64,000 bases of DNA from Bordetella genomosp. 5. GTDB lineage: Bacteria; Pseudomonadota; Gammaproteobacteria; Burkholderiales; Burkholderiaceae_B. The stretch is from contig NZ_NEVN01000004.1 in NCBI RefSeq assembly GCF_002261475.1, forward strand, positions 496,001 to 560,000, in the 5' to 3' direction. Positions 1 through 64,000 of this stretch are shown piece by piece; positions within the stretch are counted from its first letter, which is position 1, and every line of letters begins with the position of its first letter. The notes beneath the pieces were generated by a model. That model was not told where the DNA came from and made no database searches. It saw only the letters and a list, made by a program, of their open reading frames with translations. The translations under genes and the position numbers were made by a program.

Positions 1-344
1 TCTTCGACGAACACGGGCTTCTGGCGGCTGACGGCGCTGACGACGGTCGGGACGCTCGCGTCGTAGCGATCACGGATGCGCACGGTTTCGCGCTTTTCGA
101 AGTCGACGCCGCTCAGGTGTTCGATGAACGTGGTGACGAAGTGCTGGCGGGTCTGTTCACCGTCGCTGACGATATCGATGCCGGCGTGTTGTTGTTCTTG
201 CAGGGCCAGGCGCAGCGCATCTTGTTTGCCTTCGACGAGCTCTTCGTCTTGCAGCTTCCAGGGCGACCAGAGTTTCTCGGGCTGGGCCAGCCAGGAGGGC
301 TTGGGCAGGCTACCGGCGGTCGACGTGGGCAATAGTTTTTTCAT
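1..344 (-). CDS. mesD: MesD-type core methionine synthase (5' part, runs off the left edge)
   Basis: The reading frame is open from an ATG at 344 to the window edge, so only the first ~114 residues are seen. The start (MKKLLPTSTAGSLPKPSW) and the later GIDIVSDGEQTR stretch match the C-terminal, catalytic half of MetE, which binds zinc and homocysteine. A protein beginning directly with this half lacks the MetE N-terminal folate-binding half. Together with the MesX gene 30 bp upstream this points to MesD, a short methionine synthase that methylates homocysteine without methyl-folate and needs MesX and oxygen. The methyl donor is not established from sequence. The zinc ligands lie beyond the edge and could not be checked. 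Confidence 0.85.
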   Translation of the reverse strand, partial: MKKLLPTSTAGSLPKPSWLAQPEKLWSPWKLQDEELVEGKQDALRLALQEQQHAGIDIVSDGEQTRQHFVTTFIEHLSGVDFEKRETVRIRDRYDASVPTVVSAVSRQKPVFVE

Positions 345-374
345 TGTGAATGATCTCGAGTGTGGCTTGAGTAA

Positions 375-1358
375 TTAGTGAGAGACGCTGGCAGCCCAGC
401 TGTCGAGCTTGTTCTTGTAGGGCTTGATGAAATGCTCTTCCGTGAACTTCCCTTGTTTCACGGCGAGCTGGCTGCGTTCTTCGCGGTCGTAGACGATCTG
501 CGTGAGCGAGTAGTCCTGATTCTTCAGGCTCGGGCGGTAGAGTCGGCCGGCCGCGGAGTTGGCGTTGTAGATCTCGGGGCGGTAGATCTTCTGGAACGTT
601 TCCATCGTGGCGATCAGGCTGATCAGTTCCAGATTCGTGTATTGGCCGAGCAGGTCGCCCTGGAAATAAAAGGCGAAGGGGGCGGCGCTGCCGGGCGGCA
701 TGAAGTAGCGCACTTCCAGGCCCATCTTCTCGAAGTATTGGTCCGTCGAGGAGAGCTCGTTCTGCTGGTATTCGACGCCCAGGATCGGGTGGTGATTCTC
801 GGTGCGGTGATAGGTCTTGCTGCTCGACGCACTGATGCAGATCACCGGGGGCTTGGCGAAGTGCGCCTTGTAAGCGCTCGAATTCAGGAAGTGCTTGAAG
901 AGCTTGCCATGCAGATCGCCGAAGTTCTCCGGCGTGCTGAACGTGGGCTTGTCGTTGTTGAACTCCGGCAGCACCACGCTGAAGTCGTAGTCGCGCACGT
1001 ACGATGAGAAGTTGTTCCCGACGATACCCTCGATGCGCTGATTGGTTTTCCGGTCGACGATGTTCGTCTGCAGGATCTCGATCAGCGGAAAGACGTTGCT
1101 GCCGGCTTCGGCGTTGATCGTCATCTCTACGGTGATGATGTCGAGCTCGACGGCGTAACGGTCGCCGGTCGGGTTGTCCCAGTGCGCCAGGTTGTTGAAG
1201 CGGCTGTCGATCATCTTCAACGTGTTGCGCAGATTCTGTTCGCGGCTGTCCCCCCGCGCCAGATTGGCGAAGTTGGTCGTGATGCGCGTGTTGTCCGACG
1301 GGCGATAGTTTTCATCGAAGCGAAGGCGCTTGATGTCGAAGGTGAAGTCGTTGCTCAT
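375..1358 (-). CDS. mesX: MesX, DUF1852 partner protein of MesD methionine synthase
   Basis: A 327-aa cytosolic protein starting MSNDFTFDIKRLRFDENYRP, typical of the DUF1852 family, which runs about 320-330 aa. The frame stays open another 47 codons upstream, but that stretch has low-complexity composition and contains none of the family sequence, so the ATG at 1358 is chosen. DUF1852 proteins are required together with MesD for B12-independent, folate-independent methionine synthesis; the likely role is producing or delivering the methyl group. mesD follows 30 bp downstream, so the two are almost certainly co-transcribed. No metal or cofactor motif is obvious to me. Confidence 0.85.
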   Translation of the reverse strand: MSNDFTFDIKRLRFDENYRPSDNTRITTNFANLARGDSREQNLRNTLKMIDSRFNNLAHWDNPTGDRYAVELDIITVEMTINAEAGSNVFPLIEILQTNIVDRKTNQRIEGIVGNNFSSYVRDYDFSVVLPEFNNDKPTFSTPENFGDLHGKLFKHFLNSSAYKAHFAKPPVICISASSSKTYHRTENHHPILGVEYQQNELSSTDQYFEKMGLEVRYFMPPGSAAPFAFYFQGDLLGQYTNLELISLIATMETFQKIYRPEIYNANSAAGRLYRPSLKNQDYSLTQIVYDREERSQLAVKQGKFTEEHFIKPYKNKLDSWAASVSH

Positions 1359-1604
1359 GGTCTTGGGTGCGCTGGTGATGATGTAAAGATGGGTGGCGGG
1401 TGGGCGCCGGTTCGTTTTATCTGTTTGCGTCGCGAAACGCTGGGTATTCATAAGGCCGGGCAGAGCGGACTTCAGTGCCATCCGGCCCGTAGCCTTCAAT
1501 CGGGTCAGGCCTCGAGACAGGCGCGCCGCTCGGCGTATTCATAAGGCAGTGCAGGGCAACCATGCATCGGGACGCTCGCGACCCTCCGCGGTCGAATTTC
1601 TGCC
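1359..1604 (-). other. msuE-mesX spacer with a duplicated 13-bp element
   Basis: This 246-bp gap separates the FMN reductase and mesX. The minus strand carries the same 13 bp, GCCTTATGAATAC, twice (plus-strand positions 1444-1456 and 1535-1547), 91 bp apart, within a longer imperfect match of about 30 bp. No gene is supported here. It could be a regulator site, a promoter duplication or a remnant of a local duplication. Confidence 0.5.
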
Positions 1605-2186
1605 TCAGGCTGCGATCGCTTCCTCTGCGTGGGCTGCCCGCAGCGCGTAGGTCAGTTCGATCAAGGGCAAGGCGCGCTCGACGGCCAGGCGGGCGCGCTC
1701 GATCAGCGCGGCGTCCTGCAGGCGGTAGTCGACGAAGTCCTTGTCGGTGGCGTAGACGCCCAACGGCAGCGTGCGCGCCTGAAAGAAGCTGAACAGAGGC
1801 CGCAGTTGGTGATCGATCATCAGGGCGTGACGCTCGCTGCCGCCGGTGGCGGCCAGCAGGATGGGCGTGTCGACCAGCGCGTCCTGGTGGAGGAAGTCGA
1901 AGAAATGCTTGAAGAGCCCGGTATAGGAGCCGCGATAGACCGGCGTCGTCACGACCAGGATGTCGGCCTGCTCCACCGCGGCGAGCTCGCGCTCCACCGA
2001 TTCGGGCAGCTGCGAGCGCCAGACCGCGCCGGCGAGTTGCGGCGCGAGCTGGCCGAGTTCGACCAGGCGTTGCTCGCACGGGACGACATCCGCGATCAGC
2101 TCCATCAGGTGCTCCGCCAGGGCGGCGGATTTCGAGGGGCGTTGCAGTCCGCCGGAAACGGCGACGAGACGGAGTGGACGGGTCAT
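1605..2186 (-). CDS. msuE: NADPH-dependent FMN reductase, MsuE/SsuE type
   Basis: A 193-aa flavodoxin-fold reductase. It opens with MTRPLRLVAVSGGLQRPSKS, the phosphate-binding loop of the FMN_red family, and has the TTPVYRGSYTGLFKHFFD motif characteristic of MsuE-like enzymes that hand reduced flavin to monooxygenases. The start at 2186 removes 51 upstream codons of unlikely composition. It is the first gene of the presumed msuE-mesX-mesD transcript. MesD activity is reported to depend on oxygen, so a reduced-flavin supplier in the operon fits an oxidative demethylation step feeding methionine synthesis; that link is inference. The alternative is a sulfonate-sulfur role, but no ssu/msu monooxygenase gene is nearby. 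Confidence 0.8.
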   Translation of the reverse strand: MTRPLRLVAVSGGLQRPSKSAALAEHLMELIADVVPCEQRLVELGQLAPQLAGAVWRSQLPESVERELAAVEQADILVVTTPVYRGSYTGLFKHFFDFLHQDALVDTPILLAATGGSERHALMIDHQLRPLFSFFQARTLPLGVYATDKDFVDYRLQDAALIERARLAVERALPLIELTYALRAAHAEEAIAA

Positions 2187-2601
2187 GTTGGACTTCACCG
2201 GTATTGATTTGCACGTTGCCGAGGCCTTGCCGCGTGCACAAGCGTGGCGGTGGGGCTTCGACGACTGGGTCGGGGTTCGTTCGCATCGGTGGCGATCCGC
2301 TGCTGAGCAGGGCTGACAGCCGACTCGGGTGCAAGCCATCGAGCTCCGGTGCTGGCCGCTGGGGGCAGCGGAGCCTCACCCGAGCTTCGACGTGCGTGTC
2401 ATGCGGGCCCGGGCGAAGGGCGGCAGGCGGGGCCTGTCCGGCCCGTTGGCGCGCTCCGCCGACTGGCGCGGTGCAACTTTTTGCCTGACAGCAGCGGCGC
2501 CAGGGACACCTGCGAACGAACAATAGGGACAGATACTAGAGAACGGTACCGATGAAGTAAAATGGTTTTATTTCACGAATCCATGAGCGGAAATCATCTG
2601 A
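2187..2601. other. Divergent regulatory region between msuE-mesXD and metR
   Basis: This 415-bp gap has no supported gene. Next to metR it holds a 23-bp palindrome (2553-2575). On the minus strand, within 2320-2385, there is a GAAGC..GGGTGAGGCTCCGCTGCCCCC stretch reminiscent of the cobalamin riboswitch core, but the rest of that motif is poor. The msuE leader would be several hundred nt long if transcription starts near the palindrome. Confidence 0.5.
2553..2575. promoter_or_regulatory. Candidate MetR operator (TGAA...TTCA palindrome)
   Basis: The imperfect 23-bp palindrome TGAAGTAAAAT-G-GTTTTATTTCA pairs at 9 of 11 positions on each arm. It ends with the TGAA/TTCA half-sites of known MetR operators, although the spacing is longer than the classical 13-bp site. 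It sits 26 bp before metR and upstream of the divergent msuE operon, the usual place for LysR-family autoregulation plus target activation. Confidence 0.55.
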
Positions 2602-3519
2602 ATGCTTGAGCGTATCCATCTCAGCATCGTCCAGCAGGTCGAAAAGCAGGGGTCGCTGACGGCGGCTGCCGGCGTGTTGAACCTCACCCAGTCGGCCCTG
2701 AGCCACAGCATGAAGAAGCTGGAGCAGCAGTTGGGCACCGACGTCTGGCTGCGCGAGGGCCGCAGCCTGCGGCTGACGCAGGCGGGCCAATACTTGCTGG
2801 CGGTGGCGAATCGCGTGCTGCCGCAGTTGGACCTGGCCGAGGAGCGTCTGGGCCAGTTCGCGCAGGGCGAGCGCGGCGCGCTGCGCATCGGGATGGAATG
2901 CCACCCTTGCTACCAGTGGCTGCTCAAGGTGGTGTCGCCGTATCTGGCCGCGTGGCCGGATGTGGACGTGGATGTCAAACAGAAGTTTCAGTTCGGCGGG
3001 ATCGGCGCGCTGTTCGGGTATGAGATCGACCTGCTGGTCACGCCCGATCCGCTGTTCAAGCCGGGATTGAAGTTCGAGCCGGTGTTCGATTACGAACAGG
3101 TTCTGGTCGTGCCGAAGGGGCATCCGCTGGCCTCGGTGGCGTATGTGAAGCCGCAGCAACTGAACCAGGAAGTGCTGATCAGCTACCCCGTGGATATCGA
3201 GCGCCTGGATATCTATAACCAGTTCCTGCTTCCGGCCGGTGTCACGCCCAAGCGCCACAAGGCCATTGAAACCACCGACATCATGCTGCAGATGGTCGCG
3301 AGCGGACGCGGCGTGGCGGCGCTCCCGCGCTGGCTGGTCGAGGAATACGCGGTCCGCATGGACGTGGTGCCGGTGCGGCTGGGCCAGCGCGGCATTGCCA
3401 AGCAGATTTTTCTGGGTGCGCGCGAGGCGGAGACGGCGATCGATTATGTGCGCGCGTTCATCGAACTGGCGCGCCACTCCGAGGCCGTCGCGAGCGTGGC
3501 GCCCAAATCCCTTGCCTGA
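2602..3519 (+). CDS. metR: LysR-family regulator, MetR type
   Basis: A 305-aa LysR protein with an N-terminal winged helix (residues 1-60, including GSLTAAAGVLNLTQSALSHS) and a substrate-binding domain. The opening MLERIHLSIVQQVEKQGSLT and the GMECHPCYQWL strand at the start of the effector domain are hallmarks of MetR, whose co-inducer is homocysteine. It is divergent to msuE-mesX-mesD and followed 51 bp later by a MetF-like gene, so it probably activates the whole methionine locus. A palindromic site lies just upstream. The assignment to the MetR subfamily is strong; the actual target list is inferred. Confidence 0.88.
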   Translation: MLERIHLSIVQQVEKQGSLTAAAGVLNLTQSALSHSMKKLEQQLGTDVWLREGRSLRLTQAGQYLLAVANRVLPQLDLAEERLGQFAQGERGALRIGMECHPCYQWLLKVVSPYLAAWPDVDVDVKQKFQFGGIGALFGYEIDLLVTPDPLFKPGLKFEPVFDYEQVLVVPKGHPLASVAYVKPQQLNQEVLISYPVDIERLDIYNQFLLPAGVTPKRHKAIETTDIMLQMVASGRGVAALPRWLVEEYAVRMDVVPVRLGQRGIAKQIFLGAREAETAIDYVRAFIELARHSEAVASVAPKSLA

Positions 3520-3570
3520 TTTCGCAATGTTGAGTCCGGATCGCGGGTCTCGGGCGTTTGTTTTTTTACG

Positions 3571-4464
3571 ATGCTATTGAATCAAGTCGATATGCGCACG
3601 TCCGTGCGTGACATCACCGAAGCCTGTTCGTTGGAAGTCAGTGCGAAAGACATTCCGGCGCTGACCGCTGCGGCGGATCGAATCTTGCCGGGGACGACGC
3701 TGTCGATTCCCTACCTGCCGGGTCAGGACGATGCCACGCGGCTGGCCGCGGCGCGCGCCGTGCGGGATCTGGGCTTTACGCCAATGCCGCACCTCTCTGC
3801 CCGCCGTATCGGCTCTGCCGGGGAACTCGAGTCCTTTGTTGCGCTTGCGGCCGCACGCGCCGGCGTGGAGCGTTGCTTCGTGGTCGCCGGCGACCCGGCG
3901 ACGCCGTGGGGCCCGTTCGCCGACAGCACCTCGTTGATCGAGACAGGCGTGCTCGAGCGTTCGGGCATTCGGGTGGTCGGGGTGGCCGGGCATCCGGAGG
4001 GCCATGCGTTCATGAGCGAGACAGAACGATGGGCGGTGCTCGAGCGCAAATGCCGCGCTATTGCACGACGCGGTATGCGGCCCGAGATCGTCACTCAGTT
4101 TGGATTCGATGCCGACATCGTGTTGGCGTGGCTGGTGACGCTGCGCGCGCGTGGCATCGATTTTCCCGTGCGGGTGGGCGTGCCGGGTCCGGCCGGGATC
4201 GCCGTGCTGGCGCGCTATGCCGCGCTCTGTGGCGTCAATGCCTGCGCCTCGATGTGGTCCAAATACGGAATCTCGCTCGGCAAGCTGTTCGGCACGGCGG
4301 GACCCGACGTTTTCGTGGATCGCCTGGCGGCCGGCCTGACGCAGGCGCACGGCGAGGTGAGCCTGCATTTCTTCCCGTTCGGCGGGATTGCGCAGTCTTT
4401 GAAATGGATCGCGCAATATCGCGGTCGCGCCGAGTCGATGCGCGCCGCCGCGTCTTCGCGCTGA
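3571..4464 (+). CDS. metF: Methylenetetrahydrofolate reductase-family protein (MetF-like)
   Basis: A 297-aa protein, the length of single-domain MetF. The FAD-binding barrel is recognisable from FVVAGDPATPWGPF, PEIVTQFGFDAD and the late HFFPFGG strand. The N-terminal SLEVSAKD replaces the usual EFFPP signature, so this is a divergent branch. The enzyme would reduce 5,10-methylene-THF to 5-methyl-THF. Placed behind metR and opposite mesXD, it either supplies methyl-folate to another synthase (MetH) or serves the MesXD route. The ATG at 3592 is an equally plausible start; neither has a clear ribosome binding site. Confidence 0.75.
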   Translation: MLLNQVDMRTSVRDITEACSLEVSAKDIPALTAAADRILPGTTLSIPYLPGQDDATRLAAARAVRDLGFTPMPHLSARRIGSAGELESFVALAAARAGVERCFVVAGDPATPWGPFADSTSLIETGVLERSGIRVVGVAGHPEGHAFMSETERWAVLERKCRAIARRGMRPEIVTQFGFDADIVLAWLVTLRARGIDFPVRVGVPGPAGIAVLARYAALCGVNACASMWSKYGISLGKLFGTAGPDVFVDRLAAGLTQAHGEVSLHFFPFGGIAQSLKWIAQYRGRAESMRAAASSR

Positions 4465-4527
4465 GCACTGCGCGAGCGCGTCATGGCCGCGGGCGGGGGA
4501 TCGTCGCCAGCGGGAAGGATCGCCGCT

Positions 4528-4548
4528 GGGCAGAAGGGGGATCTGCCC
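4528..4548 (+). terminator. Hairpin downstream of metF-like gene
   Basis: The 7-bp arms GGGCAGA/TCTGCCC with a 7-nt loop lie 64 bp after the metF-like stop. There is no U-run, so termination is possible but not certain. Confidence 0.35.
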
Positions 4549-4636
4549 GTCAATCCCCCAGGAGGAGTAGGGGCATTTCAGAGGGCGCCGTTGCTTGTCC
4601 ACGCACTCAGATCGCGCGGAACTGCGACAATGCAGC

Positions 4637-5971
4637 ATGCGTAAAAATCAGCCGATGACGGCCACTCAATTGACCAGTCCTTCCGTTGTTCAGCAGACCC
4701 TCGCGAATGGGGTGCGCCTTCTTGTGATTCCGATGCCGCATGTGCAGAGCGCGAGCGTTGGTGTGTTCCTGCGTGTCGGCTCTCGCGACGAGACGCCGGC
4801 CACCAATGGCATCAGCCATGTGCTCGAACACATGGCGTTCAAGGGCACCGAAACGCGCACGGTCCAGGAGATCAACCTGGATGCCGAGCGTCTGGGCGCG
4901 GAGGTGAACGCCTTCACCGGCAAGGACATGACCGGGTATTTCATGACGGGCCTGGGTCGGCATGCGCCCGCGCTTCTGCGCATGACGGCGGATATCGTGC
5001 TGAACAGCACGTTTCCCGAGCACGAGCTGCAGCGCGAGCTGGAAGTGATCCGCCAGGAAGCGATCGAGTACGACGAGGATCCGGGCGACAGCGCCAGCGA
5101 TCTGCTCGACCGGGCGCTTTGGGGCGAGGATCCCATGGGCATGCCGGTGATCGGCACCGTGGCCAATATCGAGGGCTTCAGCCGGCAGGACGTGATCGAC
5201 CACGTGCAGCGACATTATGTCGCCGAGAAGACCATCGTCGTGGCGGCAGGTAACTTCGACGTGGACGCGTGGATGAGCCTGGCTGCGGCGTTGTTCGACG
5301 GGATGCGCACGTCGGCCGACGAGGATGTGGTCGCGCAGCCGGTCCCGGCGAAGTACGTGAGCCAGGCGCTCGCGCGGCGTTTCACGCAGGTCTCGCAGGT
5401 GTTCGTGAACATCGCCTACCCGCTGTTTCCCGAGGGCGAGAGCGAGACCGCCGGGCCGCGTGCGCGGCTGGCGGCATCGTTGGCGGCATATGTGTTCGGC
5501 GAAGGCATGTCGTCGCCGCTGAGCGATACGGTCCGCGAGCAGCTTGGACTGGCCTATACGACCTACGCGGCGATGGAAGGGGGCGACGTCTGGGCCAACT
5601 TCATCGTCCACGCCGTCACCACCCCGGACAAGCTCGATGCCTTGTTCGCAGCGACCGGGCGTCTGTTGCGCGAGCACGCGGCGGGTATCGACCCGGTGCA
5701 CCTCGAGCGCGCCAAGAACCAGCTCACCGTGTCGCGCGTTCGCTCGGGCGAGCGGCCCTACGCGACGATGGAGCAGGCCGTCGAAGAGCTTTTTGCGCGC
5801 GGCACGGTCACGCCCGCAGCCGACACGCTGGCCATGATCGAGGACATCACGGCCGAGGAAGTGCGCGGGGTGTTCGAGCGGATGCTGGCCAAGCCACCGG
5901 CGTTGGCCGTCACGGGCAAGGGTGTCAGCGCGAAGGCGGCGCGGCAACTGGTGGCGGGTTTGAATGCGTGA
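4637..5971 (+). CDS. M16 (pitrilysin/MPP-like) zinc metalloprotease
   Basis: A 444-aa peptidase with the inverted zinc motif HVLEH (residues 61-65) and the distal glutamate in VIRQEAIEYDE (around residue 141), both intact. This supports an active protease of the processing-peptidase-beta/YmxG group. Residues ~175-360 form the second M16 domain, with the usual SPLSDTVREQLGLAY motif. It is cytosolic, with no signal peptide. The open frame extends to a TTG at 4595, but that is a poor start; an ATG at 4655 is the main alternative. It stands alone and is followed by a strong terminator. Substrates are unknown. Confidence 0.9.
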   Translation: MRKNQPMTATQLTSPSVVQQTLANGVRLLVIPMPHVQSASVGVFLRVGSRDETPATNGISHVLEHMAFKGTETRTVQEINLDAERLGAEVNAFTGKDMTGYFMTGLGRHAPALLRMTADIVLNSTFPEHELQRELEVIRQEAIEYDEDPGDSASDLLDRALWGEDPMGMPVIGTVANIEGFSRQDVIDHVQRHYVAEKTIVVAAGNFDVDAWMSLAAALFDGMRTSADEDVVAQPVPAKYVSQALARRFTQVSQVFVNIAYPLFPEGESETAGPRARLAASLAAYVFGEGMSSPLSDTVREQLGLAYTTYAAMEGGDVWANFIVHAVTTPDKLDALFAATGRLLREHAAGIDPVHLERAKNQLTVSRVRSGERPYATMEQAVEELFARGTVTPAADTLAMIEDITAEEVRGVFERMLAKPPALAVTGKGVSAKAARQLVAGLNA

Positions 5972-6019
5972 GTGGCGGGTGCCGACGCATGGCTCCCTGC
6001 GACGCTGAACGGTATGGAT

Positions 6020-6045
6020 AAAGGCGCTTCGGCGCCTTTCTCTTT
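6020..6045. terminator. Bidirectional rho-independent terminator
   Basis: A perfect 8-bp stem, AAAGGCGC/GCGCCTTT, around a TTCG tetraloop is followed by CTCTTT. Its A-run and T-run flanks serve both the plus-strand M16 gene and the convergent ABC-F gene. Confidence 0.85.
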
Positions 6046-6048
6046 GGA

Positions 6049-7662
6049 TCACCACGCCGTCAGCGTCCAGCCTCTCGCCGTGGCAAGCAGCCGCTCGGTC
6101 AGGCCCAGATTGCCCAGGAATACGTCGTCGTGCGACACGACGATCAACGCACCCGGGTAGCTCCGCAGCATGGCTTCGAGCGCTTCGGTGGACGCGAGGT
6201 CCAGGTGATTGCCGGGTTCATCCAGCAAGAGCAGTGGCGGCGGCGGGTCGGCATAGAGCACGCAGGCCAAGGCGGCTTTGAGTCGTTCGCCGCCGCTCAA
6301 TGCACCGCTCGGCGCCACGATTTTGTGCGCGTCGAGGTCGAGATGGGCCAGGCGCGTGCGCAGATCGCTTTCGCTCAAGGCGGGATTGGCCGTCTGGAGT
6401 TGCGCCAGTACCGTGCGCTGCGGATCCAGCGCGGCGAGGCGCTGGTCGAGGTAGACCGTGCCCGGGATGGTCTTGCGCGTGCCCACCCGCGGCGCGACGA
6501 GGCCGGCGATGACCTTGAGCAGCGTGGACTTGCCGCAGCCGTTCGGGCCCACGACGCCCAGGCGCTGTCGGCCCTGGAGGGTGAGATCGATGCGGCGCGT
6601 GGTCGGAGGAACGTGCGGGAGTTCGACGCCGTCGAGCTCGACGACGCGCCGCTGCTTGCGCTGCTCGACCGGAATCGCATGCAGGCTGACGGCAGCATCG
6701 CGTTGCACGTGCTGTGCGGCCTGATGGACCCGTTGATTGAGCGTTCGTTGCGCGTCGCACTGTTGTTGGCGCAACTTGCCGGCCGAGGCTTCGCTGCGCT
6801 CCTTTTGACGGCCGAGCAGGATCCTGGCCTGGTTGGATTCCTTGCCCTCTCGATGGCCTTGAGCCTGTCTGCGTGCCTGCCGTTCACGCTGGTCCCGCAT
6901 GGCGTGTTCTTCGCGACGGCGCTCGAGTTTGCGTTGTTCGAGTTCGTGCAGGGCATGTTTATGCTCTCGTGCCTTGGCGGTGGCATAAAACCCGTAGTTG
7001 CCGCCGTAGTTGCGCAGGCCCAGCGAAGAGAGCTCCACGATGTGCGCCATGCTGTCGAGCAGCTGGCGGTCGTGGCTGACGACGATCAGTCCGCGCCGCC
7101 AGTGTCGGAGTTGCTCGATCAATGCCTGTCGATGGTTGCGATCGAGGTGGTTGCTGGGCTCATCGAGAATCAGGAAGTCGGCGTCGCTCAGCATGGCGCC
7201 GGCCAGGGCCACGCGCATGGCTTCGCCTCCACTGAGTCGGGTGGCCGGCGTTTGCGCCTTCAGGTGGCCGAGGCCGTGACGCTCGAGCTCGTTGCGAAGC
7301 CGCTGCCGGATGTCCCAGCGATCGGCCAGGGCGTCGAAGTCGGCGGGGTCGGTGCTGCCGGTTTCAATGTGCGCCAGCGCGTCGAGTGTGGGCTGGGCAC
7401 CGGCAAGCGAGGCAACGGTGGCGTCGGGTGCCGGGCTGACCTGCTGGGGCAGGTAGAACGCCGTGCCGCTGCGGGTGCAACGGCCATTGGTCGGGGCGAG
7501 CTGCCCCGCCAGGATACGCGCGAGCACGGACTTGCCCGCGCCATTGCTGCCGACCAGGCCGGTCGGGCGCGCGTCGATGGTGGCGTTCAGGTCGGAGAAT
7601 AGCGTTCGGCCATCGGGCAGAACATGGGTCACGCTGTCGAGCGTGATCGATGGATTCGTCAT
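6049..7662 (-). CDS. ABC-F family ATPase (ribosome-associated, duplicated ATPase)
   Basis: A 537-aa protein with two ABC domains and no membrane segments. Walker A sites are GSNGAGKS (38-45) and GPNGCGKS (372-379). Signature/Walker B pairs are LSGGEAMRVALAGA...LILDEPSNHLD and LSGGERLKAALACV...LLLDEPGNHLD. The domains are joined by a long Arg/Glu-rich linker (residues ~230-310), as in ABC-F translation factors that act at the ribosomal E site. The frame runs on to 7875, but MTNPSITLDSV fits the family start. Whether it is a housekeeping factor or an antibiotic-protection type cannot be told; the arginine-rich linker is long for the housekeeping EttA type. Confidence 0.88.
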   Translation of the reverse strand: MTNPSITLDSVTHVLPDGRTLFSDLNATIDARPTGLVGSNGAGKSVLARILAGQLAPTNGRCTRSGTAFYLPQQVSPAPDATVASLAGAQPTLDALAHIETGSTDPADFDALADRWDIRQRLRNELERHGLGHLKAQTPATRLSGGEAMRVALAGAMLSDADFLILDEPSNHLDRNHRQALIEQLRHWRRGLIVVSHDRQLLDSMAHIVELSSLGLRNYGGNYGFYATAKAREHKHALHELEQRKLERRREEHAMRDQRERQARRQAQGHREGKESNQARILLGRQKERSEASAGKLRQQQCDAQRTLNQRVHQAAQHVQRDAAVSLHAIPVEQRKQRRVVELDGVELPHVPPTTRRIDLTLQGRQRLGVVGPNGCGKSTLLKVIAGLVAPRVGTRKTIPGTVYLDQRLAALDPQRTVLAQLQTANPALSESDLRTRLAHLDLDAHKIVAPSGALSGGERLKAALACVLYADPPPPLLLLDEPGNHLDLASTEALEAMLRSYPGALIVVSHDDVFLGNLGLTERLLATARGWTLTAW

Positions 7663-8192
7663 GCGGGATTCCAGGGATGCCAAGAACTCCCCCTGCGAGT
7701 GGGGGCGGGTGGAGGCTGGCCGTCGGGGAGACGGCGGCATCAATGGCGCATGGGACGAATACCTCTGTGTGGTGTGGCGAAGCGCCATTGTAGAAGCCAA
7801 GGGCGCTGCAAGCCAAACAAGGGCGTTGTTTCGCAAGCGCGATCCGTGCTCGGCATCTGCGGGCCGCCGTTGCATGTGCCGGCCGCAGGGAGCAGAAGGC
7901 GCACGCGACGGCCGCCGGGAAAGCGCGCTTCATCGTGAGCCCGGCGACCCCGCGCCAAGCGCTTTTTTTGCGATGTTTCGCACATTGGGTACCATTCATG
8001 CGGTTAGCGAGGGTATCGGCGCGGTCGCGCTTCGGTGATATCTCCCGTGCGCGCCATCGACAGGCGCGCGCTCGGGAGGTGAAACGCCGCGGCATCATGA
8101 CGCGCAGACGCAACCTATCCCTGTCTTTGCGGCATGTCCGATGCGTCGGATGAGTACGGTCAGGGAACCACTTTGAAAAACGGAGAGAACCG
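7663..8192. other. Divergent intergenic region with a strong hairpin
   Basis: This 530-bp region between the ABC-F gene and a secreted protein gene has no convincing ORF. At 8042-8079 a long GC-rich inverted repeat (CTCCCG..GCGCGCC against GGCGCGC..CTCGGGAG) could form a stable stem in the leader of the downstream gene. There is no U-run, so it is unlikely to be an intrinsic terminator. Confidence 0.5.
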
Positions 8193-9329
8193 ATGCGCGT
8201 AAAGGCTTTGGCACTGTGTTTGATGGCGGGGTTTGGTACCGGCGCTTATGCGCAGGACAGTACCCAGACGTTGCAGCAGGCCTTGCAGCGGATTCCTCAA
8301 ATGGTGCTGACGGTCCCCGAGGCGATGCAGGTGTCGTTCATGGACGTACAAGCCTGGCGGTCGCTCGAGAAGGCCGGTCCCACGCCGGACGGCATGCGGC
8401 GCCTCTCGCTGGCGCAATCGATCCGTCCGCTGCAGTCGATCGGATATGGGCTGGACGCCTGGTCGCAAAATGCGAAGATCGCGTTCGAAGAGGTTTCTTA
8501 TTTCGCCGCGTTCGGGCAGGGGCCGGCCAATCTCACGTACTGGGGCTTGAAAGATAAACAGGCGGTCGAGACCTTCGTCGGCAAGCTGAAGCAGGTCGAC
8601 TTCGTGCCGGTGCAAGCCGAGGTGCCGGGCGTGCTCGCCAATGGCGAGGCCAACAAGATGGATCTGAAGAAAGCCAACGCCCGGGATCCCTGGCGCGGGC
8701 AGATGGGCACCACGAGCTTCGTTTTCCCGCTGGAGTCGGCGCTGGTGCAGACGCCGACGGCCGAGGGCATCAAGTTTTTGGCGCAGCCCAAGCCCTCGGT
8801 TGCAGATAGCGCGGGCGTTGCCGCTACGTTGGCCGGTTTGAAAGAGGCTGTGCCCGCGAAAGACGGTCGGATCGTGCAGGCGGCGGTCATTTCGCCGGTG
8901 ATCGGCCTGCAGGCGGTCGATCCGATGTCGATCCTGCCCGGCCCGTCCGGCAATTTGGAGACGGCGAAGCGCAATCTCGAGGCGGCCGCCGCTGCCGCGG
9001 GCCGCGGCGTTCCGCCCTACTCGGCGGGCATCATTGCGGATGCGCAGATCAATAACGTGCCGGCGCTCGTGGTGTCGCTGGCATACGCGGATTGCGCCAG
9101 CGCCAAGACGGCGGTGGACGGCATCGGCGCGACCTGGAAAGAAACGATGCCGAACGCGGCGAACGCCAAGTTCGACGGGCGCACCGTGCAGACGGGGCAG
9201 CAGTGCGCGGCAGTGGTCAGCCTGACCGCCGCCAAGGCCGAGAATGCGGGTAACCCGATCATGACCGAGCTGGTGAATCGATACATACAGCGTCAGCCGA
9301 CCCTGCTGCAGATCGGGACGTCGAAGTAA
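8193..9329 (+). CDS. Secreted protein of unknown function (378 aa)
   Basis: A clean signal peptide (MRVKALALCLMAGFGTGAYA, cleavage before QDS) is preceded by a good GGAGAG ribosome binding site. The mature part is about 357 residues, likely a periplasmic alpha/beta protein with two cysteines (in ADCASAK and GQQCAAV) that could pair. I do not recognise a family. It is monocistronic: a hairpin-bearing leader precedes it and a terminator follows. The next gene encodes an Imm11-type immunity protein, but nothing here looks like a toxin domain. Confidence 0.7.
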   Translation: MRVKALALCLMAGFGTGAYAQDSTQTLQQALQRIPQMVLTVPEAMQVSFMDVQAWRSLEKAGPTPDGMRRLSLAQSIRPLQSIGYGLDAWSQNAKIAFEEVSYFAAFGQGPANLTYWGLKDKQAVETFVGKLKQVDFVPVQAEVPGVLANGEANKMDLKKANARDPWRGQMGTTSFVFPLESALVQTPTAEGIKFLAQPKPSVADSAGVAATLAGLKEAVPAKDGRIVQAAVISPVIGLQAVDPMSILPGPSGNLETAKRNLEAAAAAAGRGVPPYSAGIIADAQINNVPALVVSLAYADCASAKTAVDGIGATWKETMPNAANAKFDGRTVQTGQQCAAVVSLTAAKAENAGNPIMTELVNRYIQRQPTLLQIGTSK

Positions 9330-9367
9330 AAGTGGGCAGCGTCGCCATCGCACGGCGCAGTCAATGG

Positions 9368-9389
9368 AAAGGGCGCCACGGCGCCTTTT
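9368..9389 (+). terminator. Rho-independent terminator after the secreted protein gene
   Basis: An AAAGGGCGCC/GGCGCCTTTT inverted repeat ending in a T-run lies 38 bp after the stop. Confidence 0.75.
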
Positions 9390-9485
9390 CTGCGTGAATG
9401 AGACGGCATCGGCCAAGAAAGTATTTCCGAGCGGCGATGCCGCGCGAGGGCGGCATCGCCGTCCGCCAGCGCGAGCCTCAAAACC

Positions 9486-10148
9486 ATGGGTTTCCGGATG
9501 AACGATCTCACACAGAAGACTTCAGGTGCTGACCCGGCCTCGCGCATGGGCGAATACTACATACTCAATTCCAGCCATTGGGCCGATGGCATCGGTCCGG
9601 GGCTGCGCATCCACAACGAAGACAGGCTCATTCCGCCGGGGCAATATGTGGTTCCCCTTCCGACGGGCGAGCCCGGCCAGTATCCCGAGCGGCCGCATCT
9701 GCTGCATGTGCCCATCGAGGGCGGCATGCTTCGCGATTTTGAAATCTGGTCCGGCATCTGGATCATCTCCGAGCGGTTCAAGCGTGTGCTCGAATCCGTG
9801 GACGCCGCGGGCTTCGCATTCGTCGAGTGCGATTTCAGCCTGGCGGATGGTTCGCGCGGCCCGCAATACTATTTTTGCAGCGTCGTACGAGCGCTGGACG
9901 CGATCGACGAGAGCGCCTCGCGCATGAAGATCAAGTACGACCGGGATTTCATCACCGGCGAGAGCGTCAAGCTCTACAGCGCGCTCGGTGGCGCGAGCCT
10001 CGTATTTCGCCCGGAGGTGGTCGGCGCCGCGCACATTTTCACGCAGCCACGGCTTGGCGTGGAGTCGATCTGTGATCGGGTGATGTACGAGGCCCTGGTG
10101 GCCGCGGATCTGGAGGGGATCGACTTGCGGGATGCGGCGGATTTTTAA
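9486..10148 (+). CDS. Imm11-family (DUF1629) immunity-like protein
   Basis: A 220-aa cytosolic protein. The MGEYYILNSSHWADGIG opening, the ISERFKRVLESVDAAGFAFVECDF core and the IFTQPRLGVESICDRVMYEAL end match my memory of the DUF1629/Imm11 family (MXAN_0049 type), seen as immunity partners of polymorphic toxins. No toxin gene adjoins it, so it is an orphan, perhaps protecting against kin toxins. An in-frame ATG at 9498 is an alternative start. Family recognition is from motif memory and should be treated as probable. Confidence 0.65.
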   Translation: MGFRMNDLTQKTSGADPASRMGEYYILNSSHWADGIGPGLRIHNEDRLIPPGQYVVPLPTGEPGQYPERPHLLHVPIEGGMLRDFEIWSGIWIISERFKRVLESVDAAGFAFVECDFSLADGSRGPQYYFCSVVRALDAIDESASRMKIKYDRDFITGESVKLYSALGGASLVFRPEVVGAAHIFTQPRLGVESICDRVMYEALVAADLEGIDLRDAADF

Positions 10149-10272
10149 TTCGGGGAAGCGCTGCCGCGAAACAGACGGAAGGATGCGCTCGTTGTCGAGG
10201 GCCGGCACAGATGCGCTAGCGGAAGGACCATCGCTTGCGCTAGGCTAAGGCGTTCTTCCTCGGGAGCTCGGA

Positions 10273-10482
10273 ATGCCTACCACCACGCTGACGTCGAAAG
10301 GTCGGGTCACCATCCCCGTCGATGTGCGCAAGCGCCTTGGATTGCAGGCGGGCGACCGCATCGCGTTTTATCTCAATGCAGCCAGCGGACGTTACGAGGT
10401 GGTGCCGGCGAAGCCGTCGGTGACCGACCTGAAAGGCATTCTGTGTAAGCCGACGGAAGCCATCAGTGGCGTCTGTCGCTAG
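10273..10482 (+). CDS. Truncated VapB/AbrB-type antitoxin, toxin missing
   Basis: A 69-aa protein with the swapped-hairpin AbrB/MazE DNA-binding domain (residues 3-45: TTLTSKGRVTIPVDVRKRLGLQAGDRI). The LKGILCKP segment is where VapB-type relatives carry a longer toxin-binding tail; here it ends after about 15 residues. No PIN-domain toxin follows: the next 60 bp lead straight into the convergent LysR gene. It may survive as a DNA-binding orphan or be a decaying remnant. Confidence 0.75.
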   Translation: MPTTTLTSKGRVTIPVDVRKRLGLQAGDRIAFYLNAASGRYEVVPAKPSVTDLKGILCKPTEAISGVCR

Positions 10483-10545
10483 TCCACCGCGCGTAACGGT
10501 GCTCGGGTCGTGTGCCGGCATGATCTCGTAACGCCCTGCAGGTGC

Positions 10546-11469
10546 CTACGCACCCCCCCGCAACCACGCCAGTAACGCCTCCGGCACGCTGCCCGCCTCC
10601 GGCTCGCGCGGGGACAGCAGGCAGTAGCGCGTGCCATCTTCCACGAAGCCCAACGGCGCCGTGAGGACGCCGCTTCCGATGTCGTCGCGCACCAGTTGCC
10701 AAGGGCCGATCGCGACGCCCAGGCCCGCGACGGCGGCCTGGAGGCTGAAGTAGAAGTGTTCGAAGGTCTGGTCGGAGGCGCGGGCCGCGCGCGCGGCCGC
10801 GGGTGCTTGTGTGCTGGCGGCCGCCCATTCCTGCCACGCGGTTGGACGGGTACGGGTGTGCAGACGGGGCGCACTGGGCTTCAGTGCGGCGTTCCGTTTG
10901 CGGCCGCTGAACCAGGCCTCGACCTTGTCCGGCCGGCATACCGGGCCGACCTGTTCGTCGAAGAGCGGGTCGGCGTGATAGCTGTCCGGCCGGGGGAAGT
11001 CGTCGCGGCGGATCGCGAGGTCGATGCCGTTGGCGAACGAGAAGGGGCCGCCGCCCGCGACGAGGTGGACGTCGAGGCTCGGGTGGCGCGCCTGGAAGTC
11101 TGGCCAGCGCGGGATCAGCCACCGCATTAACAGCGTGGGCTCGCACGAGAGCACCCAGCGACGCTGCTGCCGGGCGCTGGCTCGCAGCTCGCTCACGGCC
11201 CGGCGCATCAGGTCCAGTCCGCTGCCGACTGCGCGGGCGAGGGTGTGGCCGGCGTCGGTGAGGAACACCCGGCGATTGCGGCGCTCGAAGAGCGCCAGGC
11301 CGAGTTCGTCTTCAAGCAGGCGCACGGCGCGGCTGATGGCGCCGTGGGTAAGGTGTAACTCGGCCGCGGCGCGGCTGAAGTTTTCGGTGCGGGCTGCGGC
11401 CTCGAAGCAGCGCAAGGCCATTAGGGAGGGCAGACGGGTCTCGTCCGCAAGCGATGCGTGCGAGGGCAT
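10546..11469 (-). CDS. LysR-family regulator, GcvA-like
   Basis: About 307 aa from the chosen ATG at 11469 (MPSHASLADETRLPSLMALR). The helix-turn-helix contains NFSRAAAELHLTHGAISRAVRLLEDELG, and the effector domain has WLIPRWPDFQARHPSLDVHL and GIDLAIRRDD, typical of the GcvA branch. ATGs further upstream (up to 11556) are in frame but add non-conserved residues. It is divergent from a LysE-type exporter (start 11622), the classic arrangement for a regulator that senses the exported amino acid. A residue-rich insertion (ASTQAPAAARAARA) sits in the middle of the effector domain. Confidence 0.85.
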   Translation of the reverse strand: MPSHASLADETRLPSLMALRCFEAAARTENFSRAAAELHLTHGAISRAVRLLEDELGLALFERRNRRVFLTDAGHTLARAVGSGLDLMRRAVSELRASARQQRRWVLSCEPTLLMRWLIPRWPDFQARHPSLDVHLVAGGGPFSFANGIDLAIRRDDFPRPDSYHADPLFDEQVGPVCRPDKVEAWFSGRKRNAALKPSAPRLHTRTRPTAWQEWAAASTQAPAAARAARASDQTFEHFYFSLQAAVAGLGVAIGPWQLVRDDIGSGVLTAPLGFVEDGTRYCLLSPREPEAGSVPEALLAWLRGGA

Positions 11470-11621
11470 GTCACGGGCTTGCCGCGAGGCTGCATCTTCC
11501 GGGGCTCGATCCGCGTAAAAAGGTGAATCTGGCTCACCGATCATGTCAGAAATCATCGTTATTCATAGAAAGGGAGGCGCCTTACGATGCTGCCAAATCG
11601 TTGATGCCGACAGGATACGCC

Positions 11622-12239
11622 ATGACTGAACTGATAGCTGTGATCACCATTACCGTGCTGGCCGTGATCAGCCCCGGGCCGGACTTTGCGATGGTGACGC
11701 GCAATAGCCTGTTGCTGTCGCGCCGCGCGGGCGTGCTGACGGCGCTGGGCATCGGGATGGGATGTTTCGTGCATGTGGCCTACACCCTGGTGGGCGTGGG
11801 GCTGCTGATTCAGCAGTCGCTCTGGCTCTTCAATGCCATCAAGCTGGTGGGTGCCGTGTATCTGGTTTATCTCGGCGTGACGATGCTGCGCGCGAAGCCG
11901 GGTGGCGCGTCGGCGCAACGGACCGTAGCGCCGCTGTCGGATGCGGCGGCGCTGCGGGTAGGGTTTCTGACCAATGTCTTGAATCCCAAGACCACGGTGT
12001 TCATCGTGAGCCTGTTCATGCAGGTGGTCCGGCCCGAGACGCCCTTGTCGGTGCAGATCGCCTACGGCGTGTTCATCGCGGGGGCGCACGTGACGTGGTT
12101 CAGTCTGGTGGCGATCTGTTTTTCGGCCGGCCGGGTGCGCGAGCGGCTGCTGGCCGTGCGGCACCTGATCGATCGCGTCTTCGGTGGCCTGCTGGTGACG
12201 TTCGGGGTGCTGCTGGCGGTGGATCGCGGGGCACGCTGA
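11622..12239 (+). CDS. LysE/RhtB-family amino-acid exporter
   Basis: A 205-aa inner-membrane protein with about six transmembrane helices. The family signature ISPGPDFAMVTRNSLLLSRRAG appears at residues ~16-37 and FLTNVLNPKTTVFIVSLF mid-protein. It exports amino acids or derivatives by proton antiport. An AGGA ribosome binding site precedes the ATG. It is divergent from the LysR gene, which probably controls it. The substrate is not predictable. Confidence 0.9.
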   Translation: MTELIAVITITVLAVISPGPDFAMVTRNSLLLSRRAGVLTALGIGMGCFVHVAYTLVGVGLLIQQSLWLFNAIKLVGAVYLVYLGVTMLRAKPGGASAQRTVAPLSDAAALRVGFLTNVLNPKTTVFIVSLFMQVVRPETPLSVQIAYGVFIAGAHVTWFSLVAICFSAGRVRERLLAVRHLIDRVFGGLLVTFGVLLAVDRGAR

Positions 12240-12406
12240 CTCGTGCTGGCCGGCCCAGCGCCAGGAACGGGCCAATGAGTGGCGGGCCGTCTGCACATGG
12301 GGTGAAATCGAGCGCCGCTTGGTGTCCTCGTACTTGGTTCAGCCGGCCCGGGGGGACGCGAGACCAAGGGCGTTCCGTCGACGTATCCGCCTTGCGTGCG
12401 CGGTGT

Positions 12407-13591
12407 CTACTTGCGCCGCGCCCGGCGTCGCGCGTTCCACACCAGCAATCCGGTCGCGCACAGCATCGCCACCACGAGTCCGCTGACCGCGACCACCACT
12501 TGGCCGGCCCAGCCCAGGATGCGGCCGGTATGCAGCGGGTATTGCCAGATCAGGAAACGGTCTCCCGCCGTACCGCTGTCGTAGCCGGTCATGCCGCGCA
12601 GGGCGCCCGTCTGGTCGTCGATGAAGACCTGTTCGTAACGCAGACGCAGCGCGCGTTCGCGCATGCCGTCTTCCTTGAATGCGATGCGGTAGACGCCTTT
12701 GTCAGGCAGGTGGCTCGCGTACCAGGGCAGAAAGTCTCGTGCCGGCGCGGGCAGATGGCCGCGGGCGCGTGCGATCGCCGTGTCGATGCCGTAGGCCGGC
12801 GCGCGTGCGGGGGCGGCGTGCCGGGGGAGACTTTGCACCGGGTGGGGCGTTACGAGCGAGAACAGCCTGACGGCGGGGCGGAACAGCTCGTTGCCGAGAT
12901 TGAAATACACGCCCGTGCCGGCAAGCATGATCGCCATGAGCAGCGTCCAGAGGCCTCCGGCGCGATGCAGGTCGAACGTCAGCCGCTGCCGGGAGGCGCC
13001 GCGCTTGATCTGCCAGGCGGGCGTCCATTTGTGCCAGATCGCGCGCAGGCCGCCCGCGAGCCGCGGCAGGGTGAGCCAGGCTCCGATGATCGATGCCAGC
13101 AGCCACGCCAGGGCGAGGCCGCCCACGAGCCACATGCCCCACGGTGCGGGCAAGTGTAGGGTGCGGTGCAGTTGGTTCATCCAGCCCATGAAGTGCGGGC
13201 GGTCGAGCTTGAAGGCGGCCCACTGCCTCTGGCCGAGCACGGCGCCGGTGGCGGGATCGACGAACAGGCGGTCGAAGCCGAGCGGCGTGCGCGCGCGGGC
13301 GTCGGCTGCGGGACGCGCGGCGACGCGCAGTTCGATGGCGTCGCCCGGCCGAGTGTCGAGCGGCAGCAGGGTGACGCGCAGGCGCGGATTGGCCGCTTCG
13401 ACGCGGGCGATCAGCGCCTCGGGCGAGAGGGGCGGGCCGGGCTGCTCGAGGATGAACAGGCGGGGGTTGAGCCAGCGATCCAGCTCGTGCTGGAACGCCA
13501 GCACGCTGCCGGTCAGGGCATTGACCAGCAGCAGTACCAGCATGGTGAGGCCCACGTAGCGGTGGACCGCCACCCAGCCCTTGCGCGTCAC
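12407..13591 (-). CDS. PepSY-associated membrane protein, iron-uptake operon
   Basis: A 394-aa inner-membrane protein with a GTG start 6 bp after the TonB receptor stop. It has a transmembrane helix near the N-terminus (HRYVGLTMLVLLLVNALTGS), a periplasmic PepSY segment, two or three more helices (ASIIGAWLTLPRL, LLMAIMLAGTGVYF) and a final helix before a basic tail. Conserved histidines in HRYVG, HRTLH and LHTGR fit heme-b coordination, as in PepSY_TM ferric-siderophore reductases such as FoxB/FhuF-like partners. It probably reduces or releases imported ferric-siderophore iron. Confidence 0.82.
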   Translation of the reverse strand: MTRKGWVAVHRYVGLTMLVLLLVNALTGSVLAFQHELDRWLNPRLFILEQPGPPLSPEALIARVEAANPRLRVTLLPLDTRPGDAIELRVAARPAADARARTPLGFDRLFVDPATGAVLGQRQWAAFKLDRPHFMGWMNQLHRTLHLPAPWGMWLVGGLALAWLLASIIGAWLTLPRLAGGLRAIWHKWTPAWQIKRGASRQRLTFDLHRAGGLWTLLMAIMLAGTGVYFNLGNELFRPAVRLFSLVTPHPVQSLPRHAAPARAPAYGIDTAIARARGHLPAPARDFLPWYASHLPDKGVYRIAFKEDGMRERALRLRYEQVFIDDQTGALRGMTGYDSGTAGDRFLIWQYPLHTGRILGWAGQVVVAVSGLVVAMLCATGLLVWNARRRARRK

Positions 13592-13597
13592 GCTGTT

Positions 13598-16063
13598 TTA
13601 CCAGCGGTGCGTGTAGGTGACGCTCGCCACGGCGCCCGCCGCCGGCAGGCGGCTGTTGTTGTTGCCGCTGCGCAGCAGCTGGCTGTAGAGCGGCAGATAC
13701 TGGCGATTGAAGAGGTTCTGCACGCTGAAGGTGAAGGCGTTCTGCTTGTCGAGGTCGTAGCGAGCCATCAGGTCGACGGTGAGGTAGCTCTTGACATCGG
13801 CGCGTGCGAACTGCGTGCGGCCATCGGAGAGACGATAGTCGCGGGCACCGAACCACGTGAGCTCGGCCCGGGTGCGCCAGCGCTCGTTGGGCCGATACTG
13901 CGTGTAGGCGGTGAGCTTGAGCGGCGGGATGCGGTAGCCGGTCATGATGCGTTCGCTGCTTGCGCCGGGTGCCTTCTCCTTGCCGTACATCCAGGTGAAC
14001 GTGCCGCCGACGGCCCAGATGTCGTCATCGAAGTAATGATCGACCGTGGCTTCGACGCCGTGAATGCGTTCGCGGGTGCGGGTGAGGGTGAGGCCGTTGT
14101 TGAAGGATTGCACGGCGCCCAGCTTCGAGTCGGACCGGAACACCGCCACCGTTGCCGCGGTGCTGGCGAAGCGACCGCGCCAGCCCAGTTCGTAGTTGTT
14201 GGTCTTGACCGCCTGCAGGTCCGACGAGTTGATGTCGAAGCCGGCGCGCGCGTTGCGCAGTTGCAGGCCGACGTCGGGCAGGTCGAAGCCCTGGCTGAAC
14301 GAGCCGTAGAACTCGTGGTTGTCGGTGGGCTTGAACAGCAGGCCGGCGTTGTACATGAACGCGTCGTAACTGACGCGGCCGCCGTCCACGGTGGCCGGAT
14401 TGGCCAGGCGCGATTGCGAGAGCGGCTGGAAGTCGTCGAACCAGGCGCTGGAGCGCTCGTAGCGTACGCCGGCCTCGGCCGACCAGCGCTCGTTGAAGCG
14501 GTGTTGCAGCTGCGTGAAGATGCCGATGCTGCGCGTGGTGGTCCACGGAAGATACGTGTTGGTGCCGGTGCGGCGGAATTGCAGGCCGCCGCTCTGGTCG
14601 TAGATCACCGGGTCGAACACGTCCAGGGGCATTTCGCTGCGCTCCTGGATGAAGTCCGCGCCCCAGGTCAGCGCCGTGTCGCGCGAGGCGGTCAGCGGCG
14701 TGTCGATGGTGAGCCGGCCGCCGAACACCTTGTTGTTCTGCATGACCTGATCGACGTTGTTGCCGCGGTTCACGTTGCTGCGCGAATCCGAGGGAGCGAA
14801 GCGCGTGCTGCTGTCGCGCGCGTAGGTCAGGGCCGAGAGGCTGCTGCCCCAGAGGTCTTTGTGCTCGTAGCTCAGGCTGACGAGCGTGTTCTCGACCTCG
14901 TTCTGGCGCGCGAGGTCCAGGCCCTTGATGGCGCGCGCATTGGTCGAGCCGAGCGGCGTCCGCGACACTGCGGGATCGCTGGCGTAATCGGTGTCCTGGC
15001 GCGCGCGCAGGTAGCTGGCGGCCAGCTGCACGCGCTGGTTGGCGTCGATGCGAAAGCCCAGCTTGCCGCCGAGGCTGTAGGTGTTCGAATCGAACAGATC
15101 GCCCTGGCTGGCATCGGGCGCGATGCGGTCGCCATGCGCGTCGTACGAGCCGCCGATGCGGCGGTACGAGACATCCAGCTCGTAGTCGAGGCGGTCTTTG
15201 CTGCCCGAGAAAAAGTGCTGCACATCACCGCCCATGCCCTTGGCGCCCGGGTTCGACAGCGACATGTCCATGCCGACTTTCGTTTCGGAGATGGGTTCGC
15301 CGCCGGGCTGGCGCGTGGTGATCGAGATGATGCCGCCGGTGGCGCCGCTGCCGTAGATGGCGTTGCTGCCGCGCACGACCTCGATGCGCTCGATGCGGCC
15401 CGGATCGATGTTGACGAGGTTGCGCGACGAATCGCGATTGGTGTTCAGCGGAATGCCGTCCACCAGGATCAGCGCGTTGCGCCCGCGCAGCGTCTGACCG
15501 AAATCGGTCAGGTTGCGGCTCGAGTCGGACATGCCCGGAACGGCCTTGGTCAGCATCGTGGCCAGGTTGGGCGAGCTGTCGCGCAGGTCCTCGAGCGTTT
15601 CGCCGTCGATCACCGTGACCGAGCGCGTCGGCGCCATCAGATCGCTCGCCAGGCGGTCGGTGCTTACCGACACGGCGGGCATGGTCTGCACTTCGGGCGC
15701 GGCGGCGCTGGGGCCGCCGGGCATGCGCTGGATCGTGATCGCGCCGCCGGCCACGCCCACCGGGCGCAGGTCGGAGCCGGCCAGCGCGCGTTGCACGGCC
15801 TCGAATGCGGTCATGCGGCCCGTGATGGCCGGGGCCTGACGGCCCGCGACGAGCGCGGGATCCGCCGCGATGCTGCGTCCGCCCAGTTGGCCGATGCGGG
15901 TCAGGCTCGTGGCCAGCGGCCCCGCGGGCAGGTCGAGATCGAGTTGGGCATCGGCGGCTTCGGCCGCGACGGCAGGGACGGGCAGCGCCAGCGGCGTGGC
16001 GGCGCATGCCAGCCAGCCCGCGACGGCGAGGCCGCGCAGGGGCGGGGCAAATCGGTAAGGCAT
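13598..16063 (-). CDS. TonB-dependent siderophore receptor with STN signalling domain (FecA/FoxA type)
   Basis: An 821-aa outer-membrane receptor. It has a signal peptide ending around VPAVAAEA, then an STN secretin/TonB short domain (about residues 40-110: LDLPAGPLATSLTRIGQLGG). A plug follows with RNALILVDGIPLNTN, IERIEVVRGSNAIYGSGATGG and IISITTRQP, then a 22-strand barrel ending in the aromatic residue THRW. The STN domain passes the ligand signal to the FecR anti-sigma encoded upstream. A strong AGGAGA ribosome binding site precedes the ATG at 16063. The siderophore is unknown. The plug resembles hydroxamate-type receptors more than heme receptors, but that is only an impression. Confidence 0.92.
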   Translation of the reverse strand: MPYRFAPPLRGLAVAGWLACAATPLALPVPAVAAEAADAQLDLDLPAGPLATSLTRIGQLGGRSIAADPALVAGRQAPAITGRMTAFEAVQRALAGSDLRPVGVAGGAITIQRMPGGPSAAAPEVQTMPAVSVSTDRLASDLMAPTRSVTVIDGETLEDLRDSSPNLATMLTKAVPGMSDSSRNLTDFGQTLRGRNALILVDGIPLNTNRDSSRNLVNIDPGRIERIEVVRGSNAIYGSGATGGIISITTRQPGGEPISETKVGMDMSLSNPGAKGMGGDVQHFFSGSKDRLDYELDVSYRRIGGSYDAHGDRIAPDASQGDLFDSNTYSLGGKLGFRIDANQRVQLAASYLRARQDTDYASDPAVSRTPLGSTNARAIKGLDLARQNEVENTLVSLSYEHKDLWGSSLSALTYARDSSTRFAPSDSRSNVNRGNNVDQVMQNNKVFGGRLTIDTPLTASRDTALTWGADFIQERSEMPLDVFDPVIYDQSGGLQFRRTGTNTYLPWTTTRSIGIFTQLQHRFNERWSAEAGVRYERSSAWFDDFQPLSQSRLANPATVDGGRVSYDAFMYNAGLLFKPTDNHEFYGSFSQGFDLPDVGLQLRNARAGFDINSSDLQAVKTNNYELGWRGRFASTAATVAVFRSDSKLGAVQSFNNGLTLTRTRERIHGVEATVDHYFDDDIWAVGGTFTWMYGKEKAPGASSERIMTGYRIPPLKLTAYTQYRPNERWRTRAELTWFGARDYRLSDGRTQFARADVKSYLTVDLMARYDLDKQNAFTFSVQNLFNRQYLPLYSQLLRSGNNNSRLPAAGAVASVTYTHRW

Positions 16064-16130
16064 GAAAGCTTCTCCTCTTGGTTTCGTTTCACCCTTCTTG
16101 TGGAGCGAAAACGAAAAACCCCTCACCAAT

Positions 16131-17123
16131 TCATGAATTTTTTTCGGGGAGGTCGAGCGAGATGAGCCAGCCCAGGCGGCGCGTGCGCAGCCCGAGGCTG
16201 GCGGCCAGGACCTGGATCGCCTGCTCGGGATCGTCGAGCGCAAAGACGCCGAACACGGGCAGGCGCCGCGCCTCGGGCGCGACACGCAGAATGCCCACGT
16301 AATACGCTTGCAGCGCCTGCACCACGTCTTCGAGCGGCGCATTCTCCACGGCGAGCATGCCGGTTTCCCAGCTGGCGAGCGCGCGGGCGTCGCCCGGCAG
16401 GGTCTGCAGGCCGCGGCGGGAGAGCTGCAGCCCCCGGCTTGGCTGCAACGTGGTCTGCCCGCCATCCTCTGCCTGCACGCTGAGCGGGCCGGCGAGCGCC
16501 ACCACGCGGACGGACTCGCCGTGATAGGCCACCATGAAGCGTCCGCCGGCCGAGCGCAACGTGCCGTACGGGGTGTCGACCATAACATCGGGCGCCGATT
16601 GCGCCTGCACCTCGGCGATCATGCCGCCCGCGCGCAGCGCCACGCGACGGCGCGAGCGGCTGAAATCCAGGTCGATGGCCGAGCGGGCGTCGAGCAACGC
16701 ATGGCTGCCGTCGGGCAGGTCGAACGCGCGCCGTTCGCCCGTGCCGGTGCGCAGGTCGGCCAGCAGCTGCCCCATCGGACGCACGCGGTCGAGCGCCAGC
16801 AATGCGGCGCCCGCCGTGCCCGCGAGGACCAGCGCGCCCTGCAGCAGCCGCCGGCGGCGCGTCTGCAGGAGCGTTTTGCGCGCCGCGACCAGCTGCCCAT
16901 GCGACGGTCCGTCGAGCTCCCGCATCACGGAGAGGGGCTGTTGCAGCACGCCGGTCACGCGGCGCCAGGCCTGGGCGTGGCGCGGGTCGGCATCATGCCA
17001 ACGCTGAAACTCGGCGCGGTCGGCTTCCGTCATGCGCCCGGCCTCGAGGCGGACCTGCCAATTCACCGCCGCTTCCATGATGGCCGCGTCGGGGAGCGCC
17101 GGTTCGTCGTTCAGGGCTCGCAT
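16131..17123 (-). CDS. fecR: FecR-family anti-sigma factor / signal transducer
   Basis: A 330-aa protein. The N-terminal DUF4880-type region (EAAVNWQVRLEAGRMTEADR, FQRWHDADPRHAQAW) is the cytoplasmic sigma-binding part. A membrane segment lies at about 95-115 (LLQGALVLAGTAGAALLAL), followed by the periplasmic FecR domain (DLRTGTGERRAFDLPDGS, SRRRVALRAGGMIAEV) and a C-terminal domain that contacts the receptor STN. Its start overlaps the sigma gene stop by 13 bp, implying translational coupling. Confidence 0.92.
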   Translation of the reverse strand: MRALNDEPALPDAAIMEAAVNWQVRLEAGRMTEADRAEFQRWHDADPRHAQAWRRVTGVLQQPLSVMRELDGPSHGQLVAARKTLLQTRRRRLLQGALVLAGTAGAALLALDRVRPMGQLLADLRTGTGERRAFDLPDGSHALLDARSAIDLDFSRSRRRVALRAGGMIAEVQAQSAPDVMVDTPYGTLRSAGGRFMVAYHGESVRVVALAGPLSVQAEDGGQTTLQPSRGLQLSRRGLQTLPGDARALASWETGMLAVENAPLEDVVQALQAYYVGILRVAPEARRLPVFGVFALDDPEQAIQVLAASLGLRTRRLGWLISLDLPEKNS

Positions 17124-17632
17124 GCCAGGCACTGCAGGAGGGCGCGCTTCATGTATCGCTCTACGGTAGCGAGCGACACGCCGAGCGCCTGCGCGATTTC
17201 GGGGTAGGTCATGCCGTCGAGCCGGCTGTACAGAAATGCGGTCTTGACCGGAACAGGCAGCTGTTCGAGGGCGTGATCGATGCGCGCGATGGCTTCCAGC
17301 AGCAGCGCGCGCTGCTCCGCCGAGAGCGCCACGGCCTCGGGCACCGCCATCAGCGATTGCAGATAGGCGCGCTCCAGGTCCTGCCGCCGCCACAGGTGAA
17401 AAAGCACGCGCTTGGCGATCGTGGTCAGAAAGGCGCGCGGCTCGCGCAGATGCGGCGCGTCGCCCGATTCGGCCAGCTGGGTGAAGGTCTCGGAAGCCAC
17501 GTCTTCCGCGTCGGCCCGGTTGCCCAGCCGTGCGCACAGACGACCCAACAGCCAGGGCTGGTGGTCTCGGTACAGGGACTCGAGGGGCGGACCGAGCGGG
17601 CCAGCCAGGCGGGTGGGGGCGGGGGACGTCAT
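17111..17632 (-). CDS. fecI: ECF sigma factor, FecI type
   Basis: A 173-aa sigma-70 family protein. Region 2 is LYRDHQPWLLGRLCARLGNRADAEDVASETF and region 4 is QLPVPVKTAFLYSRLDGMTYPEIAQALGVSLATVERYMKRAL. The ATG at 17632 drops 48 upstream codons. It is first in the fecI-fecR-receptor-PepSY operon and would direct transcription of the receptor when ferric siderophore binds. An AT-rich stretch 50-90 bp upstream may hold a Fur-controlled promoter. Confidence 0.92.
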   Translation of the reverse strand: MTSPAPTRLAGPLGPPLESLYRDHQPWLLGRLCARLGNRADAEDVASETFTQLAESGDAPHLREPRAFLTTIAKRVLFHLWRRQDLERAYLQSLMAVPEAVALSAEQRALLLEAIARIDHALEQLPVPVKTAFLYSRLDGMTYPEIAQALGVSLATVERYMKRALLQCLACEP

Positions 17633-17684
17633 GGGAGCGGACGGGGTCAGGCGAGGCGGGGTCGGGCGCGATCCGCGAAGATCG

Positions 17685-17720
17685 AAATGTAAATAAGAGC
17701 CATTCTTGATAAATCTTAAC
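17685..17720 (-). promoter_or_regulatory. Possible Fur-regulated promoter of the fecIR operon
   Basis: This is the only AT-rich stretch in the 248-bp gap between the ECF sigma gene and the divergent secreted-protein gene. The minus strand reads AAGAATGGCTCTTATTTAC, about half matching the 19-bp Fur consensus. It is a weak call based on composition and context. Confidence 0.3.
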
Positions 17721-17880
17721 CTGAAGTCGGCTCGCAGGCCACGGGCAGGCCCGCTGTGGCCGCGTTCATGAAGCAAATCGTTGTGTTCTGAACCAAAACG
17801 GTGACGTGTGGCGCGCTAGAGTGCGGGCAGCGTGCGTACAGCCAGGGCGCCAGGCGGCTGCCCGTTGTCATGGAGAAGCA

Positions 17881-19050
17881 ATGCACAGTGCATGGGTTCG
17901 GGTGTTGTCAGGCCTGGTGGTTGTCGCGGCGGCAGGAAGTGCCGGCGCGGCCACCACGGCGTCCGACGAATGGGTGCCGCACGCGTTCGATTTCGGCGTG
18001 CCGAGCCTGAATTTCAAGGCTGCCGTGCCGCCAGGCGCCAAGGTCGAGACGGTGCCGATGTCGGCCGCGGAGCCCGGCACGCTCGGGCGCGTGAAGATCG
18101 TGGGCAAGATTCCGCCGGTCGAGGGCGGTCCGCAGGTCGAGGCCACCATCGTGGGCTACGACCTGCGCACCCCTGCGTCGGCGCTGCGCATCTGCCGTTA
18201 CGAGTCGGAGGCGGCGGGCTATATCGAGCGCATTTCGCAGGCGACGCCCGACCAGACCGAGGCGCAGCTCTATGGCAACCAGGCCGACGACGGCAAACCG
18301 CGCAGCGCCTTGTTCAGCTATTGCTTCGCACGCGGCAATCAGGCCTTGGCCGTGCACTTCGGGGTGGATGTGAGGCAGACCACCACGCTCAAGGCGGCGA
18401 AGGCGCGCGTGGACGAAGCCGACGAGTATGCGCAGCACTTCATGGCGGCGCTGCGCTTCGAAGACGACAAGCAGGCCAACTTCGGCGATGCCACGCAGCG
18501 GGTGCCGATCGCGCTGGACGGCACGACGTTGCGCCCCGAGGTGCCCGGCGGTTGGGAAATCTCCATCAACGATTTCAAGGGCAAGTTGCCCGCCGAGCTG
18601 CACCTGTTGCGGCGCAGTCAGGGCAAGGACGTGGGCCTGATCTGGTTGTGGGTGCAGCCCATGAAGGCGCGCCCCGATCTCGATACGGCCGGTGCGCAGG
18701 CGGTGCGGCAGTACTTCATGCTGCAGACGCCCGACACCCGGCCGCCTGAACTGCGCACCAGCGAAGACGAAGCCGATCTGGCGCAGCAGGGGGTCAAGGC
18801 CCGGGTTCTGCGCTTTGACGTGACCCGCAAGAGCGGCGAGGACGCCGGCGAGATCGAGGCCACGGTGACGTGGCAGAACGGCAATCTGGTGGTGCTCAGC
18901 CTGTGGTCGACCTGGCGCGCTCCCGTCGAGAACAAGGCGAGCGCGGAAGGCCGCAATCTTTTCTTCTCGCGTTTGCCGGGACTGACGACCTATGACGTGC
19001 TGCGAGAGGCCGTGATGGTCGGGCGGCGCTGGCCATCGAGCGGCGGGTGA
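17881..19050 (+). CDS. Secreted protein of unknown function (389 aa)
   Basis: A signal peptide (HSAWVRVLSGLVVVAAAGSAGA, cut before ATTASD) is followed by about 365 mature residues with two cysteines (LRICRYE, FSYCFAR), likely a disulfide. The pattern suggests a two-domain periplasmic beta-rich protein; I do not recognise a family. It is divergent from the iron-uptake sigma gene but is not obviously part of that operon. It ends before a tandem repeat and the convergent frnE-like gene. Confidence 0.7.
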   Translation: MHSAWVRVLSGLVVVAAAGSAGAATTASDEWVPHAFDFGVPSLNFKAAVPPGAKVETVPMSAAEPGTLGRVKIVGKIPPVEGGPQVEATIVGYDLRTPASALRICRYESEAAGYIERISQATPDQTEAQLYGNQADDGKPRSALFSYCFARGNQALAVHFGVDVRQTTTLKAAKARVDEADEYAQHFMAALRFEDDKQANFGDATQRVPIALDGTTLRPEVPGGWEISINDFKGKLPAELHLLRRSQGKDVGLIWLWVQPMKARPDLDTAGAQAVRQYFMLQTPDTRPPELRTSEDEADLAQQGVKARVLRFDVTRKSGEDAGEIEATVTWQNGNLVVLSLWSTWRAPVENKASAEGRNLFFSRLPGLTTYDVLREAVMVGRRWPSSGG

Positions 19051-19140
19051 TGCATCGATGGAACGGCGCTATGCCCGCGGCGCCGACTCGCACGGTGCAG
19101 GGCCGGCTCGGCTAGCCGCTTCAGCCGCTCGCTAGGCCGT

Positions 19141-19212
19141 TCACTCAGCCCTTCACTCAGCCCGTCACTCAGCCCTTCACTCAGCCCGTCACTTAGCCCG
19201 TCACTCAGCCCT
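19141..19212. repeat. Six tandem copies of a 12-bp unit (TCACTCAGCCCK)
   Basis: Units TCACTCAGCCCT and TCACTCAGCCCG alternate; the fifth unit carries one C-to-T change. The array abuts, and its last base touches, the stop codon of the minus-strand FrnE-like gene. Read on the minus strand it supplies repeated TGA codons after that gene. Confidence 0.9.
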
Positions 19213-19862
19213 CACGCGGTCGGATGCAGGCTGCGCTCGTGCGCGCGCTGCAACGCCAGTGCGAAGGTCTCGACCGGCTGCGCGCCGCTCACGATTTCGC
19301 CGCCGATGTCGAAGAACGGCACGCCGCGGATGCCGCGAGCGAGGCCCTCGCGCTCGATGGCGCGGACCTCGTCCTTGCCTTCGTCGCCCTGCAGAAACGC
19401 GGCCACTTCCTCACGCGGCAGGCCCGCGCGCGCGCCGAGGCCGGCGAGGGTGGCCGGGTCGCCGATGTCCAGGCCTTGCTCGAAGTACGCCGCGAACAGG
19501 GTGCGCGCCATCGGCGTGGCCAGGCCTTCGCGCTGCGCCAGCCACAACAGTCGGTGCGCCAGAAAGGTGTTCGGCGTCTTGCGCATGGCGTCGTAATTGA
19601 ACGCGATGTTGTCATCGCGCGCCGCGTCGATGGTCTGCGCATCGCGCAAGCGGCTTTGCGCCAGGCTGCCGAACTTCTGCGCGCGATAGGCTTCGCGTTC
19701 CACGCCTGCGGCCGGCATGTCGGGGTTGAGCTCGAACGGCTGCCAGCGCAGCGTGACGAGGGTGTCGGCGGGCAACAGCGCGAGCGCGCGGGCGAGGCGG
19801 CGTTCGCCGATGAAGCACCACGGGCAGATGAAGTCCGAGGTGATGGAAATATCGATGGGCAT
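19212..19862 (-). CDS. DsbA-family oxidoreductase, FrnE-like
   Basis: A 216-aa cytosolic thioredoxin-fold protein with the CPWC active site near the N-terminus (ITSDFICPWCFIGERR), cis-proline GVPFFDIG late in the chain, and the helical insertion of the FrnE/2-hydroxychromene-2-carboxylate isomerase group. No signal peptide, so it acts in the cytoplasm, probably in disulfide or polyketide-type redox chemistry. The start at 19862 is the only one fitting the family. It lies 114 bp from a TetR gene on the same strand, so co-transcription is possible. Confidence 0.85.
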   Translation of the reverse strand: MPIDISITSDFICPWCFIGERRLARALALLPADTLVTLRWQPFELNPDMPAAGVEREAYRAQKFGSLAQSRLRDAQTIDAARDDNIAFNYDAMRKTPNTFLAHRLLWLAQREGLATPMARTLFAAYFEQGLDIGDPATLAGLGARAGLPREEVAAFLQGDEGKDEVRAIEREGLARGIRGVPFFDIGGEIVSGAQPVETFALALQRAHERSLHPTA

Positions 19863-19976
19863 GAGCACGGCTCCTGGGCAATGTCGGATGCGCCGCTCGG
19901 GGCGCGCATCGTTCCTATGGTATCCGCGCATGCGCCGCCGGCAAAAGCCGGGTGCCGCGGCCCGGGAGGCCGCCTG

Positions 19977-20561
19977 TTATGCGGCAGGCACCAGCGCCTC
20001 GATCAGGGCGGCGATGGTGTCTTCGCGGATCTGCGCCGCGAGGGTGGCGTCGGCCACGCCACGTGCCAGCGTCAGGGCCCCGACCAGTGCCGACAGACAC
20101 ATCCAGGTTTGCTGGCGCCGTTGCGCCTCGCCGGCACCCGGCATGGCGGCGCGCACCGTCTCCTCGATGCGCCGCAGGCCCGCTTCGAATACGCCGCGCG
20201 TCGCGTCGTCTTCGCGGCCCATGTCGCTACCGAGGGCCGCCAGCGTGCAACCCGCGGCGCGCGCCTCCTGATGGCGTTCGGACAGATAGCGGGCGATGAA
20301 CGCCCGCAGGCGCGCCGGCCCGTCCTCGCCGGTCAGCGTTTCCCAGTTGGCGAGGTTTTGCGCCATGGCCTGAGCGAGCGCCAGGCGCACGAGATCCTGC
20401 TTGGACTCGAACTGGCCATAAAAGCCGCCACGGGTCAGCCCGGCGGCCTGCATCAATTCGTTCAGGCCCACATCGGCAAAGCCGCGATCGCGAAACAGGC
20501 GCGATGAAGACTCCACCACGCGTTCGCGGTTGGCGGCGGCCTGGGCGCGGCTGACTTTCAT
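19977..20561 (-). CDS. TetR-family repressor
   Basis: A 194-aa regulator: HTH at residues ~8-50 (RVVESSSRLFRDRGFADVGLNELMQAAGLTRGGFYGQFESKQ) and an all-helical ligand domain. The GGFYGQFESK sequence resembles the AcrR/LmrA branch. The MKVSRAQAAAN start at 20561 drops 33 codons that run through the operator. It is divergent to an MFS drug-type pump; the intervening region holds a three-half-site inverted repeat. Confidence 0.9.
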   Translation of the reverse strand: MKVSRAQAAANRERVVESSSRLFRDRGFADVGLNELMQAAGLTRGGFYGQFESKQDLVRLALAQAMAQNLANWETLTGEDGPARLRAFIARYLSERHQEARAAGCTLAALGSDMGREDDATRGVFEAGLRRIEETVRAAMPGAGEAQRRQQTWMCLSALVGALTLARGVADATLAAQIREDTIAALIEALVPAA

Positions 20562-20603
20562 GGCGAGCTCCAAAAAGCGATTGACGAATTTTACATGATG
20601 AAC

Positions 20604-20632
20604 GACATTTATAAATAGATGTCGATCGACAT
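20604..20632. promoter_or_regulatory. Candidate TetR operator, three GACAT half-sites
   Basis: A perfect 14-bp palindrome ATGTCGATCGACAT (20619-20632) is preceded by a further GACAT half-site 10 bp to the left (20604-20608). The set is GACAT-N10-ATGTC-GATC-overlap-GACAT in an AT-rich patch 43 bp upstream of the repressor start. This fits autorepression and control of the divergent MFS gene. Confidence 0.7.
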
Positions 20633-20785
20633 TTAAAGAGTGCCCGGCTTCGGTCCGCATTTCCGCTCTGCTACTGGACTCCCCATGAACGTTCGAATCG
20701 CGGGCCGCCCGACGGCCTCCTGCTGTGTCAGCCCCCCGGGTATCCGGCGCCCGCCGGGCATGTTTCGGCTAATCGGGGGCCTGGC

Positions 20786-22183
20786 ATGAGCGAGAGCGCT
20801 TCCCTCGAGCTACGCGCGGCAGGCGAGGCACGGCCCGCGAGCCCGTGGCCGGTGTTTGCCGTGACGAGCGTCGCGGTGTTTCTGGTGTCGCTCGACGGCA
20901 CGATGCTGTATTCGATCTTCGAGGCGGTCTGGGCCAGCTTCGCGGGCGCCACGGCCTCCGAGATGTCGTGGGTGCTGAACGCCTACACGATCGTCTACGC
21001 GGCCATGCTGATCCCGGCGGGCGGACTTGCCGATGCCTATGGCCGCCGCCGCGTGTTCGTGGCGGGGGTGATCCTGTTTGCGCTGGCCTCCGCCCTGTGC
21101 GGACTCGCGGACAGCGTGAGCCTGCTGGTGGGCGCGCGGGCGGTGCAGGCTCTGGGTGCCGCCTTGCTCACGCCGGCGTCGCTCTCCATCGTGCTCGACG
21201 TGTTTCCGCGCGAACGCCGTGCGCTGGCCGTCAGCGCCTGGGGTGCGGTCGGCGGGTTCGCGGCGGCGATCGGCCCGAGCCTGGGCTCGTATCTGGAACA
21301 GGCCCTGGGTTGGCACTGGGCCTTCCTGATCAATGTGCCGATCGCGGCCGTGGCACTGCTGGTCGGCTATCGCCGTCTGCCCGCCGCGCCCGCGAGCCGG
21401 CGCCAGGTTCGGCTCGACCTGATCGGCATGGCGCTTCTGATGGTGTCGCTCGGCGCGCTGGCGCTGGCCATCGTCGACCTCGAAGGGCCACAGGCCACGG
21501 TGGCGCATTTCGTGGCAACGCTGGCGGTGAGCGTGGCGGCCGGGGTGGCGTTCGTGTTCTGGGCGCGCCAGGCGCCCGCGCCGCTGGTGGATCTGAATCT
21601 GTTTCGCATCCCCGGATACAGCCGCGTCAACCTCGCGACGCTGAGTTTCGGGACGGCCTTCGCGATCATGTTCTTCACGTTTTTCTTCTTCATGGAACAC
21701 GTGTGGCACTACGACCGGGTGCGCGCGGGGCTGGCGATCATGCCGGGTCCGCTGACCGTCGTGCCGGTGGCAATCCTGACCGGGCGGCTGGCGGGGCGGC
21801 TGGGTTATCGCCGTTTTCTGGTCGGCGGGTCTCTGGTGTACGCCGCGGCCGGTCTGTGGTTTTTGCTGATGCCGACGACCGAGCCCGCCTACCTCACGCA
21901 TTGGTTGCCGGGGCTGCTGCTCAGCGGCATGGGCGTGGGCCTCGTGATGCCTTCGCTGTCCGGCGCGGCCGTGAGCCAGCTTCCGCCCGAGCGTTACGCG
22001 GTGGGCAGCGCGGTGAACCAGGCCACGCGCCAGATGGGCGCGGTGATCGGCGTCGCGCTCACGGTCATGATGCTGGGCCATGGTGCGCTCGTGCGCGCTG
22101 ATTTCGACGTGGTTTACGGCCTGCACGTGGTGCTTGCGCTTGTTACCGCCGCCCTCTGTTCGCGGGTGGGGCGCCCGCAGTAA
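20786..22183 (+). CDS. MFS transporter, DHA2 (EmrB/QacA-like) efflux pump
   Basis: A 465-aa inner-membrane protein with about 13-14 helices. It has the DGTMLYSIFEAVWASF opening of DHA2 pumps, motif A GGLADAYGRRRVF, motif C-like GAVGGFAAAIGPSLGSYL, and ARQMG-type NQATRQMGAVIGVAL near the end. Likely proton-coupled drug or metabolite export controlled by the divergent TetR. An aldo-keto reductase gene follows 81 bp later and may be co-expressed. Confidence 0.9.
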   Translation: MSESASLELRAAGEARPASPWPVFAVTSVAVFLVSLDGTMLYSIFEAVWASFAGATASEMSWVLNAYTIVYAAMLIPAGGLADAYGRRRVFVAGVILFALASALCGLADSVSLLVGARAVQALGAALLTPASLSIVLDVFPRERRALAVSAWGAVGGFAAAIGPSLGSYLEQALGWHWAFLINVPIAAVALLVGYRRLPAAPASRRQVRLDLIGMALLMVSLGALALAIVDLEGPQATVAHFVATLAVSVAAGVAFVFWARQAPAPLVDLNLFRIPGYSRVNLATLSFGTAFAIMFFTFFFFMEHVWHYDRVRAGLAIMPGPLTVVPVAILTGRLAGRLGYRRFLVGGSLVYAAAGLWFLLMPTTEPAYLTHWLPGLLLSGMGVGLVMPSLSGAAVSQLPPERYAVGSAVNQATRQMGAVIGVALTVMMLGHGALVRADFDVVYGLHVVLALVTAALCSRVGRPQ

Positions 22184-22264
22184 AACGGCAGGTGCGGCGG
22201 GCGCGCTCCGACAGGGGACCGCGCCTGCGCCGCGTGTGTCGTCCCTTCCAGAAAGGACACCGAA

Positions 22265-23278
22265 ATGAACTACACACTCTTGGGTGGCACCGGCGTGAAG
22301 GTGTCGCAGATCGCGCTGGGCACCGCCAACTTCGGCACGGGCTGGGGCCATGGCGCCGTCGAGGGCGACAGCCGCGACATGCTGGACCACTATGCCGAGC
22401 AGGGCGGCAACTTCATCGACACCGCCGACATCTACCAGTTCGGGCAGTCCGAAGAGATCATCGGCCGGTGGCTGACGGGACGCCGGCACGACTTCGTTCT
22501 GGCCACGAAGTTCGGCAACGGCGCCGCGCCGGATGCCGGCCGGCTGGTGCTGGGCAACAGCCGCAAGGCGATGGCGTCCTCGCTCGAGGCCAGCCTGCGC
22601 CGATTGCAGACCGATCACGTCGACCTCTACTGGGTGCACCATCCCGACGGGGTGACGCCCAGCGACGAGATTCTGCGCGGGCTCGAAGACCTGATCCGGG
22701 CCGGCAAGATCCACTATGCGGGCCTGTCGAATTTCCCGGCATGGCGCGTGGCGCACGCGGCCACGCTGGCGCAGTGCCGCGGCTTCTCGCCTTTGGCGGC
22801 GGTGCAGTTCGAATACAGCCTGGTGCGGCGCGAGCCGGAGGCGGACCTGCTGCCGGCGGCGGCCGCGCTGGGTCTGGCCGCGGTCACCTGGTCTCCGCTG
22901 GGCGGCGGCCTGCTGACCGGCAAGTATCGCCGCGGCGAACAGGGGCGGGCCGAGGCGCTCGGCGGCAAGGTGTTCCAGGCCGAAAATTCTCCGCGCCGCA
23001 CCGCCACGGTGGATGCGGTGCTTGACGTGGCCGACGCGATCGGCGCGCAGCCCGATCAAGTGGCCATCGCGTGGGCCATGGCGCGCGGCGCGATTCCGCT
23101 GATCGGTCCGCGCTCGATGGTGCAGCTGCGCAGCAACCTGGGTGCACAGTCGCTCCGGCTCGATGAGGCACACCTCGCGCGGCTCGACGCGGCCAGCGCG
23201 CTCGAGGATACCGCCATGGAGCAGGGCGCCGCCGCGCGGCATCCCGTTCTACCGCGTGGAGCGGCGCCGGTCGCCTGA
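22265..23278 (+). CDS. Aldo/keto reductase
   Basis: A 337-aa TIM-barrel oxidoreductase. The catalytic tetrad is visible as D and Y in NFIDTADIYQFG, K in VLATKFGN and H in DLYWVHHPD, and the NADPH-phosphate site lies in the late IGPRSMVQLRSNL. AGAAAGGACACC serves as ribosome binding site. Probably detoxifies aldehydes or ketones; its position behind the TetR/MFS pair suggests it belongs to that response. The substrate is unknown. Confidence 0.9.
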   Translation: MNYTLLGGTGVKVSQIALGTANFGTGWGHGAVEGDSRDMLDHYAEQGGNFIDTADIYQFGQSEEIIGRWLTGRRHDFVLATKFGNGAAPDAGRLVLGNSRKAMASSLEASLRRLQTDHVDLYWVHHPDGVTPSDEILRGLEDLIRAGKIHYAGLSNFPAWRVAHAATLAQCRGFSPLAAVQFEYSLVRREPEADLLPAAAALGLAAVTWSPLGGGLLTGKYRRGEQGRAEALGGKVFQAENSPRRTATVDAVLDVADAIGAQPDQVAIAWAMARGAIPLIGPRSMVQLRSNLGAQSLRLDEAHLARLDAASALEDTAMEQGAAARHPVLPRGAAPVA

Positions 23279-23350
23279 TGTGCGAGGGCGGCGATGCTTG
23301 ATTAATCGGCGTGCCGCCCTCATCTGCTCCTGTCACACAAGGAGCCCCGC

Positions 23351-23923
23351 ATGTCGCTAAGCCCGCGCGAAATCACCCTGGCCACCGGCAGGCTGTTGCT
23401 GCGCCCCTTCGAGGCCGCCGATTTCCAGGCGTATGCGGCCTATCATGCATTGCCCGAGGTGTACCGCTACCTCTATGCGCCGGCACCCACCGGAGAGGCC
23501 TTGCGGGCGCAGTTCGATGCCTTGCTCGACGCGCCGTTCGAGAACGATGGCGATACGTTGCGGCTGGCCGTTGTTCGCGCGGAAGATGGCGTGCTGCTGG
23601 GCGAGGTGCTGCTCAAGCACGCGCAACGCGCGGCCTTGCAGGGCGAGGTGGGATACATCTTCGACCCACGCCATGCGGGCCGTGGCTACGCAACGGAGGC
23701 CGTTGCGGCGATGCTGGGTCTGGGTTTCGACAAGGTGGGACTGCACCGGATCTTCGCGCGGCTGGACGCGGCAAATGCCGGCTCCGTGGGCGTGGTGGAG
23801 CGGCTGGGCCTGCGGCGCGAAGCGCACCTCATCCAGAATGATCGCTATGACGGCGTCTGGGGCGACGAGTTCGTGTATGCCGTGCTGGCGCGGGAATGGG
23901 CGGCGCGGCGGGTCGCGCGCTGA
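23351..23923 (+). CDS. GNAT N-acetyltransferase, RimJ/RimL-like
   Basis: A 190-aa protein with the RimJ/L fold: LATGRLLLRPFEAADFQAY opening, acetyl-CoA loop GYIFDPRHAGRGYATEAVAAML, and NAGSVGVVERLGLRREAHL. Likely N-terminal protein or small-molecule acetylation. It stands 72 bp after the aldo-keto reductase and converges on the sugar-acid kinase gene. Confidence 0.88.
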   Translation: MSLSPREITLATGRLLLRPFEAADFQAYAAYHALPEVYRYLYAPAPTGEALRAQFDALLDAPFENDGDTLRLAVVRAEDGVLLGEVLLKHAQRAALQGEVGYIFDPRHAGRGYATEAVAAMLGLGFDKVGLHRIFARLDAANAGSVGVVERLGLRREAHLIQNDRYDGVWGDEFVYAVLAREWAARRVAR

Positions 23924-23957
23924 CGCGTACGACGCGGGAGGCCCGCGCCCCTGCGCG

Positions 23958-25325
23958 CTACGCCGCCACGGCGCAGGTCCCGTCGACCAGCGCGTCGAAC
24001 AGTTGCTCGCCGCCCATCTGCCCGCCCTTGAGCATCAGCTCGATGCCGTTGGTGGCGGGGTCGTCGCCATGGCCCACGCTCACGGCCACGCCCGGCGCCA
24101 GGACCGAATGGAACGAAAGTCCCCACAGCCCCAATGCAAGCACGGCCTGACTCGAGGTGTCGCCGCCCGCGATGCCGATGCGGGTGAGGCCGTGGCCCGC
24201 GGCCGCACAGGCGCGCACGATGGCGGCCAGGAGGCCGGCCGTGGCCTGAGCCGTGGCGGCGGTCTGCTCGGCCGACGGAGGCTGTGCCGGCGCCAGCGTG
24301 TGGACCAGCGCGTGATGGCCGGCCGCGAGGAGGGCCGTGGCATCCATCGCGCATTGCCGCGCGTAGGCTGAATCCCGGGCGAGGCGCTCGGCGTCCACCG
24401 CGAGCCGCTGGTAGTGGCGCGCGGCCTCGATCTGTCGTGCGGTCACGGGCGACAGGCTGCCCGCCAGCATCAGCACCGGGCCCGCTGCCGGGCGCAGCGC
24501 ACTGCCCTCGCCGCGCGGCCGGGGCGGGGCAGGGATCAGATCGGGGTCGGCCGCGATCGCGCGCGCCAGGGCCTGTTGCACGCTGCTCGCGCCCACGGCC
24601 AGCAACGGAGCGTGGCGCGCGGCCCGCCACATCAGACGGCCCAGCGGCGCGAGGTGGTGTTCGTCGGTCACATCCAGCAGCAGCGGACCCGAGGCCTCGC
24701 CGAGCAGTCGGTCGATCCACGGGTCGAGTCCGGCCGCTTCACCCGGGCCGCGCGGCGCGGGGTAGCGGGTGTGCGGCAGCGACATCACCCCGTGCAGCCC
24801 CTGGGCCTCGAGATGGCGCCGCAGGTCGGGCTCGTGCATCGGCGTCACGGGATGGCGGCTCATGACCGGATGCCGGTCGATCCGGTGAATCTCGGGCGCC
24901 GCGCCGGCTCGCGCGAAGAGGTGCGCGAAGCTGCAGTAGCGGCCGATGCTGGGTTGGCCCCCCACGATGGGCACGAGCGGATGCGGCGCGTACTGGCGCA
25001 GCACCTCTACCGCCTTGCCGATGCTGCCCACGTGAGGCGCGCTGTCGAAGGTCGAGCAGCATTTGTAGTGCAGGATGCGCGCGCCGGTGCCCGCCAGAAA
25101 ACGCCCGACCTCGTGCAGCTCCGTCTCCATGCGCGCGGGTGTCATGCCGCGCGCGGCGCCCGCGATGCCGATGGCGTCCAGCGGCCCCACGGCGGCAAGC
25201 CGTGCGGGTGTCGGCACGCTCATGAACAGCAGGCTGCGCCAGCCCGCGCGCGCCACTTCGGCCAGCGTGTCGGTCGCGCCGGTGAAGTCGTCGCCGTACC
25301 AGGCCAGACGCGGGGGCATGCTCAT
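23958..25325 (-). CDS. oiaK: DUF1537 four-carbon-acid sugar kinase family, OiaK-like
   Basis: A 455-aa kinase with both family halves: an N-terminal acid-sugar-binding domain (PRLAWYGDDFTGATDTLAEV, with the DDFTG motif) and a C-terminal nucleotide-binding domain (IGIAGGDTSSQAVLALG, ATNGIELMLKGGQMGGEQLF). The internal IVGGQPSIGRYCSF motif is typical. DUF1537 kinases phosphorylate acid sugars; paired with a RuBisCO-like protein the best match is OiaK, 3-oxo-isoapionate kinase. Its ATG overlaps the RuBisCO-like stop (ATGA), so the two are translationally coupled. The exact substrate is inferred. Confidence 0.8.
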   Translation of the reverse strand: MSMPPRLAWYGDDFTGATDTLAEVARAGWRSLLFMSVPTPARLAAVGPLDAIGIAGAARGMTPARMETELHEVGRFLAGTGARILHYKCCSTFDSAPHVGSIGKAVEVLRQYAPHPLVPIVGGQPSIGRYCSFAHLFARAGAAPEIHRIDRHPVMSRHPVTPMHEPDLRRHLEAQGLHGVMSLPHTRYPAPRGPGEAAGLDPWIDRLLGEASGPLLLDVTDEHHLAPLGRLMWRAARHAPLLAVGASSVQQALARAIAADPDLIPAPPRPRGEGSALRPAAGPVLMLAGSLSPVTARQIEAARHYQRLAVDAERLARDSAYARQCAMDATALLAAGHHALVHTLAPAQPPSAEQTAATAQATAGLLAAIVRACAAAGHGLTRIGIAGGDTSSQAVLALGLWGLSFHSVLAPGVAVSVGHGDDPATNGIELMLKGGQMGGEQLFDALVDGTCAVAA

Positions 25326-26596
25326 GCCGCGCCGCCGAAGTGCGCCAGCGCGCGTTGCAGCGCGGGCGCCTGGGCGGCGTACTCGGCCAGCGTTTTGCCG
25401 GCGCGTACCGCATCCCAGGCGTCGCGAATGCTCTGCACGCCCGCGGCCGGGCCGTCGGGATGGGCGAGGATGCCGCCGCCCGACATGAACATCAGATCGT
25501 CGGTGTGCAAGGCGTCCCAGGTGGCGGGCACCGTGCCGGCCCACTGGCCCGACGAGAAGGCGGGCATGACGGCGTCGTCCAGGCCGGATGCGAGCGGCGC
25601 CAGGCAGTCGCGCGCCGATTCGACCACCTCGTCGTCGGTCTGCGAAAACTTACCCTGCAGGCCGTGTACGTGCATGTGGTCCACGCCGGCCAGACGCCAC
25701 AGCACCTGATACGCCTGAAAGCCGATGCCGAGCAAGGGGTGCCGCGCCAGCGCGCCGTAGCCGTTGCGATGGCCGTGCAAGGCGAGCGGGGTGTGGCGTC
25801 GCAGCGTCTGGATCGCCGAATAGCCGCACCAGTTCAGGCTCGCCATGACGCATGAGCCGCCCGCGCGTTCGATCAGATCGGCATGCCGCAGCATGGCGTC
25901 GGTCTCATCGCTGATGTTGAAGGCCACCATCACGTCGCGCCCGGTGCGGTCGCGGTGCGCGCGCACGACCGCCATCACGGCCTCGACGCGCTGCGCCAGT
26001 GGCGCGTGCGCGGGATTGGCGCAGACCTCGTCGTCCTTGATGAAGTCCACGCCGGCCGCGCACAGCTGCGCGACCAGATGCGCGGTCTGCTCGGGCGACA
26101 GGCCGACGTTGGGTTTGATGATGGTGCCGACCAGCGGACCGCGGGCCACGCCGGTGGCGCGGCGCGTGCCGGCGATCCCGAGGCGTGGCATGTCGAACTG
26201 CGCACGGTAGTTCGACGGCAGACTCAGGCGCTCGAGCCGCAGCCCGGTCACCTCGCCCAGATCGTACAGATTGCCGCTGACCGTGGCCGCGAGCGTGGGC
26301 AGGTTCGCGCCGATATTGGCGGTCGGAAATGCGATGCGCACGCGCGCCCGCTGGTAGCGCGCCGCGTCCGGATGCTGGCGTTCGAGCCAGGCATTGGGCA
26401 GCGCGGGCCGGTCCGCGGCGTCGAGCAGCGTGATGTCTTCGACCACCGCGCGGGCGCGTGCCCGCAGCTCGTCGGTCTCGCCCTGCACGCGGGTGAACGT
26501 GCCGCACGACTGTTCGCCCGCCATCACTTCGGCGACGCGCGCCGGGTCCAGCGGGGTCTCGATCAGATACGTGGCGCGAATCATCTGGGAGTTCAT
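25322..26596 (-). CDS. oiaX: RuBisCO-like protein, OiaX-like (3-oxo-isoapionate-4-phosphate transcarboxylase/hydrolase)
   Basis: A 424-aa RuBisCO-superfamily protein. Retained active-site features are Lys161 (TIIKPNVGLS), the carbamate/metal motif FIKDDE with Lys187, Asp189 and Glu190, the HGHRNG histidines around 274-276, a loop-6-like GLQGKF with Lys316, and the phosphate loop MSGGG. Several substitutions (for example KPNVG) exclude a true CO2-fixing enzyme. Coupling to a DUF1537 kinase and a TRAP transporter matches OiaX, which acts on 3-oxo-isoapionate 4-phosphate. An enolase-type MtnW role is less likely because no methionine-salvage genes are near. Confidence 0.82.
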   Translation of the reverse strand: MNSQMIRATYLIETPLDPARVAEVMAGEQSCGTFTRVQGETDELRARARAVVEDITLLDAADRPALPNAWLERQHPDAARYQRARVRIAFPTANIGANLPTLAATVSGNLYDLGEVTGLRLERLSLPSNYRAQFDMPRLGIAGTRRATGVARGPLVGTIIKPNVGLSPEQTAHLVAQLCAAGVDFIKDDEVCANPAHAPLAQRVEAVMAVVRAHRDRTGRDVMVAFNISDETDAMLRHADLIERAGGSCVMASLNWCGYSAIQTLRRHTPLALHGHRNGYGALARHPLLGIGFQAYQVLWRLAGVDHMHVHGLQGKFSQTDDEVVESARDCLAPLASGLDDAVMPAFSSGQWAGTVPATWDALHTDDLMFMSGGGILAHPDGPAAGVQSIRDAWDAVRAGKTLAEYAAQAPALQRALAHFGGAA

Positions 26597-26606
26597 GCGG
26601 CGGCGC

Positions 26607-27146
26607 TCACAGGGTTTTCAGGTCGGGGAACGCGCGCACCGGATCGCGGCCGTCCCAGCCCTGGGCGCTCGAGCGGATCAGGTCGAACAGCTTGCCCTTG
26701 GGGCCCGCCACTTCGGAAAGCTCGATCACGGTGCCGGGGTGGTATTCGGTATCGAAGTAGATGAAGCGGCCATTGGCGCCGACTTCGCCGCTCATCTTGG
26801 GCTTGAAGCCCTGCGCCAGCAGGCGCTCGAGGTCGGCGTCGTAGCTCTCGGTCCAGTAGGCCACGTGCTGCAGCCCGGTGCGGCCGGCGCGCAGGAAGTC
26901 GCGGTACATCGACGGCACGTCGTTGCGGGTCTGGATCAGCTCCACCTGCACGAAGCCCGAATTGGCCAGCGCGACGGAGTTGTGCGGCTCGTGGCGTTCG
27001 CCATCGTATTGATAGTTTTCGATCGGCACGCGCGGGTTGTAGTACCAGGGGCCCACGCCGAGCGTCTCGCTCCAGTAATGCATGGCGGCCTCGATATCGG
27101 GCACCACATAACCGAGTTGACGGATTTCACCCAGGAAACGGCTCAT
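26607..27146 (-). CDS. VOC (glyoxalase/bleomycin-resistance fold) protein in the RuBisCO-like operon
   Basis: A 179-aa two-module VOC protein. Its opening RQLGYVVPDIEAAMHYWSETLGVGPWYY resembles methylmalonyl-CoA epimerase/Glyoxalase_4 relatives. Candidate metal ligands are the glutamate in QVELIQTR, the histidine in LQHVAYWTE and the glutamate in VIELSEVAG. It ends 10 bp before the RuBisCO-like gene start, so it is firmly in the operon. A role as an epimerase, isomerase or C-C lyase on the sugar-acid intermediate is plausible but unassigned; known apionate pathways do not need such an enzyme as far as I recall. Confidence 0.8.
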   Translation of the reverse strand: MSRFLGEIRQLGYVVPDIEAAMHYWSETLGVGPWYYNPRVPIENYQYDGERHEPHNSVALANSGFVQVELIQTRNDVPSMYRDFLRAGRTGLQHVAYWTESYDADLERLLAQGFKPKMSGEVGANGRFIYFDTEYHPGTVIELSEVAGPKGKLFDLIRSSAQGWDGRDPVRAFPDLKTL

Positions 27147-27167
27147 GTTGTCTGTTCTGCAAGAAGA

Positions 27168-27187
27168 GGGCGTCCGGACGGACGCCC
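27168..27187 (-). terminator. Hairpin between TRAP and VOC genes
   Basis: A perfect 8-bp stem GGGCGTCC/GGACGCCC with a 4-nt loop lies in the 46-bp gap; on the minus strand it is followed by TCTTCTT. It could be a partial terminator or mRNA-stabilising element separating transporter from enzyme expression. Confidence 0.55.
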
Positions 27188-27192
27188 GTTGA

Positions 27193-29100
27193 TCATTTGA
27201 GGAAACCGATGGAGAACCACGGGAACGCGGCCACGATCAGCAGGCCCACCAGCAGCGCGCCGATGTAGCCCCAGATCGGGCGGATGCCTTCGTTGGGATC
27301 CACGCGGCTGATGGCGCAGGCGCCGTAGTAGCCGACGCCGAAGGGCGGTGCGAACAGACCGATGCCCATCGCGAAAATCACGACCATCGCGTAATGCACC
27401 TCGTGCACGCCGGCCTGCACCGCGATCGGGAACAGCAGCGGCCCGAACAGCACGATGGCGGGGATGCCTTCGAGCACGCTGCCCAGGATGATGAAGGCCA
27501 CGATCGAGACGGCCAGGAAGCCGTAGGCGCCGCCGGGCATGTCGGCCATCAGCCTGGCCAGGTCGCCCGAGAAGCCCGACTGGGTGAGACCCCAGGCCAT
27601 CGCCGTGGCGCAACCCACGATCAGCATGATGGCGCCCGACAGCGAGGCCGTCTCCACCAGCATGGGCTTCACGCGGCCCCAGTTGAACTGGCGATACACC
27701 AGCAGGCCCACCACCACCGAATACACCACCCCGATGGTCGAGACCTCCGTGGCGGTGGCCACGCCTTCCACCACGGCTGCGCGAATCACGAAGGGCAGGG
27801 CCACGGCCGGCAGCGCCACGATGAAGAGCTTGCCGATCTCGCGGGCGGCGTAGCGCTTGACCTGCGAGAGGTCTTCTTTGCGGTAGCGCCACCACACCAC
27901 GGCGGCCAGCGCCAGGCCCAGCACCACGGCCGGCATCAGGCCGCCCGTGAAGAGCGCGGCGATCGAGACCCCGGTCACCGAGCCGATGGTGATCAGCACG
28001 ATGGACGGGGGAATGGGCTCCGTCTGCGCGCCGGTGGCCGACAGCAGGGCGACGAGGTCGCCCGGTTTGGCGCCGCGTTTGCGCATCTCGGGGAACAGCA
28101 CCGGCGCGATTGCGGCCATGTCGGCGATCTTGGAGCCCGAGATGCCGGACACCAGATACATCGCTCCGATCAGCACATACGACAGCCCGCCGCGCACGTG
28201 GCCGAGCAGGCTGGCGAGAAACTGGATCATGGCGCGCGCCATGCCGGTCATCTCGATCAGCGAGCCCAGGAAGATGAACAGCGGCACGGCCAGCAGCATC
28301 AGGTGCGACATGCCTTCATCGAGCCGGCCGACCATCACCACCATGGGCGTGTTGGTCGTGAGCGCCAGGTACGAGAAAGTGGCCAGTGCGAACGAGAAGG
28401 CGATGGGCACGCCGGTGAACACGGTGGCGGCCACGATGCCCACGAAGAAGATCACGAGATTGAGCTTGCCCAGCGGGGCGAACAGCGGCTGCGCCAGCCA
28501 GAACAGCGCGACGACGGCGGCGGCCAGGCCGAGGGCCAGCCCGACCTGGGACAAACGTTGCGTGCGCACCAGCTTGAGCAGCGCCACGATCGCCATCAGG
28601 CCCATGCCGACCGGCAGCGCCGCGGCGCGCCAGGCGTTGCTCAGCTCGAGCGCGGGCGTGATGATGAAGTGTTCTTCGTGGGCGTATTCGATGGCGGGGC
28701 CCAGCACCAGCACCAGGAACGCGAGCGACGCCGCGAGGGCCGCGACTTCGAGCCGCGCCCGCACGGCCGGGCGCACGTTGTTCACGAGGGCCGTCATGCG
28801 CATGTGCTCGCCGCGCCGCAGCGCCACCACCGCGCCCAGCATCGACAGCCACAGGAACAGGATGGACGCGAGCTCGTCGGACCACACCAGCGGGCTGTGC
28901 AGCGCGTAGCGCGCCACCACGCCGGCGAACAGCACGATGATCTCGATCAGGACGATGGCCGCGGCGACGTGCTCGACCACGGTGCCGAGCACGCTTTCGA
29001 TACGGCCGGCCACGCGCGCGAGCGGGCCGTCGGGGGCGCCGGCGAGCGGTGCGCCGGGGGCGGCATGGCCGCCCGGCAGGGTGGTCATGGGCGTGCTCAT
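27193..29100 (-). CDS. dctQM: TRAP transporter fused small and large permease (DctQM)
   Basis: A 635-aa inner-membrane fusion. Residues ~30-190 are the four-helix DctQ domain (VVARYALHSPLVWSDELASILFLWLSMLGAVVAL); residues ~215-635 are the 12-helix DctM domain (AVPLFIFLGSLIEMTGMARAMIQF, GISGSKIADMAAIAPVL, TEPIPPSIVLITIGS). It drives sodium-coupled uptake of an organic acid delivered by DctP. It starts 9 bp after dctP. The C-terminus has the usual IWGYIGALLVGLL. The substrate is likely the sugar acid handled by the downstream enzymes. Confidence 0.92.
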   Translation of the reverse strand: MSTPMTTLPGGHAAPGAPLAGAPDGPLARVAGRIESVLGTVVEHVAAAIVLIEIIVLFAGVVARYALHSPLVWSDELASILFLWLSMLGAVVALRRGEHMRMTALVNNVRPAVRARLEVAALAASLAFLVLVLGPAIEYAHEEHFIITPALELSNAWRAAALPVGMGLMAIVALLKLVRTQRLSQVGLALGLAAAVVALFWLAQPLFAPLGKLNLVIFFVGIVAATVFTGVPIAFSFALATFSYLALTTNTPMVVMVGRLDEGMSHLMLLAVPLFIFLGSLIEMTGMARAMIQFLASLLGHVRGGLSYVLIGAMYLVSGISGSKIADMAAIAPVLFPEMRKRGAKPGDLVALLSATGAQTEPIPPSIVLITIGSVTGVSIAALFTGGLMPAVVLGLALAAVVWWRYRKEDLSQVKRYAAREIGKLFIVALPAVALPFVIRAAVVEGVATATEVSTIGVVYSVVVGLLVYRQFNWGRVKPMLVETASLSGAIMLIVGCATAMAWGLTQSGFSGDLARLMADMPGGAYGFLAVSIVAFIILGSVLEGIPAIVLFGPLLFPIAVQAGVHEVHYAMVVIFAMGIGLFAPPFGVGYYGACAISRVDPNEGIRPIWGYIGALLVGLLIVAAFPWFSIGFLK

Positions 29101-29109
29101 CGCTCGCCC

Positions 29110-30129
29110 TTATGCCAGCTTGCCGACGGACTGCTCGAGCAGGCCCCAGGCTTCCTTGCCGAAGCGTTCCTGCCATTCCTTGTAGAACCCGGCGGTGCGC
29201 AGCTGCTCGCGGAAGCTGTCGGCCGACGGCTGGTTGAATGTCAGGCCCTTGCCTTCGAGGTCGGACTGCACAGAGGCGTTGAGTTTCTTGATGTCTTCGC
29301 GCTGGGCCAGGCCCGCTTCGTTGATCCCGCGCGCCACCACCGTCTTGAGGTCGGCGGGCAGGCCTTCCCACATGCGGCCGTTGGCGATGAACCAGTAGCC
29401 GTCCCAGATGTGATTGGTCAGCGAGCAGTACTTCTGCACTTCGTAGAGCTTGGCCACCTGGATGATGGGCAGCGGGTTCTCCTGCGCGTCGACCACGCGG
29501 GTCTGCAGCGACGAATAGACCTCGCTGAACTGCAGGCTGGCGGGCGCGGCGCCCAGGCCCTTGAACATCGAGATCGGCAGCGAGCTCACGGGCACGCGGA
29601 TCTTCAGGCCGGCCATGTCGGCCGCGCTCTGTACCGGCGCCTTGCTGCTGGTGGTCTGGCGAAAGCCGTTGTCCCACATCTTCTCGAACGCATAGAGGCG
29701 GCGCTGAGCGATGGCCGCGCGCACGTGGGCGCCGAGTGCGCCGTCCATCGCGCCCCACACCTGGTCGTAGTCCTTGAAGGCGAAGCCGACGGCGTTGATC
29801 GCGGCCACCGGCACCAGCGTGGCGATCACCAGCGCAGAGGGCGTGAAGAAGTCGATGCCACCCGAGCGCACCTGCGCCAGCATGTCGGTGTCGCCGCCGA
29901 GCTGGTTGTTCGGGAAGATCTTGATGTCGACGCGGCCGTTGCTTTCCTTCAGGATGCGGTCGGCGGCTTCCTGGGCGCGAACGTTCAGCGGATGCGTGAC
30001 CGGCAGGTTGTTGCCGTACTTCAGGTTGAATTCGGCCCCCTTGGCGATGAAGGGGAAACCGCCTGCCAGGGCGGCGGCGGGCACGGCGCACAGACGGCGC
30101 AAGGCGCTGCGACGGGTGATCAGCTTCAT
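29110..30129 (-). CDS. dctP: TRAP transporter periplasmic binding protein (DctP)
   Basis: A 339-aa receptor with an export signal carrying two Arg pairs (TRRSALRRLCAVPAAALAGGFPF), followed by a DctP domain. EFNLKYGNNLPVTHPLNVRAQEAADRI and VPVSSLPISMFKGLGAAP (carboxylate-binding region with a conserved Arg) are typical. It is first of the TRAP operon and divergent to a LacI-type regulator. The ligand is presumably a sugar acid or its lactone-derived acid. Confidence 0.92.
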   Translation of the reverse strand: MKLITRRSALRRLCAVPAAALAGGFPFIAKGAEFNLKYGNNLPVTHPLNVRAQEAADRILKESNGRVDIKIFPNNQLGGDTDMLAQVRSGGIDFFTPSALVIATLVPVAAINAVGFAFKDYDQVWGAMDGALGAHVRAAIAQRRLYAFEKMWDNGFRQTTSSKAPVQSAADMAGLKIRVPVSSLPISMFKGLGAAPASLQFSEVYSSLQTRVVDAQENPLPIIQVAKLYEVQKYCSLTNHIWDGYWFIANGRMWEGLPADLKTVVARGINEAGLAQREDIKKLNASVQSDLEGKGLTFNQPSADSFREQLRTAGFYKEWQERFGKEAWGLLEQSVGKLA

Positions 30130-30243
30130 GTTGTCTCCAGATTTTTGATGTAATTTGATGTGCTTCTATGAGCCATCGCCCGATGCTTCTCGCAGGCTGT
30201 GTGCACAATAGGTGAGCCGCTACCGCAACGTCAAATCGGAAAA

Positions 30244-31299
30244 ATGATGGATTCTGATGTGAAATCCAAGCCTTTACGCAGCCTCGCACGCCTGTCGGAT
30301 GTAGCCGCGCTCGCCGGTGTTTCCACAGCCACCGCCGATCGGGTGCTGAACCGCCGGCCCGGCGTGCGCCAGGTCACGGCGCAGAAGGTGCTGCAGGCGG
30401 CGGCCGAGCTCGACTACCTCCCGGCCGAGGCCGATGTGTCGCCGGTGCGCGAGCCCATGCGGCTGGTGTTTCTGCTGCCGCGCGGCAGCAATCGCTTCTT
30501 GCGCATGCTGGGCGATACGGTGGGCTATGCCGCCGAACACGTCGCGCCGCTCAACGCGCGCTGCCAGGTGGAGTATGTGGAGAGCTTCAATCCCGATGCG
30601 CTCGCGCGTGCGCTGCTCAAGCGCGGACGCCGCGCCGATGGCATCGCGTTCATGGCGCTCGAGCATCCCGCCGTGCGCGAGGCAGTCGATACGCTGGCGC
30701 AACGCGGCGTGCCGACAGTGACGCTGATCTCCGATATCGCCAACTGCGCGCGCGCGGCCTATGTGGGGCTGGACAACCGCGCGGCGGGGCGCACCGCCGG
30801 CTATCTGATCGGCCGCTTCATCGGGCCCCGCGCGGCCCAGGTGGCCCTGATCGCCGGCTCGCGCCATTACCGTGGCCACGAAGAGCGCGAGGCCGGATTC
30901 CTGCAGCTGTATGCCGAGCGCTTCCAGGCCATGCAGGTGGTGGGACTGCGCGAAGGCTACGACGACGAACAGCGCAATTACGAGCAGACGCGGCAGCTCA
31001 TCGAACAGTACCCGCAGCTCGCGGGCATCTACAACATCGGGGGCGCGTCCGATGGCGTGGCCCGTGCGCTCAAAGAGGCGGGCCTGCAGCATCGCGTGGT
31101 CTTCATCGGCCATGGGCTCACGCCCGATACGCGTGCGTTGCTGATCGATGGCACGATGGACGCCGTCATCACGCAGAGCCCGCTCGAGGCCTTGATGAAT
31201 TGCGTGCGCATCTTCACCAACCTGCGCGATCGCCGCAGCCCCATGACCGGCGTCGAGTTCGCCCGCAGTCAGGTGATCTTTCGCGAAAACCTGCCCTGA
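30244..31299 (+). CDS. LacI-family transcriptional regulator
   Basis: About 351 aa. The HTH is RLSDVAALAGVSTATADRVLNRRPGVRQVT, with a hinge helix and a periplasmic-binding-type effector domain (GLDNRAAGRTAGYLIGRFIG, GIYNIGGASDGVARALKEAG). ATGs at 30244 and 30247 are both possible; an upstream in-frame GTG at 30199 is not needed. It is divergent from the TRAP/RuBisCO-like operon across 114 bp, so it most likely represses that operon until the sugar acid or a phosphorylated intermediate appears. No clear operator palindrome was found. Confidence 0.88.
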   Translation: MMDSDVKSKPLRSLARLSDVAALAGVSTATADRVLNRRPGVRQVTAQKVLQAAAELDYLPAEADVSPVREPMRLVFLLPRGSNRFLRMLGDTVGYAAEHVAPLNARCQVEYVESFNPDALARALLKRGRRADGIAFMALEHPAVREAVDTLAQRGVPTVTLISDIANCARAAYVGLDNRAAGRTAGYLIGRFIGPRAAQVALIAGSRHYRGHEEREAGFLQLYAERFQAMQVVGLREGYDDEQRNYEQTRQLIEQYPQLAGIYNIGGASDGVARALKEAGLQHRVVFIGHGLTPDTRALLIDGTMDAVITQSPLEALMNCVRIFTNLRDRRSPMTGVEFARSQVIFRENLP

Positions 31300-31312
31300 C
31301 GCGCGGGCCGGG

Positions 31313-32254
31313 CTAGGCGCTTGCCGGGCTCACCCGGCCCACGTGCCCGGCGGGCAGGCGGCCTTGCTCCAGCCATGCCAGCGTGAGCGGCCAGAGCGAC
31401 GCGGCATGGCGCTCGTGAAACAGCGCGAAATGGCCGATCGCCGGTGCGCCGATGTCGGCCGGCGCGATGCGCAGCTGCGTGCGCGCGCACTGCCCGTAAT
31501 GGGCGAGCAGCCGGTCGAGGGCCGCCTCCGTGCCGAACGGATCGTCTTCGAGACCGATCGCCAGCATGCGGGCGCGCAGATGCGAGAACGCCACGGCGGG
31601 CGGCGAGGTCCGCATGCTGGGCCGCTGGCGATAATCCGGCCGCGCGCTGCTCCAGTCGCGCACCACGCCAGCTGGCGTGTCTTCGAGCCAGCCCAGCCGT
31701 TTGCCCGGAAAATAGCCGCACAGCCGCGTGAGCAGCGGCATCAGGACATGCCAGCGCCACCACATTGCGTGGCGTTGACGCGGCGCGTAGTCGCGCCAGT
31801 AGGCGTATTGGGCGGCGACCGTCACCGCGTGCCTGACACGGGCGGCATTCGCCGCCAGGCCGAGCGCGCAGCCGCCGAAGCTGTGCGCGACCACGTCGAC
31901 CGGCACGTCATCGTGGCGATGCGCGACCTGGCGCAGCACCGCGTCGCAATCGAGCGCGCCCCAATCCGTCCAGCTCGCGTCCAGACCGCGCAGGCCCGTG
32001 GCCGGTCGCGACAGGCCGATGCCGCGATAGTCGTAGGTGTAGACGTCGCGGCCGCGCGCGTGCAGCCATGCCGCGTAGCGCGCGTAGTAGCGGCTGTGTA
32101 CCGCCGTGGCGGCATTGATCACCACTACGGGCGCGCGTTCGCTGCGGGGATGGAGCCAGCGCGTGCCGTGGATCACGTAGCCGTCGCGCGCGGGCGCGGT
32201 GAAGGATTCGGGTGAGGGGCGGGCAGTCATGGTCGTGGCGGGCGGGGCCGTCAT
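31313..32254 (-). CDS. Alpha/beta hydrolase
   Basis: A 313-aa protein. The serine nucleophile elbow is AHSFGGCALG, an oxyanion-type NAATAVHSRYYARYAAWL loop lies near the start, and GHFALFHERH carries the likely catalytic histidine. The DYRGIGLSRPATG segment resembles the YheT/serine aminopeptidase-like group. No signal peptide. It is divergent from a GcvA-type LysR gene. An internal ATG at 32230 is an alternative start. The substrate is unknown. Confidence 0.85.
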   Translation of the reverse strand: MTAPPATTMTARPSPESFTAPARDGYVIHGTRWLHPRSERAPVVVINAATAVHSRYYARYAAWLHARGRDVYTYDYRGIGLSRPATGLRGLDASWTDWGALDCDAVLRQVAHRHDDVPVDVVAHSFGGCALGLAANAARVRHAVTVAAQYAYWRDYAPRQRHAMWWRWHVLMPLLTRLCGYFPGKRLGWLEDTPAGVVRDWSSARPDYRQRPSMRTSPPAVAFSHLRARMLAIGLEDDPFGTEAALDRLLAHYGQCARTQLRIAPADIGAPAIGHFALFHERHAASLWPLTLAWLEQGRLPAGHVGRVSPASA

Positions 32255-32366
32255 CAGGATGAGAAAGACGAATGCGTAAAGCCATTACATCCGGCTATAA
32301 ATGCATTCTCAACTGAGAAATCGGGGCACTCGCATGCGTAACGGGAATGTGAACGACGCGGCGCGT

Positions 32367-33266
32367 ATGGCACGACTGCCGTCGCTGGACCTGCTGCGTG
32401 GCTTCGTCGCCGTGGGACGGCGCATGAGCATCACGCTCGCGGCCCAGGATCTCTTTCTGACCCAGTCTGCGGTCAGCAGGCAGGTGGCGGCGCTGGAAGC
32501 GGCACTGGGCGTGGCGCTGCTGGTGCGTCGGCATCGCGCCGTGGAATTTACGCCGGCCGGGCGGCAGCTGTTCGAGGTCGCCGACGCGGCCCTGGACGAT
32601 GTCGGGCGCTGCGTGCGTGCGCTGAGGCAGGAGGAGGCGCAGCGGCCCGTGACGATCACCGCGAGCGTGGGCGTGACCGGGCTCTGGCTGTTGCCACGCT
32701 TGAGTGCGCTGCAGGTGGCGCTGCCCGACATCGACGTGCGGCTGTCGGCGGATAACCGTCTCAATGATCTGCGCGCGGAAGACATCGATCTGGCGATCCG
32801 ATATTGCCGCGCGGAGGACGCGCCGCCGGGCGCGGTCCGGCTGTTCGGCGAGACGATCGCGCCGGTGGCGCATCCGGCGCTGGGCCTGCGCAAGCTGGGG
32901 TCGGCGCGCGCGCTACGCGAGCTACGGTTGCTCGATCTGGACGACGCGATTCATCCGCAGCTGCGCTGGCAGGCGTGGCTGGACGCGCGCGGCTGGTCCG
33001 CGGCCGCGCACGCCGGGTTTTCGCGTTTCAATCAGTACGATCAGGCGATTCAGGCGGCCCTGGCCGGGCAGGGCGTGGCGCTGGGCCGGCTGGAGCTGCT
33101 GCGTGCACAGCTGGAGAGCGGCCTGTTACGGGTCACGGAGGCGCCCGCCAGCCCCGCCCCGTTGTCGCATGCCTATTGGCTTTTGCAGGCCAGCGACCCG
33201 CCCGCGCAGGCGCGGCCCGCGGTGAGGCGCGTGGCCGACTGGATCCGGGCGCAGACGGCCGGCTAG
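32367..33266 (+). CDS. LysR-family regulator, GcvA-like
   Basis: About 299 aa from MARLPSLDLLRGFVAVGRR, which matches the usual GcvA-type N-terminus; in-frame ATGs at 32301 and 32334 could lengthen it. The HTH is SITLAAQDLFLTQSAVSRQVAALEAALG. The effector domain contains WLLPRLSALQVALPDIDVRLS and DIDLAIRYC. It is divergent from the alpha/beta hydrolase and likely regulates it. Its stop overlaps the convergent DUF3008 stop in a shared CTAG. Confidence 0.87.
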   Translation: MARLPSLDLLRGFVAVGRRMSITLAAQDLFLTQSAVSRQVAALEAALGVALLVRRHRAVEFTPAGRQLFEVADAALDDVGRCVRALRQEEAQRPVTITASVGVTGLWLLPRLSALQVALPDIDVRLSADNRLNDLRAEDIDLAIRYCRAEDAPPGAVRLFGETIAPVAHPALGLRKLGSARALRELRLLDLDDAIHPQLRWQAWLDARGWSAAAHAGFSRFNQYDQAIQAALAGQGVALGRLELLRAQLESGLLRVTEAPASPAPLSHAYWLLQASDPPAQARPAVRRVADWIRAQTAG

Positions 33267-33442
33267 ACGTGGTCCGGCTTGCCCTTGCGCTTGGTCGAGG
33301 CGAAGTCCTCGAGCTCCTTCTTGGACATGGATTCGTACATCTGCTTGGACGCGCCCTTGAGCTCGCCCTTGGGACGCTCACCTTTCTTGGCCGAGAGCGC
33401 CGCTCCGGCGGCCATTTGCTGAGCCTTGGATTTCGCTGGCAT
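33263..33442 (-). CDS. DUF3008-family small basic protein
   Basis: A 59-aa Lys/Ala-rich protein (MPAKSKAQQMAAGAALSAKK, later SKKELEDFASTKRKGKP). It matches the short DUF3008 family common in proteobacteria, which may bind nucleic acid or respond to stress. The function is unknown. It shares four bases with the convergent LysR stop. Confidence 0.8.
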   Translation of the reverse strand: MPAKSKAQQMAAGAALSAKKGERPKGELKGASKQMYESMSKKELEDFASTKRKGKPDHV

Positions 33443-33533
33443 ATCGTGCTCCTGGAGTGATGCCGCACGTCGCTGTGCGGTGTCCGGAAGGGCAGCATGC
33501 CGCGTGCCTGCCCGCAGGCGCACCCGGGGCGGT

Positions 33534-34016
33534 TCAGTCGCGCCGCAGGTGCAGCAGGGGATATGGCCGACCCGCCGCATCGACGGCCGATCGACCGATC
33601 TGCCCGAAACCGTAATGAAGGTAGAAGCCCAGCGCGCGGGGATTCTGCTCGTTCACATCGACATCCAGTCCGCCGTGCCGCGCGCGGGCGTGATCGAGCA
33701 GGGCGGTGCCGGCGCCACGACCCTGCGCCGCAGGATCGATGAACAGCATTTCGACCTTGGCGTAGGCCGGCGGGGGCGCGTCGGCGCCGGGCAGGCCGAG
33801 CCCCGAGAAGCCCAGCAGCGCGCCATGTTCGTCGTGCGCCAGCCAGACCTGCACCGCGGGCAGGTAGACGTCGCGCACGAGGGGATGGAGTTCGGCGATG
33901 GCCGCCGAATCGAGAAAATCATGCGTGGCCAGCACGGACCGCAGCCAGAGCTGCGCCAGCACGGTGGCGGGCGGGGCCGCTTCCTGGCCGGCCTGCCACG
34001 GGGTAATCGTGATCAT
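33534..34016 (-). CDS. GNAT N-acetyltransferase (YjaB-like)
   Basis: A 160-aa acetyltransferase with acetyl-CoA loop VEMLFIDPAAQGRGAGTALLDHA and the NPRALGFYLHYGFGQIGRS C-terminal strand. It begins 4 bp after the GntR stop, so it is in the same transcript. The substrate is unknown. Confidence 0.87.
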   Translation of the reverse strand: MITITPWQAGQEAAPPATVLAQLWLRSVLATHDFLDSAAIAELHPLVRDVYLPAVQVWLAHDEHGALLGFSGLGLPGADAPPPAYAKVEMLFIDPAAQGRGAGTALLDHARARHGGLDVDVNEQNPRALGFYLHYGFGQIGRSAVDAAGRPYPLLHLRRD

Positions 34017-34020
34017 CCGT

Positions 34021-34701
34021 TCAGCTCAGCAGGGCCGCGACCAGATCGCCGTCGCGGTCGCCGGGCTCGGCGAAGTCCAGCGCGGCCTGCGTGTGGTGCA
34101 GGTGCTCGTGCATCAGCGCGCAGGCGCGTTCCACCTCTCCGGCCTCGGCCGCCAGCAAAAAGGCCTCATGCTCCTGCGACGAGCAGTTGGCGTCGTGCTG
34201 CGTCTGGTAGAGCGCGGTAATGACCGCGCTGCGGGCCAGCAGCTCGCGCAGCATGTCGGTCAGTACCGAATTGCCCGCGATGTCGGCGAGCAGCAGATGG
34301 AAATCCGACAGCAGCTGGTTGCGCAGCGGCACGGTGCCCGACTCGATGGCCGCACGCTCGCGCTTGAGATGCTCGCGCAGGCGGCGGTAATCGGCGGGAC
34401 GGGCCCGCGACACGAACTCGCGCGCCACGGCGGCTTCGAGAATCGCGCGCACCGCGTAGACCTCGCGCGCCTCGTTGGCGTCGGGCTTGCTCACGAAGGC
34501 GCCCTTGTCCGGCACGATGTTGATCAGCTTGTCCTTGGACAGCATCAACAGGGCGGCGCGGATCTTGGTGCGGCTGACCGCGTAAACGCGGGCGAGTGCC
34601 TCTTCCCGCAAGCGGGTGCCGGGCGGCAGGCGGTGCGAGACGATGGCTTCGGCCAGGGCGCGCGCAATGTCTTCGGCGCTGGGATCGGGGGTGGACGACA
34701 T
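34021..34701 (-). CDS. GntR-family regulator, FadR/FCD subgroup
   Basis: About 226 aa from MSSTPDPSAED (alternative ATG at 34713). It has an N-terminal winged helix (ARALAEAIVSHRLPPGTRLREEALARVYAVSRTKIRAAL) and a C-terminal FCD effector domain with metal-binding histidines (DFHLLLADIAGN, HLHHTQ). Such regulators often sense carboxylates in amino-acid or hydantoin catabolism. It is divergent from the M20 deacylase gene; the intergenic region has a TTGCATACAAAAC site that recurs near 37665. Confidence 0.9.
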   Translation of the reverse strand: MSSTPDPSAEDIARALAEAIVSHRLPPGTRLREEALARVYAVSRTKIRAALLMLSKDKLINIVPDKGAFVSKPDANEAREVYAVRAILEAAVAREFVSRARPADYRRLREHLKRERAAIESGTVPLRNQLLSDFHLLLADIAGNSVLTDMLRELLARSAVITALYQTQHDANCSSQEHEAFLLAAEAGEVERACALMHEHLHHTQAALDFAEPGDRDGDLVAALLS

Positions 34702-34794
34702 CGGATGCTGCAAAAACGCGGCCGGCAGGCCGCAGGGCAGGCCAGTCTAGCAAAAAGCGCGCAAAGATTGGGCACAGGTTTGGGTTGTCATTAA

Positions 34795-34807
34795 TTGCAT
34801 ACAAAAC
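34795..34807. promoter_or_regulatory. Candidate GntR site, copy 1
   Basis: TTGCATACAAAAC lies between the divergent GntR and M20 genes. It differs at only two of 13 positions from the site at 37665-37677, and lies in the only AT-rich part of this intergenic region. Confidence 0.5.
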
Positions 34808-34958
34808 TTGAATACGATAGAGTGGCTGCAACTTTGACCGGTGGCCCGCCGTTCCTGCTTTCGACTCGATCGCCGATCCGCGCCGATCCAGGTTTGCAGC
34901 CCGGCACCGGGGGCCGCCGCCCGTCCCGTCGCTTCGCAACCCACCCCTCGGAGCCGCC

Positions 34959-36248
34959 ATGTCCGCGCCAGCCTCTCCTTCCACGGCCTCATCGCCGGCC
35001 ACGCGCATCCGTGCGTTCATCGACCAGGAACACGCCGCGCAGGTGGATTTTCTGCGTGAGCTCGTGCGCGTGCCGTCCGACAACCCGGGGGGCGACTGCG
35101 CGCCCCACGCGGCCCGCGCGCAGGCCTTGCTGCAGGCCCTGGGATTCGAGGTTGAGGCGCATGCCGTGCCCGAGAATCTGGTGCGCGACAACGGCATGAT
35201 CTCGGCCACCAACCTCATCGTCCGCGTCGTGCTCGGCGAGGGCGGTCCCACCATTGCACTGAACGCCCACGGCGATGTGGTGCCGCCCGGCACGGGCTGG
35301 AGCCACGATCCCTATGGCGGCGACATCGTGCAGGATGCGGTGCACGGCCCGACCATGATCGGCCGCGGCGTGGCGGTGTCGAAGTCGGACTTCGCCACCT
35401 ACACCTGGGCGCTGCTCGCGCTGCTGGCCGCGCGCGAGGCGGGCGCGAGCTACCGGGGCACCGTCGAGCTGCACTTCACGTACGACGAGGAGGCGGGCGG
35501 GGCGATCGGTCCGGGCTGGCTGCTCGCCCAGGGCCTGACCCGTCCGGATTACGCCATTTCCGCGGGCTTCTCGTACGGCATCACCTCCGCGCACAACGGC
35601 TGCCTGCATGCCGAGATCACGGTGCGCGGCCGGCAGGCCCACGCCGCCATGCCGCACACCGGGGCCGACGCCCTCGAGGCCGCGACCGCGGTGCTCAATG
35701 CGCTGTATGCGCACCGGCGCGTGCTGGCGCAGAAGCATTCGGCCGTGCCGGGCATCGACACGCCCGGACTTACGGTGGGGCTGATCGAAGGGGGGATCAA
35801 CACCAACGTGGTGCCCGACGAAGTCCGCATGCGGGTCGACCGCCGCATGATTCCCGAAGAGCAGGGTGTGGATGCCGAAGGCGAGCTGCGCGCGCTGGCG
35901 CAGGACACCGTCGCCGGACGCGAGGGCATCCAGGTGCAGGTGCGCCGCATCATGCAGGCCGAGCCGCTGGCCGAGCTGCCCGGCGCCAAGGGCCTGATCG
36001 AGGCGTTGGGCGCCCATGCGCGCGCCGAGTTCGACAGCGAGATCCCGGTGCACGGCGTGCCGCTGTACACCGACGCCCGGCATTACACCGAGTATGGCGT
36101 GCCGACCGTGCTGTACGGCGCCGGGCCGCGCACGCTGATCGAAGCGCGGGGCCACAATACCGACGAGAACCTGCGTCTCGAAGACCTGCGACGCGCGACC
36201 CGCGTGGTGGCGCTGGCGCTGCACGATCTGTTGCGCGCGCAACGATAG
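34959..36248 (+). CDS. M20-family amidohydrolase (ArgE/DapE-like deacylase)
   Basis: A 429-aa di-zinc hydrolase. Metal and catalytic residues are visible in LNAHGDVVPPG (His, Asp), the bridging TYDEEAGG glutamates, and the dimerisation loop GRQAHAAMPHTG, with DGRH-like YTDARHYTEYG late in the chain. It removes acyl groups from amino acids or dipeptides in the cytoplasm. Chosen start MSAPASPSTASS. It is divergent from its likely GntR regulator and convergent with a second amidohydrolase, so N-acyl or N-carbamoyl amino acid use is a fair guess. Confidence 0.87.
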   Translation: MSAPASPSTASSPATRIRAFIDQEHAAQVDFLRELVRVPSDNPGGDCAPHAARAQALLQALGFEVEAHAVPENLVRDNGMISATNLIVRVVLGEGGPTIALNAHGDVVPPGTGWSHDPYGGDIVQDAVHGPTMIGRGVAVSKSDFATYTWALLALLAAREAGASYRGTVELHFTYDEEAGGAIGPGWLLAQGLTRPDYAISAGFSYGITSAHNGCLHAEITVRGRQAHAAMPHTGADALEAATAVLNALYAHRRVLAQKHSAVPGIDTPGLTVGLIEGGINTNVVPDEVRMRVDRRMIPEEQGVDAEGELRALAQDTVAGREGIQVQVRRIMQAEPLAELPGAKGLIEALGAHARAEFDSEIPVHGVPLYTDARHYTEYGVPTVLYGAGPRTLIEARGHNTDENLRLEDLRRATRVVALALHDLLRAQR

Positions 36249-36287
36249 GGGTCTGGCCAGGCGGTGCATCTGGCGGTGCATCTGGCG

Positions 36288-36318
36288 CCGCGCGAGCGCG
36301 TGCAGCGCGCTCGCGCGG
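36288..36318. terminator. Perfect 13-bp hairpin between convergent amidohydrolase genes
   Basis: CCGCGCGAGCGCG and CGCGCTCGCGCGG around a 5-nt loop lie midway between the two stops. It is very stable but without a U-run; it may pause or separate converging transcripts. Confidence 0.5.
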
Positions 36319-36329
36319 GCGGTCCGGCC

Positions 36330-37610
36330 TCAGTCCTGCGCGAGCCTGTGCAGAAAGCCGGTTACCGCGCGGGCGGCCAGCGCGGCGTCCTCGGCGGTCA
36401 TCGTTTCGAGGGGGTTGTGGCTGATGCCGCCGTTGCCGCAACGCACGAAGAGCATGCTGGTGGGCACGGCACGACCCATGAGCATCGCGTCGTGACCGGC
36501 GCCCGACGGCAGCTCGAACACCGGGGCATGCAGCGATTCGAGCACGGCGCGCCAGTGGGCGCGATGCGCGGGCGTGCAGGGTGTGGCCGCGGCGCGCATG
36601 AGCTCTTCGCTGTGCCATTCGATGGCGCGGCGCGCGCAGATCGCCGCGATCTCGCGCTCGATGTCCGCCAGCGCCTGATCGCGCACCGCATCATCGCCGG
36701 CGCGCACGTCCAGCGTGAGCACGCAGGCGCCCGGGATCACATTGATCGAGCCGCCCGGGACATCGAGCACGCCCACGGTGCCGACCAGTCCGTCCTCGCT
36801 GCGGCAGCGGTTTTCGACCATCAACACGATCTCGGCCGCCGCGCACGCGGCATCCCGCCGCATGCCCATGGGGGTGGTGCCCGCATGGCCGGCCTGGCCG
36901 GTAAGCACCAGCCGGCGCCGCACGCAGCCGGCGATGGCGCTCACGATGCCCAGCGGCAGCTCACGTTGCAACAGCACCGGCCCCTGTTCGATATGCACTT
37001 CGAAGAAGTGTGCGAGGCGGGTCCGGTCGGCGGCCGCCTGGGCGATGGCGTCGGGGTCCAGCCCGGCCGTGCGCAGCGCATCGCGCATGGGGATGCCCTT
37101 GGCGTCCGCCTGATCCAGCAGCGCCATGTCGAACTGACCCAGGTAGGCCGACGAACCGAGGAAGGTGCTGCCGTAGCGCACGCCTTCTTCCTCGGCAAAC
37201 CCGATCACTTCCAGGTCATACGGCAGACGCTCCCCGGCGGCGTGCAGCGCCGCCACGACGGCGACAGGCAGCAGGATTCCGAGCCGGCCGTCGTAGCGGC
37301 CGCCGTTGCGCACGGTGTCGTAGTGGCTGCCGGTTGCGACGAGGCGCGGCTCGGCGACCCGCGCGTCGGCGCGGTAGCGGCCGATGACGTTGCCCACGGC
37401 GTCGACGCGGACCGTGTCGAAGCCCGCCTCGCGCATCCACCGCGCCAGCTGGTCAGCCGTGGCGCGATGCGCTTCGGTCAGGTAAGTGCACGTGAGCTGG
37501 CCGGGCACGTCGGTATGCTGCGCGAGCGTGTCGGCCCATTCCATAACGCTGGCGCCCGCGGGATGTTGCGCGGGGAGGGAACCGGAATCGCGAAGATCGT
37601 CAGGGGGCAT
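36330..37610 (-). CDS. Hydantoinase/carbamoylase-family amidase (AllC / N-carbamoyl-L-amino acid hydrolase type)
   Basis: A 426-aa M20-type amidase. Recognised motifs are VATGSHYDTVRNGGRYDG, the metal-bridging GFAEEEGVRYGSTFLGS, HFFEVHIEQGPVL, GQAGHAGTTPMGMRRD, GGSINVIPG and GAGHDAMLMG. These fit allantoate amidohydrolase, ureidoglycolate hydrolase and L-carbamoylase. With no purine genes nearby, an N-carbamoyl amino acid substrate is as likely as allantoate. The start MPPDDLRDS at 37610 drops 25 codons that overlap a palindromic operator. Confidence 0.88.
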   Translation of the reverse strand: MPPDDLRDSGSLPAQHPAGASVMEWADTLAQHTDVPGQLTCTYLTEAHRATADQLARWMREAGFDTVRVDAVGNVIGRYRADARVAEPRLVATGSHYDTVRNGGRYDGRLGILLPVAVVAALHAAGERLPYDLEVIGFAEEEGVRYGSTFLGSSAYLGQFDMALLDQADAKGIPMRDALRTAGLDPDAIAQAAADRTRLAHFFEVHIEQGPVLLQRELPLGIVSAIAGCVRRRLVLTGQAGHAGTTPMGMRRDAACAAAEIVLMVENRCRSEDGLVGTVGVLDVPGGSINVIPGACVLTLDVRAGDDAVRDQALADIEREIAAICARRAIEWHSEELMRAAATPCTPAHRAHWRAVLESLHAPVFELPSGAGHDAMLMGRAVPTSMLFVRCGNGGISHNPLETMTAEDAALAARAVTGFLHRLAQD

Positions 37611-37654
37611 GGCGGCGAGGGTGGAAGAGTGGACCTGCTTCCATTTAATCTCAA

Positions 37655-37677
37655 TACACAAAAATTGTGTACAAAAC
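37655..37677. promoter_or_regulatory. Candidate GntR site, copy 2, with 7-bp inverted repeat
   Basis: TACACAA-AAA-TTGTGTA (37655-37671) is a perfect inverted repeat, and TTGTGTACAAAAC (37665-37677) matches the site at 34795. It lies in the divergent promoter region of the amidase and DJ-1-like genes, suggesting both are controlled by the same GntR protein. Confidence 0.55.
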
Positions 37678-37753
37678 GCACTCATCGATTTCCCGGGTGC
37701 AAGCCGCTACCATCGGGGAGTGCGCCGGGTGGGCGCGAGATGAGGAACGCCGC

Positions 37754-38434
37754 ATGAACGTCGTGATGTTGCTGTATCCACGCCTGACCCAACTCGACCT
37801 GACCGGCCCGTTCGAGGTCTTCACGCGCGTCAAGGAAATGCAGCTGACGCTGGTGTCGAGCCAGGCCGGCCTCGTGACGGACGGCGGCGGCCTGCGCCTG
37901 TTTGCCGAGCACGGCTACGACGACTGTCCTCCCGCCGATCTGCTGTTCGTGCCGGGCGGGCCGGGCCAGCTCGAGTTGATGCAGGACGCCGCCACCCTCG
38001 ACTTCCTGCGCCGCCAGGCCGCGGGCGCGCAGTACGTCACGTCGGTCTGTACCGGCTCGCTCGTGCTGGCGGCTGCCGGTTTGCTGCGCGGCTACCGTGC
38101 CACCTCGCACTGGCTGTCGTTGCCGCAGTTGGCGCTGCTCGGCGCCGAGCCCGTGGCCGAGCGCGTGGTCTGGGACCGCAACCGCATCACGGGCGCCGGT
38201 GTCACGTCGGGCATCGATTTCGCGCTCACGCTGGTGGCGGGTCTGTATGGCCAGGAGCGGGCCGAGCGAATTCAGCTGTCGATGGAGTACGACCCTCAGC
38301 CGCCGTTTGCGAGCGGATCGCCGCGCACGGCCGGCGCGCCGGTGATCGATGCCGTCATGGCGGCCAGCGCGGCGTTCCAGGCGCGGCGCGAAGACGTGGC
38401 GCGCGCGGTCGGCGAGGCGCAGACGGGATCGTGA
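37754..38434 (+). CDS. DJ-1/PfpI-family protein, isonitrile hydratase-like
   Basis: A 226-aa protein with the nucleophile elbow TSVCTGSLVLAAAGLL (Cys99), an acidic partner Asp15 in QLDLTGPFEVF, and FVPGGPGQLELM. This arrangement fits isonitrile hydratase (InhA), which turns isonitriles into N-formamides. A formamide product could feed the neighbouring amidohydrolases, which would tie the cluster together; that is inference. Start at 37754, divergent from the amidase gene across a shared operator-like repeat. Confidence 0.8.
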   Translation: MNVVMLLYPRLTQLDLTGPFEVFTRVKEMQLTLVSSQAGLVTDGGGLRLFAEHGYDDCPPADLLFVPGGPGQLELMQDAATLDFLRRQAAGAQYVTSVCTGSLVLAAAGLLRGYRATSHWLSLPQLALLGAEPVAERVVWDRNRITGAGVTSGIDFALTLVAGLYGQERAERIQLSMEYDPQPPFASGSPRTAGAPVIDAVMAASAAFQARREDVARAVGEAQTGS

Positions 38435-38450
38435 CGCCGCGCGCCGCACC

Positions 38451-38765
38451 ATGACCACGCCCGCCACCTTCCAGATGAACAAGGCGCTGCTGCTGCTCGA
38501 CCGGGGCGCCGTGCCCTGTGCGCAGGCGGCGCTGCGCCGTGCCATCGATATGGCGCGTGCCGACGGACCCGCCGCGGTGCTGGTGCAGGCCCAGGTGGTG
38601 CTCGGCGAATGCCTGATCGACGCCGGTGAGCGCGAGGAGGCGCGCCGCTTGCTGGAGAGCGCGCTCGCCGTCGAGCTGGGCGACCGCGCTGAGCTGCTTG
38701 CCTATGAGCTGGAGCGGGCCCGCGGCCTGCTCGCCGGCCTGACCGGCGCCGTCCCGCGGCCCTGA
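38451..38765 (+). CDS. Small TPR-like helical protein
   Basis: 104 aa predicted as paired helices with a TPR-like pattern (MNKALLLLDRGAVPCAQAALRRAIDMARADG, GECLIDAGEREEARRLLESALAVELGD). It starts 16 bp after the DJ-1-like stop, so it is likely co-transcribed. The function is unknown; a protein-interaction adaptor is the natural guess. Confidence 0.65.
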   Translation: MTTPATFQMNKALLLLDRGAVPCAQAALRRAIDMARADGPAAVLVQAQVVLGECLIDAGEREEARRLLESALAVELGDRAELLAYELERARGLLAGLTGAVPRP

Positions 38766-38786
38766 GCGCGCGCGCGAAGGAAGGCG

Positions 38787-38870
38787 AGGTGCGGCGGGCC
38801 AGGTGCGGCCGGCTAGGTGCGGCCGGCTAGGTGCGGCCGGCTAGGCGCGGCCGGCTAGGCGCAGCCGGCG
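38787..38870. repeat. Six tandem copies of a 14-bp unit (AGGTGCGGCCGGCT)
   Basis: Six 14-bp units run without gaps. Units 2-4 are identical, unit 1 differs at the end, and units 5-6 carry AGGCGC. Each full unit contains CTAG at the junction. It lies between the TPR-like gene and the zinc transporter gene, as the array at 19141 lies between two other genes. Confidence 0.9.
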
Positions 38871-38956
38871 ACTCTATCTCAACCATAGGTGGAATCTTCT
38901 TGGGCGCGCTGCGCGCCTCTGGCAAGATGATTGCGTTCCCTGTTCAAAGCCGGTCC

Positions 38957-39886
38957 ATGAATACGAGTTCCCTCGCCGCCGCCGATCTTTTTTCCGCCTG
39001 GAAGCAACAGGCCCGCCAGCATCCCTGGATTGCAGCGAGCCTCGTGGCGGCCGTCGCCGCGGTGGTGCTGCTGCTTCTGTCCAGCGGCTACGATGCGCTC
39101 ACCGGCGACAAGCGCGCCCACGTGGGCTATGCCGTGCTGGGCGGGCTGGCCGGATTCGCCGCCACCGCGTTCGGCGCCGTGCTGGCCGGGGTGCTCGGCG
39201 ATGTGCGGCAGCGCACGCAGGATGTGATGTTGGGGCTGGCCGCCGGCATGATGCTGGCGGCGAGCGCGTTCTCGCTGATCTTGCCGGGACTGGCCGCGGC
39301 CGCCGAGCAGGTTGGCGAAGGCCCGCTCGCGGCCGGTGTCGTGGTGCTCGGGCTGGGGCTCGGCGTGCTGCTGATGCTCGGCCTGGATTACTTCACGCCG
39401 CACGTGCACGAGCAGACCGGTCAGAGAGGCCCCGAAAGTGCCCGGGTGGGCGGCGTGTGGTTGTTCGTGCTGACCATCGTGCTGCACAACCTGCCCGAGG
39501 GCATGGCCATCGGCGTGAGCTTGTCGAACGGCGATCTGAGCGTGGGCCTGCCGCTCACCACGGCGATCGCGATCCAGGATATTCCCGAAGGGCTGGCCGT
39601 GGCGCTGGCGCTGCGCGCCGTGGGCATGAGCCGCATGGGCGCGGTGATGGTCGCCGTGGCGTCAGGGCTGATGGAGCCCATCGGTGCGCTCGTGGGCGTG
39701 GGCATGTCCACGGGCTTTCCGCTCGCCTATCCGGTGAGCATGGGTCTGGCGGCAGGTGCGATGATCTTCGTGGTGTCGCACGAAGTGATCCCCGAGACGC
39801 ACCGCAACGGTCACCAGACCGCCGCCACCGTGGGGCTGATGGCGGGGTTTGCCGTGATGATGTTTCTGGACACGGCGCTGAGCTGA
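38957..39886 (+). CDS. zipB: ZIP-family zinc transporter, BbZIP orthologue
   Basis: A 309-aa inner-membrane transporter with eight helices. The binuclear metal site known from the Bordetella bronchiseptica ZIP structure is present at the same residue numbers: Met99, His177, Asn178, Glu181 (HNLPEG), Gln207, Asp208, Glu211 (IQDIPEG) and Glu240; His275/Glu276 follow. It imports zinc and possibly cadmium or iron. The start at 38957 gives the length I recall for BbZIP, and upstream codons run into the tandem repeat region. No Zur box was recognised. Confidence 0.93.
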   Translation: MNTSSLAAADLFSAWKQQARQHPWIAASLVAAVAAVVLLLLSSGYDALTGDKRAHVGYAVLGGLAGFAATAFGAVLAGVLGDVRQRTQDVMLGLAAGMMLAASAFSLILPGLAAAAEQVGEGPLAAGVVVLGLGLGVLLMLGLDYFTPHVHEQTGQRGPESARVGGVWLFVLTIVLHNLPEGMAIGVSLSNGDLSVGLPLTTAIAIQDIPEGLAVALALRAVGMSRMGAVMVAVASGLMEPIGALVGVGMSTGFPLAYPVSMGLAAGAMIFVVSHEVIPETHRNGHQTAATVGLMAGFAVMMFLDTALS

Positions 39887-39893
39887 ACGCCGC

Positions 39894-40595
39894 TCAGCCC
39901 GGGCCGCGCTGGCAGCTCTGCAGATAGCGCTGGTAGGTGTCGACCATGACCTGGGTGGTCCAGGCCGAGCGGATCGACGGGTCGTAGCCGCTCTGGTTGA
40001 CCGCATAGCGCTGGCAGTCGGCGCGTGCCGTGGTTTGCACCGGCGGCGCCTCCGGCACCGGAATCGCGGCGGGCGATCCCGCGGCGGGCGATCCCGCGGC
40101 GGGCGACCCCGCGCCGGGCGACCCCTGGCCGTACTGCGGCATCGGATAGCCCTGCGGTGTCTCGTAGGTGGGCGCGGCGGTCAGGTTGTTGCCCGAATAA
40201 ACGGGCGGGTTGCCATACACCGGCGCGCTTTCGTAGGGGGCCACGTAGGTCCCGCCATAGCCGGCGTCGCCGTATCCCGGGTCATAGACGCCGCCCGGCG
40301 TGGTGTACGTCACGCCACCGCCGCCGATCTGCGCGCCCGACGAGGCATAGGCCTGGTCATTGGCATTGGCCACCAGCAGGGCGCCGACGGCGGCCAGCGC
40401 GATCGCGCCGCCGATCCACCAGCCATCCGACGAGGATCCGCCACCACGGTGGTGGTTGTACCCGCTGCCATAATAGCCGTGGCGGCCATGCCCGTAATAG
40501 CCGTGACTGCCCCAGCCGGGGCCGGCGAAGGCGGGGGCGGTGATCGCCGCCAGCAGCACGGCCGCGCCCGCTCGCCGCAAAAAGTGCGACTTCAT
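39894..40595 (-). CDS. Gly/Tyr/Pro-rich secreted protein with internal GSPAA repeats
   Basis: A 233-aa protein with signal peptide (KSHFLRRAGAAVLLAAITAPAFA). A Gly/His/Tyr-rich stretch (HGYYGHGRHGYYGSGY) follows, then one hydrophobic helix (GWWIGGAIALAAVGALLVANA), a Tyr/Pro-rich region, four 5-residue GSPAA-type repeats encoded by 15-bp DNA repeats (about 40072-40125), and a C-terminal domain with two cysteines. Probably envelope-associated; no family recognised beyond low-complexity similarity. The stop is 8 bp from the convergent ZIP stop. Confidence 0.7.
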   Translation of the reverse strand: MKSHFLRRAGAAVLLAAITAPAFAGPGWGSHGYYGHGRHGYYGSGYNHHRGGGSSSDGWWIGGAIALAAVGALLVANANDQAYASSGAQIGGGGVTYTTPGGVYDPGYGDAGYGGTYVAPYESAPVYGNPPVYSGNNLTAAPTYETPQGYPMPQYGQGSPGAGSPAAGSPAAGSPAAIPVPEAPPVQTTARADCQRYAVNQSGYDPSIRSAWTTQVMVDTYQRYLQSCQRGPG

Positions 40596-40706
40596 GATTG
40601 CTCTCCGGAACCGAAAAGCCCGGTTCCCACCATTACTGTACTGCGCCGGCGCGGCCGGCACAGCGCTCGGCGGTGTGTCCAGAGGTTAAGCCGGTTTCGG
40701 TCGATT

Positions 40707-42026
40707 TCAAGCCGCATCCCGCGCGCGGCCCAGGCGGGCGGCCCACAGCACCAGAGGCACGGCGCAGAGCGCGAACACGGCCATCATGCCGAAGCCGCCC
40801 CAGCTCACCTGCGGATACACCAGACGGGCCGCGTTCACGCTGAAAAACATCAGCACCCCGCCCGAGAGCATGGCGTACAGCGCGATCGCCGAGGTCTGGC
40901 AGCCGGCCGGCACCCGGCGGGCGATGTAGGTCATCACGGCGGAGTTGTTGCCCGCGAGCGTGAACGCCTGCAGCAGTTGCAAGGCCAGGAGCGGCGCCAG
41001 CGAGGTGCAGAAGGCCAGCCCGAGCCAGCGGACGGCACTCATCACGGCCGAGAGCCAGATGAGCCGTTCGGCGCCGACCCGCGGCACGATGCGGGCGGCG
41101 AAGTAGAAGAACACCACCTCGGCGGTCACGCCCACGGTCCAGAGCAAGCCGATGTCGGAGGTCGAGAGGCCGCGGTCCGTCCAGAACAGCGAGGCGTACG
41201 AGTACAGGAATCCGTTGCTGGCCTGGATCAGCGAGGCGGCCAGGATCGTCAGCACCGCGGCGTTGTCGCGCAGCACTTGCAACAGGGGCCAGCGCGTGGC
41301 CGGCAACGCGGCGCGCGGCCCGGCGTCGGTGGGCGTGGGCGCCGGGCTTGCCGCCGTGGCCGCCGGGGTCGACGGCGTCGCCGGGGCGGAGCGGGGCGGG
41401 ACGACGCCCATGCCGGGCAGCGCACGCACGCAGATTGCGCAGGTGAGCGTGAGCAGCGCACTCATGATGACAATGGCCAGCGGGTCCGTCGCGCGGATGA
41501 CGTACCCGCCCGCGAGCGTGGTCGCGGCGAACCCGATCGATCCCCACACGCGTACCGTGGTGTAGACCGGGCGGCCGCCCACCACGTGGGACAGCGCGAT
41601 CCGGTCCAGCACGGGCTGCACCGCCGGAAACAGCATGTTGATGCCCAGCGTGGCCCAGAAGACCCAGGCCGGTGCGTCCAGCCACGGATAGCAGGCGAAC
41701 AGCAGGGCGGTGGTGGCCAGCGGGGCCGCGATCAGGATTTTGAGCCGGCCCGTGACATCGGCCACATGCGCAAGCAGCGGCGCGGACAGAATCTTCGGCA
41801 GGAAGGCCGTCGCCACGATCAGGCCGATCAGGTCGGTGTCCAGCCCCCGGCTCGCAAACCAGAGCGGCAGGAACGGAATGCTGATGCCCTGCAGACCATA
41901 GAACAGAAAATAAAACGCGCGCAGCCAACGCAGGTTGTTGCCCACCAGAATGCTCCGCCATCGACGCGCCGCCGGTTGAAAAAAGGGAATGCGGGCGCGG
42001 CGGGGCGAGAGCATACTCCAGCACAT
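40707..42026 (-). CDS. MFS transporter, HcaT/PPP-family like
   Basis: About 439 aa, 12 helices. The opening LRWLRAFYFLFYGLQGISIPFLPLWFASRGLDTDLIG and the VYTTVRVWGSIGFAATTLAGGYVI segment match the phenylpropionate permease (HcaT) family. A long Pro/Ala/Thr-rich cytoplasmic loop lies mid-protein (APATPSTPAATAASPAPTP). Start could be 42026 or 42014; longer in-frame extensions to 42170 cross the divergent GNAT promoter. The substrate could be an aromatic acid, but there is no catabolic gene beside it. Confidence 0.85.
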   Translation of the reverse strand: MCWSMLSPRRARIPFFQPAARRWRSILVGNNLRWLRAFYFLFYGLQGISIPFLPLWFASRGLDTDLIGLIVATAFLPKILSAPLLAHVADVTGRLKILIAAPLATTALLFACYPWLDAPAWVFWATLGINMLFPAVQPVLDRIALSHVVGGRPVYTTVRVWGSIGFAATTLAGGYVIRATDPLAIVIMSALLTLTCAICVRALPGMGVVPPRSAPATPSTPAATAASPAPTPTDAGPRAALPATRWPLLQVLRDNAAVLTILAASLIQASNGFLYSYASLFWTDRGLSTSDIGLLWTVGVTAEVVFFYFAARIVPRVGAERLIWLSAVMSAVRWLGLAFCTSLAPLLALQLLQAFTLAGNNSAVMTYIARRVPAGCQTSAIALYAMLSGGVLMFFSVNAARLVYPQVSWGGFGMMAVFALCAVPLVLWAARLGRARDAA

Positions 42027-42140
42027 CGGTCGCCGCATCCGCCGCATCCGGAGCGCGGGCTGCCGCGTCACGCGCCACCGCGTCCTGCTTGATAAGATAG
42101 CGCCCCCTTCGTCCGCCGTTTCTCGAATTCTTCGTCGATC

Positions 42141-42626
42141 ATGACCCTCGTCAATCCTGTGAGCACTCATCCGCGCATCCGGCTCCAGGTGCCGTCCGAG
42201 ACCGACGTGCCATATCTGCTCGCGCTACGCCGCAGCACGATGGACGCGCACCTCGACGCGCAGGGCATCCCGGCCGACGAAGCCGCGCACATGGCCCGCA
42301 TCCTGTATCACTGGGAAGACGCGCGCCTGCTGCGCATCGATGGCGAGCCGGCCGGTCTGCTGAAGGCCTATCGCGGCCTGATCGACGACGAAGACCGCTG
42401 GCACGTGGTGCAGATCCAGCTGGCGCCGGGGTTTCAGGGCAAGGGCTGGGGCGAGCAGGTGCTGCGCCTAGTGCTGGACCCGGCCGACGCGCAGGGCCTT
42501 GCGGTCACACTGGACGTGCTCAAGGTCAATCCGGCGCGCCGCCTCTACGAGCGCTGCGGATTCGTGATCGACCACGAAAGCGAGCATGAGTACCACATGC
42601 GCCGCCCTGGCCGCGCATCGGTGTAA
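42141..42626 (+). CDS. GNAT N-acetyltransferase
   Basis: 161 aa with the acetyl-CoA binding strand VVQIQLAPGFQGKGWGEQVLRLVLD and NPARRLYERCGFVIDHESEHEYHMRR. Divergent from the MFS gene. The substrate is unknown. Confidence 0.87.
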   Translation: MTLVNPVSTHPRIRLQVPSETDVPYLLALRRSTMDAHLDAQGIPADEAAHMARILYHWEDARLLRIDGEPAGLLKAYRGLIDDEDRWHVVQIQLAPGFQGKGWGEQVLRLVLDPADAQGLAVTLDVLKVNPARRLYERCGFVIDHESEHEYHMRRPGRASV

Positions 42627-42888
42627 ACCCCGCTACCTGGCATAAGCAAACTGCCATTAAATCGTGGCCGCGCCATTTCTTCTTGGCGTAGAGTCGCACG
42701 CCGGCTCGCGGCGAGGTCTGCCCTCGTCGTTTCATTCCTGATGCCGGGTTCCCGGTATCCACGCGCAGCCAGCGCCGATCGTTCCACGCCGCCGGAATGA
42801 TCAGCGGCCGGCCGCGCGAGCGGTTGGTCGTCTCCTCCATTCCAATCTCCGCGCCGCCTACCCGGCGGCCGTTCCACGAACGAGAACC

Positions 42889-43860
42889 ATGAAATCCTGC
42901 CTGTCGTACGCTGTATCCGCCGCTTCGGCCTCCCTTGTCGCGCTCGCCCTGGGCGGGACCGCGCACGCCGCCGACCGTGTCGTGCGCGTCGTCGTGCCGT
43001 TCGGCACCGGCGCCGTCCAGGACACCATCGCCCGCGCCATCAGCGAAGAGCTGGGCCGCAACCTCGGCGCCACGGTGGTGGTCGAGAACCGCGCCGGCGC
43101 GGGTGGCACGGTCGGCACCGCCGCCGTCGCCAAGGCCGCGCCGGACGGCAACACGCTCGTGCTGGCCGCGGCCAGCCACAACATCGCCGGCTACATGTAC
43201 AAGAGCCTGAGCTATCGCCCGTACGAAGACTTCACGGGCGTCGGCTACCTGGGCAACTTCGGCTACATCATCATGGCCTCGACCGGGCTGGGCGCCCAAA
43301 ACACCGCCGAGTTCATCCAGGCCGTGAAGGCCAAGCCGGGCGGTTACGACTATGCGTCGGCCGGCAACGGCAGCGCCTCGCACCTGGGCATGGCCTCGTT
43401 CCTCGCGGCCGCCGGCCTGGAGATGCAGCACATTCCGATGAAGTCGACCGGCGACGCCGTGAACGAGCTGCTCGCCGGCCGCGTGCAGGGCGTGACCTCG
43501 GCCACGATCGGTGCGATGCCGTACCGCAACGATCCGCGCATCAAGCTGATCGCCTACACCGGCGCCCAGCGTTCGCGTTTCGTGCCCGACCTGCCCACCG
43601 TGGCGGAGAGTGGCGTTCCCGGCTACACCTTCAACTCGTGGATCGGCCTGCTGGCGCCGGCCGCGTTGCCGGCCGACAAGCGCGCCGAGCTGAACGCCGC
43701 CGTCAACAAGACCCTGGCCGATCCCAAGGTGCAGGAACGTCTCGCCACGCTGGGCGTGGAGTCGGCCGCCAAGTCGGCCGACGAGTTCCAGCAGATCCTG
43801 GCGGCCGACTGGAAAGCCTCGGAGAAGCTGGTGAAGGATTCGGGCGCGAAGGTCGAGTAA
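42889..43860 (+). CDS. Bug-family extracytoplasmic solute receptor
   Basis: A 323-aa periplasmic binding protein with signal peptide (to AHAADRV). The Bug/TctC signature motifs are VRVVVPFGTGAVQDTIARAI, VVENRAGAGGTVGTAAVAKAAPDGNTL, SAGNGSASHLGMASF and VPGYTFNSWIGLLAP. These bind small carboxylates or amides. No tripartite permease (TctAB) genes adjoin, which is common for orphan Bug proteins in Bordetella relatives. It is followed by a strong terminator. Confidence 0.92.
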   Translation: MKSCLSYAVSAASASLVALALGGTAHAADRVVRVVVPFGTGAVQDTIARAISEELGRNLGATVVVENRAGAGGTVGTAAVAKAAPDGNTLVLAAASHNIAGYMYKSLSYRPYEDFTGVGYLGNFGYIIMASTGLGAQNTAEFIQAVKAKPGGYDYASAGNGSASHLGMASFLAAAGLEMQHIPMKSTGDAVNELLAGRVQGVTSATIGAMPYRNDPRIKLIAYTGAQRSRFVPDLPTVAESGVPGYTFNSWIGLLAPAALPADKRAELNAAVNKTLADPKVQERLATLGVESAAKSADEFQQILAADWKASEKLVKDSGAKVE

Positions 43861-43892
43861 GGCCGAACCGGGCACATCGCCCGCACGACGCC

Positions 43893-43925
43893 ACGGGCCG
43901 CGAGCGATCGCGGCCCGTTTTGTTT
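43893..43925 (+). terminator. Rho-independent terminator after Bug gene
   Basis: A perfect 10-bp stem ACGGGCCGCG/CGCGGCCCGT with a 6-nt loop is followed by TTTTGTTT. Confidence 0.9.
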
Positions 43926-44061
43926 CGGTCGCGCCGCGGCGCCGCGGTGGCGCGGGACGGCGCTGCCGGCGGTGGCATGCGGCACGGGGCTTGCGCGCTA
44001 GGCAGCGGGGGGAGCGCCATGTCACCATGGGGCTTCGACCACGACACGAAGGAGACCTCGC

Positions 44062-44517
44062 ATGCCATCCGACGATCGCCGTGACGCGCCCGCCACGTCA
44101 CCCTCCGCCACCCCCGACGTGCACGTGCTCTGTGTCACGATCGCTCGGGCGGCCGACGCCGTGTATGAGTTTCTGGCCGAGCCGCGTAACTTTCCGCGCT
44201 GGGCGAGCGGCCTCTCGGACGGCCTGGCTCCCGATGGCGAATGGTGGAGCGCGGACGGCCCGGCGGGCCCGATCCGCGTGCGGTTCTCGCCGCGCAACGA
44301 CTATGGCGTGGCCGACCACGAAGTCAGGCTCGATAGCGGCGAAACCGTGCGCGTGCCGCTGCGCGTGGTGCCGCATGGCGAGGGCAGTCTGGTGATGTTC
44401 ACGCTGTTTCGCCAGCCCGCGCACACCGACGCGAGCTTCGAGGCGGATCGCCAGTGGGTGGAGCGCGATCTTCAGCGGCTGCGCGCGTTGCTGCAGCCCA
44501 CGGGCCCGGCGAACTGA
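44062..44517 (+). CDS. SRPBCC (START-like) domain protein
   Basis: 151 aa with the polyketide-cyclase/START pattern: an N-terminal strand then AADAVYEFLAEPRNFPRWASGLSDGL, SPRNDYGVADHEVRLDSGE and a long C-terminal helix. A hydrophobic-ligand-binding fold; the function is unknown. The GAAGGAGACCTCG ribosome binding site supports the ATG at 44062. Confidence 0.8.
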   Translation: MPSDDRRDAPATSPSATPDVHVLCVTIARAADAVYEFLAEPRNFPRWASGLSDGLAPDGEWWSADGPAGPIRVRFSPRNDYGVADHEVRLDSGETVRVPLRVVPHGEGSLVMFTLFRQPAHTDASFEADRQWVERDLQRLRALLQPTGPAN

Positions 44518-44531
44518 TCGACGCCGTGCGC

Positions 44532-44903
44532 CTAGCGGTGCACCAGCGTGTTGAAGCCGCCGCAGGCCATGCGGGCGCAGTCGAAGATGTCCTTGGCCGC
44601 GTCGCAGTCGAGCCGCGGGTCGGCCATCACGGCCGCATTGATCCGGTCGCGCTCGGCTTTGCTTTCGTAGACGATCCAGGCAAACACGACGACCTCGCCT
44701 TCGCGTGCATTGCTGGCGGTGCGAAAGCTCGCGAGCCCGGGGATCTCCAGGTCATCGCCCACGCATTCCCGGTAGTCGAGCGCGCCATGCTCCTTCCAGA
44801 TCTCTCCGGCCTTGCTGGCGATGGCGCGATAGGCCTCGACTTTGTCGGCCGGCACCGACAGCAGAAAGCCGTCCACATATTGTTGCTGGGTCGTCTGGGT
44901 CAT
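44532..44903 (-). CDS. DUF1428 protein (YbaA-like)
   Basis: 123 aa, alpha-beta barrel type: YVDGFLLSVPADKVEAYRAIASKAGEIWKEHGALDYRECVGDD, then EGEVVVFAWIVYESKAERDRIN and MACGGFNTLV. Matches the DUF1428 family of dimeric ferredoxin-like proteins of unknown role. Convergent with the SRPBCC gene and divergent from an AraC regulator. Confidence 0.88.
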   Translation of the reverse strand: MTQTTQQQYVDGFLLSVPADKVEAYRAIASKAGEIWKEHGALDYRECVGDDLEIPGLASFRTASNAREGEVVVFAWIVYESKAERDRINAAVMADPRLDCDAAKDIFDCARMACGGFNTLVHR

Positions 44904-45036
44904 GGTCGTCTCCGTGAGCGCGCCGCACACGGGCGCGTTATGGAAATACTGTAGCGGCGCGGGGCCCCGGCGGCGATGGGCGATCGCGACAATCTTGCAG
45001 GTGGATTGCGACACACTTAGGCGCTATGCTCGGTCA

Positions 45037-45999
45037 ATGAAACATATCGCCATGCTGTTGCCTGCGCGCGCCAATGTCGCCACGCTGGAAATCGCCCGTC
45101 AGGGCTTTCTGGCTGCCAACGAATATCTGGCCGCGCAGGGGCGTCCACCCGGCTTCGCGGTCAGGCTCGTGGCGGATACGCCCACGGTCGCGATGGACGG
45201 CGGTCGCTACACGGTCCGCGCCGATGCGCTGCTGCGCGACGCGCCCCAGGCCGATGTCTGCATGGTGCCGCCGCTGCAGGGCGACGTGCCCGAGGCCGTG
45301 CAGGCCAATGGCGCCTTGATCGGCTGGCTGGCGGAGCGCTATCGGGCGGGCGGCGAAGTCGCCAGCCTGTGCGTGGGGGCTGCGTTACCCGCGGCGGGCG
45401 GGCTGCTCGACGGGCAGCGTGCCGTGGTGCATTGGGTCGCTCGCAACCAATACGAGTCGATGTTCCCGCGCGTGTCGTGGGTGAGCGACCGCATCCTGTG
45501 GTCCGAACGCGGGCTCTATACCAGCGGCGGCGCCTTTTCGGCGGCGCATCTTGTGCTGCATCTGGTCGAGAAGTACACCGACCGCGACACCGCGATCTGG
45601 TGCGCCAAATACTTCCAGCTCGACTGGAGCCGCAGCAGCCAACTGCCGTTTGCCGTCTTTGCCGGGCAAAAGGCGCATGCCGATGGCGCGGTGCGCGCCG
45701 TGCAGGACGACATCGAGAGCCGCTACGCCGAGCGACTGACGGTCGAGGCGCTGGCCGACCGGCATGCCTTGGGGCGGCGCACGCTGGAGCGCCGGTTTCG
45801 CCAGGCCACCGGCGCCAGCGTCGTGGAGTATCTGCAGCGCGTGCGGGTCGAAGTGGCCAAGAAGCAGCTCGAGACCACCCGCAAGAGCGTGGCCGAGGTG
45901 ATGTACGAGGTGGGCTACAGCGACACCAAGGCGTTCCGGGACACGTTCAACAAATACAGCGGCATGTCGCCGGTCGACTACCGGGAACGCTACGTCTGA
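45037..45999 (+). CDS. GlxA-type AraC regulator (DJ-1-like sensor plus HTH)
   Basis: 320 aa. Residues 1-~190 are a class-I amidotransferase/DJ-1-like sensor (MLLPARANVATLEIARQGFL, EVASLCVGAALPAAGGLLDG, TSGGAFSAAHLVLHLVEKY). Residues ~220-320 are the double AraC HTH (RLTVEALADRHALGRRTLERRFRQATG, VAEVMYEVGYSDTKAFRDTF). Such regulators control catabolism of quaternary amines or amides. It is divergent from DUF1428, which may be a target; the conserved cysteine in SLCVG is kept. Confidence 0.9.
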   Translation: MKHIAMLLPARANVATLEIARQGFLAANEYLAAQGRPPGFAVRLVADTPTVAMDGGRYTVRADALLRDAPQADVCMVPPLQGDVPEAVQANGALIGWLAERYRAGGEVASLCVGAALPAAGGLLDGQRAVVHWVARNQYESMFPRVSWVSDRILWSERGLYTSGGAFSAAHLVLHLVEKYTDRDTAIWCAKYFQLDWSRSSQLPFAVFAGQKAHADGAVRAVQDDIESRYAERLTVEALADRHALGRRTLERRFRQATGASVVEYLQRVRVEVAKKQLETTRKSVAEVMYEVGYSDTKAFRDTFNKYSGMSPVDYRERYV

Positions 46000-46132
46000 G
46001 CCGTGGCGCTGCCGCCACGCCGGCTTGTCCGAGGTCAAGCAAGCTGTAAATGTTGCAAAGCCCGCCGCGGGGCCGCGCTACATTCTGTGCCGGCCCCGCT
46101 GTCCGGCGCGGCCGGTTTCCACCCGAGTCATC

Positions 46133-46516
46133 ATGTTCGTGCGTTTTCGTGCGGGGCGCCGCCCCGTGACAGGCCGGCCGGCATTCGCCCGGATGGCGGC
46201 CCTGGCCCGCATCACGCGGGCATCCCCCTCATCTGTGGTGCTGATCGCGGCGAGTCTGGGCATTGCCACCGCCGACGCGTCGGCCTTCGAGCCCTACGTG
46301 ACTCAGGCGCCGCTGCAGGTCGAGCTGCGCGTGCTCACGCTATGCAGTATCGAGAGCGGATCGCCCGCCTACGACGAGGCGATTCCCGTGGTGCTGTGCC
46401 GCCATCCCATGCCTGTGCGGGTCGAGGCGGTGCGCAACCGCGACGCGCGTTTTCTTGCCGCGCCGTTGCCGCCCGCCGATGACGGCGCGCCGCCTGCCTG
46501 GCAGGTCACCTTCTGA
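46133..46516 (+). CDS. Small exported protein convergent with the fimbrial operon
   Basis: About 127 aa from the ATG at 46133; an ATG at 46025 would add 36 residues. A basic stretch and hydrophobic segment (SSVVLIAASLGIATADASA) form a signal peptide. The mature part (~75 aa) has two cysteines 18 residues apart (TLCSIES, VVLCRHP) and alternating hydrophobic strands, reminiscent of half a spore-coat-U domain. It ends exactly at the convergent fimbrial tip gene stop. Could be a degenerate or accessory fimbrial subunit. Confidence 0.55.
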   Translation: MFVRFRAGRRPVTGRPAFARMAALARITRASPSSVVLIAASLGIATADASAFEPYVTQAPLQVELRVLTLCSIESGSPAYDEAIPVVLCRHPMPVRVEAVRNRDARFLAAPLPPADDGAPPAWQVTF

Positions 46517-47554
46517 TCAGAATTCGATGGTGGCGGTGACGGTGTCGGAATAGCTGCCCGGCACCGGGGCGGGCTGCGCGGGCACCCGGCCGTACACGGT
46601 CACGGTCTGGATGTTGCCCGTGCCGGTCGCCGTGAAGAAGTTCGTGCCGCCCGTGCCGTCGCCCCACAGCGTGGTGCGCGTGCTGTTGGTGTAGAGCGCA
46701 TAGGGGATGCGCTGCGTGCCGCCCGTGCGTTGCATGTAGCGCTGCGCCACCGTGCCATAGCGGCCGCCGTCGAGCCGGATGCGATAGGCATCGTTGTTGG
46801 TGCACCGGACCGCCAGCGTGGCGCTGGCGTCGATCGGGCTGTTGAGCAGCGAGCGCGTGCCCGCGCCGTCGAACACCATGTTCTGGCTGGTCGAGATAGT
46901 GCAGTTGTTGGTGACCGGCGCCGACACGGTGAACGGGACTGTGCGCACCAGCGGCACCGAGCTGCAGTTGGCCAGCGTCACGGTATAGAAGAGATAGTTC
47001 AGCGTGGCGTTGCCGCTGAAGGCCTCGGTATAGGTCGTGGTGGCGTTGTTGACCGTGGGCACCGTGAACTGATTGGGCAGCACCTGGCCATAGATCGTGA
47101 CGCTTTGCGCGGGCGGCTGACCGCCCAGCAGCGGGCGGATGAACGTGAGCTGGATCGGCTGGCCCGACGTGACCGTGCCCCACACCGGCGACATGTTCGA
47201 GTTTTGCGAGAGCCGGTACTGCAGCCGCACGGCACTGCCGGCGTTGCTCATGAGTCGCGGGTCCTGCTGGCCGTTCGCGCCCGCGCCCAGATTGACGCAG
47301 ACGAGCGCGCCGATGGCGAGCGCCGAGGTGAAATCGCAGGACACCGTGAGCGTGCCCTGGCCCGCCACCGCCGCGCCCAGAATCGGATTGACCGCCGGAA
47401 ACGTGATCGGGGTCATGCTTGCGGTGCAGGTGTCCGCCTGCGCCCGCGGGCTGAACAGGCACGCCACCAGGGCCAGCAACGCGAGCAGCAGGGCGCGCTG
47501 CAGCGATGCCGCGGCGCGCGCGCTTCCGGCAGTCATCGGCAGGGCATGGCTCAT
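46517..47554 (-). CDS. Csu-type fimbrial tip protein with two spore coat U domains (CsuE-like)
   Basis: A 345-aa secreted protein with signal peptide ending PRAQADT. It has two spore-coat-U (SCPU) domains: residues ~30-175 (TCTASMTPITFPAV...VTIYGQVLPNQ) and ~200-345 (NCTISTSQNMVFDGAG...VTVYGRVPAQP), each with paired cysteines and each ending in a beta strand typical of donor-strand partners. Two-domain architecture is that of the CsuE tip adhesin. The start overlaps the usher stop. It mediates surface attachment at the fimbrial tip. Confidence 0.88.
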   Translation of the reverse strand: MSHALPMTAGSARAAASLQRALLLALLALVACLFSPRAQADTCTASMTPITFPAVNPILGAAVAGQGTLTVSCDFTSALAIGALVCVNLGAGANGQQDPRLMSNAGSAVRLQYRLSQNSNMSPVWGTVTSGQPIQLTFIRPLLGGQPPAQSVTIYGQVLPNQFTVPTVNNATTTYTEAFSGNATLNYLFYTVTLANCSSVPLVRTVPFTVSAPVTNNCTISTSQNMVFDGAGTRSLLNSPIDASATLAVRCTNNDAYRIRLDGGRYGTVAQRYMQRTGGTQRIPYALYTNSTRTTLWGDGTGGTNFFTATGTGNIQTVTVYGRVPAQPAPVPGSYSDTVTATIEF

Positions 47555-49902
47555 GGCGCCGCCCTCCGGCACGTGACCGGGCCCAGGCGCGGCAGGCTGC
47601 CGTCGCCCGGGGGCACGAACGCCACCTCCGCGCTGCAGGCAAACGACTCGCCCTGCACATCGAGATGATTCTGCGCGACGAGCTGCGTCAGGAAGGTCAC
47701 GCTGTCGTAGCCGACGACGCCGACTTCGCCACTCTCCCGATGCAGCACGCGCGCGCCCACCGGCAGCGGCTGGCCCTGTTCGTCGGCCAGCACCACGCTC
47801 GCCGCCGCCTGCTGGCGCATGCCGAAGCGCGCGACCACCCCGGCCCGCGCCTGGGGCACGAGGGTCTGGCTGAAGCTGTCCACCGCGGCGTTGGCCGGCA
47901 GTTCGAGTGGATCGATGTCGATGCGGTTCTGCTGATAGCTGTTCAGATCGGGCACGACCATGAAACCGCCGCGATCGGTGCGTCCGATCTCGTTGTTGTG
48001 GTTGAGCACCGGCACGCCCGCGCGGCCATCGGTGCTCACCAGCGCAAACGAATCGATCACGCGACGCGCGGGCTGCACGGTGCCGCCCATCAGAATGAGC
48101 GCGCCGTTGGCATCGAGCGTGCCTTCCGTGTGGCCGTCGGTGTGCTGAGCGCCCGCCGTGATTTCACCGTAGCGCCCGAGGTAGCGGGTCCAGGCCTGTC
48201 CGAATCGCGTGCCGGTGGCCTGGCCGGCCTGCGCACCCCAGCCGAAGCCGCCCTCGTAGTCCGGAGCCCGCAGCGCGCTGGCGTTCACGTAGGCATCGTC
48301 GCCCTGGCGGCCCACCATGGTGCTGGCCGAGATCTGGCCCATCGCCAGGGCCACGCCGAGAAACGCGCCATGCGTGTCGTCGCGATTGAAGTCCTTGTAG
48401 GCGCTCAGGCTGAACGTCAGGTTGCCGCCCACGTTGATCGAATACGAAAGAGATCCGATGCGCGCCGGGTCGGTCTTGGGATAGCGCACGCCGATATAGC
48501 TGGCGGCCAGCGTCTGGCCCTGGCCGACCGGCACCGTGATGGTGGCCTGGTCGGTGGCGCGCGTGACCGGTATGCCTTCGGCCGTGGCCAGGTCGCTGTA
48601 GCCGCTCACGGCGCGCAGGGTCGACACGTCGATCGCGAACCGGCTGTCCACGTATTGGTAGCCGAGCCCGATCTGCGCGCCGGTGTCGTGCCCGCCGCTG
48701 CCGGCGAGCGAGGCGCTCAGCACGCCGCGGGTGCCGAGTTGCACGAGCGCGCCGACCCCGGCGTTGTAGACGCCGGAGGTCGCTTCTCCATGCGCCTGCA
48801 CGGTCAGCGTATTGCTCAGACCGTACTGCCATGTGCCGCTGGCGGCCGGCGTGGCGGCGTACTCGAACGAGCGCCAGCCATACTGTCTGCGCAGAAAACC
48901 GGCCTCGGCGGAGTAGCTCGACAGGCCGGCGGCCAGCAGCCGGGTGTCGACATAGATCGGCACCGAGAGCGACACCGGCCGGCCGAGGGCGTCGCGGGTC
49001 ACCACATTGGCCTGGCCGTACCCCGTGATGCCGGCCACGTTATCCACCATGAAGGGCCCGCTGGGCACGTTGCCGGAGTAGCGCCGGATGCTGTTGATGT
49101 AGACGTCGACGGCCGAGGGCACCACGCTCGAGCCGCCGAGCTCCGGCATCGGAAACGTGACGAGGTCGGGGCGGGTGGCGAAGTTGCGGCGCCACTGCAC
49201 GCCGCCCAGGCGCATCGAGCGCGACCAGTTCAGCGATCCGGTCACGGTGTCGCCCACCTCGAGCGTGCGCATGCCGTCCTGGTCGGTGCTGGCCCAGGTG
49301 GTGTCGTAGCGCACGTAGCGCCGCAGGTCCTGATACCAATAGCCGATGCCGGTGTTGCTGAGCACGCCATGCCGGTCGAAGTACCGCAGTTCGCTCCACG
49401 CGGCCAGCGGCGCTTCGCGCGCGGTCCGGGCATAGACGTCGTAGTTCAGCAGCAGGCCGCGCCCCGCCTGCGCCGGACCGGTCGCGGGCAAACCGCGCGC
49501 GTCGATCCGATAGGGCGTGCGCATGCCTTCGCGGGTGTCGAGGGCCACGGTCTGCTGGCCCGCGTCGTAGTCGTAGTTCAGGCCCTGGATGTCGTCCAGG
49601 CCCACCTCCTGGTCGGGCCGGATGCCCAGGGCGCCGATGTCGAGGCCGATGTGCGAGAGATCGGAGCCACGCGCGTAGAGGCGGCCCTGGGTCAGGCGGA
49701 AGCGGGCGATGAGCGCGGTGGGCTGGCGGTCCAGCCGCACGCTCAGATAGACCTCCTGATCGGTCTGTTGTGTCATCAGCCAGCCGCCTGGCGGCGCCGA
49801 CTGGCCGGTTGCGAGGCCGCCCGCGGTCGTCCCGGCGGCAGCCAGAACGCAGCGCAGGGCAAATTGCCAGGGAAGGCACACGCGCGCATGGCGGATGCTC
49901 AC
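47551..49902 (-). CDS. Outer-membrane fimbrial usher (CsuD/FimD family)
   Basis: 783 aa with a GTG start that overlaps the chaperone stop (GTGA). It has a signal peptide, N-terminal chaperone-binding domain, 24-strand pore region (RLGGVQWRRNFATRPDLV, DVYINSIRRYSGNVPSGPF with plug, SYIGVRYPK), and C-terminal domains (RTDRGGFMVVPDLNSYQQNRIDIDPLELP, GVVARFGMRQQAAASVVLADEQGQPLP). The length fits the archaic sigma-fimbriae/Csu class, slightly shorter than FimD. Confidence 0.92.
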   Translation of the reverse strand: MSIRHARVCLPWQFALRCVLAAAGTTAGGLATGQSAPPGGWLMTQQTDQEVYLSVRLDRQPTALIARFRLTQGRLYARGSDLSHIGLDIGALGIRPDQEVGLDDIQGLNYDYDAGQQTVALDTREGMRTPYRIDARGLPATGPAQAGRGLLLNYDVYARTAREAPLAAWSELRYFDRHGVLSNTGIGYWYQDLRRYVRYDTTWASTDQDGMRTLEVGDTVTGSLNWSRSMRLGGVQWRRNFATRPDLVTFPMPELGGSSVVPSAVDVYINSIRRYSGNVPSGPFMVDNVAGITGYGQANVVTRDALGRPVSLSVPIYVDTRLLAAGLSSYSAEAGFLRRQYGWRSFEYAATPAASGTWQYGLSNTLTVQAHGEATSGVYNAGVGALVQLGTRGVLSASLAGSGGHDTGAQIGLGYQYVDSRFAIDVSTLRAVSGYSDLATAEGIPVTRATDQATITVPVGQGQTLAASYIGVRYPKTDPARIGSLSYSINVGGNLTFSLSAYKDFNRDDTHGAFLGVALAMGQISASTMVGRQGDDAYVNASALRAPDYEGGFGWGAQAGQATGTRFGQAWTRYLGRYGEITAGAQHTDGHTEGTLDANGALILMGGTVQPARRVIDSFALVSTDGRAGVPVLNHNNEIGRTDRGGFMVVPDLNSYQQNRIDIDPLELPANAAVDSFSQTLVPQARAGVVARFGMRQQAAASVVLADEQGQPLPVGARVLHRESGEVGVVGYDSVTFLTQLVAQNHLDVQGESFACSAEVAFVPPGDGSLPRLGPVTCRRAAP

Positions 49903-50645
49903 CGTTGCGGCGCGGCACCCACCGGCGCGCGCGTAGCCACCGTGTTCACCACGGCCTGGATCTGCACCGCGCCGCCGGCGGCGCTGGCGGGAAAGCCATC
50001 GGGCAGCGGCCAGCGCCGGGTGCTGTCGGCCAGCGCATAACCCAGCAGGCCGGGCTCGTAGGCGTAGCGCCGCCCGGCGGACTCCAGCACGACCTGGCTC
50101 ACCTGGGCGCGGTGCGGCCCCGCGTTGTGCAACTGCAGACGCAGCGCATCGCCCTCGCGCACCAGCGACCAGGTCAGCGCCTGGGCCACCGGCTGCGCGG
50201 TCTGCGCGCCGGCGAAGATCGGCACGGAGTACCGCAGGCGCACGTCCACGCCGGTGCGCGGCGCCTGCCCGGGCGGGGCGATTTCGTCGATCAGCATCCG
50301 GAACGATTGTTCGCCGGCCGGCAGATCCCCGGCCTGCAGCAGACGCACGATCTGGCTGCTACGGGGCGGAATCTGCAACAGCGGCGGGCTCGCGACGATG
50401 GCCTGCGTCGGTTCGAGCGCATCCTGCCCATCGCGTTGCGACCACGCGAAGACGCGGACCTGTCCGTAGATCGGCTCCATGCCGGTGTTCTCGAGCCGGA
50501 TGGTGGTGGCGCGTTCGCCCGGCGCGAGATTGATGATGACGGGCGAAATCTGCAGGCTGGCGGCCAGCGCGGCCGGGCCGGCGCACAGCGCACCGGCGAG
50601 CAGGCAGGCGCGCGCCGCCTGGCGCAATATCCCAAGCTTGGGCAC
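49899..50645 (-). CDS. Periplasmic fimbrial chaperone (CsuC-like)
   Basis: 248 aa with signal peptide (to AALAA) and PapD-like Ig folds: SLQISPVIINLAPGERATTIRLENTG, VRVFAWSQRDGQDALEPTQAIVASPPLLQIPPRSSQIVRL, then a second domain with VVLESAGRRYAYEPGLLGY. The PPLLQIPPRSSQIVRL edge strand donates to subunits. The sequence extends slightly at both ends relative to FimC, as in archaic chaperones. Confidence 0.92.
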   Translation of the reverse strand: MPKLGILRQAARACLLAGALCAGPAALAASLQISPVIINLAPGERATTIRLENTGMEPIYGQVRVFAWSQRDGQDALEPTQAIVASPPLLQIPPRSSQIVRLLQAGDLPAGEQSFRMLIDEIAPPGQAPRTGVDVRLRYSVPIFAGAQTAQPVAQALTWSLVREGDALRLQLHNAGPHRAQVSQVVLESAGRRYAYEPGLLGYALADSTRRWPLPDGFPASAAGGAVQIQAVVNTVATRAPVGAAPQR

Positions 50646-50658
50646 TGCCGCTCTCCTG

Positions 50659-51180
50659 TCAGAAGTAGACGGTGGCCGTCACGGTGGACTGATACGTATC
50701 GGGCGCGGGCGCCGTCTGCGTGGCGACCTGGCCGTACACGTTGAGCGTCTGCGCGGTGCCGTTGCCCACGCCTCCCACCGTGTTGGTGCCCTGGGTGTTG
50801 CCCCAGATCGTGGTGCGGGCGGCATCCTGGTAGAGCTGGTAGGCCACCGTGGTGGTGGTGTTGCCGGTCGAGGTGCCGGCCAGCAGGCGGTTCGCCACGG
50901 TGGAGCTGGCGACGTTGCCGGCGTCCAGGCCCACGTTGTAGGGCGTGGAGTTGGTGCAGCGTACGCTCAGCGTGGTTTGTCCCTGCAACGGCGAGGCCAG
51001 GGTGCCGGCGGTGCCGAAGGCGAGCGGCGCGGCGGAGATCGAGCAGTTCGCGAGCACCTGCAACGAGACCGTGAACGTGGCCGTGGCGGTGCCGTTGGTA
51101 TAGACCTGCGCGTGAGCGGCAGGAGCAGCGCAGGCCAGGACGAGTCCGGCCAGAGACAGACGGGCAGTGGGATGCAGCAT
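50659..51180 (-). CDS. Major fimbrial subunit, spore coat U domain (CsuA/B-like)
   Basis: 173 aa with signal peptide (MLHPTARLSLAGLVLACAAPAAHA) and one SCPU domain (TFTVSLQVLANCSISAAPLAFG, LSVRCTNSTPYNVGLDAG, TLNVYGQVATQTAPAPDTY, ending TVTATVYF). First gene of the operon, with a near-perfect AGGAGG ribosome binding site, so it is likely the most abundant subunit. It forms the fimbrial rod by donor-strand exchange. Confidence 0.92.
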   Translation of the reverse strand: MLHPTARLSLAGLVLACAAPAAHAQVYTNGTATATFTVSLQVLANCSISAAPLAFGTAGTLASPLQGQTTLSVRCTNSTPYNVGLDAGNVASSTVANRLLAGTSTGNTTTTVAYQLYQDAARTTIWGNTQGTNTVGGVGNGTAQTLNVYGQVATQTAPAPDTYQSTVTATVYF

Positions 51181-51479
51181 GACGAACTCCTCCTTTGCGG
51201 GGCGCCCCTGTGTTGAAGGGAGGATCGTGCCGTTACCGCTCAGAGGCGTCGCATGCCCTGAACTTATGTGTGCGGGCCATGACTGTTCAAACTCCAGATT
51301 CAACGGAATGCATCTGTTCTTTTCAGCGCTCGCGCGCGGGAACATCGGGCGGAAGGGTCCGCGCAGCAGCGGCGTTCATGTGTGCAGTTCCGTGTTCCGG
51401 CAAGGCAGTGCCCGGGCAGCCGGATGTTTTTAGTTACATATCTAGGGCATATTTAGACAACATTCGAAATACTGGGACC

Positions 51480-51512
51480 AAAAAAATGCCCGGAGGTCAC
51501 CCCCCGGGCACG
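51480..51512 (-). terminator. Rho-independent terminator (minus strand)
   Basis: On the minus strand GTGCCCGG..CCGGGCA is followed by seven Ts. It stands 240 bp beyond the Bug gene stop and would end the esterase-Bug transcript before it reaches the fimbrial promoter. Confidence 0.75.
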
Positions 51513-51534
51513 GACTTCGACTACTCGCACTTCT

Positions 51535-51573
51535 GAAACCGGCGCGGTCGTGGTCAGGGCCGCGGCCGGTTTC
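51535..51573. terminator. Second hairpin, GAAACCGGC/GCCGGTTTC
   Basis: A perfect 9-bp stem with a 21-nt GC-rich loop, 180 bp from the Bug gene stop. No U-run, so its role is uncertain. Confidence 0.4.
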
Positions 51574-51752
51574 ATTACTACTGCGATGGGTTTCGCTGCG
51601 TGGCGACCGGACCGCAGCCTTCTGCGTCGCCGCTCTCGGCGCCGCGTCAGGGAGGCTCCCCCCTGCGGCCGGCCAACTGATGCCACACCCATCACACACA
51701 ACATCCGTGCCCGTCCGCCGGAACCGGCGAGAACCGGCGGCCGAGGCCCGGA

Positions 51753-52742
51753 TCAGTTGTCCAGCGAAATATTGGCCTGTTGGGCCACCTGCTTCCACTT
51801 GGTGGTGTCTTTGCTGATCACGGCGCGGAACTCTTCCGGCGTGTTTGCGACGACCGTACCGCCCAGCGAGGCCAGCTTCTTTTGCAGCTCGGGATCCTTC
51901 AGGGCACGCACCGACGCGTCGTGCAGGGTCTTCTGGATGTCCGCCGGCAGGCCCTTGGGCGCCAGGAAGCCGTTCCAGGCCACCGCTTCGTAGTTAGCCA
52001 GACCCGCTTCCTTGAAAGTGGGAACGTTCGGCAATTCGGACGAACGCTGTTCGGCGGCAATGGCGATCGGGCGCAGCTGGCCGCTCGTCACGTAGGGCAG
52101 CGAGGCCGGCACGGGCTCCCAGATCATGCTGACCTGGCCGCTGATCACGTCGGTGAACGCCGGACCCGCGCCGCGGTAGGCGATGTGCAGCAGCTTGGCG
52201 CCGGTGGTCGACTTCAGCAGTTCCATGGCCAGGTTGCCCAGGCCGCCCGCGCCCGACGAAGCGTACGAGTACTTGTCCGGGTTGGCCTTGGTGAGCTCGA
52301 TCAGGCCCTGGAGGTCTTGCGCGGGGAACTCCTTGGTCACGCTCAGCAGACCCGGCACGGTCACGAGCTGCGTGATCGGCGTGAAGTCGGCCACGGCGTC
52401 ATAGCTCAGATTCTTGTACACGGCGGGGTTGGTGCCGTGCGTGCTGGAGGAGGCGAGGAGCACCGTGTAGCCGTCAGGGGCCGAGTCGGCCACGAAGCGC
52501 GTACCGATCGAACCGCCCGCGCCGGCCTTGTTCTCGACGACGACGCTGGTCTTGAGCTCCTTGGCCAACTGCGCGGCGAACACACGGCCGATGATGTCGG
52601 CGGTGCCGCCGGGGGGAAACGGCACGACCATGCGGATCGGCTTGTCGGCCGGATAGCTGGTCTGGCCGTGCGCCGCCGGGGCGAGCGCCGCCAGGGCCAC
52701 TGCCGTGACCGTGGCGAGCTGGAGCTTGTTCAACAACATCAT
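51753..52742 (-). CDS. Bug-family extracytoplasmic solute receptor
   Basis: 329 aa with signal peptide (MLLNKLQLATVTAVALAALAPAAHG). Family motifs are IRMVVPFPPGGTADIIGRVFA, VVENKAGAGGSIGTRFVADSAPDGYT, YSYASSGAGGLGNLAMELL and LANYEAVAWNGFLAPKGLP. It follows the esterase gene by 26 bp and is probably co-transcribed, so the ligand may be the esterase product or an ester-derived acid. Confidence 0.92.
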   Translation of the reverse strand: MMLLNKLQLATVTAVALAALAPAAHGQTSYPADKPIRMVVPFPPGGTADIIGRVFAAQLAKELKTSVVVENKAGAGGSIGTRFVADSAPDGYTVLLASSSTHGTNPAVYKNLSYDAVADFTPITQLVTVPGLLSVTKEFPAQDLQGLIELTKANPDKYSYASSGAGGLGNLAMELLKSTTGAKLLHIAYRGAGPAFTDVISGQVSMIWEPVPASLPYVTSGQLRPIAIAAEQRSSELPNVPTFKEAGLANYEAVAWNGFLAPKGLPADIQKTLHDASVRALKDPELQKKLASLGGTVVANTPEEFRAVISKDTTKWKQVAQQANISLDN

Positions 52743-52768
52743 TCCTCTCCTGTCTTGCGTTCTTTAAG

Positions 52769-53743
52769 TTATGTGCCAGCGTGATGCAGCAGCCAGGCAT
52801 TCACCTTGGCCACCACCTCGTCGCTGTTGAGGTCGAGCATGCAGAAATGGGAGTTACCCGTAATGCCCATGGCCGGGAGATCGTAGACCTCCGCCGTACA
52901 GCCATGACGTTGCAGCGCCGACCAGTAGCGGTCGGTGCGGTCGCGATAATCGGCCCAGACGCCAGGGGCACCGGTTCCGTTATCACCGAAATGGTCGCCC
53001 CAGATCAACAGATGCGGCGCGCAGGTGGCCGAGGGCTGGTCGGGCACCCCGGTCGGCTCGACGGCCACCACGGCACGCACGAGTCGCGGGCACAGCCGCG
53101 CCAGTCGCGTGGCGTAACCACCGCCCTGGCTGTGCGCCAGCAGAATGCACGGGCCGGTCTGCTCGAGCAGCTCGCGATAGGCCCGCAGCGTCATGGCGTC
53201 GTGGTCGAGCCAGCGCGCGACGAACTGCTTGGCGAACTGATCGAACGCCTGCACGGGAAACTGCTGACCGGGATAGGCCTGGCGCAGCGCCGGATGCGGC
53301 GCATAGCCCTGGGCGGCGCCGATGCGAAACAGGCTCCAGGCTTCTTCTTTGGTACGGAACTGCGGCTCGGTGGGATACACCTGCGGATACATCGCCCACG
53401 AGGCGCGGCCGCGTTCGGGCGCATCGCACACGCTCACGTCGAAGCCGGCCTGCAGCAGCCGCCAGAGCCAGCCATCGCGGCCGTCCGGCGTGGATTCCCA
53501 CTGCGCGCCGGTCATGCCGCCGCCGTGCCAGAGCAGCACGGGGTAGGGGCAGACGGGCGATTCGAGGCGATATTCCTGCACATAGAGCTGGCCCACGGCA
53601 TAAGTGCCGTTCATGTCCACGGCGCGCGGCTCCGCGTTCTCGACCACCTGGCGGCGCTGCACGGGAACGCCCCGGACAACGGCATCCTGGCCGCCGATAT
53701 GGCGGCTGCGGATCGATTTGAGACGGACGGAAGCGAGCGACAT
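52769..53743 (-). CDS. Alpha/beta-fold esterase
   Basis: 324 aa cytosolic hydrolase. The serine elbow is LLAHSQGGGYATRLA, an HGGG oxyanion motif is present (PVLLWHGGGMTGAQWES), and a late GNSHFCMLD gives the histidine. It resembles esterases paired with Bug receptors in Bordetella relatives. Start at 53743, after dropping a long upstream extension. It is first in an esterase-Bug operon facing a LysR gene. Confidence 0.87.
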   Translation of the reverse strand: MSLASVRLKSIRSRHIGGQDAVVRGVPVQRRQVVENAEPRAVDMNGTYAVGQLYVQEYRLESPVCPYPVLLWHGGGMTGAQWESTPDGRDGWLWRLLQAGFDVSVCDAPERGRASWAMYPQVYPTEPQFRTKEEAWSLFRIGAAQGYAPHPALRQAYPGQQFPVQAFDQFAKQFVARWLDHDAMTLRAYRELLEQTGPCILLAHSQGGGYATRLARLCPRLVRAVVAVEPTGVPDQPSATCAPHLLIWGDHFGDNGTGAPGVWADYRDRTDRYWSALQRHGCTAEVYDLPAMGITGNSHFCMLDLNSDEVVAKVNAWLLHHAGT

Positions 53744-53819
53744 GGGCAGGGCAACGTTCTCAGGATGTATCAAATGGTAGTTGTGAGACGCACCAGGTTT
53801 GTGCAAAATGCGCAGACCC

Positions 53820-53836
53820 TGTGCCGATATGGCACA
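53820..53836. promoter_or_regulatory. Candidate LysR operator TGTGCC-N5-GGCACA
   Basis: A perfect 6-bp inverted repeat with a 5-bp spacer (containing the T-N11-A pattern) lies midway between the divergent esterase and LysR genes. A related TTGTGCAAAATGCGCA sequence lies about 20 bp to the left, suggesting a regulatory plus an activation half-site. Confidence 0.6.
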
Positions 53837-53894
53837 AGCCGGACGCACGCAGGGCAGCGCGTCCGGCCCACCGTTGCTCTCTTGCGGGCCGACC

Positions 53895-54806
53895 ATGCAC
53901 CTCAAATTGCTGGAAGACTTCATCGCGCTGTCCAAGTCGTCGAGCCTGTTCCGCGCGGCCGAAAGCCGGAATGTCACGCACCCGGCGTTCGGCAGGCGCA
54001 TCCGGGCGCTCGAAGAGTGGGCGGGGGTGCCGCTGGTCGAACGTGGCACGCAGCACACCCAGCTCAACGCGTCGGGCAAGGTCGTGCTGGCGGCGGCGCT
54101 CGAGGTGATGGACATCCTGAACGACACGCGCGCGTCGCTGCAGAAGCCCGAGCAGGCCCGCGCCCGCCGGGTGCTGATCGCCTCGGGCCGTACGCTGTCG
54201 CACCTGGTGCTGCCGGGGCTGATGCTGCGTCTGCAACAGAGCCTGCCGCCGTTCCAGACCAAGGTCATCACCACCACGCTGAATTACGGCATCGACATGC
54301 TGGTCGACGGCGAGGTGGATTTTCTGTTGTGCCACGCGCACGACCCGATCTACGAAAAAATCGATAACCCGTCGTTCAAGTACCGCCGCGTCGGCGCCGA
54401 CAAGCTCGTCGCGGTGAGCGCGCCGCTGGCGCCGGGACATCCGCGTTTTCAGGTGCCGCGCATCCGCACGGATCCTGCCGTGCCGTTCCTGGATTATTCC
54501 GACAGCATGTCGCTGGGCAAGATCATGCGCAGCCGCCTCAAGGGCATCTGCACGCCGGCGCTGCTCAACACCGTCTACGAGTCGGATCTGGCCGACGCGA
54601 TCCTGGCCGTGGCGCGTCAGGGGCTGGGCCTGGCATGGCTGCCGTACACGCTGGTCGAGCAGGACCTGAAGGCGGGCACTCTGGTGCGGGCCGACCATGA
54701 GGTCAACGATATCGACATGGAAATCCGCCTCTACGTGGCGGCCGATAACCCGCGCGCGCTGGCGCGTCAGATCTGGTCCGAGACGGAGCGCAGCCTGGCG
54801 GTGTGA
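53895..54806 (+). CDS. LysR-family regulator of the esterase-Bug operon
   Basis: 303 aa. The HTH is KLLEDFIALSKSSSLFRAAESRNVTHPAFGRRIRALEEWAG. The MHLKLLEDFIALSKSSSL opening and AFGRRIRALE recognition helix are typical of LysR proteins divergent from Bug genes. The effector domain ends GLGLAWLPYTLVEQDLKAG. Start MHLKLLED at 53895; 32 upstream codons overlap the operator and are rejected. Confidence 0.88.
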   Translation: MHLKLLEDFIALSKSSSLFRAAESRNVTHPAFGRRIRALEEWAGVPLVERGTQHTQLNASGKVVLAAALEVMDILNDTRASLQKPEQARARRVLIASGRTLSHLVLPGLMLRLQQSLPPFQTKVITTTLNYGIDMLVDGEVDFLLCHAHDPIYEKIDNPSFKYRRVGADKLVAVSAPLAPGHPRFQVPRIRTDPAVPFLDYSDSMSLGKIMRSRLKGICTPALLNTVYESDLADAILAVARQGLGLAWLPYTLVEQDLKAGTLVRADHEVNDIDMEIRLYVAADNPRALARQIWSETERSLAV

Positions 54807-54816
54807 GGCCGCCGAG

Positions 54817-56256
54817 TCAGGCGTGCGGGGCGGGCTGGTCGGCCGGACGGTTACGCGGCGTGCGCATCACCAGGCCCGCCGCGAGGGCCGCCAGCAGGGC
54901 GGCGGCCGCGCCCACCGCGAACGCGAGCCGGTAGCCGCCGGTGAGCGCGGTGGCCGGCAGGGCGCCCGCCGCCGCCAGCGCGGCGCTGCGCGCGCCGGCC
55001 AGGGCCGCCAGCAGCGCCAGTCCGAGCGCACCGCCCATCATGAACGCCGTGTTCACCACGCCCGACGCCAGGCCCGCGTCGGCGGGCTCTACATCGCTCA
55101 TGGCCGCCAGCAGGATCGGATTGAGCGCGATGCCCGCGCCGACGCCGAGCAGCGTCATGCCGGGCATCACATCGATCCAGAATCCCCCCGCTTCGGGCAC
55201 GCGGGCGAACCAGGCAAGCCCGAGCGCGGCGAGCAGCAGCCCGGCGGCCAGCGGCGCGCGGATGCCGAACCGCATCACGAGCCGCGCCGATCCGCCGAGC
55301 GAAAAGAGCGCCATGACGATGTTGGCGGGCAGGAATGCGAGGCCCACCTGCATCGGGCTGTAGCCCAGCACGACCTGCATGTACAGCGCCGAGATGAAAA
55401 ACCACGCGAACAGCGCCGCCGCCCACAGCACGCCCACCACGTTGGCGGTCGCCACGTTGCGCAGGCGGAACAGGCCGAGCGGCATCAGCGGCTCGCGTAC
55501 GCGGGCCTCGATCGCGATGAAGGCGGCCAGCAGCACCGCCGCCGCGCCCAGCATCGAGAGCGTGGCGAGGCTGGTCCAGCCCGCCTCGTTGCCATTGACC
55601 ACCGCATACACCGCCAGCATCAGCGCCGCGGTGATCGCGCAGGCGCCCGCCAGATCGAGCCGGGGGCGCGGGCCCTGCGCGGTGTGCGCGGGCAGCAGCG
55701 CCACGCACAGCGCATACACCAGCACGCCGATCGGCAGGTTCACCAGAAAGATCCAATGCCAGCTCAGGGCGCCGGTGAGCAGGCCGCCCAGCAGCACGCC
55801 GATGCTGCCGCCTCCCGCGCAGACGAAGCCGTACACGCCCATGGCGCGGGCCCGGTCGGCGGGGGTGGTGAAGAGCGTCATGATGAGCGAGAGCGACACG
55901 GCCGACACCACCGCGCCGCCCACGCCCTGCAGTGCCCGCGCCGCGACGAGCAGGGTGCGCGTGTGCGCCATGCCGCAGGCGAGCGATGCCAGCGTGAACA
56001 GCACGAGCCCGGCGAGGAACATGCGCCGGTGCCCGAACAGATCGCCCAGCCGTCCTCCCAGCAGCAGACAGCCGCCGAAGGTCAGCATGTAGGCATTGAT
56101 GACCCAGACCAGGTTGGCCTCGTCGAACTTCAGGTCGGCCTTGATGGAGGGCAGGGCGACGTTCACGATGGTCGTGTCGAGCACGATCATCAAGACGCCC
56201 AGGCACAGCACCATCAACGCCAGCCAGCGGCGGCGCTCCGTCATGGCGGGGTTCAT
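54817..56256 (-). CDS. MFS transporter, DHA2 family (EmrB/QacA)
   Basis: 479 aa, 14 helices. Key motifs are VLMIVLDTTIVNVALPSI, GGRLGDLFGHRRMFLAGLVLFT, motif C-like GGSIGVLLGGLLTGALSWHWIFLVNLPIG, and PADAGLASGVVNTAFMMGGALGLALLA. A proton-coupled multidrug-type exporter. It ends 10 bp from the convergent LysR stop. No dedicated regulator is adjacent; a VOC-fold gene just upstream on the same strand may be co-transcribed. Confidence 0.92.
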   Translation of the reverse strand: MNPAMTERRRWLALMVLCLGVLMIVLDTTIVNVALPSIKADLKFDEANLVWVINAYMLTFGGCLLLGGRLGDLFGHRRMFLAGLVLFTLASLACGMAHTRTLLVAARALQGVGGAVVSAVSLSLIMTLFTTPADRARAMGVYGFVCAGGGSIGVLLGGLLTGALSWHWIFLVNLPIGVLVYALCVALLPAHTAQGPRPRLDLAGACAITAALMLAVYAVVNGNEAGWTSLATLSMLGAAAVLLAAFIAIEARVREPLMPLGLFRLRNVATANVVGVLWAAALFAWFFISALYMQVVLGYSPMQVGLAFLPANIVMALFSLGGSARLVMRFGIRAPLAAGLLLAALGLAWFARVPEAGGFWIDVMPGMTLLGVGAGIALNPILLAAMSDVEPADAGLASGVVNTAFMMGGALGLALLAALAGARSAALAAAGALPATALTGGYRLAFAVGAAAALLAALAAGLVMRTPRNRPADQPAPHA

Positions 56257-56260
56257 GGGG

Positions 56261-56692
56261 TCAGGACATCGCTCCGCCGTTGATCAGCCAGGAGGTGCCG
56301 TACTGATCGACCGCCATGCCGAAGGTCTCGGCCCAGAAGGTGCGTTGCATGGGCATCACGACCTTGCCGTGTTCGGACAGGGCCTGGAACACGCGCTGCG
56401 CATCCGATACCGTTGGGTAGGTGAGGGCCAGGGATACGCCTTTCTGGCCCTCGTAAGGGCCGCCACAGGCTTCGCCGGCGGTATCCGATGCCATGAGCGT
56501 CTGGCCGTCGAGGTCCAGGCAGGCATGCAGTACGCGGCCGTGAAACGCCACCGGCACCGTGGCCTGCAGCTCGGGAGGCCCTTCGCCGTAGGTCATGAGC
56601 GCCACGAGCTTGCCGCCGAGCACGCGCTCGTAAAAGCGCATCGCCTCGGCACAGTCGCCATCGAAGGACAGATAGGGAGAAATCTGGGGCAT
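56261..56692 (-). CDS. VOC-fold protein, PhnB-like
   Basis: 143 aa from MPQISPYLSF. PhnB/3-demethylubiquinone methyltransferase-like fold: SFDGDCAEAMRFYERVLGGKLVAL, ALTYPTVSDAQRVFQALSEHGKVVMPMQRTFWAETFGMAVDQYGTSWLING. It lies 4 bp before the MFS start. The substrate is unknown; self-resistance or isomerase roles are both possible. Confidence 0.87.
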   Translation of the reverse strand: MPQISPYLSFDGDCAEAMRFYERVLGGKLVALMTYGEGPPELQATVPVAFHGRVLHACLDLDGQTLMASDTAGEACGGPYEGQKGVSLALTYPTVSDAQRVFQALSEHGKVVMPMQRTFWAETFGMAVDQYGTSWLINGGAMS

Positions 56693-56739
56693 CGTCGTCT
56701 CCTTGCCCGCCGGGCCGGGCATCGTGTCATCATAGGCTT

Positions 56740-57345
56740 ATGCGCGACATTGCACTCTTCCCATTGAGCAACGCCTTGTTTCCCGCCGGGGTCCTGCACC
56801 TGCGGGTGTTCGAGGTGCGCTATCTCGACATGGTGCGGCGCTGCCAGGAAGACGGCGAGCCCTTCGGCGTCGTCGCGCTGCTGGCAGGCCAGGAGGTCCG
56901 CACGCCCGAGGGCATCGAGGTGCTGGCCCCGGTCGGCACCTACGCCCGCATCGATCGCTGCGAGGCGGTCACGCCCACGCTGCTCGCGCTCAGTTGCACC
57001 GGTCTGGGCCGCTTCCGGCTTGGCGACACCCAGCGCGGTCAGTATGGGCTGTGGCACGGCGAGGCCAGCGACATCGACGACGATCCGATCGAGCCCGTGC
57101 CGACCGCGTTCGAGGGCGTGGCCGACATGCTGGGCGCCCTGATTGCCGATGCCCAGCAACGTGGCGCCGACGATCTGCCCGTCGGTGCGCCCTACCGGCT
57201 CGACGAGGCGGGATGGGTGGCGGACCGCTGGTGCGAGCTGCTGCCGCTGCCTATCGCCATGAAGGCGCGGCTGTTGTCACTGACCGATCCGATCGCCCGG
57301 CTGCGCGAGGTGCGCGATGCCCTGGCCGAGGGCGGGCTGCTCTGA
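56740..57345 (+). CDS. Lon-protease substrate-binding-domain protein
   Basis: 201 aa consisting only of the LON N-terminal domain (IALFPLSNALFPAGVLHLRVFEVRYLDMVRRC, FGVVALLAGQEV, GLGRFRLGDT). No ATPase or protease part. Likely a PUA-like peptide-binding adaptor. It ends 26 bp before the ParB-like gene. Confidence 0.9.
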   Translation: MRDIALFPLSNALFPAGVLHLRVFEVRYLDMVRRCQEDGEPFGVVALLAGQEVRTPEGIEVLAPVGTYARIDRCEAVTPTLLALSCTGLGRFRLGDTQRGQYGLWHGEASDIDDDPIEPVPTAFEGVADMLGALIADAQQRGADDLPVGAPYRLDEAGWVADRWCELLPLPIAMKARLLSLTDPIARLREVRDALAEGGLL

Positions 57346-57371
57346 GCGCCGGGCGGGTTATGCTGCCGCCC

Positions 57372-58238
57372 ATGAATATCGTCATCAATGAAGAGCTGCG
57401 GCTCTATATCGATCCGCTCACGCCCGACGAGCATGCCGCGCTCGAGCGCAGTCTGCTGGCCGAAGGCTGCCGCGACGCGCTGGTGCTGTGGGGCGAGCTG
57501 CTCGTCGACGGCCACAACCGCTACGCCATCTGCCAGAAACACGGCATTCCGTTTCGCACCATCCAGCACGAGAAGTTCAAGTCGCTCGACGATGTGCGCC
57601 TGTGGATGATCGAAAATCATCTGGGACGGCGCAGTGTGTCGGACTACCAGCGCGGCGTGCTCGCGCTGCGCAAGAAAGAAATTCTGCAGTCCCGCGCGCC
57701 GGCGGCCGCGCCGGGCGAAGAGGCGGGCGACGCCGCCAGCCCGGCCGAGGCCCAGGCGCCGGCGATGCCGAGCCGGCAGGCGCTGGCCCGCGAGGCGCGG
57801 GTGAGCAGCAACACCCTGACCCAGATCGACCGCATTCGCCAGCAGGCCGCGCCTGAGCTGGTCGAAGCGGTGCGTGCCGGCGAGGTGTCGATCAACGCGG
57901 CCGCGGCCGTGGCGACGCTGCCGGTCGAGCGCCAGAAGCAGGCGGTGCAGGGCGGGCGTAAAGAGCTGCGCATGACCGCGCGCGAGGTGCGCCAGACCGT
58001 CCAGGCCGAGCGGCTGCGCGCCCGTCGGGATGCCCGCGGCGAGGCCGAGCCCGAGGCCGGCGCGGACGGCGATCCGCCGTTTGATCCGGATGGCTCGACA
58101 CCGGTGATCACGGACTATCCGGCCGAAGTGGCGCGCTTGAACAAGGTGATCCAGCGCCTGACCGAGGAGCGCGACGGCCTCAAGCAGCGCGTGATGCACC
58201 TGACGGTGGCGCTGGCCGAGGCGCGCAACAAGACGTGA
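57372..58238 (+). CDS. ParB/plasmid-partition-related DNA-binding protein
   Basis: About 288 aa (an ATG at 57360 would add four residues). N-terminal ParB-like fold (LYIDPLTPDEHAALERSLLAEGCRDALVLWGELLVDGHNRYAICQKHG), then ENHLGRRSVSDYQRGVLALRKKEI. An HTH (ALAREARVSSNTLTQIDRIRQQ) is followed by a VRAGEVSINAAAAVATLP repeat and a C-terminal coiled coil (AEVARLNKVIQRLTEERDGLKQR). Chromosomal ParB-like proteins of this kind occur in Bordetella relatives. No parA is adjacent, so the role (phage/plasmid remnant, nucleoid factor or CTP switch) is open. Confidence 0.78.
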   Translation: MNIVINEELRLYIDPLTPDEHAALERSLLAEGCRDALVLWGELLVDGHNRYAICQKHGIPFRTIQHEKFKSLDDVRLWMIENHLGRRSVSDYQRGVLALRKKEILQSRAPAAAPGEEAGDAASPAEAQAPAMPSRQALAREARVSSNTLTQIDRIRQQAAPELVEAVRAGEVSINAAAAVATLPVERQKQAVQGGRKELRMTAREVRQTVQAERLRARRDARGEAEPEAGADGDPPFDPDGSTPVITDYPAEVARLNKVIQRLTEERDGLKQRVMHLTVALAEARNKT

Positions 58239-58240
58239 GC

Positions 58241-58301
58241 GCGCCTTCGGCTTGCTGCCCCCCGAGGGAGCGCTTTTTTCTTGGGAAGGCCCAGCGAAAA
58301 A
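58241..58301. repeat. Burkholderiales intergenic repeat, copy 1
   Basis: About 61 bp beginning GCGCCTTCGGCTTGCTGCC, containing a CCCCCCGAGGG hairpin and a T-run, ending GCGAAAAA. It is nearly identical to the copy at 58315-58374. It starts 2 bp after the ParB-like stop and probably terminates that gene. Confidence 0.85.
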
Positions 58302-58314
58302 GGGCCCCCACGCT

Positions 58315-58374
58315 GCGCCTTCGGCTTGCTGCCCCCCGAGGGGGCTTTTTTTCTTGGGGCGGCCCGGCGAAAAA
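58315..58374. repeat. Burkholderiales intergenic repeat, copy 2
   Basis: A direct repeat of the element at 58241, with GCGCCTTCGGCTTGCTGCC and a CCCCCGAGGGGGC hairpin followed by seven Ts. The two copies are separated by 13 bp. This family is widespread between genes in related genomes, to my memory. Confidence 0.85.
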
Positions 58375-58376
58375 AT

Positions 58377-58398
58377 AAACCCGGCCTCGGCCGGGTTT
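58377..58398. terminator. Bidirectional terminator AAACCCGGCC/GGCCGGGTTT
   Basis: A 10-bp stem, 20 bp downstream of the minus-strand I78 gene stop, flanked by A-run and T-run; it serves both strands. Confidence 0.85.
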
Positions 58399-58417
58399 GT
58401 CTTCTTGCGAGGCGGAA

Positions 58418-58786
58418 TCAGCCGCATCGGATCGCGCTGATCTTGCCTTGGCCATCGACGATGATGTTGACGCGCGTGGCGTTGTACTCGAGCGTCATGA
58501 CCTGGCCCGGCTTCAGTACTCGCACGGTGTCCGACGAGGCGCTGCTGCGGACCTTTTGAGCGGCCGAGTCGTTGAAGGTCTGGCCGAGCATGTTTTGCGC
58601 GGGCTGGGCATCGCAGGTGCGGCCGCTGCCGGGCATCGCGCCAGCGCTGGGCTGGGTTGCCGAAGGGGCCACGTCCGCGGAGGGCGAGGCGCCCGTGCCG
58701 CCGCTCGAGCTCGAGCCCGATCCGCCGGGCGAGGCGCACGCGGTCAGGCCGGCGAGCAGGGCGAGGGGGATGAATTTCCAGATCAT
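58418..58786 (-). CDS. Lipoprotein with peptidase-inhibitor I78 domain
   Basis: 122 aa. The lipoprotein signal is MIWKFIPLALLAGLTAC (Cys17 in LTAC lipobox). A Ser/Gly-rich linker follows, then the I78 fold: NMLGQTFNDSAAQKVRSSAS, VRVLKPGQVMTLEYNATRVNIIVDG and a closing ISAIRCG. Probably an outer- or inner-membrane-anchored serine-protease inhibitor. Confidence 0.85.
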   Translation of the reverse strand: MIWKFIPLALLAGLTACASPGGSGSSSSGGTGASPSADVAPSATQPSAGAMPGSGRTCDAQPAQNMLGQTFNDSAAQKVRSSASSDTVRVLKPGQVMTLEYNATRVNIIVDGQGKISAIRCG

Positions 58787-58890
58787 GCGGACTCCTTCGA
58801 TCGAACGGGGTAAAGACGACCTATAGTAGCGCGCCGCGGGCGGTTGCGGCGCGCCCGCGCGCCGGTCATTGTGACCGGGCGCGCGCGGGG

Positions 58891-59703
58891 TCATTCGGCG
58901 TTGCCGTTGCTCTTGGCGCGCTTGTTCGGGCTCTTGGTGGTCTTGGTGGCGCGTTTGCGCGCGGGCTTGGCGGGCGCCTCGATCACCTCCACCGGCTTGA
59001 CGCTCACCCAGTAGGAGTTGCCGGCCTGCTGCAACACCAGTTCGGGGAAGTTGCGCAGCATGTCGACGAGGCCGGAGTAGCCGAAGGTCTTGGGCGAAAA
59101 CGCCGGATCGGTGCGCTTGAGGTACTGACCCAGTTCGCCCACCCCCACGCGGCCCTCGGAGGTGTCGCCGGCGAGCAGCGCCACTGCGGCGACCATGGCC
59201 TTGGCGGGACGCGGTGCGCGGCGTGCGCTGGCGCGTCCGGCGCTGGCGTATTCCACCGGCTCCGGCGGGGTCCACTCGAAGAATTGATCGCTGGCATTGC
59301 GCAGCGCGTCGGGTGTCTTGGCCTCGCCCACGATGCAGACGGTGGCGCCACGCTCGCGCAGCTTGCGGCACAGATAGGCGAAATCGGAGTCGCTGGTGAC
59401 CAGGCAGAACGTGTCGGCGCGGTTGTCGAACATCGCTTCGAAGGCGTCGAGCGCGAGCGCGATGTCGGCGGTGTTCTTGCCCGCGGCGTACTGATACTGC
59501 AGGCAGGGCGTGAAGGCCAGGCGGACCAGCGCCTCCTGCCATTTATTGGCCAGCGTGCTGTGATTGCCGTAACCGCGGCGCAGCACGACGCGGCCGAACT
59601 GCGCGACCACGCGCAAGGCGTACTCGAGGATCTCGGGGGTGGTGTTGTCGCAGTCGACCAAAACGGCGACGCGGCTTTCGTGGGGTTCCGGATTCAAAGG
59701 CAT
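58891..59703 (-). CDS. NYN-domain RNase-like protein with OST-HTH/LOTUS-like tail (LabA family)
   Basis: 270 aa. The N-terminal PIN-like NYN domain has its metal-binding aspartates (Asp17 and Asp19 in VLVDCDN, and VTSDSDFAYLCRKLRERG). The C-terminal part at ~185-235 (GELGQYLKRTDPAFSPKTFGYSGLVDMLRNFPELV) fits an OST-HTH RNA-binding domain. A Lys/Arg tail follows. This combination suggests RNA binding and cleavage; its target is unknown. Confidence 0.87.
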   Translation of the reverse strand: MPLNPEPHESRVAVLVDCDNTTPEILEYALRVVAQFGRVVLRRGYGNHSTLANKWQEALVRLAFTPCLQYQYAAGKNTADIALALDAFEAMFDNRADTFCLVTSDSDFAYLCRKLRERGATVCIVGEAKTPDALRNASDQFFEWTPPEPVEYASAGRASARRAPRPAKAMVAAVALLAGDTSEGRVGVGELGQYLKRTDPAFSPKTFGYSGLVDMLRNFPELVLQQAGNSYWVSVKPVEVIEAPAKPARKRATKTTKSPNKRAKSNGNAE

Positions 59704-59748
59704 GGGTTATTCCAGGGGCAGGGCGCGAAGGAGACGGCGGGCGCGGAT

Positions 59749-60102
59749 TCAATCCACATGCTGGAGCAGGTTGACGAGCTTGCCCAGCGGGTCGCGCACG
59801 TAGAAGCGCCGCACCCCCCAGGGCTCGAGGACGGGCCCGTATTCGACCGCGTAGCCGCCGGCGCGCACGCGTTCCAGGGCCTCGTCGAGGTCGTCCACCT
59901 CGATGGAGAGGTCCGGCACGGGCGTGTCGCTGCCGCCGTGGGCGGCGATGCTGAGCTGCGGGGTCGTGTCGTGGTCGGAGCCATAGGTGGCGATCCAGCC
60001 CTGGTCCATCAGCAGTTCCAGGCCGAGCACGTCGCGATAAAAGCGTTCGGCCTGGGCCGGGTCGCGGGCCGCGAGATTGGCAACGATACGTTTGATGCGC
60101 AT
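59749..60102 (-). CDS. Small VOC-fold (glyoxalase) protein
   Basis: 117 aa: IKRIVANLAARDPAQAERFYRDVLGLELLMDQGW, DTPVPDLSIEVDDLDEALERVRAGG, RRFYVRDPLGKLVNLLQH. A single-module VOC protein dimer. It lies downstream of aroG on the same strand, and 45 bp before the NYN gene. The function is unknown. Confidence 0.85.
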   Translation of the reverse strand: MRIKRIVANLAARDPAQAERFYRDVLGLELLMDQGWIATYGSDHDTTPQLSIAAHGGSDTPVPDLSIEVDDLDEALERVRAGGYAVEYGPVLEPWGVRRFYVRDPLGKLVNLLQHVD

Positions 60103-60312
60103 CGGGAAGTCTCCTGGGTGGGGCCGGCCGGGCGTGCGCCGCGGCCAGCGGAGTGGCGGGTCGGGACGGCCGGCATGGGCAACGGCCTCCGACTCCGATG
60201 ATAGGGGTTGATCATGATTCTGCCAGGGGGGCCGGGCCGCTGTCTTGATCCTGGGCCAAGGATAAGCCACCTCCCTGGCGCCCGGGGTCGGCCAGCGGCC
60301 GCAGCGCCCGCC

Positions 60313-60348
60313 AAAGAATAAGGCCCGGACGCGCGTGGCGCCCGGGCC
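60313..60348 (-). terminator. Rho-independent terminator of aroG
   Basis: On the minus strand a GGCCCGG..CCGGGCC stem is followed by TTATTCTTT, 25 bp after the aroG stop. Confidence 0.8.
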
Positions 60349-60373
60349 CCCGGCACGGCGGTGACCGCGGCGT

Positions 60374-61531
60374 TCAGCGGCTGGCGGCGCGCTCGCGGCG
60401 GGCGCGCACGGCGCGCGCCAGGTCGTCGAGCACCGGCAGCGTCTGCGGCCAGCTGATGCACGCGTCGGTGATCGACACGCCGTGCGCCAGCGGCACGCCG
60501 GGCTTGAGATCCTGGCGGCCGGCGTTGATGTTGCTTTCGATCATGATGCCCGTGATGCGCTGATCGCCGCCGGCGATCTGCTCGGCCAGCTCGCGCGCCA
60601 CGTCGATCTGGCGATCGTGGGACTTGTTAGAGTTGGCGTGCGAGCAGTCGACCATGACCTGCTCGCGCTGCCCCGCGCGGGCCAGCGCGGCGCAACAGGC
60701 GTCGATGCTGGCCGCGTCGTAGTTCGGGCCTTGCTTGCCGCCACGCAGGATCACGTGCGTGTCGATGTTGCCGCGGGTCTCGAAGATGGCGGCCGTGCCC
60801 ATCTTGGTCATGCCCATGAAGGCGTGCTTGGCGGCGGCGGCCACCATCGCGTCGGCGGCGATCTGAATGCCGCCGTCGGTGCCGTTCTTGAAGCCGAGCG
60901 GGCAGCTCAGGCCCGATGCGAGCTGGCGGTGGCTCGGGCTTTCGGTGGTGCGCGCGCCGATGGCGCCCCAGGCGACCAGATCGGCGATGAACTGCGGGCT
61001 GAGCAGGTCGAGGAATTCGGTGGCGATCGGCAGGCCCAGGCCCGAGATCTCGAGCAGCAGGCGGCGCGCGCGGCGCAGGCCTTCGTTGATGGCAAAGCTG
61101 CCGTCGAGGTGCGGGTCGTTGATGTAACCCTTCCAGCCCACGGTGGTGCGCGGCTTCTCGAAGTACACGCGCATGACCACCAGCAGATCGTCGCTCAGGG
61201 CGTCGGCGGTCTGCTTGAGCTGACGCGCGTATTCCATGGCCTGGCCGTGGTCGTGGATCGAGCAGGGGCCCACCACCACGATCAGGCGGTCGTCGCGGCC
61301 GTGCAGCACGTCGGCGATGCGGGCACGGCTGGTCTCGACCAGATCCTGCACCGGCTGCGGCGTGGGCAGCTCGTCCTGCAGCAGGGCCGGCGAAATCAGC
61401 GGACGCACCGCGCCGATGCGGGTGTCGTCGATGCGGGTGGTGTCGTGGGTGGAATCGGCAAGACCGACTTCGCGGTCGTGCAGGGGGTCGTCGATACGGG
61501 TCAAAGCATTCTCCGGGCGCAGCGCGCGCAT
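60374..61531 (-). CDS. aroG: Class I DAHP synthase (3-deoxy-7-phosphoheptulonate synthase)
   Basis: 385 aa. First step of aromatic amino acid synthesis, joining PEP and erythrose 4-phosphate. Motifs: VVGPCSIHDHGQAMEYA, MRVYFEKPRTTVGWKGYINDPHLDGSF, ATEFLDLLSPQ, GARTTESPSHRQLASGLSCPLGFKNGT, VDCSHANSNK. The AroG-type body begins near residue 34; the first ~33 residues are an extension with two TRIDD copies, so translation may start later from a non-ATG codon. Feedback type (Phe, Tyr or Trp) cannot be assigned here. Confidence 0.93.
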   Translation of the reverse strand: MRALRPENALTRIDDPLHDREVGLADSTHDTTRIDDTRIGAVRPLISPALLQDELPTPQPVQDLVETSRARIADVLHGRDDRLIVVVGPCSIHDHGQAMEYARQLKQTADALSDDLLVVMRVYFEKPRTTVGWKGYINDPHLDGSFAINEGLRRARRLLLEISGLGLPIATEFLDLLSPQFIADLVAWGAIGARTTESPSHRQLASGLSCPLGFKNGTDGGIQIAADAMVAAAAKHAFMGMTKMGTAAIFETRGNIDTHVILRGGKQGPNYDAASIDACCAALARAGQREQVMVDCSHANSNKSHDRQIDVARELAEQIAGGDQRITGIMIESNINAGRQDLKPGVPLAHGVSITDACISWPQTLPVLDDLARAVRARRERAASR

Positions 61532-61626
61532 CCCCGGGATTATCGCACTTTGGCAAGGGCTTCCGCCTGCCGGGGTGACGCGCGGGCCCCTCCGGCCGGC
61601 GCGAGCGTCCCGGGGGCGGGCCTGGC

Positions 61627-62259
61627 TCAGCGGCGGGCGTCGAGCGCCATGCGGACCGCGAGCGCGCCGAGCAGGCTGCCCATGATCATGCGCTGCGCCA
61701 CCATCCAGGCCGGGCTGCGCGCGAAAAACGCCGACACCCAGCCGGCCGCCAGCACGATCATGGCGTTGAACGTGACGCTGATCGCCGCCTGCGTGAACCC
61801 GAGGATCAGCGACTGCGCCAGGACGTGGCCGCGGGACGGGTCGATGAATTGCGGCAGCAGCGAGAGGTACAGCACCGCGATCTTGGGATTGAGCAGGCTG
61901 GTCAGGAGCCCCATCGAGAACAGGCGGCGCGGCGAACTCACCGGCAGCTGACGCACTTCGAAGGGCGAGCGGCCGCCCGGACGCAGAGCCTGCCAGGCGA
62001 GGTACAACAGGTAGATCGCGCCGCCGATGCACAGCGCCTCGTAGGCATAGGGCACCGCCATCAGCAGCGCGGTGATGCCCAGCGCGGCGCACAGCACGAA
62101 AAACATCAGACCCAGCGCCACGCCCGCCAGCGAGATCAGGCCTGCGCGCCGCCCCTGCGAGAGCGATCGCGAAATCAGGTAGACCATGTTGGGTCCGGGC
62201 GTGAGGACCATGCCGATACAGATCAGGACAAAGCCGAGAAAACTGCCGAAGTCGAACAT
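61627..62259 (-). CDS. LysE/RhtB-family amino-acid exporter
   Basis: 210 aa, six helices. Signature LICIGMVLTPGPNMVYLISRSLSQGRRAG near the N-terminus and GLLTSLLNPKIAVLYLSLLPQF mid-protein. Start MFDFGSFLG at 62259. It lies upstream of aroG on the same strand with 95 bp between, so they are probably separate transcripts. Confidence 0.9.
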   Translation of the reverse strand: MFDFGSFLGFVLICIGMVLTPGPNMVYLISRSLSQGRRAGLISLAGVALGLMFFVLCAALGITALLMAVPYAYEALCIGGAIYLLYLAWQALRPGGRSPFEVRQLPVSSPRRLFSMGLLTSLLNPKIAVLYLSLLPQFIDPSRGHVLAQSLILGFTQAAISVTFNAMIVLAAGWVSAFFARSPAWMVAQRMIMGSLLGALAVRMALDARR

Positions 62260-62456
62260 GGTGGCACGCGCGTCGAGTGAGGTACGCACCGGCGGGATGC
62301 GGTGCGAGCGAGAGGCAGATTAATCCAGAACTGTTCCGGAACAGCGAAATGTCGCGGGGACGCCACGGACCCTGGCCGACGGGCATCGGCGGCCGTGGCA
62401 GGCGGGCCGGGAATGCGGAATGCTAGGGCGCAGAGAAGTGCATCAACGGAGCAGAC

Positions 62457-63311
62457 ATGGTCACCACCCGCAACACGCCAGCCAGCCCGTCACGCGCCGC
62501 ATCGGCCGCGCGCCAGGCGCCCATCCGCGTGGGCATCGGCGGCTGGACCTTTCCGCCCTGGCGCAACGGCGTGTTCTATCCCGCCGACCTGCCGCAGTCG
62601 CGCGAGCTCGAGTATGCCGCCAGCAAACTGACGGCGATCGAGGTCAATGGCACCTTCTATGGCTCGCAGAAGCCCACCACGTTCGCCGTCTGGGCGGAGC
62701 AGGTGCCGGACGACTTCATCTTCAGTCTGAAGGCGCCGCGCTACGCCACGCATCGGCGCAACCTCGGCGAGGCGGGCGAATCGGTGCAGCGCTTCATGGA
62801 CAGCGGCATCGCGGAGTTGGGCGACAAGCTCGGTCCGCTGTTGTGGCAATTGCCGGCGACCAAGCCGTTCGATGCCCAGGAGCTCGAGGCATTCTTTGCC
62901 CTGCTGCCCGAGCAGGTGCAGGGGCGTGAGCTGTCGCATGTGCTGGACGCCCGGCATCCGAGCTTCGCCTGTGGCGCCTATGTGCGGCTGGCGCGCAAGC
63001 ACGGCATCGCCACGGTCTATACCGACAGCGAGGAGTATCCGAACATCGCCGATCGCACCTCGGACATCGTGTACGCCCGCCTGATGCAGGCTAGCGACCG
63101 GTATGCCAACGGCTATGCGCCCGCGGCGCTGGCCCGCTGGCACGAACGGGCGCTCGAATGGGCCCGCGGCGAAGCGCCGGCCGATCTGGCACGCCTGGTG
63201 CCCACCGCGCCGCGGGGCCGCGTGCGGCAGGTGTTCGTTTATTTCATCAACGGCGAGAAGGCGAGGGCACCGCGCGCCGCGCAGGCCCTGCTGGGACGGC
63301 TGCGCGGCTGA
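62457..63311 (+). CDS. DUF72 family TIM-barrel protein
   Basis: 284 aa: IRVGIGGWTFPPWRNGVFYPADLPQSRELEYAASKLTAIEVNGTFYGSQKP, FSLKAPRYATH, RHPSFACGAYVRLARKHGIATVYTDSEEYP, YINGEKAR-type end. DUF72 is widespread with no settled function. It has an N-terminal Ala/Ser extension of about 22 residues. Confidence 0.9.
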   Translation: MVTTRNTPASPSRAASAARQAPIRVGIGGWTFPPWRNGVFYPADLPQSRELEYAASKLTAIEVNGTFYGSQKPTTFAVWAEQVPDDFIFSLKAPRYATHRRNLGEAGESVQRFMDSGIAELGDKLGPLLWQLPATKPFDAQELEAFFALLPEQVQGRELSHVLDARHPSFACGAYVRLARKHGIATVYTDSEEYPNIADRTSDIVYARLMQASDRYANGYAPAALARWHERALEWARGEAPADLARLVPTAPRGRVRQVFVYFINGEKARAPRAAQALLGRLRG

Positions 63312-63374
63312 GGTTGCCCGCCGCGCGCAGCGCACGCATGCACTCGCGCTCCGGGCCCAGGTCTTCTCGCCGCC

Positions 63375-64000
63375 TCAGGCCGCGACCGGCGTGCGCATGG
63401 TCACGAACTCTTCGGCGGCGGTGGGGTGGATGCCGATCGTGTCGTCGAACACCGCCTTGGTCGCGCCGGCCTTGAGCGCGACAGCCAGACCCTGCACGAT
63501 CTCGCCCGCATCGGGGCCGACCATGTGGCAGCCGAGCACGCGGTCGGTTTCGGCATCGACCACCAGCTTCATCAGGGTCTTTTCCTGCGAATCGGTGAGG
63601 GTGAGCTTCATCGGGCGGAAGCGGCTTTCGAACAGCTTGATCTTGTGGCCTTGTTCGAGCGCCTGCTCGGCGGTGAGGCCCACCGTGCCGATGTTGGGCA
63701 GGCTGAACACGGCGGTCGCGATATGGGTGTAATCCACCTTGCGATATTCATCGGGCTTGAACAGGCGGCGGGCCACGGCCATGCCCTCGGCCAGCGCCAC
63801 CGGCGTCAGCGGCACGCGGCCGATCACGTCGCCGATGGCGAGGATCGAGGGTTCGGTGGTGCGGTACTCGTCGTCCACCTTGATGAAGCCGTTGGCGTCG
63901 CGCTCGACACCGGTGTTCTCCAGGCCGAGGTTGTCGGTCATGGCGCGGCGGCCGGTGGCGTAGAACACGCAGTCGGCCTCGATCACCGAGCCGTCGGTCA
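63375..64000 (-). CDS. gor: Glutathione-disulfide reductase, C-terminal part (runs off the right edge)
   Basis: About 208 residues of the NAD(P)/FAD disulfide reductase C-terminus are visible, continuing to the window edge. [20 protein letters not shown] closes the NADPH domain, [24 protein letters not shown] is the second FAD motif, and the interface domain ends with the catalytic His-Glu pair in [17 protein letters not shown]. The plant/proteobacterial Gor spacing fits. The N-terminal FAD site and active cysteines lie beyond the window. Confidence 0.9.

Follow-up and report, generated by a model that had tools for sequence, protein, structure and literature searches.

A conserved VOC, RuBisCO-like protein and DUF1537 kinase module in a probable sugar-acid operon of Bordetella genomosp. 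5

In a stretch of 64,000 nucleotides from Bordetella genomosp. 5 (hereafter the window), we found a gene set that very probably imports a small sugar acid and breaks it down with a relative of RuBisCO, a kinase and a metal enzyme that is still uncharacterised. Each part is of a known family, and what appears to be new is their combination. We propose, with a probability of roughly 0.45, that the set may be a self-contained short sugar-acid pathway in which a D-apionate-type back end is joined to a VOC front-end isomerase that would give a 3-oxo acid.

Layout and conservation of the operon

The initial annotation had recognised an operon at 23958–30129, and the coordinates and identities of its genes, all on the minus strand, were borne out, with Pfam scores above the gathering thresholds. 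The TRAP transport system is indeed complete: the solute-binding protein DctP (339 aa, 29110–30129) scores 242.5 bits, and the small and large permeases, DctQ (95.5 bits) and DctM (349 bits), turned out to be fused into a single protein, DctQM (635 aa, 27193–29100). The other genes encode a VOC-fold protein (179 aa, 26607–27146), a RuBisCO-like protein (RLP; 424 aa, 25322–26596; RuBisCO_large 220 bits, with both C and N domains) and a 455-aa DUF1537 kinase (four-carbon acid sugar type; 23958–25325), the RLP stop and kinase start overlapping as ATGA at 25325–25322, as had been described. The kinase contains both SBD_N (156.7 bits) and NBD_C (90.7 bits), its Pfam and NCBIfam scores coming from a frame with one extra N-terminal codon. 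A LacI-type regulator with a periplasmic-binding-type sensor domain lies divergently on the plus strand at 30244–31299 (LacI 51 bits, Peripla_BP_4 130 bits, scanned on 30238–31296), its start codon having been picked by eye among several. The LacI–DctP intergenic region holds a stretch conserved in 15 relatives and the window; the inverted repeats of the window's region are short.

By using tblastn, we found VOC, RLP and kinase in this order and on one strand in 80/80 of the best 80 of 589 confirmed relatives, which are near kin (72–84% identical), so that these figures describe them and not RLPs at large. In this same set, the end of the VOC match and the start of the RLP match are separated by 0–310 bp (median 19), the median identity to the window's proteins is 84% for VOC, 76% for RLP and 52% for the kinase, and a LacI-type regulator is matched in 77. 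Where GC content is high, a first gene caller overlooked genes (RLP called in 72/81), and tblastn and a second caller took its place. Across 92 loci, where one genome is counted twice (L126 and L030 share an identical RLP), VOC was counted in 90, RLP in 88, the kinase in 86, LacI in 85, DctQM in 70 and DctP in 67. The next neighbours were an ABC ATPase (18), a 321-aa protein (16), an ABC permease (12), an ABC binding protein (12) and an SDR (10), counts in which the second caller still overlooked some genes, those for ABC proteins in L031 among them. Judged by eye, the 321-aa protein resembles the TctC receptor. VOC, RLP and kinase are thus a conserved module, no further enzyme approaching their frequency over the 92 loci; the best conserved enzyme is the VOC protein, and the transporters vary. 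In one locus (L026) RLP and kinase form one open frame, and the VOC-linked RLP clade is present in many Beta- and Alphaproteobacteria.

Relation of the RLP and the kinase to known enzymes

All the RLP residues first pointed out (Lys161, Lys187, Asp189, Glu190 and Lys316) were found. Three assignments for this protein are not supported. First, it does not qualify as a CO2-fixing RuBisCO, since it reaches 232.9 of 497 bits with the type III model and carries Asn163 where a lysine is needed; this residue, present in 88/88 rows of the VOC clade (87 of them distinct), occupies what we take to be the position of Lys177 in CO2-fixing RuBisCO (spinach numbering). Second, a grouping with MtnW enolases, named beforehand as the outcome that would speak against the annotation, did not occur, the score being 125.7 bits against a cut-off of 513.6 (TIGR03332). 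Third, it does not qualify as OiaX, as it scores 437 bits with NF042437, below the cut-off of 700 that the RLP of locus L147 passes with 787, and it falls outside the OiaX clade. In a tree that took 20 of the 88 VOC-clade rows, with groups defined from gene neighbourhoods and very long branches for the outgroup rows L086, L087 and L089, the 20 VOC-locus rows formed one clade (support 98/91) and the seven OiaX-locus rows a separate one (100/100). The VOC clade is marked by the active-site letters N163, Y/F280 and H311, whereas 25 other RLPs, grouped likewise by neighbourhood, carry S-A/W/N; the outgroup line was left out of this comparison, at least one of six picks (L085) looking like a wrong frame. 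The same N, Y and H are found in PDB 3nwr ('A rubisco-like protein'), presumably from Burkholderia fungorum, to which the window's RLP is 70% identical (295/420 aligned residues).

The kinase scores 278 bits with the OiaK model NF042436, below its cut-off of 700, a cut-off for which there was no positive control: 0/12 kinases scanned reach it, including the one beside the OiaX of L147 (464 bits). OiaX and OiaK are nevertheless the best NCBIfam models for RLP and kinase, which upholds the earlier view of them as the nearest named pairing. In the D-apionate OiaK/OiaX branch (Carter et al. 2018, as described in PMC6302742 and by NCBIfam names), the RLP adjoins a DUF1537 kinase, as here. The window differs from this branch by the missed cut-offs, the separate RLP clade, the presence of VOC and the lack of an ApnO-like gene and, in the operon, of a LerI/DerI-like gene. 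The VOC protein had also been said not to be a standard member of the OiaX/OiaK set, in agreement with the absence of a called VOC gene in all seven OiaX-clade loci (0/7).

With the 3-oxo-tetronate kinase model the window's kinase scores 148 of 350 bits, which is compatible with a linear four-carbon route: VOC would convert 2-oxo-tetronate to 3-oxo-tetronate, elsewhere the job of OtnI, the kinase would make 3-oxo-tetronate 4-phosphate, and the RLP would decarboxylate it to dihydroxyacetone phosphate. This route would account for the absence of a conserved downstream enzyme, and in a VOC-clade kinase (L130) the two models come close (185 bits against 224 for OiaK). However, the OiaK score is the higher one in 12/12 kinases scanned, and the last decarboxylation is usually done by OtnC, which is no RLP and is annotated as 3-oxo-tetronate 4-phosphate decarboxylase in L163. 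We consider the four-carbon route quite unlikely.

The VOC protein as a candidate front-end isomerase

The VOC protein belongs to its superfamily by a Glyoxalase_4 score above the gathering threshold, the VOC fold and four putative metal-ligand positions (Q10, E69, H94 and E142), invariant among 105 VOC rows (96 distinct). That it is an epimerase of the methylmalonyl-CoA epimerase kind, with a substrate made either upstream or downstream of the RLP step, seems improbable: the protein reaches 27.1 bits with TIGR03081 (cut-off 114.95) and is 17–21% identical to such structures; PDB 3gm5 (Thermoanaerobacter, a methylmalonyl-CoA epimerase termed 'putative' in its own title) is 29% identical to it. 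Moreover, C2 would have no exchangeable proton if the RLP substrate is 2-substituted like 3-oxo-isoapionate.

The absence of an ApnO enzyme from the operon, reported at the outset, extends to the genome, which is rated 99.99% complete. ApnO is, we assume, a PGDH_C protein, and neither a probe nor Pfam PGDH_C gave any ApnO-like match in the window's genome; the PGDH_C search gave matches in 4/6 other genomes, including all three with a known copy, and NCBIfam names none of these ApnO-like proteins. The genome also lacks a match to DerI, the D-erythrulose-4-phosphate isomerase as named by NCBIfam, a search in which 7/14 control genomes matched, none over the cut-off. It encodes a single triose-phosphate-isomerase-like protein, 37% identical to a LerI-like probe, LerI being presumably of this family.

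At locus L140, an RLP and a kinase of the sister clade (the kinase scoring 549 bits with OiaK) replace the VOC-clade pair, and VOC, DctP, DctQM and LacI are respectively 79%, 74%, 74% and 63% identical to those of the window. Because this locus keeps VOC, transporter and regulator while the RLP–kinase pair is swapped, and a Pfam PGDH_C search of its genome gave no match, we tie the VOC protein to the front end of the pathway. What had been left as an unassigned isomerase or lyase would then narrow to a front-end isomerase.

L140 also bears on two other readings. The operon could, as first suggested, import 3-oxo-isoapionate (or externally made apionate) and run the known OiaK/OiaX or OiaT steps, with VOC in an accessory or stereochemical step. 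That OiaX and OiaK are the best models, and that an OiaK-like pair can stand in for the VOC-clade pair at L140, speak for it; yet both equivalog cut-offs are missed, the RLP clade and its active-site letters differ from those of OiaX, DerI, the step after OiaX, has no match in the genome, and being the most conserved enzyme would be odd for an accessory one. We find this reading doubtful. Alternatively, VOC might act downstream in place of LerI/DerI and isomerise what the RLP releases, a ketose phosphate resembling erythrulose phosphate. The missing DerI match and the single triose-phosphate-isomerase-like protein are consistent with this, but at L140 the VOC gene stays with transporter and regulator when the RLP–kinase pair is replaced, and we judge a downstream role highly doubtful.

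Beside other non-OiaX RLP genes (17 loci), we observed an ApnO-like gene in seven, an SDR in six (one of which also has the ApnO-like gene) and neither in four. Under the proposed front-end role, VOC would fill the place of the ApnO-like oxidoisomerase or SDR dehydrogenase found beside most sister RLP genes, and in VOC operons with an SDR the two together could be a two-protein equivalent of ApnO. A more specific version of this role is unlikely: VOC would be a cofactor-free ketol-acid isomerase with one divalent metal, acting on a 2-oxo-3-hydroxy acid by a C2–C3 shift of either a proton or a hydroxymethyl (or acyl) group, as the isomerase half of ApnO made a separate enzyme, and feeding an RLP clade (N163, Y/F280, H311) that would cleave a substrate different from those of all known RLPs.

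Transporter ligand and proposed pathway

DctP is 63% identical to PDB 4oan (196/309 aligned residues), a structure reportedly modelled with (S)-2-acetolactate. At seven loci with a protein 81–86% identical to 4oan, VOC, RLP and DUF1537 occur in 0/7; six have DctQM followed by a 549-aa protein, an AMP-binding enzyme in both cases tested. We dropped the ligand inference from 4OAN because its closest kin belong to this other operon type. 2-Acetolactate was among the ligands of a TRAP screen, according to PMC5812351. Two further routes to the ligand, a polar-amino-acid-type binding protein (L019) and a second TRAP binding protein (L129), did not help, because even their nearest structures lie too far away to suggest a ligand: the best E is 2e-32 for the former, with an ancestral reconstruction, and 2e-44 for the latter. 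Among 69 VOC loci with this DctP, ten have an SDR, all with DctP at 61–66% identity; of the 59 others, 58 show at least 71% and one (L034) 64%. On the RLP tree, where nine of the ten SDR loci had a row, this association comes down to three independent pairs, two agreeing and one tied (p 0.5), and it is a lead, not a result.

In the pathway that we propose, the TRAP system, judged by family, would import a small hydroxy or keto acid. VOC, whose Gln/Glu/His/Glu site is expected to bind a divalent metal, would isomerise a 2-oxo (or ketol) acid to a 3-oxo acid, which the kinase, from its family and its best model OiaK, would phosphorylate at the terminal hydroxyl. The RLP, with Lys187 (able to carry a carbamate), Asp189, Glu190 and loop-6 Lys316, would then form a metal-bound enediolate by decarboxylation, or by transcarboxylation/hydrolysis as reported for another RLP, and its product would be a phosphorylated compound directly usable by central metabolism. 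The NCBIfam outputs showed no model for OiaT, the transcarboxylase/hydrolase RLP of Xanthobacter. Passages of PMC6302742, PMC8914248 and PMC10176493 cite both an RLP transcarboxylase/hydrolase and an Ochrobactrum RLP that acts in the D-hamamelose route (Kim et al. 2018), and the hamamelose section of PMC8914248 names 3-phosphoglycerate and glycolate. As far as these passages go, the RLP ends the pathway there, as we propose here, and 3-phosphoglycerate plus glycolate would need no extra isomerases; the GlcD homologues of the window's genome, which all stay below the cut-off of 568 bits (the highest score being 525), are not decisive for such a product.

Among open-licence papers, we found none on this gene set. 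RLPs illustrate the evolution of RuBisCO chemistry, and only a handful have been characterised so far, according to a passage of PMC10176493. The VOC-linked clade is widespread and includes 3nwr, a structure listed with no function; its compact operon could add a pathway, and perhaps also a VOC reaction, to those already known.

The operon and its conserved module

In the 5.2-Mb genome carrying the window (completeness rating 99.99%), the operon lies on the minus strand and runs in transcription order from DctP (30129-29110) through the fused TRAP permease DctQM (29100-27193), the VOC-fold protein (VOC; 27146-26607) and the RuBisCO-like protein (RLP; 26596-25322) to the DUF1537 kinase (25325-23958), with a divergent LacI-type regulator. 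Pfam confirmed each family, and these coordinates bear out the operon proposed in the initial annotation, including the ATGA overlap of the RLP and kinase genes. Between LacI and DctP (30130-30260), the window and 15 Achromobacter loci have in common a conserved stretch, TCACATCAAAAACCATCAT-like and then TTTGACG, which is a possible operator.

A single scan of GTDB genomes confirmed at least 589 RLP relatives, of which the best 80 (72-84% identical) were kept; the closest named ones among the matches listed are from Achromobacter (A. dolens, 84%). By tblastn, VOC, RLP and kinase were present in that order and on one strand in all of these best 80 of at least 589, with median identities of 84%, 76% and 52%, respectively. 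LacI was matched in 77 of the 80, DctP in 66 and DctQM in 68; the two DctP and two DctQM matches at L063 and L075, loci with a different TRAP system, are weak (27-30%). Over 92 loci, including sister classes and plasmids, the commonest families were VOC (90), RLP (88), kinase (86), LacI (85), DctQM (70) and DctP (67), followed by an ABC ATPase (18), a TctC-like protein recognized by eye (16), an ABC permease and an ABC binding protein (12 each) and an SDR (10, that of L013 lying away from the operon). DctP/DctQM was replaced by a polar-amino-acid-type ABC transporter in at least 12 of the 92, with L031 as an additional case, and by a different TRAP system in 8. Based on these counts and transporter swaps, the conserved enzymes are VOC, RLP and kinase, plus the SDR in some operons; the VOC-RLP-kinase module is a real conserved unit. 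In one genome, Paenalcaligenes niemegkensis (L026:10001-12586), RLP and kinase form a single 861-codon frame, a natural fusion.

Identity and active site of the RLP

The OiaX model (3-oxo-isoapionate-4-phosphate decarboxylase) had one match in the window's genome, and the window RLP, at 437 bits, fell short of its NCBIfam cut-off of 700. Type III RuBisCO (233 of 497 bits) was rejected, as was MtnW (126 of 514 bits), the grouping that the initial annotation had set against its own reading. An RLP from an OiaX locus with LerI-, DerI- and DhaKL-like genes alongside (L147) scored 787. In a tree of 48 rows, the 20 VOC-linked RLPs formed one clade (98/91), separate from the OiaX clade (100/100). At three positions, which we equate with spinach 177, 298 and 327, VOC-clade rows have Asn (88/88), Tyr or Phe (86/88) and His (87/88); in the 25 RLPs from other groups, these sites are occupied by Ser or Ala (25), by Trp (24, one gap) and by Asn (24, one gap). 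PDB 3nwr, 70% identical to the window RLP, carries the VOC-clade letters at all three. Lys161, Lys187, Asp189, Glu190, Arg277 and Lys316 are conserved in 88/88 VOC-clade rows, all but Arg277 having been singled out initially; their conservation fits a carbamate-metal enediolate mechanism. RLPs at 46-52% identity also occur on plasmids of haloarchaea and Rufibacter.

Place of the VOC protein

Of 17 sister loci whose RLP belongs to neither the VOC nor the OiaX clade, seven had an ApnO-like PGDH_C protein nearby (L124, L125, L134, L137, L143, L144, L145; no kinase called at L134 and L145). An SDR was nearby in six (L132, L135, L136, L139, L163, L164); in five of these the TRAP system is a relative of that in the window, and L163 has an ApnO-like gene besides. 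The other four (L133, L138, L141, L142) had neither, and no kinase was called beside the L138 RLP. In two of these (L141:7163-11525, L142:6774-11183), a GH127 (beta-L-arabinofuranosidase) gene lies directly upstream of the RLP-kinase pair and may supply this other RLP clade with sugar. Four of seven OiaX loci carry LerI- and DerI-like genes (L146, L147, L150, L151) and four an ApnO-like gene (L148, L149, L150, L151), with a second one in L162.

The L140 operon resembles that of the window in VOC (79%), DctP (74%), DctQM (74%) and LacI (63%); its RLP is placed among L132, L137 and L139, its kinase scores 549 for OiaK versus 278 for the window kinase, and a profile search found zero PGDH_C matches in its genome. 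The RLP-kinase pair has thus been swapped here, whereas VOC was kept together with its transporter and regulator. From this and the single frame in Paenalcaligenes, we infer that the acid consumed by the pair is produced by VOC; a front-end isomerase is a tentative assignment, at slightly less than even odds.

VOC was matched in 6 of 300 genomes of the order: an RLP adjoins all five copies of at least 67% identity and neither of two at 48-56%. Among plasmid records with VOC of at least 65%, an RLP match adjoins in 18/20, so that VOC without RLP at high identity is rare. One exception (L221:2300-7500, Roseinatronobacter sp. S2) is a decaying operon copy with only pieces of VOC, RLP and kinase. 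The other, an Azospirillum thermophilum plasmid (L220; L222:12038-21104), has LacI, DctP, DctQM and VOC (78%) without an adjoining RLP, and in other orientations nearby an OiaK-like kinase (473 bits), an aldolase and a PdxA (313 bits, cut-off 290). The choice here is between a remnant operon and cleavage by an enzyme of the PdxA type, and the locus counts as a case against VOC feeding the RLP-kinase pair.

VOC relatives (48%) also cluster with SDR-like genes (L154:7052-11743, L155:5519-9313), in L154 with a cupin, a LacI-type regulator and a TctC protein as well. In L196-L200 and L210, relatives of the window's DctP/DctQM adjoin a protein of 549 aa, which in both tested cases (L196, L200) is an AMP-binding enzyme; there, this TRAP family serves another purpose.

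Product and end of the pathway

The window's genome has zero DerI-like matches, one triosephosphate-isomerase-like protein and zero ApnO-like matches by probe and Pfam PGDH_C (4/6 other genomes positive as control), extending the initially noted absence of ApnO to the whole genome. Were the RLP a plain OiaX, its product, erythrulose phosphate, would find no DerI to act on it. One report describes both decarboxylation and transcarboxylation/hydrolysis of 3-oxo-isoapionate-4-phosphate by RLPs (PMC6302742), and another connects an RLP in hamamelose catabolism to 3-phosphoglycerate and glycolate (PMC8914248). Three enzymes would suffice to complete the pathway if the RLP made a cleavage of the transcarboxylation/hydrolysis kind, or if a four-carbon substrate were converted to dihydroxyacetone phosphate. 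We assign the pathway to RLP/DUF1537 sugar-acid catabolism with a probability of roughly three in four, and read the operon as a conserved, uncharacterised variant of it with a VOC front end.
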